In this document: one piece after another, positions 1-64,000 of the stretch
How the letters are laid out: every line of letters starts with the position of its first letter
Position numbering within the stretch: the first letter of the stretch is position 1
Source: Bacteroidota bacterium
GTDB taxonomy: Bacteria; Bacteroidota; Bacteroidia; Chitinophagales; Saprospiraceae
Assembly (NCBI GenBank): GCA_029557915.1
Contig: JAKQHS010000165.1
Location: 1-64,000, forward strand
DNA: 64,000 nucleotides
Reading direction: 5' to 3'
The notes under the pieces: generated by a model
The model's input: only the letters and a program-made list of their open reading frames with translations
What the model was told of the DNA's origin: nothing
Database searches by the model: none
Program-made: the position numbers and the translations under genes

Positions 1-2
1 TG

Positions 3-167
3 GAGGGTAGTTTTGGAACCGAGAAAAATCATTATGGACTTAAACGAATTCTGGCCAGAACAAAGGCTAACGAGATGGTGTGGATCTTTTTTGGAATCCA
101 TACCGCAAATCTTTGTCGGATTATTGATCGAATCCAGTCACCAAAAAATAAAATCAAAGCAGCTTAG
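3..167 (+). mobile_element. C-terminal fragment of a DDE-type transposase
   Basis: The frame is open from the left edge to a TAG at 165-167 and gives about 54 residues. It contains EGSFGTEKNHYGLKRI, RTKANE and FFGIHTAN, which resembles the C-terminal end of DDE transposases: an acidic residue opening the last conserved block, then a conserved Asn-Glu and an aromatic 'FFGxHTAN' stretch. Only the gene end lies in the window, so I cannot tell whether the full element is intact. I see no terminal inverted repeat in the 270 bases downstream. The IS family cannot be assigned from this piece. The call rests on motif resemblance. Confidence 0.6.
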
Positions 168-436
168 ATCATATAAATAAGGATCACTCAGGCGAATGGG
201 ATGGAATACCTGTGTTTTCCACCAAGTTATGAACATACTAACAGCGATTTTCCTCTTGAAGCGCTATTAAATTGGCTTGTTTGACCCGGAACAACCCATG
301 TTTATAGAATCCACTACCACAATAACAAGAAAATAAAATTCGGTCGTTCTAAAAAATGACCTTACTCCTGAATTTCCCTGCTTTAATGCGATATCCGGAG
401 AGCAAGAAAAGGCCGATCAGGCAGTATCGAATTCCT
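168..436. other. Intergenic stretch without a recognisable gene
   Basis: This AT-rich stretch follows the transposase tail and precedes the 3' end of the DinB gene on the other strand. No convincing coding frame, tRNA or strong hairpin is seen. It could be decayed flank of the insertion element. Confidence 0.5.
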
Positions 437-1042
437 TTATCTCTTCGGATATCCTGCGATCCCTTTGGCTTCTTCGATCTGCTGGGTATGGCGGTTGGAA
501 TGTCCGGCAATGAAGATTACGAACTGGTAGGCGTCCATTTTTCCAAAAGCGCGGGTCACTATATGATTCCGAAAGTCCAGATCCGAATTTTTGATCAGCT
601 CAGCCAGGGCCTCTCTTCTCTCTTCAAAAACCGTCCAGGCTTCTTCAAAGGATTTAAAGCCGGTATTGAGGGGCTCAAAAGGCGCTGCGGTTTTGAACTT
701 GCTGCTCCGGTCCATGATATTGTTTTTAATCTGGAGATCGGTGGTGGTCAGGCGGGCTTTGGTGGCGGGATCGGCCGGGGCCTGGAGGGCTGCATCCAGG
801 GTGGCTCTCAGGGCTTTTTCAGAATAGGCAATATGATATAAACATTCCAGCGGGGACCAGGCATCCTCGGCAGGATGGAAATTCAACTGCGCTGCAGAAA
901 GTCCTTTCAGGCTCTTTTTTAATTCCTTGGTTGTCCAGTCGATAAACTCAAGCGCTTCCTTTCGTTCATCCCTGGTGAGACTTTGAGTGAACGCAAGCTG
1001 ACCAAACAAGATGGAAAACAGGAAAGCGATGGTTTTTTTCAT
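437..1042 (-). CDS. Exported DinB-family protein
   Basis: A 201-residue protein with a clear signal peptide (residues 1-20, MKKTIAFLFSILFGQLAFTQ). It is followed by a four-helix DinB/YfiT-type fold. The three histidines that usually bind a divalent metal in this superfamily are in place: His70 in the YHIAYSEKA segment and His181/His185 in GHSNRHTQQ. DinB-like proteins often act as thiol-dependent transferases or metal-dependent enzymes, but the substrate here is unknown. Export to the periplasm is inferred from the signal peptide. The gene stands alone, with a TACCTTTG -7 box 20 bases before the ATG. A second, cytoplasmic DinB protein lies at 18767-19297. Confidence 0.85.
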   Translation of the reverse strand: MKKTIAFLFSILFGQLAFTQSLTRDERKEALEFIDWTTKELKKSLKGLSAAQLNFHPAEDAWSPLECLYHIAYSEKALRATLDAALQAPADPATKARLTTTDLQIKNNIMDRSSKFKTAAPFEPLNTGFKSFEEAWTVFEERREALAELIKNSDLDFRNHIVTRAFGKMDAYQFVIFIAGHSNRHTQQIEEAKGIAGYPKR

Positions 1043-1061
1043 GCAAAGTATTTTGGTAGTT

Positions 1062-1069
1062 CAAAGGTA
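1062..1069 (-). promoter_or_regulatory. Bacteroidota-type -7 box for the DinB gene
   Basis: On the minus strand the sequence reads TACCTTTG, an exact match to the TAnnTTTG -7 consensus of Bacteroidota primary sigma factors. It lies 20 bases upstream of the ATG at 1042. I do not see a clear TTTG -33 element at the expected distance. Confidence 0.4.
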
Positions 1070-1240
1070 ACTGCCCTCGTTCATACTGGTTAATCCTATT
1101 CGACCCGCTTCGGGGTCGCGGGATACCCGGTTAACCCGGAGGCTGCGCCTTCGGTTAGTCGTTTTAGAGGTTATTACTTTTACCTGTGATTCGTATTAGA
1201 GTTTAGGGCCATTCACCAACCACTGACTACCAATCACCCC

Positions 1241-3229
1241 TCAGGACTTTTTATTCATCAAATACTCATCAAACCATTCCGCGTTGCTCTGCAGGGTCTT
1301 CAGAACCATTTTGGGTTCCTGCGGTCCGTGCGGTTGACGGGGTAGGGCCAGCAGGCGGACCGGCACTTCCCTTCTCCGAAGTGCGTTGTAAAACATGACC
1401 GCATTGCTGAAGGGCACCCGTTTATCCGCCTCCCCGTGCTGAAGCAGTACAGGCGTATTGACATTCTGCACAAAACGAAGGGGAGAATGTTTGTCATACA
1501 AACTCCAGTCGTTCCAGGGATCCGCTTTGAAATAGGAGGGTAAAAATCCTTCAATATCATCGGTCAGGTTTTGATGTGCCAGGTCCACGACCGGAGCTCC
1601 GATGCTGGCGGCCTTAAACCGGTTGGTATGTCCTACGATCCAGCTGCTCATAAACCCGCCATAACTCCATCCCATCACGCCCATGCGGGAGGTATCGGCC
1701 ACACCAATGCGGATGACTTCATCGACCCCGTCCATGAGATCTTCATAATCCATACCCCCCCAGTCTTTCCGGTTGGCCATGCGGAAGTCCGCTCCATATC
1801 CGGATGAACCCCTGGGATTGGGTCTGAGGATCGCAAATCCTTTTTCAGCGAGGCCGGCCAGGGGATAGACTGCCTGGTTGGAGGCAATACAGGTTTGTTG
1901 GAATACCCCGGCGGGCCCACCATGTACATTTAATATAAAAGGAACTTTTTGCCCGGCCTGGTAATTCACCGGATAAGTCAGCAGACCTTCGATCTCTTTA
2001 CCGTCTTTTGATTTCCAGCGAATGACCTCGGTCCTGGGCAGGGTTTTGGATTTCCAGGCTTCGTTGATATTGGAAACCAGTATGGGTTTGTATTCATGGA
2101 TGGTGCTTAGATAAACCTGAGGCAGGGTACTTGCATTCTGAAGGACAAAGGCAAGATGACCCCCTGTTTTGTTAAGGTTCGCAGCACTGAGGTGCATGCG
2201 ACTGCCCGCATTCCATTCCTTTGCAGAACTCCCATCGACGGAAAGAATATAGACGGAGCTCATCGTTTTATTGGATTCATTGACCAGTAAAGAACGGCTG
2301 TCTGCGGTCCAACCGATCAACGAAGCGTTTTCATCAGGTGTGGCTTTGAGCTTCCAGGTCTTTCCGTCAGCCAAAGAATAAATCCGGATATGTTCCGGAC
2401 CGGACCAATCCACAGGATCCGTGGTGCTGGCGTAGGCTAGGTACTTGCCATCCGGGCTGAACAGGGGATTGGACTCGCCCGCACCGCTATTTGCTATGGA
2501 TTTTATTTTGCCGTCTTCCAGGTTTATTAAGGAAATATCGCTATACACATTGTCGTTGACTTCGGGGCTTTTACCGTGGCTGAAGATGATTTGTTTTCCA
2601 TCCGGGCTCCAGTCAAATGCATTGACATTTAAATCCTGTTCGGTTAGTTTTTTCATTACCCTGGCCCCGGCCGAATCCTTTTGATCCAGCTTCAGGACAT
2701 AGAGCCGGTTTTGTTTTATCTTTTCATCCATATAATACCAGTCCTCTTTTCCCTTGGTATTTTTCTCATCCTCCCCGGTGACGGGGTCTGCAATCACACA
2801 GGCCAGGGACCGTCCATCGGGACTCCATTTATAATTGCCTATTCCTGATTTTACGTCCGTGATTTTTTCAGCTTCCCCGCCGGCCACCGGAAGGAGGTAA
2901 AGATTGTTTTTCCCGTCCCGGTTGGATACAAAACTGATCCATTGTCCGTCCGGGCTCCAGGCCGGTTGGGCCGAGTTTTTATCCCCCCGGGTCAATGGCA
3001 TCTGTTTTCCCGTTTTGATGTCCGTCATCCAGATCTGGTTGATGTATTCACTGCGGTCGGCGGTCATCACCGCTTCCCGGACTGCATACAATACTTTGGA
3101 GCCATCGGGAGAAGCCGTGACTGCAGTAATGTTTTTGAGTTCAAGGCATTTTTCTGCGGTCCAGGCGGATTGGGCAAGCAGATAATAACCGCAAGAGAGC
3201 AGAAATACGGAAAGGACTGTTTTTTTCAT
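1241..3229 (-). CDS. S9 family prolyl oligopeptidase-type peptidase, exported
   Basis: About 662 residues from the ATG at 3229; an in-frame TTG lies three codons upstream. A signal peptide (MKKTVLSVFLLSCGYYLLAQ) precedes a beta-propeller built of PD40/WD40-like repeats (SPDGSKVLY, SPDGQWISF, SPDGKQIIF and similar, roughly residues 40-370). The C-terminal alpha/beta-hydrolase domain carries the nucleophile Ser522 in GWSYGG, an acidic residue at Asp602 in HGEADKRV and His634 in RQPHGP, which fits the S9 triad. The closest type is dipeptidyl/acylaminoacyl peptidase (S9C-like). It probably cleaves peptides in the periplasm. It is convergent with nothing and is followed upstream by the TonB-dependent receptor on the same strand, about 115 bases away. 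Confidence 0.93.
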   Translation of the reverse strand: MKKTVLSVFLLSCGYYLLAQSAWTAEKCLELKNITAVTASPDGSKVLYAVREAVMTADRSEYINQIWMTDIKTGKQMPLTRGDKNSAQPAWSPDGQWISFVSNRDGKNNLYLLPVAGGEAEKITDVKSGIGNYKWSPDGRSLACVIADPVTGEDEKNTKGKEDWYYMDEKIKQNRLYVLKLDQKDSAGARVMKKLTEQDLNVNAFDWSPDGKQIIFSHGKSPEVNDNVYSDISLINLEDGKIKSIANSGAGESNPLFSPDGKYLAYASTTDPVDWSGPEHIRIYSLADGKTWKLKATPDENASLIGWTADSRSLLVNESNKTMSSVYILSVDGSSAKEWNAGSRMHLSAANLNKTGGHLAFVLQNASTLPQVYLSTIHEYKPILVSNINEAWKSKTLPRTEVIRWKSKDGKEIEGLLTYPVNYQAGQKVPFILNVHGGPAGVFQQTCIASNQAVYPLAGLAEKGFAILRPNPRGSSGYGADFRMANRKDWGGMDYEDLMDGVDEVIRIGVADTSRMGVMGWSYGGFMSSWIVGHTNRFKAASIGAPVVDLAHQNLTDDIEGFLPSYFKADPWNDWSLYDKHSPLRFVQNVNTPVLLQHGEADKRVPFSNAVMFYNALRRREVPVRLLALPRQPHGPQEPKMVLKTLQSNAEWFDEYLMNKKS

Positions 3230-3345
3230 TTGGGTCAATGGATTTTTTGATTTGAAGTTAAGGAAATTTGAGAGCTGAATACCGGGGTGAAGGCTAATAC
3301 TCTTATGGTCCTTTGACCCTTACCCGTTGACCTTTTCTCCTTTGA

Positions 3346-5772
3346 TTAGCCTTCCTCCCCTTCCATTCTCCTGGGCTTCATCGGCTTCGCCTGTTTGATC
3401 CGATAACTCAGGGATAAGTTGACCTGCCTTACCCTGGGCCGGATATTCCCTTCCGTGAAGAAATTGGGGCCCTCGCTCACTATACGCATGCGGCGGCTGT
3501 TGAATACGTCCAGGACACTGAGGTTGAGCGTGCCTTTGTCTTTCCAGAGGTCCTTGCTGACCGACAGGTCCGCAAAATAGAGCGCCTTTCGTTTCCCCTG
3601 GGCGGTTCGCTGAGGCGCTTCATAATTGGCCCGTAACTGGATGTCCAATCCTCGGGGCAGGGTAAAGCGGGAAGTCTGGCGGGTAAACCAGCTGTAGGTA
3701 TAGGCCCGGTAATCCGGCAGGATATTGGTGCCGTCGATGTCCGCGTAAAAATAATTGAAATTGAAATCCAGCTTCCACCAGGGTAAGGGAGAATACCCGC
3801 TGGTGAATTCCACCCCCAAGGCTCGTTCGGATAAAAGGTTTTCGGTCCGGGTGACCGAATTTCCGGATTCGTCCACCAGGCGGATGCGCTCGATCCGGTC
3901 CCGGGTATTGCGGAAATAAACGGACGAAGTCAGGGATCCTTTTTCAAAAGTTTTGATATGCCCCAGTTCCAGGGCATTGCTGAATTCGGGATCCAGGTCC
4001 GGATTGCCGCTGAAAAAATTGCGGGCATCCGAAAAAGTCACATAAGGGCTCAAATCATTGTAAAAGGGCCGTCTCACCCGGCGGCTGTAGCTCCATTGCA
4101 AGGCGTTTTCACGGGGCAGGCTCAGTGTGAGGTGTACGCTTGGGAACAGATTGACATAGTCCCGGGGATTCACCTGGTTGGTTTCCTGCAGGGTAGTTTT
4201 GACATCGGTCCATTCCGCGCGCAGGCCGGCCTGGTACGAAAACCGGCCGCTTTTATTCCCCAGGATCCCATAGGCGGCATGGATGTTTTCATCGTAAAGA
4301 AAGATATTATCCAGACCCGGCAACGGAATAAAGGTTCCTGTTTCATTTTTCTGGCTGACCACATAATCGTTGACCATGTCCCGGAAACTGCTTCGGATGC
4401 CTGTTTCCATTTTCCCTTCCTTTCCGATGGGCCTGACATAATCCAGTTGCAACAGGTATTGTTTCTCAAACTCGTCATTGACCGACTTTTGGACCAGGTT
4501 CCGGCTGAGGTCCTCCGTTCCATCCGATAAAAAAAATTGTTGCCCGTAGGTTTGATCGGAATTTTCCCAATAATCGATGTATTTCACTTCGGCAATCAAT
4601 TCATGACCTTTTTGGTCAAAAGCTCTTTTATAATTGATTGAAAATTCGGAATTGGGTTCGATCTCGTCCTCATCCTGCTGTCTTTTACTGAGATTCGGGC
4701 TTCCGCCCAGGTTTTCGAGGTAATCCTGGTATTGAATGTTGAGTAATCGATTGCCCTGGCTGCGACGGTAGAGGTAGGCCGCAGTGAGAATGCTCTTTTC
4801 TGAGAAAAAATAGTCGAGTCCGCCGCGTACATTGTTGTTAAATCCGGTGAAGGTCCCCCGGTTGGTTTGTTCGAGCAGGCGGGTGGTATCGCCATATACT
4901 TCCTGGTAAAGGGAACTTCGGATCAATTGATCCCGGTACGAAATACCGTAATTGATAAAAAAATTGAGTTTGTTGCGCCGGTAATTAAAATTGGCTGCCA
5001 GCCCGAAATTAGCCGGGTTCCCGGTGATCAAATCCACGGAGCCGTTGAATCCCTGGCTGCGGTCCTTTTTCAATACAATATTGATAATGCCTGCCATGCC
5101 CTCGGCTTCATACCGGGCGGAAGGGTTGGTGATGATTTCCACTCTTTCGACCAGGTTGGCCTGCAACTGCTGGAGGCCGCTGCCCCCTTTGATGCTTACC
5201 AGGCCGGATGGTTTGCCGTCGATCAGGATCCGGACATTATCGCTGCCCCTCAACTTGACCCCGCCTTCCGCGTCCACCGACACGGAGGGAATGTTGGTAA
5301 GGATATCCGAAGCGGAGCCTCCGGCATTAGCAAGATCTTTGCCCACATTAAAAATCTTTTTGTCCAGGGCAAGCTGCATGGAGCTTTTTTCGGCCTGAAC
5401 GACTACTTCTTCCAGGGTGCTGACCAGAGGCGCCAGCTGGATGGTCCCCAGGTCGTGCCGGGAATGTTCTTTTGATAATATAAAGGAAGAAGTGGTTTTC
5501 CCTCTAAAGCCCATAAAATCCAATCGCAGAAAAAACTCACCGTATCCTGCTGAAATCGCGAAGCTTCCGTCGTCGGTGGAGAGGTCGCCGTTGACCAGGC
5601 TGCTGTCCATCACCGATAGCACCTGGATGCTCGCAAAGCCCAGCGGCTGTCCGCTTAAGGAGTCAACGATCCGGCCTTTTACCTGTGCATTTTTAGCCGT
5701 CTGGCCCTTTATGCCAAAAGGAATAAACAAGAATAAGAGGGAAAAAAAAGAGGCGGCTTGTTTTAATTTCAT
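3346..5772 (-). CDS. TonB-dependent receptor with carboxypeptidase-like N-terminal domain
   Basis: About 808 residues from the ATG at 5772. An in-frame TTG at 5808 is less likely because a perfect -7 box lies inside that extension. Order: signal peptide (MKLKQAASFFSLLFLFIPFG), a CarboxypepD_reg-like beta-sandwich (about 30-105, VKGRIVDSLSGQPLGFASI), a plug domain (about 125-235, with DILTNIPSVSVD and RILIDGKPSGL), then a long outer membrane beta-barrel of the OMP_b-brl_3 type. No SusD partner is adjacent, so this is not a classical SusCD pair; the ligand is unknown. It is likely an outer membrane transporter or surface beta-barrel energised by TonB, although no TonB-box could be pinned down by eye. 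Confidence 0.9.
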   Translation of the reverse strand: MKLKQAASFFSLLFLFIPFGIKGQTAKNAQVKGRIVDSLSGQPLGFASIQVLSVMDSSLVNGDLSTDDGSFAISAGYGEFFLRLDFMGFRGKTTSSFILSKEHSRHDLGTIQLAPLVSTLEEVVVQAEKSSMQLALDKKIFNVGKDLANAGGSASDILTNIPSVSVDAEGGVKLRGSDNVRILIDGKPSGLVSIKGGSGLQQLQANLVERVEIITNPSARYEAEGMAGIINIVLKKDRSQGFNGSVDLITGNPANFGLAANFNYRRNKLNFFINYGISYRDQLIRSSLYQEVYGDTTRLLEQTNRGTFTGFNNNVRGGLDYFFSEKSILTAAYLYRRSQGNRLLNIQYQDYLENLGGSPNLSKRQQDEDEIEPNSEFSINYKRAFDQKGHELIAEVKYIDYWENSDQTYGQQFFLSDGTEDLSRNLVQKSVNDEFEKQYLLQLDYVRPIGKEGKMETGIRSSFRDMVNDYVVSQKNETGTFIPLPGLDNIFLYDENIHAAYGILGNKSGRFSYQAGLRAEWTDVKTTLQETNQVNPRDYVNLFPSVHLTLSLPRENALQWSYSRRVRRPFYNDLSPYVTFSDARNFFSGNPDLDPEFSNALELGHIKTFEKGSLTSSVYFRNTRDRIERIRLVDESGNSVTRTENLLSERALGVEFTSGYSPLPWWKLDFNFNYFYADIDGTNILPDYRAYTYSWFTRQTSRFTLPRGLDIQLRANYEAPQRTAQGKRKALYFADLSVSKDLWKDKGTLNLSVLDVFNSRRMRIVSEGPNFFTEGNIRPRVRQVNLSLSYRIKQAKPMKPRRMEGEEG

Positions 5773-5795
5773 TGGATGCCTTTGATATAAGCCCG

Positions 5796-5803
5796 CAAAG
5801 GTA
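5796..5803 (-). promoter_or_regulatory. -7 box upstream of the TonB-dependent receptor
   Basis: The minus strand reads TACCTTTG, matching TAnnTTTG exactly, 23 bases upstream of the ATG at 5772. Its place inside the longer possible reading frame supports 5772 as the true start. No clear -33 TTTG is visible. Confidence 0.4.
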
Positions 5804-5916
5804 CCCAATGTATTTCCTTAAGGGCATGGCCGTTCGACGGTCCGGGAAGTTTTTTCGTCAATGATGCCGGGGTAGGTGCAGATTTTGATCATATACTCTG
5901 TTTATATTCTAATTCC

Positions 5917-6207
5917 GGGCTAAAGCCCCTTACTTCATTAAGGTCAGCAGACCCCAGGCTAAAGCCATGGGGTTGGCTATGTTATCTGTCTATAATCCCG
6001 GTTTTCAGGCCAGGGGTTATGCGCCAACCACATGATTGGGCTTTAGCCTCAAACACTTCAGATTGCTTGTTATTAGTTTAATGAGCTTACCTTAGGCTAA
6101 ATCCAAAGGCTGCAATACTGCCTATACAGGTGCTGCTAACCCTAACTTCCATATCCCCGGCCTTTAGGCCGGGGGTTATACGCCAACCACATGATTGGGC
6201 TTTAGCC
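5917..6207. repeat. Cluster of short palindromic repeats in a 557-base intergenic gap
   Basis: The gap between the divergent receptor and isomerase genes (5773-6329) holds several related elements. Two 36-base direct copies (6013-6048 and 6172-6207) differ at one position and end in GGGCTTTAGCC. Two inverted forms containing GGCTAAAGCC lie at 5917-5929 and 5954-5970. A 20-base perfect palindrome, CCCCGGCCTTTAGGCCGGGG, is at 6155-6174. These look like REP-type intergenic repeats able to fold as hairpins. I see no gene in this gap. Confidence 0.7.
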
Positions 6208-6329
6208 CCAGGCCGCTCGAATGCTTATAATGTATCACTATCCGTCAATTCCCTTTTATAAATAAAAACCAAAGCGAATCCTTAGCTCGGATAAGTCGCT
6301 TATTTTTATCCCCTTCAATCCACTTTCAT

Positions 6330-7172
6330 ATGAAAAAACTGATATTCTTTTTTATAGTCCTGGTTTTAGCCGCTGATACCAATGCCCAAAAACCCCTCTA
6401 CACCGCCCCCTTTGGCATCCAGGCCTTCACCTTTCGACGCAGTTTTCCCAACAGCATAGAAAAAACCCTGGATGCCATTGCCATGATGGGATTTACAGAG
6501 ATCGAAGGCAGCGGCGGCCGCATTGCCCCTGAAGATTTCAGGAAACTTTGCGAAGCCCGGGGAATCAGTATTCCGTCTACCGGAACGGGCTATGAACAAC
6601 TGGTCAAAAACCCCATGGAAGTGGCTGCCCGCGCCAAAGCCCTTGGGGCCAAATACGTGATGTGCGCCTGGATCCCCCATAAAAACGGAGCTTTCAATTT
6701 TGAAAATGCCAAAAAAGCCGTGGAGGATTTTAACGCAGCCGGAAAAGTGTTGAAGGAGCAAGGCATTACTTTCTGTTATCATGTCCACGGCTATGAATTC
6801 TGGCCTTATGAAAAAGGCACGCTGATGGATTATATCATCAAAAACACCAATCCGGAATACGTTTCCTTTGAAATGGATGTGCTCTGGACCCAGTTTGGCG
6901 GGGGTGATCCGGTCAAACTACTGAAAAAATACAAAGACCGCTGGAAGCTCATCCATCTCAAGGACCTCAAAAAAGGAGTTAAAAAAGACCTGACCGGAGG
7001 CACGTCCACCGAAAACGATGTCGCCCTGGGCACAGGAGAAATCGATATCCCCGGCATCATCCGGCAAGCCAATAAAATCGGGATCAAACATTTTTTTATC
7101 GAGGATGAAAGCAATAATATTCTGAGCCAGGTGCCCCAGAGCGTGGCTTACCTGAAGAGCTTAAAAAAATAA
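6330..7172 (+). CDS. Exported sugar phosphate isomerase/epimerase-like protein
   Basis: 280 residues. A signal peptide (MKKLIFFFIVLVLAADTNA) precedes a xylose-isomerase-like TIM barrel. Features of the AP-endonuclease-2/sugar isomerase fold are visible: FGIQAFTFRR near the N-terminus, YHVHGYEF in the middle, and the metal-site stretches SFEMDV, LIHLKD and FIEDES. Family members isomerise or epimerise sugars, and exported versions in Bacteroidota are often found with Gfo/Idh/MocA oxidoreductases and DUF1080 proteins acting on 3-keto sugars. Such a pair is present here at 21.7-23.8 kb, but a functional link is only inference. The gene is divergent from the TonB-dependent receptor. Confidence 0.85.
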   Translation: MKKLIFFFIVLVLAADTNAQKPLYTAPFGIQAFTFRRSFPNSIEKTLDAIAMMGFTEIEGSGGRIAPEDFRKLCEARGISIPSTGTGYEQLVKNPMEVAARAKALGAKYVMCAWIPHKNGAFNFENAKKAVEDFNAAGKVLKEQGITFCYHVHGYEFWPYEKGTLMDYIIKNTNPEYVSFEMDVLWTQFGGGDPVKLLKKYKDRWKLIHLKDLKKGVKKDLTGGTSTENDVALGTGEIDIPGIIRQANKIGIKHFFIEDESNNILSQVPQSVAYLKSLKK

Positions 7173-7261
7173 GCTTTTTTTCATTGCCTTGGGATCAGTA
7201 ATCCTGCAGGGATCTCCGGGAGACCTTGACTGCTGAGATAAAGAACCGTTATCTTTATTAA

Positions 7262-8197
7262 ATGACCCCTTTTAAACTCTTTTATCATTCAGCCTGTATT
7301 TTATGGATGGTCTGCATTTCCTCATCCTGTGCAGCAAGGGGAGATTCGCCGGACTTGATTCTGGTGGGCAGCACCCCCGGCGATGATTTGATCAAATCTT
7401 TACTGGCCATTCCTCCGGAGACTAAAATTGACTTTATCAAATGGAACCTTGCCCTTAGTCCTTCTAATACGGGTCAGGAAACCTTTGTACTTGGAATGGT
7501 AGTGGGAGAATCGCAACCCAATACCCTGGGTTTTATCGGGGGCGGAAAGCCGCTTACGATTAAGGGGACCTACCGGGTTTCTAAAGAAATGGGCGGTCAC
7601 CGGGGAGCGGAAACAGTCAGGCTGACCAGTGAATCCCTTCCCTCCGGAATTTCGCTGGCAAAACTCAACGATAACCTGTTTCATCTCCTGACCCCGGAAG
7701 GCAAACTGATGATCGGGAATGGGGGCTGGAGTTATTCGCTCAACCGGAAATACCCTGTTCCCCTGACCGGACCATCCGCATTTTCAAATCCTTTCAAGCC
7801 CGCCGGTGAACCTTCCTTTGAGGTTGTTTTTGACGGCCGCACCCCCTGCCGGGAGATTGCTGCCGAACATCCGGAAATGAATGCGAGCCCCTCTTGTTTC
7901 AAATTAAAATGGAGATTAATCCTCCACCGGGATTCCGTAAATCATCTTCCTACGACCTTTACGATCCGTAAAGTGGTGGACAATGAACCCCGGGATGTGA
8001 CGGGTACCTGGACCATCCTGAAAGGAATTCCCTCCAATCCGGATGCGGTCATTTACCTGCTCGATCCCGACAAGCCCGCTGAGTCCATTTCATTCCTTGC
8101 CGGGGATGAAAATGTATTGTTTTTTCTCAACAGGAATCACGAGCCCTATATTGGAAACGAAGATTTCAGTTTTACCATGAACCGGAGAATCCAATAA
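7262..8197 (+). CDS. Lipoprotein with two related NlpE-like repeats, function unknown
   Basis: 311 residues. The N-terminal segment has a hydrophobic stretch ending in ISSSC, a plausible lipobox (Cys near residue 23), so membrane anchoring is likely. The rest appears to hold two copies of one beta-rich domain. Copy 1 (about 55-165) ends in LNDNLFHLLTPEGKLMIGNG and SYSLNRK. Copy 2 (about 210-311) ends in DENVLFFLNRNHEPYIGNED and SFTMNRR. The pattern resembles the NlpE N-terminal copper-resistance/envelope-stress lipoprotein fold, but I am not certain. The gene sits between an isomerase-like gene and the GH51 gene on the same strand. Confidence 0.75.
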   Translation: MTPFKLFYHSACILWMVCISSSCAARGDSPDLILVGSTPGDDLIKSLLAIPPETKIDFIKWNLALSPSNTGQETFVLGMVVGESQPNTLGFIGGGKPLTIKGTYRVSKEMGGHRGAETVRLTSESLPSGISLAKLNDNLFHLLTPEGKLMIGNGGWSYSLNRKYPVPLTGPSAFSNPFKPAGEPSFEVVFDGRTPCREIAAEHPEMNASPSCFKLKWRLILHRDSVNHLPTTFTIRKVVDNEPRDVTGTWTILKGIPSNPDAVIYLLDPDKPAESISFLAGDENVLFFLNRNHEPYIGNEDFSFTMNRRIQ

Positions 8198-8310
8198 ACC
8201 GTTCCTGCCCGATTTTCCCCAATCCTTCGGTACCTCTGGATACTGAACCTTCCTGTTAAAATCCCTTCAGGTAAACTTCTTAATTTCATTCAGCCAAAGC
8301 CCGACCGGTC

Positions 8311-10295
8311 ATGAAAACCATCCCCTTTTTATCCGTTTTAATACTTGCCCATATCCTTTGCGGATCCGGACCGGCTAAGGCCCAGATCGAGCTGAGGGTC
8401 AAACCCAACGAGATCCGTTCCACAGTCTCCCCCCAGATGTGGGGCATCTTTTTTGAGGACATCAATTTCGCGGCGGACGGCGGACTCTATGCCGAATTGA
8501 TCAAGAACGGATCCTTCCAGTTCCCTTTGCCCTTCACAGGGTGGAAAGTAAATAAGGTGGATTTTAAAGACAAAGTGCTTGTGGTGAACCAGTCCAGCGT
8601 AAAAAACGGAAATACCCGTTATGTACGGATTGCCAAATCATCGGACAGTTCCGTTTATAATATCGTCAATGAAGGATTCCGGGGAATCGGTTTGCATAAA
8701 AATGCAGGATACACTTTTTCTATGCGGGCCAGGACCATCAGCGGGAATCTCCGCCTGCGGGTCGAGGTCCTTCGTGAATCGGGACAATCCCTGGTCCGGG
8801 GCGATATCGCCAACCTCAAGGGAGGGTGGACTGATTACACCCTTCCCCTCACTGCCCCGGACTCTGAATCAAAGGGTCTCCTGAAAATTGCCTTTCTGGG
8901 CACTGGGGTGGTGGAAATAGACTTGATCTCCCTCTTCCCGGTCAATACTTATAAAAACCGGCCCGGCGGCTTAAGGGCCGACCTGGCGGCTATGCTCGAC
9001 AGCCTCAAGCCGGGGTTTGTCCGCTTTCCCGGTGGTTGCATCGTGGAAGGCCATACCCTGGCCAGCCGGTATCAATGGAAAAAAAGGTGGGACCAAAACA
9101 GGAGCGGGAATTGTCCATCAACCGGTGGAATATGGAATTCCCAAGAAGGGCGGCACCGGACTATTATCAGTCCTTCGGCCTGGGTTTTTATGAATATTTC
9201 CAGTTGTCGGAAGATCTGGGCGCCGAACCTCTCCCCATCCTCAATTGCGGCATGGCCTGCCAGTTCAACAGCGGCGAGGTCGTTGCCATGGATGACCTGG
9301 GGCCTTATATCCAGGATGCCCTGGACCTTATTGAATTTGCCAATGGCCCTGTACAAACCAAATGGGGCAAACTCCGTGCGGACCTGGGACATCCGGCTCC
9401 CTTCAACCTCAAGATGATCGGCATCGGAAACGAACAATGGGACGAACAATATTTTGAGCGTTATCAAAAATTTGAACAGGCCCTGAAAGCCAAATACCCG
9501 GCTATACAACTGGTCTCCGGTTCGGGCCCTTCCGCCCAGGGAAATCGTTTTGATTATGCATGGTCCCAACTCAAAGATTCCAAAGCCGCCTTTGTGGACG
9601 AACATTATTATTTGCCCCCGGCCTGGTTTTTTGCCAATGCCCGCCGTTACGACCATTACGACCGCAACCGCCCCAAAGTCTTTGCCGGAGAATACGCGGC
9701 CCACGACAAGGAGGATGCCCAGCCGGAATCGCGCAACACCTGGCTAAGCGCCCTGGCCGAAGCCGCATTCATGACCGGATTGGAGCGAAATGCCGATCTG
9801 GTGCGCATGTGCTCTTATGCCCCCCTGCTGGCCCATGTGGAGGCCTGGCAATGGAGGCCCGACCTGATTTGGTTTGACAATCTTCGGGTCATGGCCACAC
9901 CGAATTATTATGTACAAAAATTATTTTCCACCAACCGGGGAAGTCACATGATCCCCATTACCCGGCAGGATTCAGTCATAGCGGGGCAGGACAGCCTTTA
10001 TGCGTCCGCTGTCCTGGATAAAAATCAAAACCAGGTAATTATCAAACTCGTGAATGCGGCGCGAAAGGCACAAAAAATAAACATCCTCATCGACGGGTTG
10101 CCCCCGGATAAATTCCAGGCCCGGGGCACGGTCTTGTCTTCCAATGCGGACTTGGCGTTTAACCGGATGAATAGCCCTTCGGTCATAACGCCAAGGGAAA
10201 CCAGCTATACGATTGAGAGTGGGGTGCTGACGGAGGATTTCCCGGCGAGGTCGGTCCAGGTGATTGTTTTGCAGTATGGGTCTATCCGGCGATGA
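8311..10295 (+). pseudogene. GH51 alpha-L-arabinofuranosidase, split by a -1 frameshift
   Basis: Two overlapping frames together encode one GH51 enzyme of about 660 residues. The first (from 8311) has a signal peptide and the N-terminal half: MWGIFFEDINFAADGGLYAE, a carbohydrate-binding-like insert, then FVRFPGGCIVEGHTLASRYQ. The second frame continues with INRWNMEF, APDYYQSFGLGF and LPILNCGMACQFNSGE. It also holds the acid/base Glu in GNEQWDE (codon 9432-9434), the nucleophile Glu in FAGEYAAH (codon 9690-9692) and the C-terminal beta-sandwich. The change of frame maps to a run of seven A at 9079-9085; one extra A would restore the gene. It may be a sequencing or assembly error, a real mutation or ribosomal slippage. 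If read through, the enzyme releases L-arabinofuranose from arabinan or arabinoxylan in the periplasm. Confidence 0.88.
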
Positions 10296-10310
10296 GGGTT
10301 CGCGTGGAGA

Positions 10311-10587
10311 GTTTCACACGGAGAACACGGGGAACACGGAGGTATGTTTTTATAAAAAAAACGGAAAGACTTTTTAAAAACGCCTTGAGCTCTACCTGCC
10401 CAGTGCAAAAAATTCCATAGCTTTTTATAAATTCCGTGCTCTCCATTTAGTTTCGCACGGAGAACACGGGGAACACGGAGAAATATTTTTTATAAAAAAA
10501 CAGTAACGCTAATTTAAAACTCCGTGAGCAATGTCTGACCCTTGCAAAAACTCCAGAGCTTTTTATAAATTCCGTGCTCTCCATTTA
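10311..10587. repeat. Two tandem copies of a ~139-base repeat
   Basis: Copy 1 runs 10311-10449 and copy 2 runs 10450-10587. Each opens with CACGGAGAACACGGGGAACA, has an AT-rich core with TTTTTATAAAAAAA, and closes with TTTTATAAATTCCGTGCTCT. The CACGGAG and CTCCGTG-like ends can pair. The element fills the gap between the GH51 and dehydrogenase genes up to 8 bases before the next ATG. It shares its ends with the seven-unit array at 45.5-46.4 kb. No gene is seen inside. Confidence 0.8.
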
Positions 10588-10594
10588 AAAAAAA

Positions 10595-11605
10595 ATGAAA
10601 GTACTTAATTGCACCACTCCTGGCCACTTTGAATACCAGGACAAACCAGAACCAGCATCCCGGGCAGGTTATTCTCTACTCCGCATACAAAAAGTCGGGA
10701 TATGCGGTACCGACCTTCATGCCTATAAAGGAAGGCAACCTTATTTTGAATATCCAAGAATCCTTGGGCACGAGGTGGCCGCAGAATATGTCAGTGGGGA
10801 TGCGCCGGATATCCGTCCGGGGGATCTATGCACTTTTCTGCCTTATATATCCTGCGGTTCCTGTATCGCCTGCCGGTCTGGCAAAACGAATTGTTGCAGC
10901 CGGCTTGTGGTCTGTGGAGTTCATTTGGATGGCGCCATGGCTGAATACTATCTGGTCCCCTCTCCGCTCATCATCCCCGGAGAAAATTTAAGCGAAGACG
11001 AACTCGCCCTGGTTGAACCCATGTCCATCGCCGCACATGCCATTCGGAGGGCAGAAAACATCAAAGGAAAACAGGTGCTGATCTTTGGTGCGGGCCCGAT
11101 CGGTATGTGTACATCCATCTTGGCCTTGCAGGCCGGAGCGGTGGTTGGACTGGCTGATGTTCACGCGGGCAGGCTGGCCTTTGCATCCTCCTTTTATTCA
11201 ATCCATACCTTCCTCAACCGGGATCCATCGCATTTTATAAATGAAGTCCGAAACTGGACCAACGGAGACATGGCCCCGGTGGTCATCGACGCGACGGGAA
11301 ATTTGCAAGCCATTGAATCCGGGCTTCAGTACCTGGCCCATGGAGGACAATTTATACTGGTCGGCCTTCAAAAAGAAGCCTTTCATTTTTCCCATCCTGA
11401 ATTTCATAAACGGGAAGCCACCTTAAAAAGCAGCCGGAATGCTACCCGTAAAGATTTTATCCGGGTCCGGGATCTGATAAAAAATAAAACCCTATCCGTA
11501 GATCCGCTGATTACCCACCGCATCCCTTTTGGCGTCGTAGCGAAGCAGTTTGAAACACTTTACGATCCCGGCAATCTGGTCATGAAAGCGGTGATAGAGT
11601 TTTAG
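10595..11605 (+). CDS. Zinc-dependent alcohol/polyol dehydrogenase (MDR family)
   Basis: 336 residues, cytoplasmic. The GroES-like domain has the catalytic zinc set Cys37 (GICGTD), His59 and Glu60 (ILGHEV). The structural zinc site uses Cys87, Cys90, Cys93 and Cys101 in the CGSCIAC..CC segment. A Rossmann domain starts around residue 148 (IFGAGPIGM). This layout fits sorbitol/L-idonate/galactitol-type dehydrogenases, which oxidise sugar alcohols or sugar acids with NAD(P). The substrate cannot be read from sequence. It follows the GH51 gene, so a role in pentose metabolism is possible but unproven. The start lies directly after a repeat copy and has no visible Shine-Dalgarno sequence. Confidence 0.9.
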   Translation: MKVLNCTTPGHFEYQDKPEPASRAGYSLLRIQKVGICGTDLHAYKGRQPYFEYPRILGHEVAAEYVSGDAPDIRPGDLCTFLPYISCGSCIACRSGKTNCCSRLVVCGVHLDGAMAEYYLVPSPLIIPGENLSEDELALVEPMSIAAHAIRRAENIKGKQVLIFGAGPIGMCTSILALQAGAVVGLADVHAGRLAFASSFYSIHTFLNRDPSHFINEVRNWTNGDMAPVVIDATGNLQAIESGLQYLAHGGQFILVGLQKEAFHFSHPEFHKREATLKSSRNATRKDFIRVRDLIKNKTLSVDPLITHRIPFGVVAKQFETLYDPGNLVMKAVIEF

Positions 11606-11738
11606 CCTGAGGCCGGGAATGTTTGGATATGCTGGAAAAATAGAAACTTCCGGGTTATACAAAGATTATCCTCTTATCTTTATTTTAAGGTTTCCTTATG
11701 AACTCTGTGTGAATGGCCAGCGTCTTATTTTTATCAAA

Positions 11739-11746
11739 TACCTTTG
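11739..11746 (+). promoter_or_regulatory. -7 box directly before the metallophosphoesterase gene
   Basis: TACCTTTG matches TAnnTTTG exactly and ends only 4 bases before the ATG at 11751. If used, transcription would begin at or near the start codon, giving a leaderless message, or translation would start further down. No clear -33 TTTG. Confidence 0.3.
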
Positions 11747-11750
11747 CTGA

Positions 11751-12848
11751 ATGATTGTGCTTTATTTTATTTTACTGGCTCCTTTCCTTTCCGGCTTTTT
11801 CCAGGAAAACCAGCCGGTTGAAAAAATACAGATCGACGGACCCTATGTCGTGTACAAAAACGACCTGATTTATGTCCAGTATATCTACCAGGAAGGGGGC
11901 ATCAAATCGGTCACCACGGACAGTTTTCCCGTTTCCCAGAAAAAGAACATTGAACTTCGGGTAGCGACGGACGAGCCCGGAAAATATTTCACCGTTAAAC
12001 TTAAAAACAGGCTCAGCAATGAAAAATCAGAGTTTGGCAAACCGGCCAAATTGCTGGCCATCTCCGATATCGAGGCTAATTTCAAAGCGCTGCGGACGCT
12101 GCTCCAGGTCAACGGGGTCATCGACCAGGAATTCAACTGGACCTACGGCAAGGGGGAGGTAGTGTTTACCGGAGATTTTTTCGACCGGGGCAGCCAGCAG
12201 AATGAAGTGCTCTGGCTCATGTACGCCCTGGAAGAAAAGGCCCGGGAAGCAAAAGGTTATGTGCACTTCGTGCTGGGCAACCACGAGATCATGAATATGA
12301 ACGGGGATTTCCGATATGTGCACCCCCGATATATGGAACATGCCAAGATGATGGGAGTGCCCTATATCTCCTTTTATTGGGACAATACGGAACTCGGCCG
12401 CTGGCTGCGCACCAAAAACATCGCTCAACGGATCGGCGATATCCTTTTTGTGCATGGCGGAATCTCCACCCCGGTGAATTATATGAATGTGCCGGCGCCG
12501 GCGATCAACGAACTGGCCCGTCCCTTTTACCCGGATACTACATACAATTATCCGGATATCTGGACGGAGATCCTGTTCAGCGACCTGGGGCCCTTCTGGT
12601 ACAGGGGTTATTATTCGAAAAAGTCCCCCGCAACAAGCGGCCAGGTCGACACCACCCTCAATGTATTTGGCGTAAAATACATCACCACCGGGCATACCGT
12701 AGTGGCCGATACCATCAGCGTATTGTACAACGGCAGGGTATTCAATACCGATGTATATCATGCCGGGGGCAATTCCGAGGCCATGCTGGTGGAGGGAGGT
12801 AAGTTTTACCGGGTCAACAGCAAAGGAGAAAAATTTCTGATGAAATAA
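11751..12848 (+). CDS. Exported calcineurin-like metallophosphoesterase
   Basis: 365 residues. The N-terminus is hydrophobic (MIVLYFILLAPFLSGFF), followed by a small beta-rich region to about residue 95. The phosphoesterase core shows metal ligands in SDIEAN (Asp106), GDFFDRG (141-147), GNHE (176-179), FVHGGIS (about 247) and TGHT (about 315). The first motif has Glu where many family members have His (DxH), as in a Bacteroidota/Shewanella-like phosphatase subgroup. It probably removes phosphate from a protein or small phosphoester in the periplasm; the substrate is unknown. The gene stands alone between the dehydrogenase and the GH106-like gene. Confidence 0.9.
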   Translation: MIVLYFILLAPFLSGFFQENQPVEKIQIDGPYVVYKNDLIYVQYIYQEGGIKSVTTDSFPVSQKKNIELRVATDEPGKYFTVKLKNRLSNEKSEFGKPAKLLAISDIEANFKALRTLLQVNGVIDQEFNWTYGKGEVVFTGDFFDRGSQQNEVLWLMYALEEKAREAKGYVHFVLGNHEIMNMNGDFRYVHPRYMEHAKMMGVPYISFYWDNTELGRWLRTKNIAQRIGDILFVHGGISTPVNYMNVPAPAINELARPFYPDTTYNYPDIWTEILFSDLGPFWYRGYYSKKSPATSGQVDTTLNVFGVKYITTGHTVVADTISVLYNGRVFNTDVYHAGGNSEAMLVEGGKFYRVNSKGEKFLMK

Positions 12849-12928
12849 ATCGCTGCCCACTTCAAAACCGTTTATCGGTTATTGAACCTTCCTGAAAATT
12901 TTGATTTACGGTATCTTGACCTCCCGTA

Positions 12929-15784
12929 ATGCTGTCAATACTATCCGCAAATAAAGAGGTCAGGGGCCTGTCGATCCTGCTCCTTTTTTGTTTTCCTTTT
13001 CTTGCAAAATCGCAGATCCAGTGGCCCGAAATCGGTAGGGACACCCGGCCGTGGACGCGCTGGTGGTGGCAGGGCAGCGCTGTGGATACGCCCGGGCTGA
13101 AGTGGGCTATGAAACAATACCAGGAAGCCGGTTTGGGAGGCCTGGAAATCACGCCGATTTACGGAGTACAGGGCCATGAAGCCCGGTTTATCGACTATCT
13201 CTCGCCTCAATGGATGGGGGTGTTTGACTTTGTTTTGAGAGAAGCAAAAAAACTCGGCCTGGGGATCGATATGGCTACGGGCACCGGCTGGCCTTTCGGC
13301 GGACCCTGGATCGGTGAAGACCAGGCCTGCAAATACCTTGCGCATAAAAAATACCAATTGCGTGAAGGCCAATCCCTGAAAGATACCATCCAATACTTCC
13401 AGGAGGGATTTGTGCGCACAGCCAATGGGGAACGCCTTTCGGTGGCGGATGTCATTTATCCCATTACCGACAATGAGGATCTCCAGGCCCTTGCCATTGA
13501 CCAGGTCAGGCATCCGGTGGCCTTGCCTCTGATAGGGTTGTTCGCTTTCAATGATCTGGGTCAATGGATGGACCTTAGCCAAAAAGTAAACAAGGGCCTT
13601 CTGGAATGGACGGCCCCGCAGGGCACCTGGACCCTTTACGCCCTATTTCAGGGTCTTCATGGCAAAATGGTGGAGAGGGCCGCGCCCGGAGGAGAAGGAA
13701 ATGTGATCGATCATTTTGACGAAGCGGCCGTCCGGGAATATTTATCCTTTTTTGACCGGGCTTTTGAAAACACAGACTTGTCCGGCTTGAGGGGATTTTT
13801 TAATGACAGTTACGAAGTAGACGATGCCCGTGGCCAGAGCGACTGGACACCCCGGTTTTTTGAGGAATTTAATTCCAGGAGGGGGTATGATCTTAAAGCC
13901 CACCTTCCTTCTTTATTTTCAGAAACGCCGGATGAAAAAAGCGCACTCGTTTTATATGACTACCGGGAAACCGTTTCGGAACTGGTCCTTGAAAAATTCA
14001 CCCGGACCTGGACCCATTGGGGACATCAGAAAAATAAATGGATCCGGAACCAAAGTCATGGATCACCGGCCAATATCCTGGACCTTTACGGGGCCGTCGA
14101 CATTCCCGAAACCGAAGGCACCGATCTCCTCCGATTTAAGTTTGCCTCCTCTGCCGCCCATGTGCTTGGAAAACCCTTGGCTTCCGCTGAAGCAGCCACC
14201 TGGCTCCATGAGCATTTTATCTCCTCCCTGTCTGATGTCCGGGCAGCAGCCGATCAATATTTTCTCGGCGGAGTCAATCATCTGGTTTACCATGGCACCA
14301 ATTATTCCCCGCCTAATGAAAGTTGGCCGGGCTGGTTGTTTTACGCTGCGGTGCACCTCAACCCCGCAAACCCGGCCTGGAAAGACTTTAAAGCGCTCAA
14401 TGATTACATCAGCCGCTGCCAGGCTTTCCTGCAAAAAGGAAATCCGGACCAGGATATCCTGTTGTACTTCCCTTTCGCGGACCGCAACCAGCAGTTGGGT
14501 AATTCTGTGTTGCACCATTTTGACGGCATGCAGGGTTTTGAAGGCAGCATCTTTAAATCCGCTGCGGAAGAATTGATCCAATCCGGGTATGCCTGGGACC
14601 TGATCAGTGACCGGCAGATTCAATCCCTCCAATGTTTGAATGGAAAATTAATCGCTCCGGGAGGCGATTACCAGACTATGGTCATCAGCGGTGCGGAATT
14701 TATGCCCATCCAGACCCTCTTTAAAATCGACAGCCTGATCCGGAAAGGAGCTAAAATCATTTTTCATGTATATCCCACCCATGTCCCCGGGTTTTATTTG
14801 CACGAAGAAAACCAAAGGCTGTTGGATTCCCTGGTGAATGCGCTGCAATTAAAAAAAAACCAGGCGGGGAAGTTGTATATGGATCACGGCCTCGGGCGGG
14901 TATATAAAGGACCGGAACTCCAGGCCCTGCTTGATGCCGCAGAGATAAGATCGGAAAAGGCCATTTATCAAAAAAACCTTGCCTGCATCCGTCGCAAGAC
15001 GGAGACCGGCTATTATTATTTCATAAAAAATACGGGTGATTCTGAATTAAAAGACTGGCTGACCGTAAATGCCTCCGCTGCTTCCGTGCTTCAGTTTGAT
15101 CCTATGAAAAACCAATCCGGCCTCGCGCGCTGGAAAAAAACCGCTTCCGGGACCGAAGTATGGATTTCATTGTTGCCCGGGGAAACCGTGATCCTTGAAA
15201 CGACCCGTCAAAAAATCGAGGGTCCTTCTTTTCCATTTTTTGAACCGGCAGGAGAAGCCGTTGACCAGGATTCAGGTTGGAATTTAAAATTCATTTCAGG
15301 CGGGCCTGCGCTTTCCGAAAGTGTCCGTATCGATCAGTTGCAGGACTGGACCAAACTTCCGCTTCCCGGTGCCCCTACCTTTTCCGGAACGGCTTCCTAC
15401 TCTATTACCTTCAAATTGCCCTCCAAAAGATATGATCATTACTTGCTTGACCTGGGTACGGTCTTTGAAACCGCTGAAATAAAACTGAATGACAGCGTCC
15501 TGGCCACCACCATCGGGCCGGTACACCGGGTCCTCTTCCCCTCCTCCCTTCTTAAAAGGACCAATACTCTGGAAATCCTGGTTACCAACAGCATGGCAAA
15601 CCGGATCATTGACCTGGAAAAAAGAGGCGTGCCCTGGAAAAAGTTTTACAATATCAACTTCCCGGCCCGTTTAGCCGAAAACCGGGGACCGGACGGCCTG
15701 TTTACCGCCATCCACTGGGATCCGCGCCCTTCCGGGCTCCTGGGCCCGGTGACCCTGAAACCTTTTAATAAAGCGAAGGAATAA
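12929..15784 (+). CDS. GH106-like alpha-L-rhamnosidase, exported
   Basis: 951 residues. A signal peptide (hydrophobic 14-28) precedes the hallmark RPWTRWWWQGSAVD at about 40-53 and GLGGLEITPIYGVQG, typical of the GH106 catalytic TIM barrel. The C-terminal part is a beta-sandwich with a jelly-roll-like region (DLGTVFETAEIKLND) and the end signature RPSGLLGPVTL. The length is close to the family norm. GH106 enzymes remove terminal L-rhamnose from pectic rhamnogalacturonans; the exact linkage cannot be deduced. It is one of several polysaccharide-degrading enzymes here, but no SusCD transporter pair is nearby. The family call rests on sequence pattern, with GH106-related unclassified enzymes as the alternative. 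Confidence 0.82.
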   Translation: MLSILSANKEVRGLSILLLFCFPFLAKSQIQWPEIGRDTRPWTRWWWQGSAVDTPGLKWAMKQYQEAGLGGLEITPIYGVQGHEARFIDYLSPQWMGVFDFVLREAKKLGLGIDMATGTGWPFGGPWIGEDQACKYLAHKKYQLREGQSLKDTIQYFQEGFVRTANGERLSVADVIYPITDNEDLQALAIDQVRHPVALPLIGLFAFNDLGQWMDLSQKVNKGLLEWTAPQGTWTLYALFQGLHGKMVERAAPGGEGNVIDHFDEAAVREYLSFFDRAFENTDLSGLRGFFNDSYEVDDARGQSDWTPRFFEEFNSRRGYDLKAHLPSLFSETPDEKSALVLYDYRETVSELVLEKFTRTWTHWGHQKNKWIRNQSHGSPANILDLYGAVDIPETEGTDLLRFKFASSAAHVLGKPLASAEAATWLHEHFISSLSDVRAAADQYFLGGVNHLVYHGTNYSPPNESWPGWLFYAAVHLNPANPAWKDFKALNDYISRCQAFLQKGNPDQDILLYFPFADRNQQLGNSVLHHFDGMQGFEGSIFKSAAEELIQSGYAWDLISDRQIQSLQCLNGKLIAPGGDYQTMVISGAEFMPIQTLFKIDSLIRKGAKIIFHVYPTHVPGFYLHEENQRLLDSLVNALQLKKNQAGKLYMDHGLGRVYKGPELQALLDAAEIRSEKAIYQKNLACIRRKTETGYYYFIKNTGDSELKDWLTVNASAASVLQFDPMKNQSGLARWKKTASGTEVWISLLPGETVILETTRQKIEGPSFPFFEPAGEAVDQDSGWNLKFISGGPALSESVRIDQLQDWTKLPLPGAPTFSGTASYSITFKLPSKRYDHYLLDLGTVFETAEIKLNDSVLATTIGPVHRVLFPSSLLKRTNTLEILVTNSMANRIIDLEKRGVPWKKFYNINFPARLAENRGPDGLFTAIHWDPRPSGLLGPVTLKPFNKAKE

Positions 15785-15823
15785 CTCAGTCCGTAACCTC
15801 GGCACACCCCATCCCTTTACTTA

Positions 15824-15831
15824 TATATTTG
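15824..15831 (+). promoter_or_regulatory. -7 box before the VOC gene
   Basis: TATATTTG matches TAnnTTTG exactly, 16 bases before the ATG at 15848. No -33 TTTG at the usual spacing. Confidence 0.35.
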
Positions 15832-15847
15832 ATAGAATAATCTGACA

Positions 15848-16252
15848 ATGCAGCTAAATAAAATCCAGCACATCGGCATACCCGTTACCGACCTTGGAAA
15901 ATCCGTTCCCTTTTATCAGCGACTGGGATTTGAAGCGGCGATGGAATCCCCCTTTGATTACCAGGGGGAGCGCGGCACCTGCGTCATGATGAAACAAGGG
16001 GAAATCCTGATTGAGTTGTATCAGTTTCCTGCTCGTTTTTTACCTGAAATCAGAAACAGAAAGGACGGACCTGTAGATCATATTGCTTTTGATGTACAGG
16101 ACATTGACCTGGTCTTTTCAGGCATGAAAGCCCGGGGGTTTAATCCAATAGAAGAGAGCCCCGTATTTTTGCCTTTCTGGAAAAACGGCTGCCGTTATTT
16201 TTATATTTTGGGCCCGGATGGGGAGCGGCTTGAGTTTAATCAGATTTTATAA
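15848..16252 (+). CDS. VOC (glyoxalase/dioxygenase superfamily) protein
   Basis: 134 residues forming one vicinal-oxygen-chelate module pair. Candidate metal ligands are His10 (IQHIGIPV), Glu54 or so in ILIELYQF, His in DHIAFDVQD and Glu in GERLEFNQ near the end. This is the pattern of lactoylglutathione lyase-like proteins, methylmalonyl-CoA epimerases and small lyases, and the substrate is not evident. It has no signal peptide, unlike its neighbours. It is probably its own transcription unit with the -7 box 16 bases upstream. Confidence 0.85.
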   Translation: MQLNKIQHIGIPVTDLGKSVPFYQRLGFEAAMESPFDYQGERGTCVMMKQGEILIELYQFPARFLPEIRNRKDGPVDHIAFDVQDIDLVFSGMKARGFNPIEESPVFLPFWKNGCRYFYILGPDGERLEFNQIL

Positions 16253-16313
16253 GGTCAATGGAATCAATATTTGATCGGATGGTCTCCCGAAAATCCTTAT
16301 CCTAATGTTTTGC

Positions 16314-17087
16314 ATGGAAAAGTGGTATCCTTTTTGGAGAATATCGGTCCTTTCCCTCGTCGTCTCCAGCTGTGTTTACGACAGCGCCGTCATTCCCACG
16401 GATTGCACCAATATCCACTGGACCTATACGATGACGGCAGGCGGACAGGATCATTGGGCTGATCTTTGCACAGGATACAACGCCTGCGGCGGAATGAGTC
16501 AGTCGCCGGTCAATATTACTGGTGCAGTGGCCCAGCCAAACCTTTCAAAATTAACTTTCGGCTATTCAACCACCGCCGCCGAAATAGAAAACAACGGGCA
16601 TACCATCGAGTTTGTCTGTGATCCCGGCAATAAATTAACTATTGGTGGAACCCAATATGAATTATTGCAATTTCATTATCATGCACAGAGCGAACACCAG
16701 GTGGATGGAAAAAAATCTCCCCTGGAAGTTCATTTCGTGCACAAGGCCACCGATTCAGACTTTGCGGTGATCGGCGTGTTATTTGAAGAAGGGGCTTCCA
16801 ATTCCTTATTTAACCAATATTTGTCCCGCTTCCCTGCGGAAGAGGGAACCTACACCGATCATTCAGAAATCGAATTGACGGAACTTCTGCCATTGAATAA
16901 AAGCTATTATCACTACAGTGGATCACTGACCACGCCTCCTTGTTCTGAAGTAGTGCATTGGTATGTGTTAAAAAATAAAATTACCGCGTCCGCAAGCCAG
17001 CTTGCCCAGTTCCAGGCTTTATTAAAAAACAATTACCGGAATATTCAGAACCTGAACGGCAGAAAGATTTATAGCTTTGATGAATAG
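16314..17087 (+). CDS. Alpha-class carbonic anhydrase, lipoprotein
   Basis: About 257 residues from the ATG at 16314; another ATG lies three codons upstream. VVSSC near residue 20 is a good lipobox, so the enzyme is likely anchored to a membrane. The alpha-CA core is clear: the first two zinc histidines in QFHYHAQSEH, the third in EVHFVH, the gate Glu in that same segment, and GSLTTPPCSE with the Thr that orients the zinc-bound hydroxide. It interconverts CO2 and bicarbonate outside the cytoplasm. The following 112-residue gene is 27 bases away and may be co-transcribed. Confidence 0.95.
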   Translation: MEKWYPFWRISVLSLVVSSCVYDSAVIPTDCTNIHWTYTMTAGGQDHWADLCTGYNACGGMSQSPVNITGAVAQPNLSKLTFGYSTTAAEIENNGHTIEFVCDPGNKLTIGGTQYELLQFHYHAQSEHQVDGKKSPLEVHFVHKATDSDFAVIGVLFEEGASNSLFNQYLSRFPAEEGTYTDHSEIELTELLPLNKSYYHYSGSLTTPPCSEVVHWYVLKNKITASASQLAQFQALLKNNYRNIQNLNGRKIYSFDE

Positions 17088-17114
17088 CGTTTAATTCACC
17101 TTTAAGTTTTTCTT

Positions 17115-17453
17115 ATGGAACTGTCCAAAAAAGACAAAAAAACCTGCCGGGAACTTATTGAGACCGGTCTTCAGCGCGAATTCACCACCGGATTGGAAAA
17201 AGCCGAATCAATATTGTGCAACTGGAAAGCCAAAAATAAAGACGTAAAAGAAACCTATCATGCTCTATATAGTATGATCCGAAAATTTGATAACCATATC
17301 GGCAGAAGATATAATGGCATCACCGGGTCGCACTATTTATCCTGTGTAGCAGGCCTGGTTATAGATCAAATCATTACTCTGGAGGAACTCAGCCCCTTTT
17401 CGGATGAGGCCCGCGCCACCATTTTGAGCATGTCGAGCATTAAATGGTTATAA
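17115..17453 (+). CDS. Small helical protein, unknown function
   Basis: 112 residues, highly charged N-terminus (MELSKKDKKTCRELIETGLQ), predicted mainly alpha-helical, no signal peptide or membrane segment. Two cysteines (about 11 and 37) and a third in LSCVAG. I do not recognise a family. It lies 27 bases after the carbonic anhydrase gene on the same strand, and its last codons overlap an upstream ATG of the xylanase-like gene. Confidence 0.65.
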   Translation: MELSKKDKKTCRELIETGLQREFTTGLEKAESILCNWKAKNKDVKETYHALYSMIRKFDNHIGRRYNGITGSHYLSCVAGLVIDQIITLEELSPFSDEARATILSMSSIKWL

Positions 17454-17464
17454 ATATAATTCCA

Positions 17465-18742
17465 ATGTTTTCTTTTTCTTTTTTTAAGTTATTCTTCCGG
17501 CCCGAATCCGGCATGGCCGTTTTTTTAACCGCTTTATTGAACTGGCCTCTTTCTGTCCAGGCACAGTATCCGGGCATCGCCGACGACATCAACCGCCACC
17601 GGAAAGGGGTTTTAAAAGTCCGGGCCAATCCGGGGGACATGGTCACGGTGGAACAACTGCGTCACGACTTCTGGTTTGGCTGCGCCCTCAGCAACGGTTT
17701 TGGCGGCGGCACTATGAAAGAGGAGGACCATAAACAATATGAAGAAAAATTCCTTCAAAATTTCAATTCCGCCGTTACGGAAAATGCGGTCAAATGGCCC
17801 AGCATGGAACCCCGTAGGAGCGAGGTCAATTATAAGGTGGTAGATCAGTTGCTGCAATGGACCGAAAAACACCAGATCCCCCTCCGTGCACATAATCTTT
17901 TCTGGGGCATACCGCGCTTTGTCCAAGACTGGGTTAAGGAACTGGATGACCAAAGCCTGCTTCAAACCCTCGAAAACCGCGCAGAGACGGTCACCAGACG
18001 GTACAAGGGCCGCTTTGCCGAATACGACCTCAACAATGAAATGATACACGGCAATTATTATGAAGACCGCCTTGGCCCCGATATCACCAGGCTCATGGCC
18101 CAATGGGCCCACCAGGGCGACCCGGAAGCCAAACTGTATTTGAACGATTACGATATCCTCACCGGAAATAAACTGGCGGAGTACCTGTCCCAGATCCGGA
18201 AATTACTCGCACAAGGGGCGCCCATTGCCGGAATTGGCGTCCAGGGACATCTCCATTCGGATACCTTCGACCGGAATCAGCTTAAAAACGCCCTGGATTC
18301 CCTGGGCTTATTCGGACTGCCGGTCCGGATTACGGAGTTTAACATGCCCGGACAGCGTTCGAAATACCATATCGAAAAAATCACGGAGATGAGCCCGGAG
18401 GAAGAAGCCCTTCGGGCCAGGGAAATGGTAGACTATTACAAAATCTGTTTTGCGCATCCGGCCGTCGAGGGGATCCTGATGTGGGGATTCTGGGCCGGGG
18501 CCAATTGGATTCCCTCCTCCTCCCTGTATAAGCGCGACTGGTCACCCACTCCGGCGGCTCAGGCATACCAAGATTTGATTTATAAGGAATGGTGGACCAA
18601 AGAGTCCGGGACCGCTGGAAGCGAAGGGCTGTTTTCGGTTCCGGCTTTTTATGGAAAATATAAAGTGACCGTAGGCGGCCTTTCAAAAGAAATCCATTTG
18701 ACAAAAGGAAAGGGACAAATTGTGGTGGATTTTAAAAAATAA
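17465..18742 (+). CDS. GH10 endo-beta-1,4-xylanase-like enzyme, exported
   Basis: About 425 residues from the ATG at 17465. An ATG at 17444 would overlap the preceding gene by 10 bases. After a signal peptide (charged start, hydrophobic AVFLTALLNWPLSVQA) the GH10 barrel shows NAVKWPSMEP, RAHNLFWG, the acid/base Glu192 in YDLNNEM, GIGVQGHLH and the nucleophile Glu291 in RITEFNMPG, then WGFWAG. Family members cut xylan backbones; here the N-terminal part includes a short beta-rich insert (VLKVRANPGDMVTVEQL) that is common in Bacteroidota GH10 relatives. The C-terminus has a short beta-extension (YGKYKVTVGG). It fits with the GH51 and GH106-like enzymes upstream. Confidence 0.92.
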   Translation: MFSFSFFKLFFRPESGMAVFLTALLNWPLSVQAQYPGIADDINRHRKGVLKVRANPGDMVTVEQLRHDFWFGCALSNGFGGGTMKEEDHKQYEEKFLQNFNSAVTENAVKWPSMEPRRSEVNYKVVDQLLQWTEKHQIPLRAHNLFWGIPRFVQDWVKELDDQSLLQTLENRAETVTRRYKGRFAEYDLNNEMIHGNYYEDRLGPDITRLMAQWAHQGDPEAKLYLNDYDILTGNKLAEYLSQIRKLLAQGAPIAGIGVQGHLHSDTFDRNQLKNALDSLGLFGLPVRITEFNMPGQRSKYHIEKITEMSPEEEALRAREMVDYYKICFAHPAVEGILMWGFWAGANWIPSSSLYKRDWSPTPAAQAYQDLIYKEWWTKESGTAGSEGLFSVPAFYGKYKVTVGGLSKEIHLTKGKGQIVVDFKK

Positions 18743-18766
18743 TACGTCCAATCGGTCTTATTAAAA

Positions 18767-19297
18767 ATGTCTGACTTGAAAAAGATTGAAAAACCGGAAC
18801 CCGGGGAGTACCCATTTTATGCGTCCATGTATATCGACCTTTTGCCGGACGATGGCCTGTTATTAAAACATCTTCAAGAAAATCTTAACCTGGTTAAGCA
18901 GATGGTCTCCGCGATACCTGGAGAAAAATGGACGTACCGGTATGCGCCGGAGAAGTGGACCATAAAAGAAAGCCTGGTCCACATCATGGATGATGAACGC
19001 ATTTACGCCTACCGGGCCTTGTGTTTTGCCAGAAATGAAAAGATTCCTTTGCCGGGCTTTGACCAGGATGCATACGTTTTGTTATCCAATGCCAATGAAA
19101 GGAGCATAGACAATATCATGGAGGAATACGAAGCCGTTCGCCTGGCGACCATAGCCTTATTTAATGGCTTTGACGAGGCCGCCCTGATGCGGATGGGAAC
19201 GGCAAATAAAAATAACGCAACGGTCCGGGCCCTGGGTTATCATATCGCCGGACACGAGTTGCATCATATAAATATCATTAAAGAAAAGTACCTGTAG
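18767..19297 (+). CDS. Cytoplasmic DinB-family protein
   Basis: 176 residues without a signal peptide. The DinB_2-like four-helix bundle shows metal-ligand histidines in LVHIMDDER (about residue 70) and GHELHHINI near the C-terminus. PEKWTIKESLVHIMD is a family hallmark. The activity is unknown; many relatives are damage- or stress-induced or act with low-molecular-weight thiols. The stop codon is part of the inverted repeat that starts at 19292. It is convergent with the FGE-like gene. Confidence 0.88.
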   Translation: MSDLKKIEKPEPGEYPFYASMYIDLLPDDGLLLKHLQENLNLVKQMVSAIPGEKWTYRYAPEKWTIKESLVHIMDDERIYAYRALCFARNEKIPLPGFDQDAYVLLSNANERSIDNIMEEYEAVRLATIALFNGFDEAALMRMGTANKNNATVRALGYHIAGHELHHINIIKEKYL

Positions 19298-19398
19298 CAG
19301 GCGAATTTATTCGCCTTGGGCGATTGTAGCGGGCGAATAAATTCGTATGTTACATCAACTACATACCCGACCTGGGCGAATTAATTCGCCCGCTACAG
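19292..19398. repeat. Inverted-repeat element between convergent genes
   Basis: Left arm 19292-19315 and right arm 19375-19398 are inverted copies matching at 22 of 24 positions; a third partial copy lies at 19325-19345. The core motif is a GGCGAATTAATTCGCC palindrome flanked by CTGTAG. The TAG in each outer arm is the stop codon of a flanking gene (19295-19297 on plus, 19393-19395 on minus). It can fold into a long hairpin and may act as a two-way terminator or be a small mobile palindromic repeat. Confidence 0.7.
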
Positions 19399-21561
19399 GT
19401 CCACCACGCATCTGAAACCGACCGTTGCACATCGGTCCAGTCCCGGATAAGTCAAAAGGTACTTGGCCCCAAATTTTGTTTTTTGCGCTCCCTGGTCGGC
19501 ATACCAATGTGAATTCCTGTTTACATACCCGGCGCCGCCCCGCAATATGCAATAATTATTGTATCCATCCGTGCGTTCGCTTTCCGTCCATTGCCAGACA
19601 TTTCCACTCATATCATAAAGACCGGATTGGGTTCTTCCCTTTTCATACTGTTTCACGGGGCTGAGGCCCCCGACCTGACCGTGATTGCATACGGTGGAAT
19701 CAAATTCATTTCCCCAGGGATAGGTGGTTTCCCGGGCTCCGTTTTGGGCTGCCCATTGCCACTCGGCTTCGGTGGGCAATCGTTTTCGCGCCCACCGGGC
19801 ATAGGCTCGTGCATCATCCAGGCTGACCCACACTACGGGATGTGCTTCCAGGCCCTCCGGGATCTTGTTGCCTTTCCAATGTTTCAAGAAATTTTCGGGA
19901 TGGGCCGGTTTATATCCGGAATCTTCCAGGAATCGTTTAAACTGGGCATTGGTCACCGTGGTTTCATCCATGGCATAAGAATTGAGCATCCCTTTTACCG
20001 GTGCAGACAAGATTTGGTTGATGGCCCGGCTGTAAGAGAAGTCTTCGATGCCCACCAGCGGGTAAAAACCGCATTCCCTTTGTCGGAATTGGAATTCCAG
20101 AATTACCGGATCACGGGATACCGGGATCTCCACCATGCCTTGGGGTAATTTATTTTTCAAATATTTGACGGTGTTTGGCACTGGTTTAAGATGGTGGCCG
20201 GGAATGGAATATGCCGTACTGAAATCGGAATTTTTATCCTTTGAGGCCTGGCTTTGCAGGAAATTACTAAAATCCGCGGTCCTTTCGTTTTCCGGGATGG
20301 ATAGAATCCCGCTGATCGCTTTGGGTCTTAATTCGATAATTAAAAAAGTTTTTCCGCCAGCCGTTTTTGTTTTCACCTCTTTTCCGGTGATCAGGTCATA
20401 ATATTTCATACCCGGTATAAAATCATCTGCCAGGACCGTCCCTTTGGCCCATTGTTCCTGGCGATTGATCAAGGTCCAGAGTTTTTTGCCTTCCAGCTCC
20501 CATTGACTTGCATAGACCCGGTTGAGCCATACGGGAACCAGGGGAGTCCACCGGCCCTCGGTAAAAAACCGGGAGTATCGGCGCTGTGCCGGAAGCATTG
20601 CATCCAGAAGAGACCGGTCCCGGGGATTCAATTCATTGACCGTGCCGAATACGTTTTCCCAAATCACGATTCCACAGCCGTTGATCCAGGCATTCTGAAT
20701 CAGCGTGGATTGTTCGTGGCTGTGCCTCGACAGCCTGTAAATCATATGCCTGGGTTCGAGCCAACGGTTGCGAACGAGGGTCGGAACTTCATTGAATTCC
20801 AGCGCATGGTTTCTCGTCCAGGCCATTTCCAGCCAGGACTGATGGACCTGGTCCAGGGCCTCCGGGACGATGGGGATCTCCGACTGAAATACAGCGCCGG
20901 GGCTTGAAGTTTTCAGTACCTGAAACAGGCTTTCAAAATTGGAAATGGTATCCAGAAAAAAGCCGTCCGCTCCAATTTCTTTCAACAGGCTCAATAATTC
21001 ATCCACATCGTTCCTGCCCGCCAACCGGGCTGTGTGGTCCCATGGATTATAAGCGATCATCAGTTTTTTACCCATGGCATGGAGCTCCTCGCACAAAGCT
21101 TTCAGGGCCTTTACCCCTCCCGGGAGGTTCCTGTAAAAAAAATACTGGTCCCTTTCGTCAAAACCCAGCTGGGGATACGTGGGCCAGAGGATCACCACAT
21201 CCACGCCCCCGTATCCTTCCTCATATTTTTCCAGATATTTTTTGATTGCAAAGTTCCCGTATGGGTCATACAGGTTTTTATCGTTGGCCATAAGGAATAA
21301 GGTGGAATAGGCTTTCGAAGCCCATTGGTATTCCGGCTTTCGGTATATTTCTCCCCGGTACGCCATCCGGTGCAGGACCGAGTCTTTCCAATCGCTGATC
21401 TCCCTGCGCCAATTCTCCCATTGATCCGCAACCTGGGGCGCTTCGATCAGCTGATCATACCTGTTTTCGATTATACCCTGCCCGGGGACCTGGGCGCATG
21501 CAACCTGAATATAGAATACGGAGAACAGGAGAGGAATGATTTTTTTTGAAAACATAGTCAT
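19393..21561 (-). CDS. Glycosidase-like TIM barrel fused to an FGE/SUMF1-type domain
   Basis: About 722 residues from the ATG at 21561 (signal peptide MTMFSKKIIPLLFSVFYIQVACA). The N-terminal half (about 90-430) looks like a glycoside-hydrolase barrel: GGVDVVILWPTYPQLGFDER, MIAYNPWDH and GADGFFLDT, followed by a beta-domain (TLINRQEQW). The C-terminal part (about 530-722) is a formylglycine-generating-enzyme-like domain: MDETTVTNAQFKRFL, RLPTEAEWQWAA, YPWGNE, GLYDMSGNVWQWTE, LRGGAG and VGFRCV. The two cysteines that form the FGE active site are absent from the segment after LRGGAG, so sulfatase activation is unlikely. It may bind carbohydrate or act as a different SUMF1-type domain. The fusion is described further under findings. 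Confidence 0.82.
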   Translation of the reverse strand: MTMFSKKIIPLLFSVFYIQVACAQVPGQGIIENRYDQLIEAPQVADQWENWRREISDWKDSVLHRMAYRGEIYRKPEYQWASKAYSTLFLMANDKNLYDPYGNFAIKKYLEKYEEGYGGVDVVILWPTYPQLGFDERDQYFFYRNLPGGVKALKALCEELHAMGKKLMIAYNPWDHTARLAGRNDVDELLSLLKEIGADGFFLDTISNFESLFQVLKTSSPGAVFQSEIPIVPEALDQVHQSWLEMAWTRNHALEFNEVPTLVRNRWLEPRHMIYRLSRHSHEQSTLIQNAWINGCGIVIWENVFGTVNELNPRDRSLLDAMLPAQRRYSRFFTEGRWTPLVPVWLNRVYASQWELEGKKLWTLINRQEQWAKGTVLADDFIPGMKYYDLITGKEVKTKTAGGKTFLIIELRPKAISGILSIPENERTADFSNFLQSQASKDKNSDFSTAYSIPGHHLKPVPNTVKYLKNKLPQGMVEIPVSRDPVILEFQFRQRECGFYPLVGIEDFSYSRAINQILSAPVKGMLNSYAMDETTVTNAQFKRFLEDSGYKPAHPENFLKHWKGNKIPEGLEAHPVVWVSLDDARAYARWARKRLPTEAEWQWAAQNGARETTYPWGNEFDSTVCNHGQVGGLSPVKQYEKGRTQSGLYDMSGNVWQWTESERTDGYNNYCILRGGAGYVNRNSHWYADQGAQKTKFGAKYLLTYPGLDRCATVGFRCVVDL

Positions 21562-21707
21562 TGATTCAGGTAAAGAACGGGCTTGGCTGTTTTCATCAAG
21601 ACCTTCTGTCCTCTTGCGCAAAAATTTGTTTAAATCTAACTATTTTGTTTGTCCAATCGTGTTCAGTAAATGAATACGTTGTCTTTCTTTCAATTAAACT
21701 GTTGAAT

Positions 21708-23027
21708 ATGAAAAAAAACAAAATTTCTGGCAATGATCGCAGGACTTTTATAAAATCGACCGGGGCAGCCATAATGGGCGGTACTGTGGCCTTTAACCTG
21801 GGCCTGCCGGGACAGGCCTTTGCCCGGAAAACGTTCAAAACGGCAAATACTCTGAAAGTAGGCCTTATCGGCTGCGGGGGAAGGGGCACGGGCGCCGCGG
21901 CACAGGCTTTGGCAGCCGATCCGGATGTGGTGCTTACCGCGATGGGGGATGTTTTCCTGGACCGACTTGAAGAATCCTACAAATCCCTCGTGGAAGCGGC
22001 TGCCCAAAAAGTAAAGGTGGATCCCTCTCATAAATTTGTTGGTTTTGACGCTTATAAAAAAGTCATCGACTCGGGGGTGGATGTGGTCATCCTGACGACC
22101 CCTCCTGCCTTCCGACCGGATCATCTGATCGCCGCCATCGATGCGGGAAAACACGTTTTTTGTGAAAAGCCGGTCGCGGTCGACGCCCCCGGGATTCGCA
22201 AGGTGCTGGCCGCGGCGAAAAAAGCTTCGGATAAAAAATTGTCTCTCGTATCGGGTTTCACCTTCCGTTATGAGTATGCAAAACGGGCCTTTTTTGAGCG
22301 GATCACGCAGGGTGAAATCGGCGAAGTACGCACTGTATCCTCCACCCGCAACGGTGGTTATCTCTGGTATAAACCACGCCAGGAAAACTGGACGGACATG
22401 GAGTATCAAATGCGCAACTGGTATTACCAAAACTGGTTGTCGGGAGATTATCTCGTGGAGATGATCGTTCACAGCCTGGATATGATGTCCTGGGCCGTCG
22501 GCGATAAACTGCCCCTGCAGGCCACCGGGACCGGGGGGAGGCAGGCCCGGGTTGATAAAATGTACGGAAACATTTATGACCACTTTGCCATTGAATACGA
22601 ATATGGCAACGGAATCAGGGGCTTCAGTTTCAGCCGTCAACAAGCCGGTTGTTCCACGCGCAATTCGGTGGAAATTGCGGGTTCCCTGGGTCATGCCGTG
22701 GTGAAAAGCACGGGGATCCCTGAAATCAACGGCAAAACCCGGTGGACGTATCAGGGAGAAAAAAACGATCCCTACCAGACCCAGCACAATGAACTTTTCG
22801 CCTCTATCCGGAACGGCAAACCCATGAATGACGGTCAAATGATGGCCAACAGCACCATGGTGGCCATTCTGGGAAGGATGGTGGCCTATAGCGGACAAAC
22901 GATCAGCTGGGAGGACGCCCTCCAATCGAATCAGGTGCTCGGCCCCTCCATAGATCAGTTTAACTGGGATTTGAAATTTGCCGGACCGGAAGTGGCCATC
23001 CCCGGCATTACCAAGGTTTTGGGCTGA
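21708..23027 (+). CDS. Tat-exported Gfo/Idh/MocA oxidoreductase
   Basis: 439 residues from the ATG at 21708. An in-frame start far upstream would add a long non-family extension. The N-terminus has a twin-arginine signal (NDRRTFIKSTGAAIMGGTV) and an Ala-rich cleavage zone. The Rossmann motif is GLIGCGGRGTGAAAQAL; the catalytic signature FCEKPVAV follows DAGKHV, and later regions fit the GFO_IDH_MocA C-terminal domain. Exported members keep their nucleotide bound and oxidise sugars in the periplasm. The DUF1080 gene follows 27 bases downstream, suggesting one operon for 3-keto-glycoside formation and cleavage. This functional reading is inference. Confidence 0.93.
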   Translation: MKKNKISGNDRRTFIKSTGAAIMGGTVAFNLGLPGQAFARKTFKTANTLKVGLIGCGGRGTGAAAQALAADPDVVLTAMGDVFLDRLEESYKSLVEAAAQKVKVDPSHKFVGFDAYKKVIDSGVDVVILTTPPAFRPDHLIAAIDAGKHVFCEKPVAVDAPGIRKVLAAAKKASDKKLSLVSGFTFRYEYAKRAFFERITQGEIGEVRTVSSTRNGGYLWYKPRQENWTDMEYQMRNWYYQNWLSGDYLVEMIVHSLDMMSWAVGDKLPLQATGTGGRQARVDKMYGNIYDHFAIEYEYGNGIRGFSFSRQQAGCSTRNSVEIAGSLGHAVVKSTGIPEINGKTRWTYQGEKNDPYQTQHNELFASIRNGKPMNDGQMMANSTMVAILGRMVAYSGQTISWEDALQSNQVLGPSIDQFNWDLKFAGPEVAIPGITKVLG

Positions 23028-23054
23028 CCCGCATTCATATAAAACAAGAACCTC

Positions 23055-23795
23055 TTGGCGCGATTTATTAAACCCTGTTGCTGGCTGTTCCTGGTGAGCA
23101 ACTTCCAATATTCGGTTGCGCAACCTTCAACCCTGTCTTTTGGAAAAGAGGTCTCTTCCATCCAGGAGAAAAGAAAAGGAACAACCATAAACTGGATCAA
23201 CGTCAACACGGATCCCGGTACCTGGACTTTGAAAAAGAATGAACTGGTTTGTTCGGGAAGGCCTATCGGGGTGATGCGAAGCGAAAAACAATACGAAAAT
23301 TTTATCCTCCACGTGGAATGGAAACATATGGAACCCGGGGGAAATTCGGGGATTTTCGTCTGGAGTGACGCCATCCCGGGAGAAAAGAACCGTCTTCCCA
23401 ATGGAGTGGAAGTCCAAATGCTTGAACTGGATTGGGTCAAACTGCATACCAAAGACGGCGTCGAACCCCCCATTGCTTATGTGCACGGCGAACTTTTTGG
23501 AGTCGGGGGCGTGGAAACCGTTCCGGACAACCCAAGAAATACCCGGAGCAAGTCCATCGAAAACCGGTGCAGGGGCCGTGGTGAATGGAATACCTACGAC
23601 GTGGTCTGTGTCGATGGAGTGGTGAAGCTGTCTGTAAACGGCAAATTTGTAAACGGTCTTGCAAAAGCCACCCAAAAGAAGGGCTATCTATGCCTGGAAT
23701 CGGAGGGGGCGGAAATCCACTTTCGGAATTTTTACCTGATGGAGTTGCCGCCCGGAGTTACTTCAGCGTCTCAGGCTGCGCCAGAGATAAACTGA
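23055..23795 (+). CDS. DUF1080 protein (3-keto-disaccharide hydrolase-like), exported
   Basis: 246 residues from a TTG at 23055, the only plausible start because a TAA closes the frame 15 bases upstream and a signal peptide ([22 protein letters not shown]) begins here. The body is a concanavalin-like jelly roll of the DUF1080 family: [32 protein letters not shown] and [12 protein letters not shown]. Characterised Bacteroides members split 3-keto glycosides. The preceding gene is an exported Gfo/Idh/MocA enzyme, which would supply such substrates. A short low-complexity tail separates it from the convergent gene. Confidence 0.9.
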
Positions 23796-23835
23796 CCAAC
23801 TAGCTAACTGGCAAACTGACTGACTGACCAACTAA
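23796..23835. repeat. Low-complexity CTAACT/CTGACC run between convergent genes
   Basis: A short degenerate run made of AACT, TGAC and CAAA steps (CTAACTGGCAAACTGACTGA) fills the gap between the DUF1080 and anti-sigma-like genes. A related run (AACTAACTTGCAAATTGACC) lies at about 40986-41005, just before the VCBS-repeat gene. Confidence 0.45.
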
Positions 23836-24423
23836 TTACCTATAAACCTCCCTCAATTCCAGCGTCCCCTGATAATTCAGATGCGGACAGGTTTTTGCAA
23901 TGGCCAGGGCCTCGTCTGCATTATCCGCTTCAAAAGTAAAATATCCTCCCAGCTCCTGTCTTCCCATGAATTCCGGTCTTGCCTCAACCCGATTTTCCCG
24001 ATTTTTCCCGGATAAGATCCAACCACTGCTATGCAAGTGCTCCCCCCCGGCAATTCTTTTCGCCTGGATGTCCTCCAACCAGGCCCTGTATTCCCTGACC
24101 TGTTGCATGGGATCCTGGGCCGGAAGGTCGTCATTATGTACCAGGAGTATGAATTTCGAGGCTTTGGGCGCAGGCATCGCCATTGAATCCCGCGATCCGT
24201 CCGGTTTGCCTGTAAAGTATCCCGCGGCAAATAATCCGATACCCAGCAAGAGGGATGCGGCAAGGCCTGACCATGACCTGGTCAACAGTGGTTTGGGTTC
24301 CAGAATGAGATTTTCCTGTTTCATTTTTTTGATGATTTTGGTAATTAAATAAGCAGGGACCCGCTCATGGGGTGTATGGATTTGGAGTCTTTTTTTTTCT
24401 TCCGGCGTCAATGGATTTTCCAT
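23836..24423 (-). CDS. Anti-sigma-like membrane protein fused to a YCII domain
   Basis: 195 residues. The N-terminal 50 residues are soluble and charged (cytoplasmic side), followed by one membrane segment, SGLAASLLLGIGLFAAGYF (about 52-70). The C-terminal part (about 90-195, on the other side) reads SKFILLVHND, YRAWLEDIQ, GGEHLHSSG, GYFTFEADNADEALAIA and ends GTLELREV, the YCII/DGPF ferredoxin-like fold. The gene starts 9 bases after the sigma factor stop, so it is almost surely co-transcribed. I infer an anti-sigma factor whose outer domain is YCII-like. No canonical zinc-binding anti-sigma motif (HxxxCxxC) is present, so the anti-sigma role is from context and topology. Confidence 0.72.
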   Translation of the reverse strand: MENPLTPEEKKRLQIHTPHERVPAYLITKIIKKMKQENLILEPKPLLTRSWSGLAASLLLGIGLFAAGYFTGKPDGSRDSMAMPAPKASKFILLVHNDDLPAQDPMQQVREYRAWLEDIQAKRIAGGEHLHSSGWILSGKNRENRVEARPEFMGRQELGGYFTFEADNADEALAIAKTCPHLNYQGTLELREVYR

Positions 24424-24432
24424 CGGTTTGAA

Positions 24433-24948
24433 TTAAATGTTTTCCTTTTGAATAAGGTTGCGGAAAGCTCTTCTCGCCTGGTGCAGCTGGCTTTTGCTGG
24501 TTCCCGGTGCAATGTCCAGCATCCGGGCTATCTCTTCATGTTTGTATCCTTCCAGGTCGTGCAACAGGAGGACCGTCCGGTACCCCTCGGGCAACAAGGC
24601 CATCAAGGGTTGGGGGTCGTTTATTTTTATTGTATGCGCGTGCGACTGCATATGGCTTTCTTCCAGCGGCACTTCTGATTTTTTTCTATTCATTTCCCTC
24701 CACCGGTTGATCAGGATTTTAATCATCCAGGTACGGAGACTGGATTTCCATTCAAACGAGGACAGGCCGATGATCGTCCTGAGCCAGGTATCCTGGACCA
24801 TTTCTTCGGCCTGGGAATTATTGCCGGCTGCCAGTTTCATAGCCATATTCCACAGGGCCTGGGCATGCCTGGAATACAACAAACGGAAAGCGGTCTCATC
24901 CCGGGTCCTGAGATAGGTCGTCACCAGCGCCTGATCAATAAAATTCAT
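24433..24948 (-). CDS. ECF-type RNA polymerase sigma factor
   Basis: 171 residues. Region 2 is AFRLLYSRHAQALWNMAMKL..AEEMVQDTWLR, with DTWLR typical of sigma-70 region 2; region 4 is LLPEGYRTVLLLHDLEGYKH and ARMLDIAPGTSKSQLHQARR, a classical helix-turn-helix. The linker is short, as in ECF factors. It directs RNA polymerase to a set of promoters, probably held inactive by the membrane protein encoded just downstream. Two-gene unit; autoregulation is likely but not visible. Confidence 0.95.
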   Translation of the reverse strand: MNFIDQALVTTYLRTRDETAFRLLYSRHAQALWNMAMKLAAGNNSQAEEMVQDTWLRTIIGLSSFEWKSSLRTWMIKILINRWREMNRKKSEVPLEESHMQSHAHTIKINDPQPLMALLPEGYRTVLLLHDLEGYKHEEIARMLDIAPGTSKSQLHQARRAFRNLIQKENI

Positions 24949-25068
24949 GACTTGTAAAAATCAATATCCTTCTTTCTCCCAGACCACCGGTTTTGGACCG
25001 GTTTTTTGAAGCGGGCATCACCCATTAGTGCGCTGAAGTGGAAAAAGGTTGTATGACTTGTATTTTTT

Positions 25069-25908
25069 TTATCCGAATTCCGGACCGAGGATTGCGTATT
25101 GTTTTTCCGGTTCGCCTGGAAAACGGTTTGACCCCCGATACATTCTGTAAAACGGGCGTTGTTCTTCAAAGCCAATAGACTTTAACCAAACTGGCCAGGA
25201 GGGGTCAAAATGCGGTACATCCAAAAGAAGAGACCGGCCTCTGCCCTGGTTTATTGCCGCCAGCACAAGGTGCCGGGCGGTCTCTGCATCGGCGGCCACC
25301 ACGGGACCAATATGAAAATACCGGTGCCCCGGCCGGCCAAAACAATACCCCAAAAGTTTATTGTTTTTTTTCAGAACAAAAGCCATTTCCGGAGCCCATG
25401 TCCAAATCCATTCAAGCAAAGAAAGGCGATCGGCGCCAAAAATTGGACTGTCCGCCTCCTTTATGGCTCCCCATTCATTCTTTTGAAAAACCTTTGCGGC
25501 GCTGATATAAGGGGAGTGGTTCACCCCCGGTTTGATCATCCGGCTCAAAGGATATTCGTCCACAAAACCCATTTTAAGATAAAGTTGCCGCCCTTCGGGA
25601 GTGGCATCCAGTTTAGCCGTAGTTTCTTTATTTATCAGATCCAGGGCCTTTCGCAGCAATTCCATGCCTATGCCCCGACCTCTATATTCCCTGTCCACCA
25701 AGACCATTCCAATCCAGCTGAAACGATCCCCGTAAGGCAGGGTGACCGCTGTGCCGATGACCTTGCCCTCTTCCATCGCCAGGCAAGCCCCTGGACTGAG
25801 CTTCAGGAAAATTTGCCAGTCCCTTTCAAGCTGGTTCCATCCCGCCTGCCTGCATAAGTCCAATCCCCGCGGTATGTCCGCTTCCGTCATTGGACGGCAG
25901 GCCATCAT
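25069..25908 (-). CDS. GNAT-family N-acetyltransferase
   Basis: 279 residues. The N-terminal GNAT domain has the acetyl-CoA loop REYRGRGIGMELLRKAL (about 75-90) and a second, less conserved GNAT-like half with LLDVPHF and GFEEQRPFYRM. This two-domain layout (Acetyltransf plus Acetyltransf_18-like) is seen in several bacterial proteins of unknown substrate. The start overlaps the end of the MFS gene by 4 bases (ATGA type), so the pair is translationally coupled. Confidence 0.88.
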   Translation of the reverse strand: MMACRPMTEADIPRGLDLCRQAGWNQLERDWQIFLKLSPGACLAMEEGKVIGTAVTLPYGDRFSWIGMVLVDREYRGRGIGMELLRKALDLINKETTAKLDATPEGRQLYLKMGFVDEYPLSRMIKPGVNHSPYISAAKVFQKNEWGAIKEADSPIFGADRLSLLEWIWTWAPEMAFVLKKNNKLLGYCFGRPGHRYFHIGPVVAADAETARHLVLAAINQGRGRSLLLDVPHFDPSWPVWLKSIGFEEQRPFYRMYRGSNRFPGEPEKQYAILGPEFG

Positions 25909-27101
25909 GCTTTATTCATTTTCTTTGGTAAAAAGGCAATCGCCAGGGCTCCAATGGCAGCCAGTGCAATAAGCGCGGCAAAACCATTGGCATAACTTCC
26001 GCTTATATCTCTTAGCCAACCCACCAGCATAGGGGCAAAGGCTTCGCCCAAACCATCCATAGTGAGGATAAGCCCCATGACCCGGCCCATAACCCTTACC
26101 CCAAACAATTCAGCGGCCATGAGCGGAATGATCATATAATCCCCCCCAAGACCAATCCCAAACAGGATAGCAAACAGATAGACGACACCCGGGGTGGATA
26201 CAGAATACAATAAGGGAATGGAGCCGGCCACCAAACAATAGATCAATACCATGACGTATTTTTTAGGGATGCGGTCGGCCAGCCAGCCCATAAACAAGCG
26301 TCCAAATATGCTGGATGCCAGGATCAGTGAAATGATATTTGCAGCTTCTCCCTGTGAATATTTCAGGTCCAGGCTGAAAAAGAGTTTGAGGTTTTGACTG
26401 GTGCCGCTCACTGCCCCGATGGAACACATACTGCCGATCACCAACAGGTAAAAAGGCCAGGACTTCAGCACTCCGGCCAAATGGATCTTTTCCGTTTCCG
26501 TTTTTTTTTCCTGTAGGTTGACTTCCGGATTTTCTTTGACAAACCAGGCCATGGGAAAGGCAATGGCAATCATGGCCATGCCGAGGATCATTAAAGCGAG
26601 ATGCCATCCAAAATGGACATTCAGCCACCGGGCGGCCTGGGGGACCAGCATTCCTCCAATGCCAATGCCCAGATAAGCGATGCCCATGGCCTTTCCCCTG
26701 GATTTACTGAACCAACGAGAGATCAAAACCTGGTTGGGCAGGGGCCCGCCGCACATGTATCCCAGGGCATTAAACAGGTAAAAAACATAAAAATGCCAGA
26801 GCTGGGTCATTTGGCTCAGGCCGATCACAGCAATACCTCCCATCAGGATCCCGGCCAGCATCAACCGGCGGGGACCGTAGCGGTCAATAAACCATCCGGC
26901 AAAAAAGCCCAACAAACCGACAAAGACCTTGGCGAAAGCATTTCCTGAAGTAACCGTCGCCCGGGTCCATCCGAATTCCTGCACCCAGAAATCGTAAAAA
27001 AAGGGCAGGCCGTAAAACATGATCCCGACCAGGGAAAACAGGCTTAAAAAGCCGGTCGCACCCACCATAAAATGCCCGGGGCTTAATTTATCTTCTTTCA
27101 T
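25905..27101 (-). CDS. MFS transporter
   Basis: 398 residues with about 12 hydrophobic segments. The loop 2/3 motif is visible as GWFIDRYGPRRLM and again as GWLADRIPKKYV after the central loop, as expected for a major facilitator. The general type fits monocarboxylate/oxalate-formate-like antiporters (MFS_1). It lies between an exported hydrolase gene and a GNAT gene in a five-gene minus-strand run, suggesting uptake of a sugar acid or organic acid; the substrate is inferred only. Confidence 0.92.
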   Translation of the reverse strand: MKEDKLSPGHFMVGATGFLSLFSLVGIMFYGLPFFYDFWVQEFGWTRATVTSGNAFAKVFVGLLGFFAGWFIDRYGPRRLMLAGILMGGIAVIGLSQMTQLWHFYVFYLFNALGYMCGGPLPNQVLISRWFSKSRGKAMGIAYLGIGIGGMLVPQAARWLNVHFGWHLALMILGMAMIAIAFPMAWFVKENPEVNLQEKKTETEKIHLAGVLKSWPFYLLVIGSMCSIGAVSGTSQNLKLFFSLDLKYSQGEAANIISLILASSIFGRLFMGWLADRIPKKYVMVLIYCLVAGSIPLLYSVSTPGVVYLFAILFGIGLGGDYMIIPLMAAELFGVRVMGRVMGLILTMDGLGEAFAPMLVGWLRDISGSYANGFAALIALAAIGALAIAFLPKKMNKA

Positions 27102-27122
27102 TATGCTTGGTTCTGCCCCAGG

Positions 27123-28400
27123 TCAGCTTTTCAGGTGTTTATCAAACCAGACAAATGCTTCTTTCTGCATCGCGGCGTCGAATTTATGCGGCCCCGGGTA
27201 ATAGGAACATTCAAACTGTCGGGCGGCCTCCGCTTTGCCATACACTTCTTTCAGAATCTGCTCCGCCTTTTTCATTTCATCCATGGTATACAAGGCGTCG
27301 TCCACATCATTCAGAACCAGGGTGGGCAGGGGAGCCCTCAGTCCAAGGATCTCCGGAAATTCCAGTTCATTGGGCAGCAGGGGCACATAGGTCATCCAGG
27401 TATGGGTATAAGATTTATTGAGAAGGAAGTCTTTCCAGGTAGACATAAAACCAACGCAAACCGCACACCGGATCCGTTCGTCCAGGCCGGCCATAAATAC
27501 CGTCCGCAGGCCGCCCCCCGATAGTCCGCCGCATCCAAGTCGGTTTGCATCCACGTCACTGCGCGCCGCCAGGACATCCAGGGCTACCCGGTCTTCTGCA
27601 AAAAATACCCCCGGCCAGGTGGTCCCGGCGCAGAACAGGGACTTCGCCAGAATATGTTCATGTTGTCCGGCCCATTCATTGTATGCTTTTATTTTCTCAG
27701 GATTTTCCGGATCCTCGTCAGACAGTCCGCGTCTCTGAGAAACCGGTACATCATGCATCATCACCCGGCGGCTTCCAAATACAAAGGCGTCCGGTACCAA
27801 AACCGTGTATCCTTTTTTGGCGATTTCATTGGCCCAGGCAAATCCGCTGTAATAATCCCGTTGATGGGACACCATCAGGGGATGCTGTTGGTCAGAAGTT
27901 TTGGTGATTTTCCGGGTACCAAAATATTTGTTTCCCCCATGATCGTGAAAAGCAAGGATGCCAGGCAGGGGTCCTTTTGCATTCGCCGGCTTCAGCAAAA
28001 CCGCTTCAGTAGGCCTTCCGTAGGGCAATGGCCAACTCAGTTCTTCAATGTACAAGCCATCGTATACATATTGTTTGTGTACCGTTACCCTCGGGGTGCT
28101 TCCCAGCTCCGGAATGGCCATTCTTTCCTTAAGCCTTTGCCGCGCCGATTTTCGCCAAGCCTCCGGATCGGTCCATTCCGGGTTTCGGAATGAAAAGGAT
28201 GGTCGCTTTCCTTCCATCCTTTTAGCAGCCCAGGGCCCGTACTGGCCGATAATGCTCAGGGATTCATTTTGCCATTCATTAAATCCGGGATAAACCGCAT
28301 TCAACCGATCGAAGGATTCCAAATCCCTCCAACCTTTTAAACCCAATCCCATTCCGGCCAATCCAGAATATTTAATAAAATCCCTGCGTTTGTTTTTCAT
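27123..28400 (-). CDS. Tat-exported alpha/beta hydrolase (acetyl xylan esterase-like)
   Basis: 425 residues. The twin-arginine-like signal is KNKRRDFIKYSGLAGMGLG. The hydrolase fold shows GILAFHDHGG (oxyanion side), the nucleophile Ser in GCGGLSGGGLRT (about 310), an acidic residue in LVLNDVDDALYTMDEM and the C-terminal His in YYPGPHKF. It resembles the dienelactone hydrolase/acetyl xylan esterase group of Bacteroidota (DUF-type secreted esterases). It would act on esters outside the cytoplasm, possibly deacetylating plant glycans. A TAAATTTG box lies 25 bases upstream. Confidence 0.85.
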   Translation of the reverse strand: MKNKRRDFIKYSGLAGMGLGLKGWRDLESFDRLNAVYPGFNEWQNESLSIIGQYGPWAAKRMEGKRPSFSFRNPEWTDPEAWRKSARQRLKERMAIPELGSTPRVTVHKQYVYDGLYIEELSWPLPYGRPTEAVLLKPANAKGPLPGILAFHDHGGNKYFGTRKITKTSDQQHPLMVSHQRDYYSGFAWANEIAKKGYTVLVPDAFVFGSRRVMMHDVPVSQRRGLSDEDPENPEKIKAYNEWAGQHEHILAKSLFCAGTTWPGVFFAEDRVALDVLAARSDVDANRLGCGGLSGGGLRTVFMAGLDERIRCAVCVGFMSTWKDFLLNKSYTHTWMTYVPLLPNELEFPEILGLRAPLPTLVLNDVDDALYTMDEMKKAEQILKEVYGKAEAARQFECSYYPGPHKFDAAMQKEAFVWFDKHLKS

Positions 28401-28425
28401 TTCGAAACGATAAAAGGAAATGAAT

Positions 28426-28433
28426 CAAATTTA
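28426..28433 (-). promoter_or_regulatory. -7 box upstream of the exported hydrolase
   Basis: The minus strand reads TAAATTTG, matching TAnnTTTG, 25 bases before the ATG at 28400 and within the 35-base gap after the DapA-family gene. It would allow an internal promoter in this operon. Confidence 0.3.
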
Positions 28434-28435
28434 AT

Positions 28436-29449
28436 TCAATCCCGGAAGTCTGGATACATCCTGATGATCCGTTCTATTTCTTCCCCTTGTCCCGGTGAGA
28501 GGGTCTCCTCCGGGTTAAGGCAGTGGACCCCTTCCAGGAGCCCCTGCCTCCTCAGTATTTCGTGGATGCCGGGTATACATCCCTTAAAATTATTCTTTGC
28601 ATCAAAAACCACAGCATTGATATCCGTGACCGCGATCCCTTTGGCCAATAAGCGTTCCGTCCCTGCGTAGCCTTGGCCGATGCAGGTTTTGATTTCTTTC
28701 AACAGCTCCACCGCTTTGCCGGTCCATACTGCCCAGTGGCCCAATAAGCCCCCCACAAATCTTTTGGTCACCTGCCTTCCGGACACCATAAATTGATATG
28801 GGGTCAGCAAGTCTGCCACGATATTGTCGTCGTTGCCGGTATACAGGGCAATTTGATCCTTCCTGGACGATTCACAGACCGCACGCACCACATCCAGGGT
28901 CTGGTACCGGTTGAATGCGGCCACTTTAATGGCATGTACCTTGGGAATCTCTGAAAAGGCAAGCCAGAAATCATAGGACAATACCCGTCCCCCTACCGCA
29001 GGTTGCAAATAAAAACCAAAAACGGGAAGGACCTCCGAAACCGCTTTTGCTCTTTCGAGCAGTTCATTTTCCGAATAAGCAGCCAGACCTCCCGGGCTCA
29101 ATAATCCAAAATGATAACCATGCCTTTTTGCCAGCTCCGCTTCTTTTATCGCCTGCTCAACGGGACCGCAGATCCCGGCCACTTTGATAAAAGGCCTGTT
29201 TAAGGCGGCTTGATCGACTTCCTCGGCCGCGAGTCGCAATACGGGTTCCAGCAAACCGATACCCGGATTCCTGATTTCAAACTGGGTAGTATGCACCCCA
29301 ACCGCTATCCCACCCGCTCCGGCTTCCATATAATAACGGGTAAGCCCCCTTTGCCGGGCTTCATCCAGTTTAAGCCTGCTGTCCAGGGCCAGCGGATGGG
29401 CCGGGATCACCGTTCCTTCATGCAATAAGCCGAATACCTCCTCCTTCAT
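28436..29449 (-). CDS. DapA-family (class I) lyase/aldolase
   Basis: 337 residues, cytoplasmic TIM barrel. The Schiff-base Lys175 sits in HAIKVAAFNRYQ and the catalytic Tyr147 in GFYLQPAVGG. Relatives include dihydrodipicolinate synthase, N-acetylneuraminate lyase, KDG aldolase and 5-dehydro-4-deoxyglucarate dehydratase. The altered Tyr motif and divergent GxxGE region make lysine biosynthesis unlikely, so sugar-acid metabolism is the better guess. It is 33 bases downstream of the epimerase-like gene. Three heptamer repeats lie 5 bases before the start. Confidence 0.88.
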   Translation of the reverse strand: MKEEVFGLLHEGTVIPAHPLALDSRLKLDEARQRGLTRYYMEAGAGGIAVGVHTTQFEIRNPGIGLLEPVLRLAAEEVDQAALNRPFIKVAGICGPVEQAIKEAELAKRHGYHFGLLSPGGLAAYSENELLERAKAVSEVLPVFGFYLQPAVGGRVLSYDFWLAFSEIPKVHAIKVAAFNRYQTLDVVRAVCESSRKDQIALYTGNDDNIVADLLTPYQFMVSGRQVTKRFVGGLLGHWAVWTGKAVELLKEIKTCIGQGYAGTERLLAKGIAVTDINAVVFDAKNNFKGCIPGIHEILRRQGLLEGVHCLNPEETLSPGQGEEIERIIRMYPDFRD

Positions 29450-29453
29450 CCCT

Positions 29454-29474
29454 TAATTCTTAATTCTTAATTCT
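29454..29474. repeat. Heptamer repeat, three copies of TAATTCT
   Basis: Three perfect copies of TAATTCT (29454-29474), continuing into TTAATTA. On the minus strand it lies 4 bases upstream of the DapA-family start codon. Short, but one of three such runs in front of genes here. Confidence 0.6.
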
Positions 29475-29482
29475 TTAATTAC

Positions 29483-30583
29483 CTAAAACTTCCCTTTCCT
29501 CTCCTGGAAATGGGTCTCCTTGTTTATGGTCTTCCCCCCTTCCTCAATCCAACGCGCCAGCAGCCCGATCATTTGTTTTAAGCCCACCCTGGGATACCCA
29601 AACAACCGGAAACATTCGGCAGCATTGCTCAACAGGGCTGTATCCTGCTCTTCTCCTGTAAAAATGGGTGGCTCTCCGAACAAGCTGCCGAATTCATTGG
29701 CGATCCAGCGCACCGAAGCGGTTTCAGGTCCGGTGACATTGAGCAATTTGCACGGAACGGCACAATGAGGCAGCGCGCGCAGGGCGATCTCATTGGCATC
29801 TCCCTGCCAGATCACATTCACATGGCCCATGTTGAGGTCAATGGGTTTTCGGGACTTTACGGACTTGCCGATTTCAAGCAGAACCCCATAACTTACATCA
29901 TTGGCATAATTGAGCCGGTAGATTAAGATGGGTGTCCGGTGCAGAATCGAAAAATACTGGAACAACCTTTCCCTTCCCAGGCAGGACTGTCCGTAATCTC
30001 CCAAAGGTTCCGGCTGAATGGATTCATGCGCTCCGCCGCTTTTTACGGAAACGAAGGGATATACGTTGCCGGTTGAAAACACGACAATCCTGGAATCTTT
30101 AAACTTTTCAGCTACCCTTCCCGGCAAATAGGCATTCATGGCCCAGGTAAAGGATTCATTGCCCTGGGTGCCGAATTTAGTCCCGGCCAGGTACAGCACG
30201 TTTTTGACCGTTGGCAGGGCCTGAAGCTGATCATCCCGTAACAAATCCGCCCGGAGGGTTTCAATCCCTTCCCGGTTTAATTCCTTTTCCAGCCCGGCTT
30301 CCGAAAACCGCGCAACACCGATTACTTTTTTATTTATTCCTGCCGCATCAATGGCCTGCTTCGCTTTCCGGGCCAGGGCCGGGCCCATCTTTCCCCCGGC
30401 GCCAAGAATCAATATATCGCCATCCAGGCTGCTTATATCGGCAATCAGTTCCGAAGAAGGCCTCAGCAGTTTTTGATATATTTCCCCGATCTTTTCCAAA
30501 AAAATGTTATTAACATTAAATCGTATAAATCTAAATACTTTCTCGCAGGGTGGTATCAGGTGCCCGAAAATGAATTTATTCAT
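29483..30583 (-). CDS. NAD-dependent epimerase/dehydratase-family protein
   Basis: 366 residues from the ATG at 30583. A TTG at 30499 may be the real start, because the first 28 residues are AT-rich and unlike family N-termini. The Rossmann motif is LDGDILILGAGGKMGPALA; other landmarks are AGTKFGTQGNES, STGNVYPFV, the tyrosine in GDYGQSCLGRERLFQ, MGHVNVIWQGDAN, LNVTGPETAS and LFGYPRVGL. The usual YxxxK lysine is not seen, since Y is followed by GQSC. The family is widespread near sugar-acid genes, but I do not know its substrate. First gene of the five-gene minus-strand run. Confidence 0.85.
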   Translation of the reverse strand: MNKFIFGHLIPPCEKVFRFIRFNVNNIFLEKIGEIYQKLLRPSSELIADISSLDGDILILGAGGKMGPALARKAKQAIDAAGINKKVIGVARFSEAGLEKELNREGIETLRADLLRDDQLQALPTVKNVLYLAGTKFGTQGNESFTWAMNAYLPGRVAEKFKDSRIVVFSTGNVYPFVSVKSGGAHESIQPEPLGDYGQSCLGRERLFQYFSILHRTPILIYRLNYANDVSYGVLLEIGKSVKSRKPIDLNMGHVNVIWQGDANEIALRALPHCAVPCKLLNVTGPETASVRWIANEFGSLFGEPPIFTGEEQDTALLSNAAECFRLFGYPRVGLKQMIGLLARWIEEGGKTINKETHFQERKGKF

Positions 30584-30652
30584 TCACTCCTCTTTCCTGA
30601 TTACCCCGGCTCAAATCTGCTAACTAAATCCACTCTATCTTTGTCCCCTTAT

Positions 30653-30736
30653 CAATCCTCAATCCTCAATCCTCAATCCTCAATCCTCAATCCTCAATCC
30701 TCAATCCTCAATCCTCAATCCTCAATCCTCAATCCT
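30653..30736. repeat. Twelve tandem copies of the heptamer CAATCCT
   Basis: Exactly 84 bases made of 12 perfect CAATCCT units, followed by two degenerate AATCCTATA steps, ending about 19 bases before the ATG of the SemiSWEET gene at 30756. A 7-base period does not keep a reading frame, so it is more likely to change spacing in the promoter or leader than to encode protein. Such runs gain or lose copies by slippage. Confidence 0.9.
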
Positions 30737-30755
30737 ATAAATCCTATAATCCTAT

Positions 30756-31022
30756 ATGCAGTGGATCGACTACGTAGGCCTTTTCGGCGCCTTTCTCTCC
30801 TCCGTCACCTTTGTTCCCCAGGTGTATAAGGCCTGGCAAACCCGGTCGACCGGAGACCTTTCTTATTGGATGCTTTTGATTTTACTGGGGAATGTATCGA
30901 CCTGGCTTTTTTATGGCATTGTCAAAAAGGACCTGGCCATCATCATTGCCAACGCCATTATCCTTTCCCTGGCTTTGATCCTCCTGTATTTTAAAATCAC
31001 CTTTAAGTCCAAACCCTCTTAA
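30756..31022 (+). CDS. SemiSWEET-type sugar transporter
   Basis: 88 residues with three membrane segments (about 5-25, 38-57, 62-83). The PQ-loop motif is FVPQVYKAWQTRS (Pro21-Gln22), and TGDLSYWMLLI and a small-residue rich TM3 fit the half-SWEET (MtN3/saliva) family. It works as a homodimer and moves mono- or disaccharides down a gradient. The heptamer repeat upstream may influence its expression. A GNAT gene follows on the same strand. Confidence 0.9.
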   Translation: MQWIDYVGLFGAFLSSVTFVPQVYKAWQTRSTGDLSYWMLLILLGNVSTWLFYGIVKKDLAIIIANAIILSLALILLYFKITFKSKPS

Positions 31023-31052
31023 TTCCCTTAATTCTCTTAATTTCTCTAATTA
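31017..31052. repeat. Imperfect TTAATT-rich repeat before the GNAT gene
   Basis: The SemiSWEET stop is followed by repeated steps of TTAATTCCC, TTAATTCTC and TTAATTTCTC that run up to the TTG start of the GNAT gene. It resembles the TAATTCT run at 29454. Confidence 0.5.
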
Positions 31053-31054
31053 CT

Positions 31055-31663
31055 TTGCCCTCCGCATCCTATCCCCCTTCCCCAGTAACACTCACCGGCG
31101 AACAGGTCAGCCTGATCCCCCTGGGAGAAACCCATGAAAACGACCTGATCGAAGCCACCCGGGACGGCGAATTGTGGAGGCTGTGGTACACCTCCGTTCC
31201 CTCCCCCGAAACCGTAAAATCCTATATCGAAACTGCCCTGAATGAACAGGCCCTGGGCAAGAGCCTTCCCTTTGCGGTCCTGCGGCATGCCGATAAAAAA
31301 ATAGTGGGCACCACACGTTATATGAACATCGAGCCGGGGATTCGCCGCCTGGAGATCGGTTCCACCTGGTATGCCACCCACGCCCAGCGTACGGCGGTCA
31401 ATACCGAATGCAAATACCTTCTTTTGCAATATGCCTTTGAGTCCCTGGAATGTATTGCCGTCGAATTCAGGACTCACCGGTTCAACGAAGCATCCCGCCG
31501 CGCCATTCAGCGTTTAGGCGCCCAGCAGGACGGGATTTTACGAAACCACCGCCTCCAGCCGGACGGCACCCTCCGGGATACCGTGGTCTACAGTATTCTC
31601 ATCCAGGAATGGCCGGTGGTCAAAAGTCATTTGCGGTTTAAATTGGCGGGCGGCGGGCGCTGA
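31055..31663 (+). CDS. GNAT acetyltransferase, RimJ/RimL-like
   Basis: 202 residues from a TTG at 31055; no ATG lies before the domain begins at VTLTGEQVSLIPLGETH. RimJ/L-type landmarks are LPFAVLRHADKKIVGTTRYM, GSTWYATHAQRTAVNTECKY and ECIAVEFRTHRFNEASRRAI. The domain may acetylate a protein N-terminus or a small amine. It lies 32 bases after SemiSWEET. The last 20 residues (SHLRFKLAGGGR) are a short tail. The TTG start is the main uncertainty. Confidence 0.82.
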   Translation: MPSASYPPSPVTLTGEQVSLIPLGETHENDLIEATRDGELWRLWYTSVPSPETVKSYIETALNEQALGKSLPFAVLRHADKKIVGTTRYMNIEPGIRRLEIGSTWYATHAQRTAVNTECKYLLLQYAFESLECIAVEFRTHRFNEASRRAIQRLGAQQDGILRNHRLQPDGTLRDTVVYSILIQEWPVVKSHLRFKLAGGGR

Positions 31664-31754
31664 GCTGTTGCATAACGAGGTTTGCTTTAACCCCTGGTCG
31701 GATACCCTTTTCCCAACATGCCTTTTCACAGGGTCCTCCCCATCAATTCCAGAT

Positions 31755-31770
31755 TTGTAATTTTTTACAA
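31755..31770. promoter_or_regulatory. Palindrome TTGTAA-N4-TTACAA near the ATPase gene
   Basis: An inverted repeat of 6-base arms with a 4-base T spacer, 41 bases before the ATG at 31811. It could be an operator or a chance AT-rich palindrome. Confidence 0.3.
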
Positions 31771-31822
31771 AAATGGAGTCTTTGTCCAGTTTTTGACTAT
31801 TTTTACAAAAATGGAGTCTTTG
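31762..31822 (+). repeat. Direct repeat of the ATPase start region
   Basis: A 23-base segment (TTTTTACAAAAATGGAGTCT and the next three bases) occurs at 31762-31784 and again at 31800-31822. The second copy holds the probable ATG of the ATPase (31811). The first has its own ATG (31773) followed by a seven-codon frame ending TGA. A local duplication of the gene start or a short leader peptide would both fit. Confidence 0.7.
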
Positions 31823-32977
31823 ATTGACCGTCAAATATTGCCGGAAGCCCGCAAGGCCTTGCGCCAGTTTAGGGCACTTTGCATCACCGGCCCCAGACAA
31901 AGCGGTAAAACCACCCTGAGTAAACAACTGTTTAAGGGAAAAACCTATATCAATTTTGAAAACCCAAGCACGCAGTTTGAAGCCGAGCTAAATCCTGATC
32001 GGTTTTTGAAACAATATCTTTCCGGTGCGATCCTGGATGAAGTTCAACGTGTACCTCATATATTCAGATATCTCCAGGAAATCCTTGATAATAATCCGTC
32101 TCGCGGTCAGTTTATCTTGACCGGTTCTAATAATTTTTTATTGCATGAACAAGTATCTCAATCTCTTGCCGGGCGGGCGGGTTATCTTTCTCTGCTTCCA
32201 TTCAGTTATGCCGAATTAAAGGCCTCAAACTTGGCTTATTCTGATGTACACCGGTTAATCTTAACTGGCGGATATCCTGAGATTTGGCAGGAGGGCCTCA
32301 ATCCGGGGCAGTGGCTGAATAGTTACGTACAAACTTATGTGCAAAGGGATGTAAGGCTTATCCGTAATATATCAAACCTTGCAGTTTTTACCCGCTTTCT
32401 TCACTTATGTGCAAATCATGCCGGTCAAATACTCAACCGGGAAGAGCTTGCGCGTCAAACCGGCGTAGACACGAAAACCATTCTTGCCTGGTTGGGATTG
32501 CTGGAAAATAGTTATATCCTCTTTTTACTTCAACCCTGGTACCAAAATTTAAACAAACGGATCGTGAAAAGCCCTAAACTGTATTTTTATGACACCGGCC
32601 TGCTTTGTCATTTATTGGGGATTAAAAATGTCCAGGCCCTTACCAGGCATCCTGCATGTGGTGCGCTATTTGAAAACTGGATCATAACTGAAATTCGAAA
32701 AAATACATTTAATACAGGCAGTCAACAAGGCATGTATTTTTTCAGGGACAATGTGGGAAACGAAGTGGATTTGATACTGGACCGGGAGGAGGGTCCATTA
32801 GCAATTGAAATCAAATCATCGACTAAGGCAGAAGGCGCCATGTTGAGAAATCTGAGATTTTGGTTAAAAAATACGCGTGACGGCCGGGCCCTCCTGATCT
32901 ATCGGGGCAAAAAAAACGAATTCACTGAAGATTATATTGGCATTGCTCCTTGGACAGAAGTATCGGACCTTTCTTAA
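31811..32977 (+). CDS. AAA-type ATPase with DUF4143
   Basis: 388 residues from the ATG at 31811. Walker A is GPRQSGKTT (27-35), Walker B is AILDEVQ, and sensor-like LTGSNN follows. The C-terminal DUF4143 half is variable, with a PD-(D/E)XK-like stretch, GNEVDLILDREEGPLAIEIK. This family is scattered among bacteria and archaea, often near mobile or defence genes, but its role is unknown. The protein is cytoplasmic. Base composition is a little more AT-rich than its neighbours, which together with the family's patchy spread hints at transfer. Confidence 0.9.
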   Translation: MESLIDRQILPEARKALRQFRALCITGPRQSGKTTLSKQLFKGKTYINFENPSTQFEAELNPDRFLKQYLSGAILDEVQRVPHIFRYLQEILDNNPSRGQFILTGSNNFLLHEQVSQSLAGRAGYLSLLPFSYAELKASNLAYSDVHRLILTGGYPEIWQEGLNPGQWLNSYVQTYVQRDVRLIRNISNLAVFTRFLHLCANHAGQILNREELARQTGVDTKTILAWLGLLENSYILFLLQPWYQNLNKRIVKSPKLYFYDTGLLCHLLGIKNVQALTRHPACGALFENWIITEIRKNTFNTGSQQGMYFFRDNVGNEVDLILDREEGPLAIEIKSSTKAEGAMLRNLRFWLKNTRDGRALLIYRGKKNEFTEDYIGIAPWTEVSDLS

Positions 32978-33015
32978 ATTCCGGCAATCCTTCAATTTCA
33001 ATGGTGTGATTGAGC

Positions 33016-34416
33016 TTATTTTATGCCCTCCATGATCTGACAAACCGTTTCCAGGCTTCTTTCATCACCCACATTGCCCGGAAACACGATATAATACATC
33101 CCGGGAAACCTGCTTTCGGGACCCAATTGCCAGACCGGAACCCCGGGGATCACCGGCCCCAGGATCCTGGCGCTTTTTACCAGGAGCCCCTTTGAAGCGA
33201 TATCGCTGGAGGTAATGCCGCCTTTAGCCAGTATATACCGGGGCCTTACCGCAAGTCCTTTCAAAAGAGATACCAGGAAATCCGACACTTGGGCGTTGAT
33301 GTGCAGGTTGCTTATATCGTCGTGTCCTTCCTGTAAAAGCCGGCTGGTATACACTAAAACTTTTTTATCGGCGGCCAGCCATTGATTGATTTGACCGGTG
33401 ATGGGTTCCGGCTTTTCCAGGCCCTTCAAAACCTTCACCACATCAACCTCTATGGCCTTATGCGTATTCCTTGCCAGCAAGGCATTAAGTTGTTGGCTTG
33501 TTTTCGACACATAAGACCCGGCCACGACCAGCGTACCACTGCCCCCGGCTTGTTGAAGGGGGGATGGCTTAAAGGGCCTGCCGGATTCCATGCCGGCGCG
33601 AATGGGCACAAAGGTGGCTGAGCTGCGGAATAAAATCGTTTTCCCGTTTTGACCTGCCAAGATGGAAGCCAGGGCGACGACTTCCAGGTCCCGGTAACCG
33701 GCGGCATTGATGATCACCGTTTTTCCTTCCCGGCAGTCCATGAATATTCCCGCCACTTTCTCCGGTCCGCCCGTGCGAATATCCTCCAGGGATACCGAAA
33801 GGACCTCCGCAGCCCGGACCTTTCCTTTTGATTTTTCTTCCACCCAATTCTTCAGGTTCGAATGTTTATACCCGAAGACCCTGTCGCGGGCAAATGCAGT
33901 TTCTGAAACCGGGACCAGTTGCTGGTTTTCCGCCAGGTAGTGCACTTCTTCAATGGTATACCGGCCTCCTTCGATAAAGGCGGGCACCAATACCCGGATG
34001 GCCTGTTGCAAGCCCATAGCTTCAACAAGGGCATCTGTTTCTGCAGGAAAATGGCCCCTGAGCGTGGAATCACTCCGGCTGATCAACACGATTTCCCGCC
34101 CGCTTTTTTGGATGGCAATATTCAGATTCCGGCCAATATCCTGGCTTAGTTTTATTGCATCCTCCTCCGGAAGGCTTCTTGAATTGGTCAGAATAAAGAG
34201 CACGGAAGGTTTTTTATCCAATTCCGCCACGATTTCTTCCGGCCGCCATGAGGTGATGACGGTGGCCTCGCTGCTCGTCTGCGTGCCGGTCGGGTCATCG
34301 TCGAGCACCAGGATGGTCTTTCCGCTTTTTAAAAATTCTGAACGGATGGCCGGAAGGAGGGGCCGGGGATATTCCGGGGGCAAGGTTTTCAGTTTTTCCT
34401 TCAGGTCCTGGTACAT
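33016..34416 (-). CDS. otnK: Four-carbon sugar-acid kinase (OtnK/DUF1537 family)
   Basis: About 466 residues from the ATG at 34416. An in-frame TTG at 34425 is unlikely because it overlaps a -7 box. The N-terminal domain has LDDDPTGTQTS (39-48) and ISRSDSTLRGHFPAE, and the C-terminal nucleotide-binding domain has VVAGSYVS, YILAKGGITSSDIA and PGMYYIVFPGNVGD. These fit 3-oxo-tetronate/D-threonate kinases, which phosphorylate four-carbon sugar acids. The divergent neighbour is a DenD-like dehydrogenase, which strongly supports the call. The aldolase (OtnC) and isomerase (OtnI) expected in the full pathway are not in this window. Confidence 0.85.
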   Translation of the reverse strand: MYQDLKEKLKTLPPEYPRPLLPAIRSEFLKSGKTILVLDDDPTGTQTSSEATVITSWRPEEIVAELDKKPSVLFILTNSRSLPEEDAIKLSQDIGRNLNIAIQKSGREIVLISRSDSTLRGHFPAETDALVEAMGLQQAIRVLVPAFIEGGRYTIEEVHYLAENQQLVPVSETAFARDRVFGYKHSNLKNWVEEKSKGKVRAAEVLSVSLEDIRTGGPEKVAGIFMDCREGKTVIINAAGYRDLEVVALASILAGQNGKTILFRSSATFVPIRAGMESGRPFKPSPLQQAGGSGTLVVAGSYVSKTSQQLNALLARNTHKAIEVDVVKVLKGLEKPEPITGQINQWLAADKKVLVYTSRLLQEGHDDISNLHINAQVSDFLVSLLKGLAVRPRYILAKGGITSSDIASKGLLVKSARILGPVIPGVPVWQLGPESRFPGMYYIVFPGNVGDERSLETVCQIMEGIK

Positions 34417-34422
34417 GACCGG

Positions 34423-34430
34423 CAAACATA
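34423..34430 (-). promoter_or_regulatory. -7 box of the OtnK-like gene
   Basis: The minus strand reads TATGTTTG, an exact TAnnTTTG, 6 bases before the ATG at 34416, in the 90-base divergent gap shared with the DenD-like gene. No clear -33 element. Confidence 0.3.
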
Positions 34431-34506
34431 AAGAATTATTTTATCGGGGATTCAGTTACTCTTCCAAGCCAAATTAATTTGGCCGCTACACCTTATCTTC
34501 AAACTC

Positions 34507-35460
34507 ATGCAGATCATCATCACCGGGGGAGCCGGTTTTCTTGGCCAGCGCCTGGCCAAAGCCTTCACGGACGGAAACTTTGATTTTAAATCGCTTCAGC
34601 TGGTAGACCAGGTTATGCCGGCAAACCCGGCAAACGACCATCGCATAGAATGCCGCCAGGCAGATCTTACCGAAGACGGGGTCATAAAAACCATCCTGAA
34701 ACCGGATACCAGCCTTCTCTTCCATCTCGCCGCAGTAGTGAGCAGCCATGCCGAAAGGGATTTTGACCTTGGATGGAAAGTCAACCTGGACCTCACCCGT
34801 CAACTCCTTGAGGCCTGCCGCCATCACAATCCCTCGATTCGTTTTGTGTTTGCAAGCTCCCTCGCGGTCTATGGGGGCTTGCTTCCCGAGACCGTCGGGG
34901 ACACCACCGCCCTCACCCCTTTGTCTTCTTACGGATCACAAAAAGCCATGGGTGAACTGCTCGTCAATGATTATTCCCGTAAAAAATTTGTAGACGGCAG
35001 AGTATTGCGCCTGCCTACCGTCTGTATACGTCCCGGCCGGCCCAACCAGGCTGCTTCTTCTTTTGTAAGCAGCATCATCCGCGAACCGCTGAATGGCGAA
35101 GAGGCCCTCTGCCCCGTATCCCCTGAACTTGCATTATGGTTATCCAGTCCGGACACCGTCATTCAAAACATCATCCACGGCGCCTTGCTGGATGCTTCCG
35201 CATTCGGAGCCTGGCGCTCCGTAAACCTGCCGGGCCTGCGTGTCACGGTAAAGGACATGCTGGATGCCCTGGGCAAAGTCGCAGGCAGAAACACCCTGGA
35301 TAAAATTCAATTTAAGCCCGATCCCGCCATTAATAATATTGTGAGCAGCTGGCCGGGCCGTATAGACAACGATCCTGCCTTAAAACTCGGTTTTCAGGCG
35401 GACCGTCTTTTTGAAGATTTTATCCGTCAGTACCTCCAATCCTATCAATCCCGGCCCTGA
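34507..35460 (+). CDS. denD: D-erythronate dehydrogenase-like SDR (DenD)
   Basis: 317 residues of the extended SDR family. The NAD-binding motif is TGGAGFLG (6-13), and the active site is Tyr142/Lys146 in SSYGSQKAMGE with the Ser in FASSLAVYGG. RLPTVCIRPGRPN and KPDPAINNIVSSWPGR fit the DenD/OtnE-type dehydrogenases that oxidise D-erythronate to 2-dehydro-D-erythronate. It is divergent from the OtnK-like kinase and followed by a GntP permease whose ATG overlaps this gene's stop (TGATG). The assignment is by family resemblance plus context. Confidence 0.85.
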   Translation: MQIIITGGAGFLGQRLAKAFTDGNFDFKSLQLVDQVMPANPANDHRIECRQADLTEDGVIKTILKPDTSLLFHLAAVVSSHAERDFDLGWKVNLDLTRQLLEACRHHNPSIRFVFASSLAVYGGLLPETVGDTTALTPLSSYGSQKAMGELLVNDYSRKKFVDGRVLRLPTVCIRPGRPNQAASSFVSSIIREPLNGEEALCPVSPELALWLSSPDTVIQNIIHGALLDASAFGAWRSVNLPGLRVTVKDMLDALGKVAGRNTLDKIQFKPDPAINNIVSSWPGRIDNDPALKLGFQADRLFEDFIRQYLQSYQSRP

Positions 35461-36923
35461 TGTCCTCTTTTTCTTTTCCTATTGTCGGCCTGGTCGTTGC
35501 GGTTTTTGTATTGATCTTTCTTGTGTTGCGCACCAGGGTGCATGCCCTGATCGCCATGATCCTGGCTGCCTGTATTGCCGGGTTTACCGGTGGGCTTTCG
35601 GTCACCGCCACCCTTGACGCCATTACCCGTGGATTTGGTTCCACCCTGGGCACCATCGGAATCGTGATCGGCCTGGGTGTAATGATGGGCCGTATCCTGG
35701 AAATATCCGGTGCAGCGGATCAAATCGCTCATTTCTTTATTCAATGGCTGGGCCGCCGGAAAGAAGAGTGGGCCCTAGCCCTCACCGGATACCTGGTGAG
35801 CATACCCATATTTGCAGACTCCGCTTTTATAATTCTGTTTCCCATTTCCAGCGCCCTGGCCAAAAAGGCCGGCCTGTCCGTTTTATCCCTCGGAGTGGCG
35901 CTTGCCGGTGGCCTTATTGCAACACATACCCTGGTGCCGCCCACGCCCGGCCCCCTGGGTGTGGCGGGACTTTTCGGGGTGGACGTCGGGGAAATGATCT
36001 TGTTGGGACTGTCCTTGGCCGTACCCTGCACCCTTTCTTTTGTGTGGTATGCCAAATGGCTGGCCAAAAAATACCCGGGATTTATTGATCCTGCACCCAC
36101 ATCAGAAATCCCGGAACCGGATTATGAGAAACATTTTAATGACCGGACCGGAAAAGCCCTTCCCGGGCTGACCGTCTCTTTGCTTCCTATCGTGGTGCCC
36201 ATCCTTCTGATCATGATCAAGTCGGCCATTTCCCTTTTCCCTTCATTAAGCGCTGACCAAAGCGCCCCGGTCTATTGGATTGTAACTGCCTTCCATTTTC
36301 TCGGTTCGCCAATCATTGCCCTATGCATCAGTACCCTGCTGGCTGTTTATACCCTGGTACCCCATCTGGATCGCCGCCAGACGGCGACAAAACTGGAAGA
36401 AGGCCTTCAATCGGCCGGAATTATCCTGATGGTCACCGGCGCTGGCGGTGCCCTGGGTTTTGTGGTTCGTGAAAGTGGGACCGGCGCCCAAATCGCTGAT
36501 CAAATCTCCCGCCTGCCCTTTTCCCCGGTCATGATTCCTTTTTTCGTGGCTTCTGCAATGCGTCTGATCCAAGGTTCGGCAACCGTGGCTATGATCACTT
36601 CGGCTTCGATCACGGCTCCTATTCTTCAACAGGTACCGGGGGTGAATATGTTGTTTGCCGCCCAGGCAGCCGCGATCGGCGGCTTCCTGTTCAGTTATTT
36701 TAATGACAGCCTCTTTTGGGTGGTCAACCGGATGATCGGGGTCACGGATACCCGGCAACAGATCATGGCCTGGTCCGTGCCGACCGGCATCTCCTGGGCG
36801 GTCGGGGGAATTTTGATCGCGTTGATCAATCTGATATGGGGATCGGGTGGTTCCTGGCTTGATCCGGTCATCCCGGGTCTGATCCTGGCGATTTTGCTGG
36901 CGACGGCCTTTTCGACCAAATGA
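35460..36923 (+). CDS. GntP-family sugar-acid permease
   Basis: 487 residues with many hydrophobic segments. The family landmarks are TRGFGSTLGTIGIVIGLGVM, SIPIFADSAFIILFPI, THTLVPPTPGPLGVAGLFGV and NDSLFWVVNRMIG. GntP permeases carry gluconate-type acids with protons. Its start codon overlaps the DenD stop, so it is co-translated with a likely D-erythronate pathway. I infer that it takes up a four-carbon sugar acid. Confidence 0.93.
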   Translation: MSSFSFPIVGLVVAVFVLIFLVLRTRVHALIAMILAACIAGFTGGLSVTATLDAITRGFGSTLGTIGIVIGLGVMMGRILEISGAADQIAHFFIQWLGRRKEEWALALTGYLVSIPIFADSAFIILFPISSALAKKAGLSVLSLGVALAGGLIATHTLVPPTPGPLGVAGLFGVDVGEMILLGLSLAVPCTLSFVWYAKWLAKKYPGFIDPAPTSEIPEPDYEKHFNDRTGKALPGLTVSLLPIVVPILLIMIKSAISLFPSLSADQSAPVYWIVTAFHFLGSPIIALCISTLLAVYTLVPHLDRRQTATKLEEGLQSAGIILMVTGAGGALGFVVRESGTGAQIADQISRLPFSPVMIPFFVASAMRLIQGSATVAMITSASITAPILQQVPGVNMLFAAQAAAIGGFLFSYFNDSLFWVVNRMIGVTDTRQQIMAWSVPTGISWAVGGILIALINLIWGSGGSWLDPVIPGLILAILLATAFSTK

Positions 36924-36944
36924 TGCATTAAATAACCTGTTTAT

Positions 36945-37673
36945 ATGGAAAAGTCCAAAACCACCCTGGCGGAAAAATATCTGTCCCTCGATTTTTCAGA
37001 AAAAGACAGCATCGGTCTGACCGAACAAAAAACGCTTCGTATACTGATCGGGGTTCTTGGAGTGTTATTGCCGTTATTGTTGTACCTGTCCTTGTATGTT
37101 GATTCCGGGCATACGGTTCCGCTGGAATCCATAAGCCATTATTATTACACCCGGGCCAACAGCTTTTTTACCATTACCGTGAGTTTGCTGGCGGTTTTCC
37201 TGCTGATCTATAAAGGCAAGGCTGCGGTGGATTTTTATTTATCCGCCCTGGCCGGGATTTTTGCGCTTTTCCTGGTGCTCTTTCCAACAGATAATCTTTC
37301 CTTGGTTTGCTGTGATCAGGAAAAACCATACGCGGTCACGCTTTTGCCCGGGAACCCCCTCCGTGAGGGTTTTCATTATTTATCCGCCGCCATTTTCCTG
37401 ACCAGTCTGGCCGTTCTGTCTTATTTTATATTCACCAAATCCAACAAGCCGCCCGGCGAAAGAAGCCCTGGCAAAATATACCGAAATCTTGTTTACAGGA
37501 CCTGCGGCCTGTTGATGGCCCTGGCCTTACTGGTTGTCCTGGCGGGGACTCTTAATCTGATTCATGAGCCCTATTATACCGGGCATCACCTGACTTTTTG
37601 GATGGAAACCCTTGCAGTCGAATGTTTCGGTATTTCATGGCTGACCAAAGCGGAAGTTTTTTTCAAGGACTGA
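36945..37673 (+). CDS. Multi-pass membrane protein, unknown function
   Basis: 242 residues with about six hydrophobic segments (for example LIGVLGVLLPLLLYLSLYV and FLTSLAVLSYFIFT). ESISHYYYTRANSFFTITVS followed by LAVFLLIYKGK is a conserved-looking motif of a family of bacterial membrane proteins. I cannot attach a function. It follows the GntP gene after 21 bases on the same strand, but nothing ties it to sugar-acid transport. Confidence 0.75.
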   Translation: MEKSKTTLAEKYLSLDFSEKDSIGLTEQKTLRILIGVLGVLLPLLLYLSLYVDSGHTVPLESISHYYYTRANSFFTITVSLLAVFLLIYKGKAAVDFYLSALAGIFALFLVLFPTDNLSLVCCDQEKPYAVTLLPGNPLREGFHYLSAAIFLTSLAVLSYFIFTKSNKPPGERSPGKIYRNLVYRTCGLLMALALLVVLAGTLNLIHEPYYTGHHLTFWMETLAVECFGISWLTKAEVFFKD

Positions 37674-37774
37674 CCCTTCCTCCCTTTTCCCTGGGTTTAT
37701 TTTTCTATTTTTAATGCTCATCCAAAACCACTAAAAAAACTCCGGAGAATCCGGAATTCAAGACTTCGCTACTC

Positions 37775-40700
37775 ATGTCTATCCAAAATCCAATTAAGCG
37801 ACTGCCCCTGTTGACCGGGATATTGCTTTTTATCTGCGCATGCCAAACCAAGGCCCCGCAGGACGACCGTCTTTACACCGGCGACCTCTTCCATGAAAAT
37901 ATCCGGAGTACCGATCCCCGGACGCCTGAAGAAGAACGCCAGGGCTTCAAACTGCCCCCCGGTTTCGAGATCCAGCTCTTTGCTTCCGAACCCGATATCG
38001 ATAAGCCCGTCAATATGGCCTTTGATGCCAAAGGACGAATGTGGGTCACCCAGTCGTTTGAATATCCTTTCCCTTCACCTCCGGGTAAAAAAAGCACGGA
38101 CAAACTGACCATCCTGGAAGACACCGACCACGACGGGCGGGCGGATAAATTTACCCTGGTGTCGGACAGCCTCAATATTCCCATCGGCTTATTGCCCCTC
38201 TCCGACGGACACCTGTCCTTTAGCGTACCCCATTTGTACCGTTTTACCGATGCGGATGGCGATGAAAAACCTGAAGGGTCACGGATTCTGCTCGGCCCCT
38301 TTGGATACGAAGATACCCATGGTATGGTGAGCAATTTCATACGCGGTTATGACGGCTGGGTCCACGCTTGTCACGGCTTTACCAATCTTTCCACCGTGGC
38401 CGGAAGGGACGGAGATTCCATACGCCTGCAATCGGGGAACACGTTCCGTTTCAGGCTGGACGGCAGCCGGGTCGAACAAATGACTTTCGGACAGGTCAAT
38501 CCTTTTGGATTAGCCTATGATGAACGGGGGTATATCTATTCCACCGACAGCCATACTTCCCCCCTTTACCAGCTGATCCGCGGCGCCGACTATCCCCATT
38601 TCAGTAAACCGGAAATCATGGCTTTCGGGCCCGACATGAAACCATTGGAAAACGAAGCCACCGCCCTTTGCGGCATTGCTTATTATGGCGATACTCAATT
38701 CCCGGAGGAATTCCAGGGTAATTTTTTCATCGGGGACGCCCTGATCTCAAGGGTGCACAGGTACAGCTGGACCAATAAAGGATCTACCCCTCTGGGCAAA
38801 TCCGAAACCGATTTTATCCAAAGCGCCGATCCCTGGTTCCGGCCGGTCAACATCAAACTCGGCCCCGACGGCGCCCTTTATGTGGCGGACTTTTACAATG
38901 CCATCATCGGGCATTACGAAGTACCCCTGGGCCACCCTAAAAGGGATAAACAACGCGGTAGAATATGGAGGATTACCTACAAGGGCAATCACCATGACCT
39001 TCAGGACCTGACTCAAGCTTCCATCCCTGACCTGTTGGCCACCCTCGACGCGGACAATATAAGCACCCGGATGGCCGCTGCCGATCAGTTAACGGATCGT
39101 TTCGGCGAAGCGGCCCTTGCCCAGGTCCGTACTGTTTTGGATGAAACCGGGACCCTTCCCCGGAAATACATCCATGCACTCTGGGTCACCTACCGACTGG
39201 GCGGTATGGATGATGCCCTTCTGAATAAATCCCTGGTTCATGATTCGCCCCTGGTCCGCCTGCACTCGCTCAGAATATTGAGGGAATGGAAGCCGGGAGA
39301 CGCTTCTTTCCAATCCATGGTTGCCCGCTCGCTCAATGACCCGGATGCCCATGTACAGCGGGCCGCCGCTGAATTGCTGTCTTCTTATCCAGAGATTTCA
39401 TCCGTCGAAAGCGCGCTGCAAATCCTGCGCGCAGCTCCCGCAGAAGATACCCACCTCCGGTACACGGCGCGTCTCAATCTACGTAACTTATTACGCGTAG
39501 AATCCTTGATGAAAACAGTAGCCGCAAAGGAATGGAATGAACAGGATGCAGGACATATAGCCGGCACCCTGGTAGATGTTCATTCAGCGGATGCCGCCCT
39601 GTTCCTTTCCAATCACCTGGCCAGGTATGCCTTTCCAAAAGAAAAGATACAGTTGGCTTATCAGCAGATCATGCGCTTTTTGCCCGCTTCAAAGCTGGAT
39701 GAAGTCATTCGCAGTGCGGGTGCCAAACAGGCCGAGGCCGACCTGGCCGCCCGGATATTCAGAGGGGTCAAAGACGGGCTTGCGCAAAGAGGGGGAGACG
39801 CTAAAACCGGTCTGATGCAATCCTGGGGCACAGAGATCGCAAAAGGCCTGATTCAGAGATACCCGGCCGATTCCATTTCGAGGTCCCTGGCGCCGCAACA
39901 ACTGTTTGCCATCCAACTTGCGGGTGAATACAAAATCCGGCCCCTTCAACCGGAACTGGTTTCTTTTGTGGAAAATAACCCGGGCCATGATCTGAAAACG
40001 GCCGCCTTATCTTCTCTTATGAAAATGTCGGGCGACCGGAGCACCCTCGACCTTGCCAGCAAATGGCTGATGAGCGACAGCACCCCCGTAACCCTCAAAA
40101 AAAATATTGCCACTGTCCTGGGTGAATCGCCGGGATCCGACGTAAATAAAATCCTGCTCGGGGTCACCAATGCGCCCGCTGATCTGGAGGTCGTGGTCGC
40201 TACAGCCCTTGCCGGTTCGCCGGAAGGCAAAGATCTGGTTCTACAACAAGTCCGTAACGGGGCTTTTAAGGCAAGAACCCTGATCGATCCGAGGGTGGAA
40301 GAAAAAATGCTCTTCAGAATTTCCCCTCAACAACAAAAAACGTATTCAGAGCTCACCGCCCATATCGAACCCATCAGCGAGGAAAGACAGGGCCTCATTG
40401 AGGATCGGCTGGAAGCATTCAAACTATTCAAAGCCTCCCCATCTCAGGTGGATACCGGCGCCAGGCTGTTTAATGCAAATTGTGGTATTTGCCACCGGCG
40501 TCAGACCGAATCCGGCATCGGTCCCCAGTTGCATGGTATTGGCAAACGGGGCGCGAACGCCATTGCAGAAAAGATCCTGGACCCCAACCGCAACATCACG
40601 GAAGCTTTCAGAAACTATACCATCAAACTGAAAGACGGAAAGATCCTCACCGGCCTGTACCGGGGAGAACAGGGAGCGGTGGTGATTTTTGGCGATCTCA

Positions 40701-40840
40701 CCGGAAAGGAGTTTTCCATCCGCCGGGCGGACATAGTCGAACAGAAACCTTCCCGCTATACCATCATGCCCGACCATTTTGGCACTACCCTTACCCAGCA
40801 TGAATTTAATATGCTACTGAGTTATGTACTGACCTGGTAG
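37775..40840 (+). CDS. Heme-c membrane-bound dehydrogenase (NHL-like propeller, HEAT, cytochrome c)
   Basis: 1021 residues. The N-terminal signal (LTGILLFICAC) ends in a lipobox Cys, so it is probably a lipoprotein. The first 390 residues form a PQQ/NHL-like beta-propeller (GFEIQLFASEPDIDKPVNMA, LGPDGALYVADFYNAIIGHY). A middle part of HEAT-like helical repeats (about 400-850) follows. The C-terminal cytochrome c domain has CGICH at 903-907 and a candidate distal Met in TIMPDHFG near 997. Proteins of this PVC-type heme-binding family occur in planctomycetes and Bacteroidota and are thought to oxidise sugars or alcohols outside the cytoplasm, passing electrons to the chain. The substrate is unknown. 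The VCBS-repeat gene follows. Confidence 0.88.
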   Translation: MSIQNPIKRLPLLTGILLFICACQTKAPQDDRLYTGDLFHENIRSTDPRTPEEERQGFKLPPGFEIQLFASEPDIDKPVNMAFDAKGRMWVTQSFEYPFPSPPGKKSTDKLTILEDTDHDGRADKFTLVSDSLNIPIGLLPLSDGHLSFSVPHLYRFTDADGDEKPEGSRILLGPFGYEDTHGMVSNFIRGYDGWVHACHGFTNLSTVAGRDGDSIRLQSGNTFRFRLDGSRVEQMTFGQVNPFGLAYDERGYIYSTDSHTSPLYQLIRGADYPHFSKPEIMAFGPDMKPLENEATALCGIAYYGDTQFPEEFQGNFFIGDALISRVHRYSWTNKGSTPLGKSETDFIQSADPWFRPVNIKLGPDGALYVADFYNAIIGHYEVPLGHPKRDKQRGRIWRITYKGNHHDLQDLTQASIPDLLATLDADNISTRMAAADQLTDRFGEAALAQVRTVLDETGTLPRKYIHALWVTYRLGGMDDALLNKSLVHDSPLVRLHSLRILREWKPGDASFQSMVARSLNDPDAHVQRAAAELLSSYPEISSVESALQILRAAPAEDTHLRYTARLNLRNLLRVESLMKTVAAKEWNEQDAGHIAGTLVDVHSADAALFLSNHLARYAFPKEKIQLAYQQIMRFLPASKLDEVIRSAGAKQAEADLAARIFRGVKDGLAQRGGDAKTGLMQSWGTEIAKGLIQRYPADSISRSLAPQQLFAIQLAGEYKIRPLQPELVSFVENNPGHDLKTAALSSLMKMSGDRSTLDLASKWLMSDSTPVTLKKNIATVLGESPGSDVNKILLGVTNAPADLEVVVATALAGSPEGKDLVLQQVRNGAFKARTLIDPRVEEKMLFRISPQQQKTYSELTAHIEPISEERQGLIEDRLEAFKLFKASPSQVDTGARLFNANCGICHRRQTESGIGPQLHGIGKRGANAIAEKILDPNRNITEAFRNYTIKLKDGKILTGLYRGEQGAVVIFGDLTGKEFSIRRADIVEQKPSRYTIMPDHFGTTLTQHEFNMLLSYVLTW

Positions 40841-40969
40841 CCCCAGCCAAGTGGCGGTCCATTTGCTCCTGCCAAGGTGATCGCCAATCGGCCGTCCTTC
40901 GCGCAACCCCGGTGTTCCCCTTTAATCGTCCTTTAGGGGTCGGATTTTGCGTTCTGTCATACTAAATTC

Positions 40970-41025
40970 CAACTTGCATTGCCAATTAACTAACTTGCAA
41001 ATTGACCAACTTGCTAACTAACTTT
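40970..41025. repeat. Low-complexity AACTTGC run before the VCBS-repeat gene
   Basis: AACTTGC occurs three times with CTAACTAAC steps, ending about 10 bases before the ATG at 41035. It resembles the run at 23796-23835 and may be a slippage product or a leader element. Confidence 0.45.
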
Positions 41026-41034
41026 ACTTAAACT

Positions 41035-42222
41035 ATGAAAAAAAATACAGGTCCTTTGTTTTTACTGTTGATTCTTATTTATTCCTTCTCTCCGGCCCAG
41101 ACCCCAGGCAAAGAGGTCCGCTTCAAAAAATTTCATTTATGGGACGAGTTCTACACGGAAGGGGCTACCGTGGCCGATGTTAACAAGGACGACAGGCTGG
41201 ATATCATAGCAGGCGCCCGCTGGTTTGAAGCGCCTGACTGGAAGGCGCACGATATCTGGAAACACAAAAAATTCGATTATACCAAAGGATATAGCGACTC
41301 CTTCCTCAATTTCGCCCTGGATGTCAACGAAGACGGATGGGTGGATCTCATTTGCCATGATTTCCCCGGCAGGGAAGTGTATTGGTTCCAGAACCCCGGA
41401 AATCACGAGGTTTTGTGGAAACGGCATCTGATTGATTCCGTCGCATCCAATGAATCTCCGATGGCGGTGGATGTTGACGGCAATGGTAAGAAGGATCTGG
41501 TATTTGGCAATGAAAAAACCGGCCAGATGAACTGGTTCAAGGCGGTTGTGAAAGAAGGGCGCGTAACCTGGGTCCGGACGGCCATCTCAGAACCCAAGGC
41601 CAAAGGCGTAGGCCTCTTCTCCCATGGACTTGGATGGGGGGATGTCAACGGTGATGGCCTGAACGATGTGATGATTATCGGTGGATGGTGGGAAGCCCCC
41701 AACGACATAAAGGTTTCGCCCTGGATATTTCATGAAGCCACCCTTGGGAAGCCCTGTGCGCAGATGATCACCTTTGATTTTGATCAGGACGGGGATGCCG
41801 ATGTGGTTTCCTCCTCCGCGCACGATTATGGCTTGTGGTGGTACGAGCAGCTTGTAGAGCCGGGCGCCAACGGGGACCCCAAACGTACATTCATCACCCA
41901 TACCATCGACAGCAGTATTTCCGAAACCCATAGCCTGGTCCTGGAGGATATCAACCGGGACGGCCTGCCTGACCTCGTTACCGGTAAACGGTTTTTTGCC
42001 CACCAGGGCAAGGGGCCCGGGGGTCTTGAGCCCGCCGTTCTGGTCTGGTATGAATTGCTGAAAGACGGACGCAACCGGCCGGTTTGGATCAAACACCTTA
42101 TCGATGATACCTCAGGAGTAGGCATTCAGTTCGTGGTGGAAGATGTAAATAAAGACGGACTGCCGGATATTGTCATTGGAAATAAAAATGGAGTATTCTA
42201 TTTTGAGCAAGAAAAAAAATAA
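41035..42222 (+). CDS. Secreted VCBS/FG-GAP repeat protein
   Basis: 395 residues with a signal peptide (KNTGPLFLLLILIYSFSPAQ). The body is a beta-propeller of FG-GAP/VCBS repeats with calcium-type loops such as VADVNKDDRLDIIAG, ALDVNEDGWVDLICHD, WGDVNGDGLNDVMIIGG and VEDVNKDGLPDIVIGN. No catalytic site is seen. These propellers bind ligands or act as adhesion or scaffold modules. It follows the heme-c dehydrogenase by about 195 bases and may be a partner. Confidence 0.9.
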   Translation: MKKNTGPLFLLLILIYSFSPAQTPGKEVRFKKFHLWDEFYTEGATVADVNKDDRLDIIAGARWFEAPDWKAHDIWKHKKFDYTKGYSDSFLNFALDVNEDGWVDLICHDFPGREVYWFQNPGNHEVLWKRHLIDSVASNESPMAVDVDGNGKKDLVFGNEKTGQMNWFKAVVKEGRVTWVRTAISEPKAKGVGLFSHGLGWGDVNGDGLNDVMIIGGWWEAPNDIKVSPWIFHEATLGKPCAQMITFDFDQDGDADVVSSSAHDYGLWWYEQLVEPGANGDPKRTFITHTIDSSISETHSLVLEDINRDGLPDLVTGKRFFAHQGKGPGGLEPAVLVWYELLKDGRNRPVWIKHLIDDTSGVGIQFVVEDVNKDGLPDIVIGNKNGVFYFEQEKK

Positions 42223-42273
42223 ATACGCGGCCTGGCCGGCTTATTCTGACCGCCGGCTGCCGACTACTGAAAA

Positions 42274-43686
42274 ATGGTAACTTTTGAAGAATTAAGGGAA
42301 ATACACGCGCTGAGTGAGTTGCCGGATGAGCACCTGCAATGGCTTTTGGACCACTCCGTTTACCAGGAATTTGAAGACGGCGCCCTGATCGGGAAATACG
42401 GGGAAGCGGCCGAAAACATGTGGTTTTTGCTGGAGGGGAAGGTTACGTTTTATATGAATGTAAACGGCCGGCTGGTGTATTATTTTACTTTTGAAAACAA
42501 TGCTACAACCGGTGGAGTGAGTGGGCTGATCCCTTATTCCAGGATGAAAACCTATCCCGGAAATTCGTATGCCACCGGCAAGGTCAGGTCCATCGCCCTG
42601 CATAAAAAATTCTTTCACGAACTCGAAGACCTCAATCCCGATTTCATCCAGAAGCTCATCGGCTATATGACCGAAAGGGCAAAGGCTTTCGCCACCACCC
42701 AATTGCAACAGGAGAAAGTAAGCGCCCTGGGCAAGCTTGCCGCCGGCATAGCCCATGAACTGAATAATCCGGCCGCAGCGATCAATGGCATTGCCAGCGA
42801 ACTGACCAAACGTTTAAACCGGAATTACCAGCTCACCGAATCCCTTCTTGCCGGGCACCTTCTGCCAGAACAAATCAGGGATATCGGTGCAATGGTCCAA
42901 AAAAAGGAAAACGATCGGGCCGTGACGCCCAAACCTTCCCTGATACAGCGAATGGAAATCGAAGAGGACCTGGCCGGTTGGCTTAGCCGTATGAATATCC
43001 CCAATCCCATGGAAGCCTCTGAAACTTTTTCCGAAGCGGGCTATATAACGGAAGAGCTCGAAGGCCTTTGCAGACAGGTGGGAAAAGAAGCCGCGGTCCA
43101 TGCGCTTCAATGGCTCGAAAACCTGTTGAGTTCTCAAAAAATCATCAAAGACCTGGGCAATGCTTCGGCCCGCATTTCCAACCTGGTTGGGGCGATCAAA
43201 AGCCATGTTCATATGGACCGTACGGGCGATATTCAATCCACCCACCTCCACCAGGATATTGAAAACACCCTCACCCTTTTCGGATACAAACTCCGCGAAA
43301 AAAACATCACCGTTCGCAAAAAATTCAGCGACCACATGGTCCCCGTGCCCGCTTATGTGAGCGAGTTGAATCAGGTATGGACCAATATCATTGACAATGC
43401 CATTTATGCAATGGATAAAAACGGCGAACTGGTGATTGAAACCGCGGTGGAAGACCACCGGGTCAGGGTGAGCATCATTGACAATGGCCCCGGAATTCCA
43501 AAAGAAATCCGGTCGCGCATTTTTGACCCCTTTTTCACCACCAAAAAAGTTGGGGAAGGAACCGGCATCGGCCTGGACATGGTAAACCGTGCAGTCAAAC
43601 ACCATAACGGAGAAATCAGGGTAAGTTCTGATCCGGGCAGGACGGAATTTGCCATTTACCTCCCCTTTGAAGAAAAGCAGCAATGA
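42274..43686 (+). CDS. Sensor histidine kinase with cyclic nucleotide-binding domain
   Basis: 470 residues, no membrane segment. N-terminal cNMP-binding/CAP-like domain (about 15-140; EDGALIGKYGEAAENMWFLL), then the dimerisation/phosphoacceptor helix with His161 in GIAHELNNPAAAI and a long helical stretch. The ATP-binding domain has an N box in QVWTNIIDNAIYAMDK, G1 in IDNGPGIP, F box in IFDPFFTTKKVGEGTGIGLD and G2. It is a cytoplasmic sensor that probably phosphorylates the response-regulator fusion encoded 23 bases downstream. Confidence 0.94.
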   Translation: MVTFEELREIHALSELPDEHLQWLLDHSVYQEFEDGALIGKYGEAAENMWFLLEGKVTFYMNVNGRLVYYFTFENNATTGGVSGLIPYSRMKTYPGNSYATGKVRSIALHKKFFHELEDLNPDFIQKLIGYMTERAKAFATTQLQQEKVSALGKLAAGIAHELNNPAAAINGIASELTKRLNRNYQLTESLLAGHLLPEQIRDIGAMVQKKENDRAVTPKPSLIQRMEIEEDLAGWLSRMNIPNPMEASETFSEAGYITEELEGLCRQVGKEAAVHALQWLENLLSSQKIIKDLGNASARISNLVGAIKSHVHMDRTGDIQSTHLHQDIENTLTLFGYKLREKNITVRKKFSDHMVPVPAYVSELNQVWTNIIDNAIYAMDKNGELVIETAVEDHRVRVSIIDNGPGIPKEIRSRIFDPFFTTKKVGEGTGIGLDMVNRAVKHHNGEIRVSSDPGRTEFAIYLPFEEKQQ

Positions 43687-43709
43687 ATTTTAATTTATTA
43701 AGATAACCC

Positions 43710-45371
43710 ATGAAACTGCCTTATATCCTAATTGTCGATGACGACCTTCAGGTATTGAGGGCCATCCAGCAGGATATCCGCAATCAATACCGCAACGATT
43801 ATAAAGTGGCAGCCACGGGATCTGCCCTGGAAGCCCTGGAACTGATCAAAGCCCTGAAATTGCGTAACGAAACGGTAGCCCTTTTTATATCCGACCAGCG
43901 CATGCCGGAAATGGAGGGGATTCCCTTTCTGGAAAAGGCCCACGCACTTTTCCCCTTCGCCAAAAAAATCCTGCTCACCGCTTATTCAGATATCGAGGCG
44001 GCCATCCGCGCCATCAATCTGGTGAAGCTGGATTATTACCTTCAAAAACCCTGGCATCCGCCCGAAGAAAAACTTTTTCCCATCGTAACCGATTTGCTGA
44101 ACGAATGGCATGCCCTGTACAAACCCCAGCAGGATGCCCTGCGCATCATCGGTTTTCAGTGGTCTCCAAAATCACACCGCCTGAAGGAATTTTTATCGGG
44201 CAACCTGGTTCCTTATCTCTGGCTGGATGTGGAACGTGATGCGGATGCTGAAAGATACCTGGTCAGCGCACAGGTTTCAAAATCGGCCCTGCCCCTGGCC
44301 GTTTTAAAAGACGGGGCCTTTCTGACCGACCCTTCCCTGGCCGAACTGGCCGGCCGGATAGGCCTCCAGTCAAAGGCATCCAAAGAAATGTACGATGTGC
44401 TCATCATCGGCGCCGGGCCTGCAGGACTGGCTGCGTCGGTGTATGGGTCCTGCGAAGGGCTCAGGACCGTGCTGATTGAAAAAAGCAACCCGGGCGGCCA
44501 GGCCAGCAGCAGTGCCCGTATCGAAAATTACCTGGGTTTCCCTACCGGCCTTTCCGGGGCCGAACTGACCCAGCGGGCGATCGCCCAAACCCTGAGGTTC
44601 GGCACTGAAGTCCTCACCCCGCAGGAGGTCAAAACCATCACCGTAAAAGACGGTTATAAAATCACCGAAATGATGGATGGTTCCCTGATCCACAGCAAAA
44701 CCATTGTGATCGCATCCGGGGTAGCCTATAAAAAACTGGATATTCCAGGTATGGACCAATTCAGTGGTTCGGGGGTTTATTACGGTTCAGCCTCTGTAGA
44801 AGCCCATGCCTGCCGCAATGAAATTATTTACATCGTGGGCGGGGGAAATTCAGCCTGCCAGGCGGCCATGTACATGAGCCAATTCTGCAAAGAAGTAAAC
44901 ATCGTGATCCGCCGGGATGCCCTTTCCCAGACAGCAGCCCACTACCTGGTCGAAAACATCAGGAACGCCCCCAATATCCGCGTCATCCCCAATACAGACG
45001 TCATAGGCTGCGCGGGATCAACCGTGCTTGAAAACATTACCTTTAAAAACACGCTTACCGGGGAAGAAAAAACCTTGCCGGCCAAAGCCCTTTTTGTTTA
45101 TATCGGCATGAAACCAGGCACCGACTGGCTGAATGACCTGGTGCTAAAAAATGAAAAAGGATTTATTATCACCGGAAACAACCTGCTCCAGGAAAAAACA
45201 TACCATACCTTTTGGAAACTCCCCCGCGAACCCTATATGCCGGAAACCAGCATCCCCGGTATTTTTGCTTCCGGAGATGTTCGGTTTGAGGCCATGACCG
45301 GTATTTCTTCCGCCGTGGGAGAGGGCGCTATGGCTATCCGTTTTGTGCGAAAATACCTTCAGGAGATATAG
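43710..45371 (+). CDS. Response regulator fused to glutaredoxin-like and thioredoxin reductase-like domains
   Basis: 553 residues. Receiver domain (1-135) with Asp10-12, phosphoacceptor Asp62 in FISDQRMPEME and LLTAYSD, YYLQKPW. Residues about 144-220 resemble glutaredoxin (IIGFQWSPKSHRLKEFL, LPLAVLKDGAFLTDPSLAEL), but the CxxC position reads SPKSH. Residues 228-553 are a thioredoxin reductase-like flavoprotein (LIIGAGPAGLAA, VGGGNSACQAA, GIFASGDVR), but its CxxC is also absent; the region reads YYGSASVEAHAC. Flavin chemistry is therefore likely without dithiol exchange. The partner kinase is the preceding gene, 23 bases away. Fusions of this kind occur in other bacteria. Confidence 0.92.
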   Translation: MKLPYILIVDDDLQVLRAIQQDIRNQYRNDYKVAATGSALEALELIKALKLRNETVALFISDQRMPEMEGIPFLEKAHALFPFAKKILLTAYSDIEAAIRAINLVKLDYYLQKPWHPPEEKLFPIVTDLLNEWHALYKPQQDALRIIGFQWSPKSHRLKEFLSGNLVPYLWLDVERDADAERYLVSAQVSKSALPLAVLKDGAFLTDPSLAELAGRIGLQSKASKEMYDVLIIGAGPAGLAASVYGSCEGLRTVLIEKSNPGGQASSSARIENYLGFPTGLSGAELTQRAIAQTLRFGTEVLTPQEVKTITVKDGYKITEMMDGSLIHSKTIVIASGVAYKKLDIPGMDQFSGSGVYYGSASVEAHACRNEIIYIVGGGNSACQAAMYMSQFCKEVNIVIRRDALSQTAAHYLVENIRNAPNIRVIPNTDVIGCAGSTVLENITFKNTLTGEEKTLPAKALFVYIGMKPGTDWLNDLVLKNEKGFIITGNNLLQEKTYHTFWKLPREPYMPETSIPGIFASGDVRFEAMTGISSAVGEGAMAIRFVRKYLQEI

Positions 45372-45464
45372 GCGTCCCAAAGAAGGGCGCGGAGTTTTTC
45401 GCACGGAGAAATGAGGCGCATGGAGCTCACGGGTCTCACGGAGTTAGCTGGAGTTCCGCAACCC

Positions 45465-46440
45465 GAATGCACGCGGAGATCACGAAGGTCACGGAGAAAA
45501 TAAACATTCTTTTTTCACATCACATTAAAATAAACAACTCCGTGCTCTCCCTCCCTCCGTGTGAACCTCATCAGGGTGACCGGCGCCTCTGGCGCCCGGC
45601 AACCGGTATGCGCACGGAGATCACGAAGCTCACGGAGGAAATAATCATTTTATTTTCCACCACCATAAAATAAACAACTCCGTGCTCTCCCTCCCTCCGT
45701 GTGAACCTAATACGGCCGGCGCCTCCGGCGCCCGGCAAACCCTATGCGCACGGAGCTCACGGAGCACACGGAGGAAATAATCATATTATTTTCCACCACC
45801 GCCCACGAAATACAAAAATAATCTCCGTGCTCTCCCACCCTCCGTGTGAACATAATACAGCCGGCGCCTCTGGAGCCCGGCAAACAGTATGCGCACGGAG
45901 CACACGAAGCTCACAGAGGAAATAATCATTTTATTTTCCGCCACCTCCTTCGAATTACAAAAATCATCTCCTTGCTCTCCCTCCCTCCGTGTGAACCTCA
46001 TCAGGGTGACCGGCGCCTCTGGCGCCCGGCAAACAGTATGCGCACGGAGCACACGAAGCTCACAGAGGAAATAATCATTTTATTTTCCGCCATCATCTTC
46101 GAATTACAAAAATAATCTCCGTGCTCTCCCTCCCTCCGTGTGAACCTCATCAGGATGGCCGGCGCCTCTGGCGCCCCGGCAACCGGTATGCGCACGGAGA
46201 TCACGAAGCTCACGGAGGAAATAATCATTTTATTTTCCACCACCATAAAATAAACAACTCCGTGCTCTCCCTCCCTCCGTGTGAACCTAATACGGCCGGC
46301 GCCTTTGGCGCCCGGCAAACAGTATGCCACGGAGATCACGGAGGAAATAAACATTCCTTTTTCCCATCACCTTAAAATAATCTTCTCCGTGCTCTCCCTC
46401 CCTCCGTGCGAACCCAAAAACAAAAAAACTCTGTGCTCTC
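45465..46440. repeat. Seven-unit tandem array of a 135-150 base repeat
   Basis: Units begin near 45473, 45611, 45747, 45892, 46041, 46191 and 46326, always at a CGCACGGAG-like start; spacing is 135 to 150 bases. Each unit has a CACGGAG-rich left arm, an AT-rich core (AATAATCATTTTATTTTCC), a CTCCGTGCTCTCCCTCCCTC right arm and a GC-rich link with GGCGCCTCTGGCGCC. Left and right arms can pair. Units 2 and 6 are nearly identical. The 1.1-kb gap 45372-46503 holds no other gene; short frames inside the units change with the unit and are not convincing. The last unit is degenerate. Confidence 0.9.
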
Positions 46441-46452
46441 CAACCCTGATTT

Positions 46453-46481
46453 TATATTTTTAAGCCCTGGCCTCACAGGCC
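46453..46481 (+). promoter_or_regulatory. -7-like box and small hairpin before the oxidoreductase gene
   Basis: TATATTTT (46453-46460) matches 7 of 8 positions of TAnnTTTG, and GGCCT-CAC-AGGCC (46469-46481) can form a small hairpin in the leader of the gene starting at 46504. Confidence 0.25.
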
Positions 46482-46503
46482 TTCAATTTTAACCTCTTTT
46501 ACA

Positions 46504-47616
46504 ATGACCAATAAAAAAATCAATATTGCCATCGTCGGCCTGGGATTCGGCGCCGAATTTATCCCCATTTACCAAAGGCATCCTCATGCCAACATGTACG
46601 CCATTTGCCAGCGCACCCAATCCAAACTGGATGAGATCGGCGATGCCTTCGGGATTGAAAAAAGATATTCCGATTTCGCAGAACTGTTAAAGGACCCCGG
46701 AGTGGATGCCGTGCACATCAACGCCCCCATCCATCTCCATGCAGAACAGTCCCTGGCCGCCCTGCGCGCCGGTAAACACGTGGCCTGCACGGTACCCATG
46801 GCCACCACGGTGGAGGAGTGCAGGGCCATTGTCGAGGCGGTGCAGGAAACCGGCCTTACCTATATGATGATGGAAACCGTTTTGTACAGCCGGGAATTTC
46901 TTTTTGTCAAAGAAATGTATGATAAGGGGGAAATGGGGAGGATCCAGTTTCTGCGCGCCTCCCACCAGCAGGAAATGGCTGCCTGGCCGGGTTACTGGGA
47001 AGGTTTGCCTCCTATGCATTATGCCACTCATTGTGTTGGGCCTGTGCTCGGACTGACCAGAAGTGAAGCGGAATATGTGTCCTGCCTGGGATCCGGACGC
47101 ATTGACGAACACCTGATCCCAAAATACAATTCTCCCTTTGCCATAGAAACCTGCCATATCAAATTCAGAAATTCGGACCTTGCCGCCGAAGTCACCCGTT
47201 CCCTTTTCAATACGGCCCGCCAATACCGGGAAAGTTTTGATGCCTATGGTTCGCTGAAATCCTTTGAATGGACGCAAATCGAACATGAAGACCACGTCAT
47301 TCATACCGGCGAAATCCCCACCCGGGTAAAAGTGCCGGATTATGCACATCTTCTCCCTCCTGAAATTGCTTCCTTTACCCAGGCAGGAGTTTACGACGCC
47401 GACAGCCATCAGCATCTTTCGTTTATCCAGGGGGCCGGCCATGGAGGCTCGCATCCGCATCTCGCACATCAGTTCCTGATGGCCCTGGTTGAAAATAAGG
47501 ATCCCTATCCCAATGCAAAACAGTCCGCCAACATCACCTGTGTGGGTATTTTGGCGCATGAATCAGCCATGAGCGGAGGTCAGATCATACGGCTTCCGGA
47601 GTTTACGCTTTCATAA
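46504..47616 (+). CDS. Cytoplasmic Gfo/Idh/MocA oxidoreductase
   Basis: 370 residues with no signal peptide. The Rossmann motif is IAIVGLGFGAEFIPIYQ, followed by DAVHINAPIHLHAEQSLAAL, GKHVACTVPMATT (the position where many members have EKP) and METVLYSREF. The C-terminal domain has AWPGYWEGLPPMHYATHC and AGHGGSHPHLAHQF. It uses NAD(P) on a sugar or inositol-like substrate that I cannot name. It differs from the Tat-exported relative at 21708. The upstream repeat array separates it from the signalling genes. Confidence 0.9.
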   Translation: MTNKKINIAIVGLGFGAEFIPIYQRHPHANMYAICQRTQSKLDEIGDAFGIEKRYSDFAELLKDPGVDAVHINAPIHLHAEQSLAALRAGKHVACTVPMATTVEECRAIVEAVQETGLTYMMMETVLYSREFLFVKEMYDKGEMGRIQFLRASHQQEMAAWPGYWEGLPPMHYATHCVGPVLGLTRSEAEYVSCLGSGRIDEHLIPKYNSPFAIETCHIKFRNSDLAAEVTRSLFNTARQYRESFDAYGSLKSFEWTQIEHEDHVIHTGEIPTRVKVPDYAHLLPPEIASFTQAGVYDADSHQHLSFIQGAGHGGSHPHLAHQFLMALVENKDPYPNAKQSANITCVGILAHESAMSGGQIIRLPEFTLS

Positions 47617-47636
47617 TTCACCCGGGTGATTATGAA

Positions 47637-48575
47637 TTATTGGAACTGGTAATATTGTAAAACCCTTAAAGCCCTTAAGGTATTCCACCGGCTGGGTTTC
47701 CCGGCTTTTTCCATTTCAAAATGGGTCTCTCCGGGATAAGGAGACGCCAGTTTCCACAGCCCGGCGTCCGTTCGTTTACCGAGAATTACTTCTATGGCTT
47801 CGGCCATTCTGGGCTCGTATTTAACCCGGGCCTGTTGAAAATAGTCCAGGGCTTTGAGGATATCGTAATGCCATCGTCCGGGAAAACACATTCTTAAAAA
47901 AGCCGGATTGATAATTTCCCCGGTTTTATCTGAGCGGAACAGGCGGTGTATTAAAATAAATTCCTGGCTTTCCTCTGCGGCCTTTTTTAATTCATCCAAC
48001 CGGTAACCATACCCGTTTTTTTCATATTCCCAAATGCCCTCCGCAACAGAAAGGGTACTGTGCAGGGAGCTGTGGACCGCCCCTTTCCGGTTGGACTGGC
48101 AATTAAAGCCTCCGTCCTTCATTTGCTGGCCCAGAAGAAAGTCAACCACGGATTTTAAATGCTTTTCTTTCACATTAAAATAACAGGCATAGTTCAGCAA
48201 CATGCCATTCACGCATACATCGCTACTCTGCGTCGATCCAATGGGGTTGATTCCCCCATCAGAGGCTTTCTCCTTATCAAAAATCAGCCGAAGCGTTTCT
48301 TTTATTGCTTTATTTGCCGGCGAAATACCCAGGTTTTTTAAATCCAGCAGGGTATAATGACTGGATGTCCATTTGGGCTGATAAAAACCCCTTCCCCAAT
48401 GCCCGTTGGAATGACGGCGGTTTAAAAAGCCAAACCCCCAGCCTTCTTTTTCGATTTTATTTCTGAGACCCTTGTGTTCATGACCCAGCAGGTCGCGGTA
48501 AACCTGGTACCTGATGGAAACGTCGCCTTCCAAAAGCCAGGACAGGATTTTATCGTTTCCCGCAGGAGCATTCAT
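47637..48575 (-). CDS. Terpenoid-cyclase/prenyltransferase-fold (alpha-alpha toroid) protein
   Basis: 312 residues without a signal peptide. Repeats of the alpha6-alpha6 toroid fold can be seen: SIRYQVYRDLLG, DGGINPIGSTQSSDVCVNGM, GQQMKDGGFNCQS, LHSTLSVAEGIWEYE and ILGKRTDAGLWKL with RWNTLRALRVLQ. The aspartate-rich DXDD of true squalene cyclases is not evident, so catalysis of that kind is doubtful. It may bind or process another substrate. It is convergent with the oxidoreductase gene and separate from its other neighbours. Confidence 0.75.
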   Translation of the reverse strand: MNAPAGNDKILSWLLEGDVSIRYQVYRDLLGHEHKGLRNKIEKEGWGFGFLNRRHSNGHWGRGFYQPKWTSSHYTLLDLKNLGISPANKAIKETLRLIFDKEKASDGGINPIGSTQSSDVCVNGMLLNYACYFNVKEKHLKSVVDFLLGQQMKDGGFNCQSNRKGAVHSSLHSTLSVAEGIWEYEKNGYGYRLDELKKAAEESQEFILIHRLFRSDKTGEIINPAFLRMCFPGRWHYDILKALDYFQQARVKYEPRMAEAIEVILGKRTDAGLWKLASPYPGETHFEMEKAGKPSRWNTLRALRVLQYYQFQ

Positions 48576-48693
48576 TTATATTCGCGGTTTTTGACCCATA
48601 CACGCATAGCTGCCTTTTAATTCAAGCCTGGTCCTTTTTCAGGGGATTCTTCACCTCCAGGGTGTCCTTTTTTCACAGGCAAGTCTTTTTTCG

Positions 48694-48701
48694 CATATTT
48701 G
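48694..48701 (+). promoter_or_regulatory. -7-like box before the beta-lactamase/ChbG gene
   Basis: CATATTTG matches TAnnTTTG at 7 of 8 positions, 22 bases before the ATG at 48724. Confidence 0.25.
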
Positions 48702-48723
48702 ATGCCTTTAAAAATAAGCAGAT

Positions 48724-51057
48724 ATGGCAAGCTTTAAAATCATAAGCCTTAAGAGTTTTCTCTTGCTTCTGGTTCCTTATTTACTGAACGCCCAAACCCT
48801 TGACCTGCCCCGCAGTACGCCTGAAGCCGAAGGCGTTTCTTCCGAAGGCATTGGTATGTTTCTGGATGCCTGGGCAAAAAGCAAGCATGAACCGCATAGT
48901 TTTATGATGCTTCGACACGGCAAGGTGATCGCGGAAGGATGGTGGTCGCCTTACCGGGCCGACCTGAAACATACGATGTATTCCTGCAGTAAAAGCTTTG
49001 CCGCGACGGCCATTGGTTTTGCGGTGACCGAAAAAAGACTGAGCATAGACGATCCGGTCATTTCTTTTTTTCCTGAAAGCCTGCCGGACACCATCAGCCC
49101 CTTTCTCGCAGAAATGAAAATCCGGCATTTGCTGAGCATGACCGTTGGACAGCAACCAGACCCTACCGGCGCAGTGGTCACCCAACACGACGACTGGGTA
49201 AAAGCCTTCCTTGCACTACCGGTTCTGTATCAGCCGGGAAGCCGGTTTTTATACAACAGTCTGGCCACATATATGCTTTCTGCCATTGTACAGAAAGTCA
49301 CCGGAGAAAAAGTAGTGGACTATCTCCGGCCCAGGCTTTTCGAACCCCTGGGCATCACCGGGGCAGACTGGGAGTCCGATCCCCACGGCATCAATACCGG
49401 TGGTTGGGGACTTCGCATCAAAACTGAAGACATGGCCAAATTCGGCCAGTTGTTTCTGCAAAAAGGACAATGGAATGGAAAACAAGTCCTTCCCGCATCC
49501 TGGGTGGAAGAGGCATCGACGATGAAAATCCTTCAGAACCCTTCGGCCTCACAGGCCCTCAGGGATTCCAGCGACTGGCTGCAGGGTTATGGATACCAGA
49601 TGTGGCGCTCCCGGCACAATGCCTATCGCGGGGATGGCGCTTTCGGCCAGTATATAATCATCATGCCGGACCAGGATGCCGTGATCGCCATCACCAGTGA
49701 GACCGGAGACATGCAGGATGAAATCAACCTGGTCTGGAATCATCTGCTTCCGGCCATTAAAAAGGATAAACTCCCCGCAAAGCCCAGGGCGTCCAATCTT
49801 CTGAAACAAAGGCTGGCTGCCCTTTCCCTGCCCCTGGCTTCCAAAACGCCTGCGCCGGCATGGAGCAAAACCATTTCGGGCAAACATTTTTTACTCTCCC
49901 CCAATGATCAGTTCCTGGGCAGCCTGCGGTTGGATTTTCAAGCGGAATCCAGCAAGCTTGGTTTGTTTTCCCAAAAAGACAGTTTCATTTTTTCCTTTGG
50001 ATCGGGAAAATGGATCTCCGGCGAAACCAAAAGACTGGGGCCGTCCCTGGTCGCCGGCGCAAAGGGTCATTTCGCGGGCCTTCCTCCTTCTAAAATTGCC
50101 GGAAGCCATGCCTGGAAAAACGACAGCACCCTGGAACTCAGCCTGCGTTATATCGAAAGCCCGCACCACGAAACCTGGACCTTTGTTTTTAACGGGGATA
50201 AAATCAGGGTCGAAACCCTCAGCAGCAATAACCGAAACCGGATTCAGTATAAAGGGGCCATTACCCCAAAACCCACCCGGCTGATTGTCCGGGGCGATGA
50301 TATGGGTTACTCCCATTCCGGAAACCTGGCCCTGATCCAATCCTCCAAAGGGATACAAACTTCGATCGAAGTCATTGTGCCCTCGCCCTGGTTTCCGGAG
50401 GCGGTGAAAATGCTGGAACAAAATCCGGGGCTGGATGTGGGGGTTCACCTGGCTATTACCAGCGAGTGGGACAATATCAAATGGCGCCCCGTTTCGGATT
50501 GCCCCAGCCTCCGGGATCCCGATGGATATTTTTACCCCATGGTTTTTCCAAACAAAAATTATCCGGGACGGTCCATCCGGGAAAATGCCTGGAAAATTGA
50601 AGAGGTGGAAAAAGAATTCCGGGCCCAGATCGAACTTGCCCTAAAAAAAATTCCACGCATCAGTCATATTTCAGGACATATGGGTTGTTCCAACCTTTCG
50701 GATGAAGTGCGCGCCATGACCAAGCGGATCGCGCAGGAATACAATCTGGATATCGATCTTCAGGCCCTGGGGGTTAAATACATGTCCTATTCCGGCCCCA
50801 AAAACAGTTCGAAAGAAAAAATCCAGAGTTTTATCAACGGGCTTAAAAACCTGGATCCCGGCCAAACCTATCTTTTTGTCGATCATCCGGGCCTGGATGA
50901 TGCGGAACTCAGGGCCATCCATCATATCGGATACGAACAGGTGGCGGAAGACCGGCAAGGGGTCACCGACCTTTTTACCAATTCGGCCGTACGTGATTTT
51001 ATAGAAAAAAACGGGATCCGTCTGATCAGCTATGCCGATCTTGCAAAAGATAAATAA
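48724..51057 (+). CDS. Serine beta-lactamase-like hydrolase fused to a ChbG/YdjC deacetylase
   Basis: 777 residues with a signal peptide (SFLLLLVPYLLNAQ). The N-terminal class C-type beta-lactamase/esterase domain has SCSK at 87-90, YNSLATYML (Tyr177) and GDGAFGQY in place of the KTG region. A middle region of about 340-510 has beta-rich, unassigned sequence. The C-terminal third is a ChbG/YdjC carbohydrate deacetylase: VRGDDMGYSHS with Asp525/Asp526, VGVHLAITSEW with His575 and SGHMG with His652, the metal site of that family. Both halves look intact. The protein is exported and may remove ester and acetyl groups from glycans. A methyltransferase gene follows by 15 bases. Confidence 0.9.
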   Translation: MASFKIISLKSFLLLLVPYLLNAQTLDLPRSTPEAEGVSSEGIGMFLDAWAKSKHEPHSFMMLRHGKVIAEGWWSPYRADLKHTMYSCSKSFAATAIGFAVTEKRLSIDDPVISFFPESLPDTISPFLAEMKIRHLLSMTVGQQPDPTGAVVTQHDDWVKAFLALPVLYQPGSRFLYNSLATYMLSAIVQKVTGEKVVDYLRPRLFEPLGITGADWESDPHGINTGGWGLRIKTEDMAKFGQLFLQKGQWNGKQVLPASWVEEASTMKILQNPSASQALRDSSDWLQGYGYQMWRSRHNAYRGDGAFGQYIIIMPDQDAVIAITSETGDMQDEINLVWNHLLPAIKKDKLPAKPRASNLLKQRLAALSLPLASKTPAPAWSKTISGKHFLLSPNDQFLGSLRLDFQAESSKLGLFSQKDSFIFSFGSGKWISGETKRLGPSLVAGAKGHFAGLPPSKIAGSHAWKNDSTLELSLRYIESPHHETWTFVFNGDKIRVETLSSNNRNRIQYKGAITPKPTRLIVRGDDMGYSHSGNLALIQSSKGIQTSIEVIVPSPWFPEAVKMLEQNPGLDVGVHLAITSEWDNIKWRPVSDCPSLRDPDGYFYPMVFPNKNYPGRSIRENAWKIEEVEKEFRAQIELALKKIPRISHISGHMGCSNLSDEVRAMTKRIAQEYNLDIDLQALGVKYMSYSGPKNSSKEKIQSFINGLKNLDPGQTYLFVDHPGLDDAELRAIHHIGYEQVAEDRQGVTDLFTNSAVRDFIEKNGIRLISYADLAKDK

Positions 51058-51072
51058 TCAACTACCTTCCCC

Positions 51073-51813
51073 ATGCATACCGATTACGATACCATTGCCA
51101 AAGAATACCAGGCCTCCAAACTGCTGCCCTGGAGACAGCACACGGAAGCCTATACTTTTTTTAAACTGATTGGAAACCTGGAAGGTCTTCAAGTCCTGGA
51201 CCTTGCCTGCGGCGAAGGTTTTTACACCCGTCAGGTCATGCTTAGGGGTGCTTCCCGGGCAGTCGGAGTCGATATCTCGGCGGGCATGATCCAGCTCGCC
51301 AGAGAAGCGGAAACCAGCCGTCCGTTTGGTATTCAATATCATGTTTGTGATGTGCTGGAACTCGATCTCGGCCAAACTTTTGACCTGGTCTGCGCTTCTT
51401 ACCTTCTTAATTATTCAAGGACGGCTGCCGAAATCGGTCAGATGTGCGCGGTCATTTCCAAACACCTGAAACCAGGCGGGCGTTTTGTCACCATCAACAG
51501 CAATCCGGATCACCGTTGCCCGCCCGGGGCCTTGCGGCATTATGGTTTTACCCGTGAGAATGAATCTTATCAGGAAAGTGCTGAAGTGATCTACCGCTTT
51601 TACCAGGAAGACGGTTCGCATATCGCGGTCACCAATTATCACCTTGAAAAAAAAACCCATGAAGCCGCATTTTTAAAAGCCGGGTTAACCGATGTCCGCT
51701 GGCATTCCCTGGAGCTTTCACCCGAAGGCCTGCAGGAATTTGGATCCGATTATTGGAAGGCTATTGTGGATTGCCAACCGGTGATTGGAATTTCCTGCAT
51801 GAAACCCCGGTAA
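51073..51813 (+). CDS. Class I SAM-dependent methyltransferase
   Basis: 246 residues. The SAM-binding motif I is LQVLDLACGEGFYTRQVM (about 38-55), with VGVDISAGMIQLA and FDLVCASYLLNYS as later landmarks. It resembles Methyltransf_11/25 proteins. The substrate is unknown. It lies 15 bases after the fusion gene at 48724-51057 and is probably co-transcribed with it. Confidence 0.9.
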   Translation: MHTDYDTIAKEYQASKLLPWRQHTEAYTFFKLIGNLEGLQVLDLACGEGFYTRQVMLRGASRAVGVDISAGMIQLAREAETSRPFGIQYHVCDVLELDLGQTFDLVCASYLLNYSRTAAEIGQMCAVISKHLKPGGRFVTINSNPDHRCPPGALRHYGFTRENESYQESAEVIYRFYQEDGSHIAVTNYHLEKKTHEAAFLKAGLTDVRWHSLELSPEGLQEFGSDYWKAIVDCQPVIGISCMKPR

Positions 51814-51899
51814 TCTTCCCCCGGACAGGGCCTTGTGGGAATTTCCGAATACTTTAAACATTGCATTCAAAGAAGGGCTTTCAAATGGTCATTCGTTGG

Positions 51900-53060
51900 T
51901 CAGATATAGGTTAGCCATTTTTTCCCGGGATTTCTGGCTTTATATCCGGCATACCTTTTACACAGGAAATACAAAATCCCCACATTGACCGCAAAAACCA
52001 GGAATAATAACGGAAGGCTCCAGCGATATTCCTGAGGGACCTGCGCATAGGGGGCATAGGTGAAAAATTCCTGATGCATGCTTCCTGTTTTAATTTTATA
52101 TATAAACAGGGCGCTGAGGTGGATCAGGGGAATGTGCAATAAATAATAATAAAAAGGCACCCTTCCAAAGACTTCAAGAACTTTTGAAATTCCGCCTTTC
52201 AATTTTTCAGCCACAGGAAGAAGGGCCAGCAAAGGGCCAAGCGTCATTAAAAGGAATAAGGGCGAAGCCGGGTATTTTTGCTGATTCAGCAACCGGAACA
52301 GAAAGGGAGCAGCGTCCGTATCCTCCGGGCTCCTTATAATCTGGATACTGCCCAGGATAATAAAAAGCAGGATAAACAGAAGCCCGGTTCGAAGCGCCGC
52401 TTTACGCCTTTGGATCTCTCCAAGGGAAAGAATATACCCAAATCCATAACCGGCAGCCATCACTCCGATCCAGGGCACCAGCGAATAGAGGACGGAAACC
52501 CCGCTGAACGTTTCAAATCCTGAGGGATAAATAAATTCCCATCCTTTTCCAAAAGACGCCCTGATGGATTCGGGCAAAACTTGCGGTACCCGGCTAAACC
52601 AGGATTGAAAGACGATTACAGCCGTTCCGATTAAACCCACAACCCGGGGGGGGAGCCATACCAGGGTGGCCAGCAATACCATACACCATCCCAGCATCCA
52701 GATCACGCCGGCAAGTATAAATTCCTGATAGTTAATATGAAAAGCCCAGAAAAAACGAAGTAGGGTAAGTTCCAGCACGACCAGGATCAGGCCCCTTGAA
52801 AGGAGAAAGCGGCTCAGGCTCCCGGCATTTCCCTTTTTTAAACCATATAAAAAAGCGCTCGTGCCTGCAAAAAATGCAAAACCGGGCGCACAAAAATGGG
52901 TGATCCATCTTGTAAAAAATACACCCGGATCCGGACCTCCTGCCGGAATCCCGGAGTACACCCGGACATGATCGATGGCCATCAGCACCATCACCAGGCC
53001 GCGAATCACATCGATGGACCTGATCCGGGCAGCATGGCCTTCTGGCCTTTCCGCTTGCAT
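51900..53060 (-). CDS. DUF1624/heparan acetyltransferase-like membrane protein
   Basis: 386 residues and about ten membrane segments. The N-terminal RIRSIDVIRGLVMVLMAIDH with GFAFFAGTSAFLYG matches DUF1624 (YeiB/HGSNAT-like acyltransferases). Later segments FYYYLLHIPLIHL and LFLVFAVNVGILY fit. Such proteins may transfer acyl groups to surface sugars. No partner gene is seen. Confidence 0.88.
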   Translation of the reverse strand: MQAERPEGHAARIRSIDVIRGLVMVLMAIDHVRVYSGIPAGGPDPGVFFTRWITHFCAPGFAFFAGTSAFLYGLKKGNAGSLSRFLLSRGLILVVLELTLLRFFWAFHINYQEFILAGVIWMLGWCMVLLATLVWLPPRVVGLIGTAVIVFQSWFSRVPQVLPESIRASFGKGWEFIYPSGFETFSGVSVLYSLVPWIGVMAAGYGFGYILSLGEIQRRKAALRTGLLFILLFIILGSIQIIRSPEDTDAAPFLFRLLNQQKYPASPLFLLMTLGPLLALLPVAEKLKGGISKVLEVFGRVPFYYYLLHIPLIHLSALFIYKIKTGSMHQEFFTYAPYAQVPQEYRWSLPLLFLVFAVNVGILYFLCKRYAGYKARNPGKKWLTYI

Positions 53061-53251
53061 GGATATAAATTTTTGGGGTTATCGCGTTTAGTTTAATGGT
53101 TTTCCTTTCAAAAACCTTTCCGTTAAATCTGATTCCTTTATACTACCACCGGCCTAATATTGTTAAAAATACGAAAACCGCTAAACAAAAATTTCCGGTT
53201 TTATTGAACGAATCCGGATCTTTAACTATTCAGTCCAAATTTTTTTGTCCC

Positions 53252-54229
53252 ATGCGGCTCATTCAATTATTTCACAAACAGGGACAACGGAGGCTTGCCC
53301 TGGTTCAGGGAGATGATCTGGTCCTTATCCTGAATTATACCACCGCTTACGATCTCGCCTGTGCGGCTATAGATCAGCAAAAAAATCCGATGGACTGTGT
53401 TGGACAAAACCTTTCGGATGAAAAACTGCCTTATGAAGGTATTTACGATGGACGAAGCGAGTGGAAAATACTTCCTGCCTTTGATCATCCGATCAATCCC
53501 CGGTATTGTATGTTGTCCGGAACAGGCCTGACCCACAAAGCCAGTGCGGAAAACCGTCAGAAAATGCATGAATTGCAGGAAAAAGGTTCCCTGACCGACA
53601 GCATGATCATGTATCAATGGGGCCTGGAGGGGGGCAAGCCCGCGAATGGACGGTCTGGGGTCCAGCCCGAATGGTTTTATAAAGGAAATGGTTCTCAGTT
53701 AAGAGGGCATCTCGATCCCCTGGTCATCCCCTCATACGGCCTGGACGGGGGAGAAGAACCCGAAATCGCGGGAATCTATGTCAATGATGAATACGGCAAT
53801 CCCCACCGTATCGGATTTGCCACGGCCAATGAGTTTTCCGACCATGCCATGGAAAAGAAAAATTACCTGTGGCTGGCCCCGTCCAAAATCCGGAATTGCA
53901 GCCTGGGCCCCGAGCTTTCCCTTTCCCAACATTTTAAATCACTCAGCGGGAAGGTTTCCATTGCCCGGAAAGGAAAAACCCTATGGGAAAAAACCATCCA
54001 TACCGGCGAAGACCATATCACCCATAGCCTGGAAAATCTGGAATACCATCATTTTAAATACGACAACCACCGGCTTCCCTGGGACGTTCATATTCATTTT
54101 TTCGGTGCGGATGCCTTTAGTTATGGAGCCGGGATCGAACTGGAGCATGGCGACCTGATGAGCATCCAATGGGAAGGAATGGGCTGGGCTTTGGTGAATC
54201 CGCTGCACTCAACGGCTCTGGTTCATTAG
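53252..54229 (+). CDS. FAH-fold AraD1/GguC-like protein
   Basis: 325 residues from the ATG at 53252; the open frame continues upstream but the family starts at MRLIQLFHKQGQRRLALVQG. Landmarks are YCMLSGTGLTHKASAENRQK, EWFYKGNGSQLRGH, GGEEPEIAGIYVND, IGFATANEFSDHAMEKKNYL and SYGAGIELEHGDLMSIQWEG. It fits the fumarylacetoacetate-hydrolase-like AraD1/GguC group found with sugar-acid degradation genes (2-keto-3-deoxy acids). The exact reaction is not certain. Neighbours do not clarify it. Confidence 0.85.
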   Translation: MRLIQLFHKQGQRRLALVQGDDLVLILNYTTAYDLACAAIDQQKNPMDCVGQNLSDEKLPYEGIYDGRSEWKILPAFDHPINPRYCMLSGTGLTHKASAENRQKMHELQEKGSLTDSMIMYQWGLEGGKPANGRSGVQPEWFYKGNGSQLRGHLDPLVIPSYGLDGGEEPEIAGIYVNDEYGNPHRIGFATANEFSDHAMEKKNYLWLAPSKIRNCSLGPELSLSQHFKSLSGKVSIARKGKTLWEKTIHTGEDHITHSLENLEYHHFKYDNHRLPWDVHIHFFGADAFSYGAGIELEHGDLMSIQWEGMGWALVNPLHSTALVH

Positions 54230-54268
54230 CAAGAATCCTTATAAGGTTTTGTGTAAAACACCCGGACT

Positions 54269-56233
54269 TTAGCGTTTAAACAGATAATTCTCCTTTTCCA
54301 ATTTTATGTCATTCAATAACTGTATGCCCGCCGGATTGTTCGGATAGGCATTGAGGCTCATTTCAATGGCGCGCTCGGCTTTATCATATTCACAAATGTT
54401 TTTATAAATTACCGCCAGGGCATAAGATACCGTTTCATTATAAGGCGTGTATTCCAGGGCTTCGACCAGGTGATGGATTGCGGCCTTATAATCATTTCGT
54501 TTCATGGCTTCAAATCCCAGGTAATCCTCCTGATTTTCCCGTTTCACCACGGCGCACAAGGGTACGCCCCCGGCTTTGACGATATGGATGGTTCCTTTCG
54601 GGGGCCAGCTCCTATTCAGCAGCTGGTTTCTGTTTATAAATCTTGAATAGAACAAGGCGTAATCCCAGTATTTTTCGCTGCGGTAATAATAGGCGGTGTA
54701 CTTAAGATCCATATTATTGGAGGAATCCCCCAAATAAACCTGGGCCGGGTACATGCCGTTGGTGATCACCGTATGGCGTTTCTTGTTCAACTCCACCCTT
54801 TCCTGTTTCTTTAGCCAGCTGGAAGCTTCTTTTATGGAAAGCATCCAATAATCCGTTTCAAAATGGCCATAGGCCTTTTTTATTCCTCCAAACAAAGGAT
54901 TAAAATAAGCGTATTGATATGGATGCAGTGAAACTAAAGCATAAAGGTTTTCCGAAAGCAAGCCCGCCAACAGCAAAAAGGACACGATCCTGAAAATTTT
55001 AGATCGAAATGAAGTAAACCATAAATACCATCCAAAGGTTGCGATCAGCACCAGGGGCGGATAAATGAATATAAAATGCCTCCAACCATCGTGCAGGGTA
55101 GAGTCCTTGAATATGGCATAGAACACCGGAAAAAAGGCGGCGAAGGCCAGGACAGACCCTTCAAAGAAGGGAATATCCTGTAATCTTTGTTTGAGCAAAC
55201 GGATGAAAAAAAATAAACCGAAAATGGAAAACAATGGAATGGTCCGGAGGATCCATTCCGGAAGATAGTTCCAGGGCAGCCTGGCGGAGTTTATATGTTC
55301 CCCGTTAAATAATACGTTCATGGTGATGGGCTGCCTGGTAAATTCATACAGTGCCTTTAAAGGATGGGTGAAGGGGTGTTGGAGCGCATAAGGCCAAAAA
55401 AGGATTCCGGCCAGGTAGGCCAAAAAACCCACGACCAGGGTATACCCAATGCTTATTACAAGCTCTTTGTTTGAAAAAGATTCTTTTTTGATTGCTTTTC
55501 TCGTCAACAACAAGGCTGTGAAGAAGAATAAATACACGATCAACAACAATCCTCCCGCCCTGGTATTCAGCGCAATCATGACCCCGAACACAATGCCCGA
55601 CATGGAGCTTATGCCTGGCCTGGGCAATTCCCGGATAAACCGTACTATAAAATATAAAGCCATGATATATCCCGCTGCAAAAGGGACATCCTTTGGATTG
55701 ACCATGCAGTCTCCGAAAAACCGGGTAGAAAACAGCATAAAGACCAGGGTCATGAACGCCAGGGGCCATCCCGCGACCTGCCTTGCGAATAAGGCCGAAA
55801 ACAGAATGGTGATAAAACCGAAGAGCGCGCATAATACCCGCCGGGTATAGTGAAATTCCGGAGTATATTCATTGTCCAGGCCCAAAAGCTTATTCAGGCT
55901 GATCGCGGTCAGATCAAACAATCCTCCATACAGATGCATATTCCCCTCCGGGACGTATAAAGCAGAAGTGTCCTCCCCGAAAGTGGAATAATAGCTCCAT
56001 AGCTTTTTTGAATAGCTGACCTGGAATTTTTCATCTCCGTTTACGCCATAATCGAAGCTCATCAGGCACATGAACAGGCATACTGCCAACGATAAAATGG
56101 TGAAAACTTTCGGGTTGTATAAATGTTGATTTTCGAAGGATACGCCTGATTGTTCCGGCCTTTGTTTTTTATGGTTACCCGGATCTGGCGCCGCAGGGGA
56201 TCCCTGTTTTGGCGCTTCCTTTTTCACAGGCAT
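54269..56233 (-). CDS. GT39-type membrane glycosyltransferase with C-terminal TPRs
   Basis: About 654 residues from the ATG at 56233; a TTG at 56257 is an alternative. The N-terminus is Pro-rich and soluble, then about 11 membrane segments. The first periplasmic loop has acidic FDYGVNGDEKF, as in the ArnT/GT39 (dolichyl-P-mannosyltransferase-like) family. Residues about 565-640 hold TPR-like repeats (FEAMKRNDYKAAIHHLVEAL, YKNICEYDKAERAIEMSLNA). It probably transfers a sugar from a lipid-linked donor to a surface molecule. It diverges from the methyltransferase gene. Confidence 0.85.
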   Translation of the reverse strand: MPVKKEAPKQGSPAAPDPGNHKKQRPEQSGVSFENQHLYNPKVFTILSLAVCLFMCLMSFDYGVNGDEKFQVSYSKKLWSYYSTFGEDTSALYVPEGNMHLYGGLFDLTAISLNKLLGLDNEYTPEFHYTRRVLCALFGFITILFSALFARQVAGWPLAFMTLVFMLFSTRFFGDCMVNPKDVPFAAGYIMALYFIVRFIRELPRPGISSMSGIVFGVMIALNTRAGGLLLIVYLFFFTALLLTRKAIKKESFSNKELVISIGYTLVVGFLAYLAGILFWPYALQHPFTHPLKALYEFTRQPITMNVLFNGEHINSARLPWNYLPEWILRTIPLFSIFGLFFFIRLLKQRLQDIPFFEGSVLAFAAFFPVFYAIFKDSTLHDGWRHFIFIYPPLVLIATFGWYLWFTSFRSKIFRIVSFLLLAGLLSENLYALVSLHPYQYAYFNPLFGGIKKAYGHFETDYWMLSIKEASSWLKKQERVELNKKRHTVITNGMYPAQVYLGDSSNNMDLKYTAYYYRSEKYWDYALFYSRFINRNQLLNRSWPPKGTIHIVKAGGVPLCAVVKRENQEDYLGFEAMKRNDYKAAIHHLVEALEYTPYNETVSYALAVIYKNICEYDKAERAIEMSLNAYPNNPAGIQLLNDIKLEKENYLFKR

Positions 56234-56371
56234 GGGGCTTGCTGCATTAGGTGCCAAATGTATTATTTAAAATTGACTAAATGGGATCCGCCAGTACGTA
56301 ACGGCCGGATAGAATTCTTTCCCTATATTTCCAGCCCGCTTCCTCCCGATTCTTCCGGGGGAGGTCCCAAA

Positions 56372-57028
56372 ATGATCGCCCGGTTAAAAAAGCTTCTTTC
56401 CAATCCCTTCTTTTACCACTATTCCAGGCAGGTCCTTTTATTGGGTATGCCCCTGAAAACCTGGGCCGCTTATGGCAATTACTACAATAAAAATGAGCGG
56501 ATTGCGGACCTGGGCTGCGGACCTGCGGATATCCTGAGATATACCGATCCGCCGAATAAACCCGCCTTTTATCTGGGAATCGACCAATCCGGCCGGTATT
56601 TAAAACGGGCCGCTTCGCGAGCCGCCCAAAAGAATATTTCCTCGGCTTTTATAAATTTAAATCTTGACCTGCTCCCTTCAAACGAAGGGATAAAAACCCA
56701 GTTGATCCGCTCCCTGGACGAGTATCAAATTACCACCGTCAATCTGTTCGGGGTATTGCATCATTTGAATGATCTGGCCGTCGTCACTACCCTCAACGCC
56801 GTGTTTGATTCCGCTTCCGTCCGTTCATTGAACACCCAGGACGTCCTGTTCCTGGCCCGGAATCCAATCAATAATTTTTACGCTTCCTTAGACCGAGGCG
56901 AATACGTAAGAACAGAAGCACAATATGATGCCCTGCTTAATAAATCGAAGTGGCAAAAAATGGATAAAGCCTGGTCCAGGGCCGGGGTCCGTAAGGTAAA
57001 ATATATACACTACCGGTTGAAAAAATAA
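56372..57028 (+). CDS. SAM-dependent methyltransferase
   Basis: 218 residues from the ATG at 56372; an upstream ATG at 56258 would give an extension with a different composition overlapping the divergent promoter. The SAM motif is ERIADLGCGPADILRY (about 42-57), with YLGIDQSGRYLKRA, LFGVLHHLND and a C-terminal VRKVKYIHYRLKK. The substrate is unknown; it sits among surface-glycan genes. It is convergent with the GT2 gene. Confidence 0.8.
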   Translation: MIARLKKLLSNPFFYHYSRQVLLLGMPLKTWAAYGNYYNKNERIADLGCGPADILRYTDPPNKPAFYLGIDQSGRYLKRAASRAAQKNISSAFINLNLDLLPSNEGIKTQLIRSLDEYQITTVNLFGVLHHLNDLAVVTTLNAVFDSASVRSLNTQDVLFLARNPINNFYASLDRGEYVRTEAQYDALLNKSKWQKMDKAWSRAGVRKVKYIHYRLKK

Positions 57029-57049
57029 TTACCTGAATGGTAAACCCGG

Positions 57050-57763
57050 TTAATTACGCGGCTTATATCTTTTTAATTTTTTCATGGCTTTCAGATATTG
57101 CACCGCCAGGGGCAGGATCCTTACATGGCTCTCCGGAGAATCCGTCCACTCGACCGGAAGTTCACATATCCTGAAGCCCTGCCATTCGGCCACGGACAAT
57201 AATTCGGTAGAAAAAAACCAGGTTTTGCTCCTGGCTCCGCCCGCAACCAATTTTTCATAAACCTCTCTTTTCATAAACTTAAAACCGCACATGCCGTCTG
57301 AAAAGTGAACGCCTAGATAGCTCCTGGCAATCATATTAAATGCCCGTGAACTGAATTCCCGGATAAATTTCCTGCCTTTTATTACGGACCCTTTAGCCAG
57401 CCTGGAGGCGTATACCAGGTCAAAGCCGGATGTCAAAGCGCTTATTGCTTCCGGCAAATGTTTCAGGTTCGTAGCCAGGTCGAGGTCCATATACCCAATG
57501 ATAGGGGCCTTCGATTGACTCCAGGATGATTGCAAGGCCAGGCCAACACCTCTTTCTCCCACGCGGATATATTTTATGCGCGCAAATTCTTCTGCCAGCT
57601 TTTCTCCAACGCCTTGGGTATTATCCGTCGATCCGTTGTCCGCAATCACGATTTTCCAATCCGGGTACAGGGAATATTCTGTTAATAAAAAATGATGCAG
57701 AATGAGCACCTGGGTTTTTAGGTTCTTTTCTTCATTCAGGACGGGGAGGGTAATTTCAAACAT
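57050..57763 (-). CDS. GT2 family glycosyltransferase (dolichol-phosphate mannosyltransferase-like)
   Basis: 237 residues from the ATG at 57763; the TTG at 57790 overlaps a -7 box and would add an unlikely extension. GT-A landmarks are FEITLPVLNEEKNL, IADNGSTDNTQGV, IGYMDLDLATNLKHLPEAI (the DxD region) and GLVYASRLAKG-like sequence, with SDGMCGFKFMKREVY later. It fits polyprenyl-phosphate glycosyltransferases making lipid-linked sugar donors, which could feed the GT39-like enzyme nearby. Confidence 0.88.
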   Translation of the reverse strand: MFEITLPVLNEEKNLKTQVLILHHFLLTEYSLYPDWKIVIADNGSTDNTQGVGEKLAEEFARIKYIRVGERGVGLALQSSWSQSKAPIIGYMDLDLATNLKHLPEAISALTSGFDLVYASRLAKGSVIKGRKFIREFSSRAFNMIARSYLGVHFSDGMCGFKFMKREVYEKLVAGGARSKTWFFSTELLSVAEWQGFRICELPVEWTDSPESHVRILPLAVQYLKAMKKLKRYKPRN

Positions 57764-57787
57764 ATTCAGACCTCTGTCGCAGATATA

Positions 57788-57795
57788 CAAATTTA
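57788..57795 (-). promoter_or_regulatory. -7 box of the GT2 gene
   Basis: The minus strand reads TAAATTTG, an exact TAnnTTTG, 24 bases before the ATG at 57763. Confidence 0.35.
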
Positions 57796-57914
57796 GGCAA
57801 AGACCTGGTTTGAATCGACCTTACGTCTGATTTTTTACTTTTTATTCGATCCATTTCATTGAAGTTTAAACGTTCAATTAATTATCTGCATTAGGAAAAT
57901 GGCAGACTGAGTGA

Positions 57915-58328
57915 ATGCTTCGTATCGGTTCGCAGCTGACTGTCGATGAGTCTTACGAAGGTGGAGGCTCCGTGGGCCGAGATCCAGATCGAAGCATCGG
58001 GACAAAGGGCGAAGCAGGTAACCTCGATACCCGATGTGTAACTCCTGAAGGAAATAAGGTAAACTCAAAGAGCGAATTGTATCAGAATTATCCCAATCCC
58101 TTTGACCAGGGTACGGTGATCGGCCTGCGGCTGGCACAGGAGGGCTGGGGGACGCTGAGCATACACGACGTGACCAGCAAAACGATCCGCTCCATAGAAA
58201 GTGACTGGACAAAGGGCTATCACGAGGTTTGGCCTGACCGGAGGGAGATCGGGGCGACGGGAGTCTTGTATTACCGGTTTGAATCGGGATTCTTCACGGA
58301 CAGCAGGAAGATGGTTTTAATAGAGTAG
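57915..58328 (+). pseudogene. Orphan type IX secretion sorting-domain fragment
   Basis: 137 codons are open. The last ~85 residues are a clear type A (Por) C-terminal sorting domain: ELYQNYPNPFDQGTVIGLRL, WGTLSIHDVTSKTI, GATGVLYYRFESG and SRKMVLIE. The first ~50 residues are low-complexity and unlike any domain. Normally this module ends a long secreted protein, so this is probably the remnant of one. The fragment has no signal peptide and lies between two minus-strand glycan genes. It could be a very small expressed protein, but that is unlikely. Confidence 0.7.
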
Positions 58329-58440
58329 GTTGTTTTTAAATAAGTCGCCGGCTGATTTCTTTTCTGGACCCTTTCGTTATTTATGATCCATATACTATGG
58401 CCGTATTCATTCAACTATTTTTACTAAGCTGAAGCCGGTT

Positions 58441-59139
58441 TTATTCCTTTTTAAAAATTACGGTATTCATAAGTTTTGATACGGGTCTGTATTGGAAGCC
58501 TTTTAAATACTTTACCCTCTCGGAATCCAACAGTTGTTCTACCGTTTCGTATTTTAATTCGATGAGCAATACCTCCGGCTTGATTTCGTTCCAGTCAATG
58601 GCCCGGAGGATATCTCCTTCCAGACCTTCGGTATCGATGCTCATAAAATCAATGACTTCCGGCACCTGGACGCCTTCTAAGGCTTTTGATAAAGTAGTCA
58701 CTGCAATGGTTTCTGTTTTTATAAGTTTGTGATTGCCTGCCTGGTATTGGGCCGCGGCATCGACTGAAAACGTATTCAATGCCGGTTCCTCGAAATAATG
58801 ATACTTTAATTGCGCCGGCTTGCGGTATAAACCGGTGTTGAAATTCAGATCCCGGGGCCTCTCTTTTAAAAAAAATTTAAAGAGTTCAGGATTGGGTTCA
58901 AAATTTATTCCCGACCACCCCTTTCGGTAAAAATAATAGGTGTTTGAAAACCTCCGCGGATGATGCGCGCCGACATCAATATAAAACCCGATTTCCTTTC
59001 CCCCTAAAAGACGGTCTGTTAATATATCCTCTCCTTCCTGGGAATATATCCGTTTGCCCCTGCTTTGTACAATATGCATTTCCAGAGGTTTGAGGTACCT
59101 CAGATACCATCGTTCCGGTATAAAAGACTTTAACTTCAT
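58441..59139 (-). CDS. FkbM-family methyltransferase
   Basis: 232 residues. FkbM landmarks are SQEGEDILTDRLLGGKEIGF, YIDVGAHHPRRFSNTYYFYR, GINFEPNPELFKFFL and IDFMSIDTEGLEGDILRAID. It transfers a methyl group from SAM, most likely to a sugar hydroxyl in this surface-glycan setting. Its start overlaps the end of the upstream glycosyltransferase gene by 4 bases, so the pair is coupled. Confidence 0.92.
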   Translation of the reverse strand: MKLKSFIPERWYLRYLKPLEMHIVQSRGKRIYSQEGEDILTDRLLGGKEIGFYIDVGAHHPRRFSNTYYFYRKGWSGINFEPNPELFKFFLKERPRDLNFNTGLYRKPAQLKYHYFEEPALNTFSVDAAAQYQAGNHKLIKTETIAVTTLSKALEGVQVPEVIDFMSIDTEGLEGDILRAIDWNEIKPEVLLIELKYETVEQLLDSERVKYLKGFQYRPVSKLMNTVIFKKE

Positions 59140-60059
59140 GGCATTCTTTTACCGAATATTCGATGCAGGTGATATTTGATACGGCTCGAAATCGGGCCTT
59201 TGTATTTATAGATGTTCTTAAAGGTATAGTCGTCCGCCTCCTTATCCACTGACCGGTCTTTGGGTTTTATATAGGGCGGGGGCCATTCTTCCGCTTTTAT
59301 GATCAGGTGGTGAAGTGCAATTATGGTATTGGTGCCCATGCCAAAGCCTATGTTTGTTACCAGGTTCTTTTGGGGAGTAATCGATATTCCGCCGTAATAC
59401 CAGCAGGCATATAACCATTGGTAAGACCAGTAATTATTTACCGCGGGTTTACGCTGATATTTTTCAAATTTACCACTCCAATATCTTTTTTCCTCCGGGG
59501 AAGTAAATTGTTTTATGTAGTCCTCCGATTGTTTAAATGTTTCCCAGTTTTTAAGCTCCAAACTATAATGTGACCAGGCTCGCTTCCAGGTTGCCCATCC
59601 CCAAACGTGGGCGTATTTGGAATAATAATAAGACCCATCGCCCCGAAGTATTGCCCGCTGAAAATTATTTCCGTTTATATGAAAAATGGTGTTTTCATTT
59701 TTGTATTGCCCCAACATTTGGGTACAGAATGAGAAAAAACTTACTGAAGGCAGACAATCGTCTTCCAAAATGATCCCTTCATCCACCTGATCAAAAAACC
59801 AGGTGATCGCGCCGCTTACGGCGTTTTTGCAACCCAGGTGTTGGTTCCGGTACAGCTTATGAACCTCACAAGGCCAGTCTATCCCGGATACTATGTGTTT
59901 CACTTCTTCACATAATTCCTTTTCACCCGGAATTTCCGTCCTGGCCGCATCGGCCGCAATAAACAGTCTCGAGGGTTTCACTTTTTGCAATTGGCCAAAT
60001 ACCAATCTTGTGGTAGATGGCCTGTTAAACACCAAAAAAAGCACGGGAGTATCGGTCAT
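59136..60059 (-). CDS. Glycosyltransferase of GT-A type
   Basis: 307 residues. The N-terminus is TPVLFLVFNRPSTTRLVFGQ, then RLFIAADA, IILEDDCLPSVSFFSFC (acidic DxD-like site) and HVWGWATWKRAWSHY. It fits nucleotide-sugar transferases common in Bacteroidota glycan clusters. The acceptor is unknown. Upstream is a GT2 gene 116 bases away and downstream the FkbM gene, overlapping by 4 bases. Confidence 0.85.
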   Translation of the reverse strand: MTDTPVLFLVFNRPSTTRLVFGQLQKVKPSRLFIAADAARTEIPGEKELCEEVKHIVSGIDWPCEVHKLYRNQHLGCKNAVSGAITWFFDQVDEGIILEDDCLPSVSFFSFCTQMLGQYKNENTIFHINGNNFQRAILRGDGSYYYSKYAHVWGWATWKRAWSHYSLELKNWETFKQSEDYIKQFTSPEEKRYWSGKFEKYQRKPAVNNYWSYQWLYACWYYGGISITPQKNLVTNIGFGMGTNTIIALHHLIIKAEEWPPPYIKPKDRSVDKEADDYTFKNIYKYKGPISSRIKYHLHRIFGKRMP

Positions 60060-60175
60060 CTGTAAAAAATGAATCCGGGTTCAAATTTATCAAGCATTAT
60101 CCATCCCCTTATCCGGACTATCTTTTTGCGCGCGTTCTCCTTTTAACAGGAATACGATAATGGGTTTCCCTTTCT

Positions 60176-60994
60176 TCATGTTCCGTTTTTGTTAAGGCTC
60201 GCTTTTTCTATCTTTATCTGAAAAGCAACTGCAGGAACCTTCCATTTAAGGCCTTCCCATTTCCACAATAAAAATGCCATGGGGATTTTCAGGTGGCTCC
60301 ATAAGGTTGCCTTCAAGCCAAAATGTTTTTGCTGTATCCGCCATCTTTCCAGTAAAGCCGTGTTTCTCCTTTGGTCAGATATCCCGCCACGCTGGAAATC
60401 ACAAACCGTTATACCCAAATTTCGGGTGCTTTCAGCCCCCTGGGTAATCCGTATTGCCCAGTCCAGGTCCGCGCAAACCTGGTATTGCGTATCGTAAAAA
60501 AGGGTTTTGGTCTTCTTTACGATCAATGCCTGGTGACAAATCACCATGCCGTTCCTGAAACTGAGCCAGTTTAGTTCTTTGGGGATTTTTTTATGCCTGC
60601 GGCTTTTAAATCTTCCTTCCTGATCCACAAAAACAGCATCCCCATATAATATATCTTTATTTTCATGATGGTTATAAATATAAGAGATTACTTGTGGGTC
60701 ATGAAATACATCCCCCGCGTTCAGAAAAACAACATAGTCCCCTTTTGCCAATCGGATTCCTTTATTCATGGCAAAATATAACCCCTCATCTTTTTCGCTT
60801 ATCCAATCTGTAATCACATCCTGAAAGTCCTGGATTACCGATGCCGTATGGTCGCTTGAATCCCCATCGACAACGATTAACTGTACTCTTTTAATTTTTT
60901 GCTCACGGATATTCTGCAGGGTCCGTTTCAGGTTTTTGGCGTCGTTGTAGCACACCGTTATGATGCTTAACCATGGCTTGTTGCTGTCGTTCAT
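60176..60994 (-). CDS. GT2 family glycosyltransferase
   Basis: 272 residues. Landmarks are PWLSIITVCYNDAKNLKRTL, VQLIVVDGDSSDHTASVIQD, EKDEGLYFAMNKGIRLAKGD, YVVFLNAGDVFHDPQVI and CADLDWAIRITQG. It transfers an activated sugar in surface glycan assembly. It follows the YfhO gene by 12 bases and is probably co-transcribed with it. Confidence 0.93.
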   Translation of the reverse strand: MNDSNKPWLSIITVCYNDAKNLKRTLQNIREQKIKRVQLIVVDGDSSDHTASVIQDFQDVITDWISEKDEGLYFAMNKGIRLAKGDYVVFLNAGDVFHDPQVISYIYNHHENKDILYGDAVFVDQEGRFKSRRHKKIPKELNWLSFRNGMVICHQALIVKKTKTLFYDTQYQVCADLDWAIRITQGAESTRNLGITVCDFQRGGISDQRRNTALLERWRIQQKHFGLKATLWSHLKIPMAFLLWKWEGLKWKVPAVAFQIKIEKASLNKNGT

Positions 60995-61006
60995 GCCTTT
61001 CTGTGG

Positions 61007-63496
61007 TTATCCTGTCTTTCCTGACCCGGAAGGATGCCGGTCCGTATTCTTTTGCGGCCCGTCCAGGTCGGGTATAGGGGTCCATTGCTTTTTAAGGGCA
61101 GTTCCTATGGATGTCAAGACCCATAACCCTAAAAAAGTGCCGGCATAAAAAGAAATGTTGTTGGCGGCCATCTCTGGGGGGGCGAATTTAAATTCAATTT
61201 GATGCTTTCCGGCCGGGACCGGCATCGCTCTCAACAAGAAATTGACCCTCACATGGTTTGCTGGCCGGCCATCAATCCTGGCATGCCACCCCTTGTCCGG
61301 GCCATACCAGACTTCCGAAAAAACAGCAAATTGTTCACTGGAGGTTTCAGTTTCATAGATAAGATGGTCCGGGGAGTATTGCACAAGCCGGATGATCCCG
61401 TTTTTCTGATAGGACGGCAGGACCTCTAAATTTTTAAATTCCTTTTGCAGCAGGACCGCCTCTTCTGCTGGATCCATACTATTTATAGCTTCAATCTCTT
61501 CGCGGGGCGTATTCACTGTATTTACCCTGGATACAAACCAGGCATTGCCCAGGGCATCCGGGTTTTGCTCCAAAACCCCTTTTTTATCAATGATGTATTT
61601 GGTGTTCATCATGTTCAGCGCATTCCTGTTGTTTTGACTGAAGTGCCGTTCGACCATATCCTGGTACCGGCTCAATTTAGTCGCACTGTATCCGCCAATG
61701 GTTTTATGAAAATACGAAGGGATAGCCGTGTTGAAAGTATTTACGCTGAGATCCAAAACACGGTAGGAGAGGGAAGAGTCCCTGAGTATTTCCTGATCCA
61801 CCGCTCTGGGCTTGAATATTGAATGGATTGACGGTTCGGTTACAAAATTACCGGCATTGACGTACCTTTTGGCGACCATCCAAAGATCAAAGCCGACGAG
61901 CAGGCCAAAGGCCAATATAAAGTCCTGTGGCTTCAGTTTTTTCAAGGCATATAAGTATAAAAGGCCCGCACCAATAAATAAAATAACCAGCGCCCGTACC
62001 GTATCTGAATTTAAATAACTCCTGCGTTCCTGCAGCAAGGCCTCATAAAGTTCTCGATTGGTTTTCCAATCCGGATCGCCCAAATCGGATTTCATTTCAA
62101 AGATTTGGGGCCCTAAAACCAAGATCAAAATCAAGGCTCCCGCCAAAGGCAAAACAGTCTTTTTAAATAGGCTCAGAATGCTTTTTTTTGTCCAGGCATG
62201 CTGCATAAACAGGTACAACCCATAAATGGAAAACAAGGGCACTAGGGTGGATAAAACGTTCAATATGGAATTCGGCGCCCTGAATTTATTATAATACGGC
62301 ACGAATTCAAACAATGGTTTATTCAATATCGAAAAATGATGACCCAGCGATTGCAGGACCAGAAAAGCCGCAGCGGTCAAGACCATCCATTTTAACGGAC
62401 CTTTTACCAGGATGAGCCCCATAATAAAAGCCAACACCAATAAAATACCCAGATAATCCGGCCCTTTGGTATTGGGTAATTCCCCCCAATACATCGGCAG
62501 CGTAAAACGATCAGGAACGGCTATTCCGTTTTTTTCTAATGCAGCAGCCATTTTTGACTTTTTTGACCAAACTTCATTGGTTGATCCGCCTACCGCGCCC
62601 GGTACCAATAAGGACATCAAGTCTTTATATCCCTCACTCCACTGCATGGCATACTCCCAATCCAGCCCGTTTTTGCCTCCTGCTGAACCGTCGCTTTCCT
62701 TGGCCGTATGGCCACTCAGGACCGATCCTCCCCTGGACGTTTCGCCGGCATAAGACCGCATACCCATGAGCAGCGAATAATTGACCAGAAAGGAAGCGAT
62801 CACCCCGAACAAGAGACCCAGGGCGGGGCGTATCAATGTGTTTACTCTTTTTTTCTTTACCCTCAGAATGGTTTCTGCCAGCACATATATGGCAAGCAAT
62901 ATACCGGCCTGGTAGGTCATTTGGATATGATTCATCCTGAGACTCCCCGCCAGTCCAAATGCAAAAACCACAGATCCCCATTTCCAGTTTTTATTGAACA
63001 ATAAATAGGCTCCTGCCAGAATCATGGGCACAAATCCCAGCGCGCCAATTTTGGTCAAATGACCGGAGCTTACCAGGACAACATGGTTCGTTGCAAAGGC
63101 AATGGAATAAGCCCCGATCAATGAAAGCCAGGGCCCCATTCCCAGGCAGCACAATCCTAAAAAGGCGCCCAATGACAAAATCAGATAATATTTTAATGAC
63201 CCGGAAAAAGAAAGGCTCAGGCCTTTGATCAGAAACTCAAAGAGGTTGCTTTTGGTCTGGGGAACATAAATTTGATAGGTGGGCATGCCTCCAAACATTG
63301 CATTGGTCCAATACGTTGGACGACCGGTCTTTTCAAAATGCGCCATCGCTTCGCGGGCCATGCCCCTATTATTGATCATATCGCTTTGGAACAATACTTT
63401 GCCACTTAGCTCAGGGGAAAAAAAGACCAGGTTGATTCCAGCCAGGATCGAAGCTGCCATAAGGTATGGACCTAGGAATTTAACCAGATGGGGCAT
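61007..63496 (-). CDS. YfhO-family membrane protein
   Basis: 829 residues with about 12 membrane segments and a large extracytoplasmic C-terminal part. Landmarks are LFQSDMINNRGMAREAMAHF, WTNAMFGGMPTYQIYVPQTK, MTYQAGILLAIYVLAE, AGETSRGGSVLSG and GWHARIDGRPA. Gram-positive YfhO relatives help glycosylate lipoteichoic acid; the Bacteroidota group is a likely GT-C-type enzyme or glycan carrier. First gene of the run YfhO, GT2, GT-A, FkbM. Confidence 0.92.
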   Translation of the reverse strand: MPHLVKFLGPYLMAASILAGINLVFFSPELSGKVLFQSDMINNRGMAREAMAHFEKTGRPTYWTNAMFGGMPTYQIYVPQTKSNLFEFLIKGLSLSFSGSLKYYLILSLGAFLGLCCLGMGPWLSLIGAYSIAFATNHVVLVSSGHLTKIGALGFVPMILAGAYLLFNKNWKWGSVVFAFGLAGSLRMNHIQMTYQAGILLAIYVLAETILRVKKKRVNTLIRPALGLLFGVIASFLVNYSLLMGMRSYAGETSRGGSVLSGHTAKESDGSAGGKNGLDWEYAMQWSEGYKDLMSLLVPGAVGGSTNEVWSKKSKMAAALEKNGIAVPDRFTLPMYWGELPNTKGPDYLGILLVLAFIMGLILVKGPLKWMVLTAAAFLVLQSLGHHFSILNKPLFEFVPYYNKFRAPNSILNVLSTLVPLFSIYGLYLFMQHAWTKKSILSLFKKTVLPLAGALILILVLGPQIFEMKSDLGDPDWKTNRELYEALLQERRSYLNSDTVRALVILFIGAGLLYLYALKKLKPQDFILAFGLLVGFDLWMVAKRYVNAGNFVTEPSIHSIFKPRAVDQEILRDSSLSYRVLDLSVNTFNTAIPSYFHKTIGGYSATKLSRYQDMVERHFSQNNRNALNMMNTKYIIDKKGVLEQNPDALGNAWFVSRVNTVNTPREEIEAINSMDPAEEAVLLQKEFKNLEVLPSYQKNGIIRLVQYSPDHLIYETETSSEQFAVFSEVWYGPDKGWHARIDGRPANHVRVNFLLRAMPVPAGKHQIEFKFAPPEMAANNISFYAGTFLGLWVLTSIGTALKKQWTPIPDLDGPQKNTDRHPSGSGKTG

Positions 63497-63654
63497 AATG
63501 TTAAAGCTTTGCTGCTGCTTCGTTTAACTCAAGGCGCTTTCAAGCCGAAGATACTACTTAAATAGAGACCTGAATCCGGCCGATCCCGGTTGAATCGAAG
63601 GCCTGTTTTGTTAATTTTTAAAAAGCCCTGCTCCTGCTTAAATCCATTATTAAT

Positions 63655-63687
63655 TTTGTCCCCAATAGAGGATTGTCCTTATTTTAT
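63655..63687 (+). promoter_or_regulatory. Possible -33/-7 promoter of the gene at the right edge
   Basis: TTTG at 63655-63658, then 21 bases, then TATTTTAT (63680-63687). The -7 part matches 6 of 8 positions of TAnnTTTG. The ATG follows 11 bases later at 63699. Confidence 0.35.
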
Positions 63688-63698
63688 TTTCTTTTTCC

Positions 63699-64000
63699 AT
63701 GAAGCTTTCAAAATTCGGTTATTTATCCAAACACCGGATGGCCCTTCTTTATGGGATGGCCCTGGCCTTCCTTTTGTTTTTGCTCAAGTGGCTGCAATGG
63801 AGATTTTTGATCGTGGATCACTCTATTGAAATTTATATTGGCCTCATTGCCTTTCTCTTTACCCTCCTCGGCATCTGGATCGCCCGCAAGCTGACCAAAC
63901 CCCGGTTGAAAACCGTCATGGTTGAAAAAACGGTACTTATTCCCGCAGATCCCGGATTTAAACTCAATGAAAACGAATTATCCAGGTTGAATCTGAGCAA
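63699..64000 (+). CDS. Small membrane protein cut by the window edge, probably LuxR-type regulator
   Basis: About 100 codons are visible from the ATG at 63699 and the frame is open at the edge. Two membrane segments (ALAFLLFLLKWLQW and IYIGLIAFLFTLLGIWIA) are followed by KLTKPRLKTVMVEKTVLIPA and the start of ENELSRLNLS. This order is the one seen in small Bacteroidota membrane proteins with a C-terminal LuxR HTH, where the next residues begin the HTH. The HTH itself lies outside the window, so the identity is inferred. Confidence 0.6.
   Translation, partial: MKLSKFGYLSKHRMALLYGMALAFLLFLLKWLQWRFLIVDHSIEIYIGLIAFLFTLLGIWIARKLTKPRLKTVMVEKTVLIPADPGFKLNENELSRLNLS

Follow-up and report, generated by a model that had tools for sequence, protein, structure and literature searches.

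A histidine kinase with a helical DHp insert and a receiver-flavoprotein fusion lacking both CxxC motifs appear to form a little-noticed signaling system

What could a response regulator control if its output domain resembles thioredoxin reductase (TrxR) and its redox domains have lost both dithiols? The question is raised by two neighboring genes in a 64,000-nucleotide stretch of contig JAKQHS010000165.1 (assembly GCA_029557915.1) of a Bacteroidota bacterium, here called the window. Both ORFs are intact and lie on the same strand, 23 bp apart; an Rfam scan of the window gave no match at gathering score. The pair appears to point to a little-noticed signaling system whose genes, in some relatives, adjoin those for potassium-efflux pumps and ubiquitin-type zinc fingers.

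42274..43686, + strand: histidine kinase of 470 aa (CNB-like domain, DHp with helical insert, HATPase)
43710..45371, + strand: fusion of 553 aa (response regulator, glutaredoxin [Grx]-like part, TrxR-like flavoprotein)

The fusion was compared with its relatives, using 131 matches from which two partial sequences, two duplicates and two that repeat the window gene were removed; three more duplicates were taken out later (126 to 123). Alignment A1 covered 59 of 80 fusions. Pfam matched Response_reg (4.5e-14) and Pyr_redox_2 (8e-35), and the following features were assigned.

43710..44069, + strand: receiver domain, residues 1-120, with D62 as predicted phosphorylation site (key residues conserved)
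44136..44363, + strand: Grx (mycoredoxin)-like domain without active-site cysteines (TIGR02200; profile match to 2lqo)
44163..44174, + strand: S152-P-K-S155 at the mycoredoxin C-x-x-C position (family alignment)
44385..45368, + strand: TrxR-like FAD/NADPH core (Pfam, PDB search, structure match)
44784..44795, + strand: G359-S-A-S362 at the TrxR CxxC position (alignment with the genome's own TrxR)
44811..44813, + strand: Cys368, the single cysteine kept in most members (97/123)

The receiver residues D10, D11, D12, D62, T90 and K113 are kept in all 81 aligned fusions; together with the TrxR-fold FAD/NADPH output, this phospho-acceptor Asp and these switch residues place the protein among TrxB-class response regulators. 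The FAD (GxGxxG, GGQ, GD) and NADPH (GGGNSA, R401) residues of the core are likewise kept in all or nearly all members. The redox CxxC of the NADPH domain, which a catalytic thioredoxin reductase has, is missing: SACAVCDGFFF of the genome's own TrxR aligned with YYGSASVEAHA of the fusion, and cysteine was found at position 359 or 362 in none of the 123 members. The match to TIGR01292 (E 5.5e-71, 238.8 bits) stayed under the cut-off of 343.45. The Grx-like part matched the mycoredoxin model TIGR02200 below its cut-off (E 2.7e-8), and when the family profile was compared to the mycoredoxin structure 2lqo (E 5e-8), WCGYC aligned with [WF]-S-P-K-S. Ser152 is present in 121 and Ser155 in 102 of the 123 distinct members (window included); none has cysteine at both positions, and cysteine at 152 never occurs. 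Compared to mycoredoxin-1 and glutaredoxin, which have a CxxC or CxxS active site, the window's fusion has Ser at both active-site Cys positions. P195, probably the cis-Pro judging by its position, is kept in 123/123.

The sequence-only reading had described exactly this, a Grx-like domain with SPKSH instead of CxxC and a TrxR-like domain without its CxxC, in a flavoprotein that could not carry out normal dithiol exchange. Since both dithiols are gone, the output should not be ordinary thiol exchange. The annotation of some relatives as thioredoxin-disulfide reductases cannot hold in its usual meaning, because neither CxxC is present. The term cysteine-less, also used in that reading, is correct for the CxxC motifs but not for the protein, which has five cysteines (248, 368, 383, 393 and 434). 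The comparison of cysteine positions that it proposed revealed no CxxC at either active site in any of the 123 members. Neither kind of counterevidence that it named was seen: an intact CxxC in relatives occurred in 0/123 distinct members, and as to a functional pair elsewhere, any CxxC was present in only 4 of 126 aligned rows and never at an active site.

That the cysteines were removed by sequencing error or gene degeneration is virtually impossible: the loss is common to 123/123 members from several phyla, the other motifs are kept, and nothing in the data was found to support such an origin. A different concern is that the remaining cysteines do the work, with Cys368 (or Cys368, Cys383 and Cys248 in the window's close group) acting in a monothiol or alternative-cysteine disulfide reductase. 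The wide conservation of Cys368 speaks for this, and the three residues are kept in 23/23 of the close group, more than a thiol-free protein needs. However, Cys368 is replaced in 26/123 members, including the paralogue (L009) in the same genome, no CxxC pair is formed, and position 383 is always Gly in the other 58 aligned fusions. We consider such a reductase quite improbable.

The structure comparison with TrxR proposed earlier was carried out, and the AF2 model of the fusion (pLDDT 89) superposed on the TrxR fold. It fitted the Lactococcus lactis enzyme in the structure titled "FR conformation" (5mh4; Z 33.9, rmsd 2.0 over 298) much better than in the one titled "FO conformation" (5mjk; Z 29.6, rmsd 7.3 over 295); some NADP-bound TrxR structures, namely 2q0l (7.4 Å) and 3f8r (6.1 Å) fitted poorly. 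This suggests that the model, run for the fusion alone and without a canonical TrxR control, is nearer to the NADPH-to-flavin (FR) geometry. The rows of the structure search were mostly TrxR-domain matches.

A fold without CxxC is also expected if the protein is a phospho-regulated ferredoxin/flavodoxin-NADP+ reductase (FNR) of the TrxR-like kind. To our knowledge, TrxR-like FNRs have no receiver or Grx-like domain. The available text of PMC10294844 describes the TrxR fold without CxxC as typical of that group, which hands electrons to Fe-S and FMN proteins, and the FNR2 structure 8c16 matched our model (Z 27.6, rmsd 3.0 over 298). Nevertheless, the sequence is closer to true TrxR, both by TIGR01292 and by the best PDB matches (E 2e-49 for TrxR versus 4e-19 for the best FNR), and Pfam detected no ferredoxin or flavodoxin among the scanned neighbors in the window. 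An FNR is therefore improbable.

The architecture itself has been in print: a receiver fused to TrxR is called "Mycobacterium-like" in two Heimdallarchaeota (PMC5847659) and forms the "TrxB" row of a cyanobacterial census (PMC9953108). The window's fusion joins the same two domains, but the available parts of both papers mention no missing cysteines, Grx-like domain, insert kinase, or partners with a UBP zinc finger (zf-UBP) or antiporter. Our literature search found nothing on the chemistry, kinase or partners of the fusion, in line with the earlier statement that the architecture is known and the chemistry is not established. The FAD/NADPH fold is the same in TrxR and AhpF, from which the fusion differs by the absence of either dithiol and by the added N-terminal receiver. 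In AhpF, an N-terminal extension relays electrons, and the accessible portion of that paper does not mention a receiver/Grx-like/TrxR-like architecture (PMC8945050). New here are the helical insert in the DHp domain of the kinase, its exclusive pairing with the receiver-type fusion, and the zf-UBP and Kef linkage.

42274..42648, + strand: non-canonical CNB-like sensor domain, residues 1-125 (Pfam cNMP_binding below cut-off; weak PDB matches)
42523..42543, + strand: motif G84-L-I-P87-Y-S89-R90 at the expected cNMP phosphate-binding cassette (G, P, S and R in 53/53 kinases)
42754..42756, + strand: His161, predicted phospho-acceptor in HELNNP (invariant in 53 kinases)
42853..43083, + strand: helical insert at the DHp hairpin tip, residues ~194-270 (AF2 helices)
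43222..43674, + strand: ATP-binding (HATPase) domain with conserved boxes (Pfam HATPase_c E 1.6e-25)

The kinase has the DHp His and HATPase boxes of HisKA sensor kinases, all of them invariant; alignment A2 covered 53 of 70 kinases. Its HisKA match is below the Pfam cut-off and covers only the first half of the domain, as would be expected from the insert. AF2 placed the insert helices 198-215, 223-239, 245-254 and 259-269 between two long helices. The insert was found in all 31 kinases measured (out of 79; A4) and had no convincing Pfam match. In a search of the PDB with the insert profile, nothing scored below E 0.1 except BurrH (E 1.9e-9), which we rejected as a relative: no single stretch passes, and the match is probably a repeat artefact. 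Structure-search rows for the kinase were mostly HATPase/catalytic-domain matches, a result bearing on the catalytic domain and not on the insert or CNB folds.

Canonical cNMP-binding domains contain a phosphate-binding cassette with Gly-Glu and Arg. The Gly-Glu occurs in 0/53 aligned family kinases, and an invariant G-x-x-P-x-S-R stands in its place. Together with the sub-cut-off Pfam match, this leaves the designation "cyclic-nucleotide-sensing" unsupported. A switch by cAMP or cGMP gains some plausibility from the CNB-like fold, with a CNB-domain protein and CRP among its best PDB matches (E 1e-4 to 1e-3), from sister kinases L091, L092 and L093, which match CNB above the cut-off (L091 with E 5e-19 and a Gly-Glu; CNB labels of sister proteins were first set by length and later confirmed), from the genome's 19 matches to class III cyclases, and from a CNB protein adjoining the own-genome paralogue pair. 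Against it stand the altered cassette in the close kinases and the inputs of other kinases, namely a receiver in one sister (Nostoc) and no recognized domain elsewhere, the own-genome paralogue kinase having no CNB match. We regard cAMP or cGMP control as very unlikely.

Does this kinase serve the fusion? Among 198 Bacteroidota genomes, the DHp-insert kinase was detected in exactly 28, the same 28 that encode a receiver-type fusion; it was detected neither in the 4 genomes with only CNB-type or input-less fusions nor in the remaining 166. In 27 of the 28, it lies no more than 3 kb from the fusion. Since the insert co-occurs exclusively with the receiver-type fusion in this sample, the pair is dedicated, which supports the pairing described for the window's genes.

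Our preferred reading, held tentatively at somewhat less than an even chance, is a phosphorylation-gated, NADPH-dependent flavoprotein that works without dithiol chemistry and is run by its own kinase, with a core that looks KefF-like in role in some sister lineages. A cue would be sensed via the CNB-like domain and/or the DHp insert, and the kinase would autophosphorylate at His161 and pass the phosphate to Asp62. This would shift the seating of the receiver and the Ser-for-Cys Grx-like arm, a putative docking surface, on the core. NADPH would reduce FAD, and the flavin would most likely pass electrons to a non-dithiol acceptor, such as a quinone-type electrophile, O2 or a carrier protein. 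A response regulator with flavin output instead of DNA binding, matched one-to-one with its own kinase class, would be an example of redox enzymology under the control of phosphorylation.

Concrete partner candidates come from the linkage to zf-UBP and Kef genes, which also hints at what UBP zinc fingers may do in bacteria. In the 198 genomes, 20 of 22 with zf-UBP also encode the flavoprotein (called at E<=1e-80), in 17 of the 20 within 3 kb; the exceptions at this threshold are G042 and G085, and G023 and G131, whose zf-UBP matches are below the cut-off, were not counted. As to co-location on plasmids, 24 records among the matches listed (60 of 151 and 60 of 87), near-identical Rhodococcus plasmids included, share both; the distance is no more than 3 kb in 21 of them, 3.9 kb in two and 6.3 Mb in one. 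No flavoprotein is annotated within ~5 kb of zf-UBP on plasmid regions L162, L163 and L165 or of two Deinococcus zf-UBP antiporters (L160, L161). Of the 28 receiver-type fusions, 16 have a Kef-type antiporter nearby, as does one input-less fusion. The linkage spans two bacterial families, and as 15 of the 16 cases belong to one family (f22), it reflects few independent events. The flanks of L010-L089 (up to 6 kb, some shorter) yielded zf-UBP proteins and no antiporter, which was thus rejected as a general neighbor.

KefF is not known to have the TrxR fold, and the likeness lies in how it works. It acts as a quinone reductase and is encoded 5' of its antiporter, the two genes typically overlapping (available text of PMC10224563). 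Similarly, in L139 the oxidoreductase gene overlaps 5' of the Kef-type antiporter gene; three ORFs there (fusion, antiporter-TrkA-zfUBP, kinase) follow one another with overlapping ends. The arrangement differs from KefF/KefC by an additional phosphorelay and UBP zinc finger, and it was not seen in the window's lineage. In some sister lineages, the genes accompanying the core encode Kef-type antiporters, a UBP zinc finger, a Trx-like protein, a VOC-family enzyme and a carboxylesterase, so that the general job of the core is probably in electrophile/redox stress.

The same partners fit a redox-sensing scaffold that binds FAD and NADP(H) with little catalysis, with NADPH/NADP+ or the flavin redox state and receiver phosphorylation jointly setting a shape read by zf-UBP/antiporter proteins. 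The core might be catalytically silent. In favor of a scaffold, one core is combined with swapped inputs (receiver, CNB or none), and its Ser-for-Cys Grx part is likely a docking domain. However, the cofactor residues show the conservation of an enzyme and the window's lineage has no linked partners; a scaffold is possible, though on the unlikely side. More speculative, and rather doubtful, is a specific version in which the insert-kinase class phosphorylates the thiol-free flavoprotein and its Grx arm docks on UBP-zinc-finger proteins, gating Kef-type K+/H+ efflux by NADPH/electrophile status, with other targets in lineages like the window's. If true, prokaryotes would here employ a ubiquitin-reading zinc finger in redox-ion signaling.

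The window's pair, which has neither a zf-UBP nor an antiporter linked to it, may act as the preferred flavoprotein reading proposes. No zf-UBP was found in its genome or in L010-L032, which led us to reject zf-UBP as indispensable to the window's system; a VOC search of the genome, run without a positive control, gave no match, and two Na/H-exchanger matches are both on other contigs. A small protein of 82-105 aa, without a Pfam match in the one copy scanned, is encoded near five fusions of the window's branch.

The kinase and fusion genes lie on the same strand, 23 bp apart, and a paralogous pair (L009) occupies another site of the same genome:

42274-43686, same strand as the fusion: histidine kinase, 470 aa
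43710-45371, same strand as the kinase: receiver/glutaredoxin (Grx)-like/thioredoxin reductase (TrxR)-like fusion, 553 aa
L009:7150-10803, elsewhere in the genome: second kinase/fusion pair with a neighboring CNB (Crp-like) protein

Pfam/NCBIfam analysis revealed a receiver (residues 6-118), a mycoredoxin-like region (146-214), and a TrxR-like region (228-550) in the fusion. In the kinase, the HATPase match was strong and the HisKA and CNB matches were subthreshold. The two fusions are 46% identical; in L009 the kinase lacks a CNB match, and a CNB protein adjoins the pair. The gap separating the fusion from the next gene contains a tandem array (45467-46340; period 145 bp, about 6 copies, 84% matches) that gave no Rfam match. 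A PVC-type heme-binding CxxCH protein (TIGR02604) is encoded at 37775-40840, and the whole genome contains 19 class III adenylate/guanylate cyclase matches above the cutoff.

The sequence-only reading held that the Grx-like and TrxR-like domains lack CxxC. We aligned 81 full-length fusions, including the window's and its paralogue, with relatives taken as the best 80 of 211 candidate loci from GTDB genomes. The Grx-like profile matched mycoredoxin 2lqo (E 5e-8), whose WCGYC aligned with [WF]-S-P-K-S of the family, and therefore Ser stands at both cysteine positions of this site. In the TrxR-like domain, SACAVCDGFFF of the genome's own thioredoxin reductase aligned to YYGSASVEAHA. With plasmid and further genome members, the set grew to 123 distinct members: 114 of the receiver type, 6 of the CNB type (all six labels borne out by Pfam), and 3 input-less. 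In none of the 123 are both positions of either active site Cys, confirming the absence of CxxC and showing that the loss is family-wide. Position 152 is Ser in 121/123, and a lone Cys occurs at 155 in one member (L166). C368, one of five cysteines in the window fusion (248, 368, 383, 393, and 434), is retained in 97/123. The receiver residues D10, D11, D12, D62, T90, and K113 are invariant among the 81 fusions, and the motifs for FAD and NADPH vary little or not at all. Judged by alignment, the absent cysteines are a signature of the fusion family. In a 60-row tree with a very long outgroup branch, the window fusion fell within a 10-row set (support 100/100), and the CNB-type members, and likewise the input-less members, grouped on one side of a branch amid the receiver type.

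The proposed kinase-regulator pairing was upheld. The kinase AF2 model (pLDDT 87, pTM 0.60) contains an insert of four helices (198-269) separating the two long DHp helices, without a convincing Pfam family match. Thirty kinases drawn from several phyla have 206 to 215 residues between the His and the N-box. The same insert is present in the kinase of L009, making 31/31 measured. Across 198 Bacteroidota genomes, the insert profile (E<=1e-4) matched precisely the 28 with a receiver-type fusion (Fisher p 1e-34, genomes counted without correction for phylogeny); it matched neither the 4 genomes having only CNB-type or input-less fusions nor the 166 without any fusion at E<=1e-80. Kinase and fusion were <=3 kb apart in 27 of the 28 and on separate contigs in the other (G133). 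A kinase was the upstream neighbor in 73 of the first 81 loci.

Cyclic-nucleotide sensing by the kinase, also proposed, was not supported. In addition to the subthreshold match, the CNB-like domain carried Gly-Glu in its phosphate-binding stretch in 0 of 53 aligned kinases (of 70 available), with G84, P87, S89, and R90 invariant in all. The HELNNP box was likewise invariant and the ATP-binding boxes were conserved. In other phyla, the same core is preceded by a receiver (Nostoc, L090) or by CNB domains; that of L091 is a good match with Gly-Glu.

The fusion AF2 model (pLDDT 89, pTM 0.80) superposed on Lactococcus lactis TrxR at 2.0 A for the entry titled "FR conformation" versus 7.3 A for that titled "FO conformation." Of the entries whose titles name an NADP complex, 5vt3 and 5usx gave 2.4 to 2.6 A, 3f8r 6.1 A, and 2q0l 7.4 A. 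Because both dithiols are absent, the FO state would be useless, and two options remain after presumptive phosphotransfer from the kinase: NADPH would reduce FAD and the electrons would pass to a nondithiol acceptor, or the flavin state would be signaled by docking. TrxR-like FNRs, as described in the portion of PMC10294844 available, are TrxR folds without CxxC able to serve other acceptors. The architecture was already known, as the sequence-only reading had it: the accessible parts of PMC5847659 and PMC9953108 contain the receiver-TrxR combination. In the accessible parts of open-access full texts, we found no account of its chemistry and no pairing with UBP zinc fingers (zf-UBP).

A zf-UBP gene is present in 24 of the first 81 loci, all within a branch of 51 to 55% identity, and is next downstream of the fusion in 23; none was found near the fusion in L010-L032, and the window's genome has none at all. 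In the survey, 22/198 genomes had zf-UBP above the cutoff; 20 of them belong to the 32 flavoprotein-bearing genomes (p 3.5e-17; 12/14 when counted by genus, p 1.4e-8), and in 17 of these 20 the genes were <=3 kb apart. Such genes also directly adjoin a CNB-type (L145) and an input-less (L144) flavoprotein. In a Tsukamurella cluster, a mycothiol-dependent formaldehyde-detoxification gene adjoins flavoprotein-kinase-zfUBP.

A Kef-like CPA2 antiporter gene lies in the fusion's cluster in 15/15 fusion-bearing genomes of family f22, and near the input-less flavoprotein of G187. In G183 (family f28), a zf-UBP domain forms the C terminus of the antiporter, whose ORF overlaps those of both flavoprotein and kinase (longest-ORF starts). 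The window's genome has two Na/H-exchanger matches, both on contigs other than the fusion's. KefF provides a working analogy for the relatives' clusters: according to the available part of PMC10224563, this oxidoreductase with quinone reductase activity is required for full activation of its antiporter, and its gene lies 5' of the antiporter gene, typically overlapping. In two f22 clusters scanned (L169 and L184), a DsbA/thioredoxin-like gene adjoins the antiporter gene; in two (L169 and L181), a carboxylesterase and a VOC-family gene come next. At L140:6374-9436 (G042), zf-UBP, Trx-like, CPA2 antiporter, and esterase genes cluster without kinase or flavoprotein.

A family of bacterial-like globin genes is found upstream of the kinase in Mucilaginibacter loci, second upstream of the fusion in L034, L037, L040, L041, and L045 and third in L044; the one scanned (L037) matched Pfam Bac_globin. 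A small protein of 82 to 105 aa, without a Pfam match in the one scanned (L027:3323-3592), is encoded near the fusion in five loci: downstream in four of the close group and upstream in one more.
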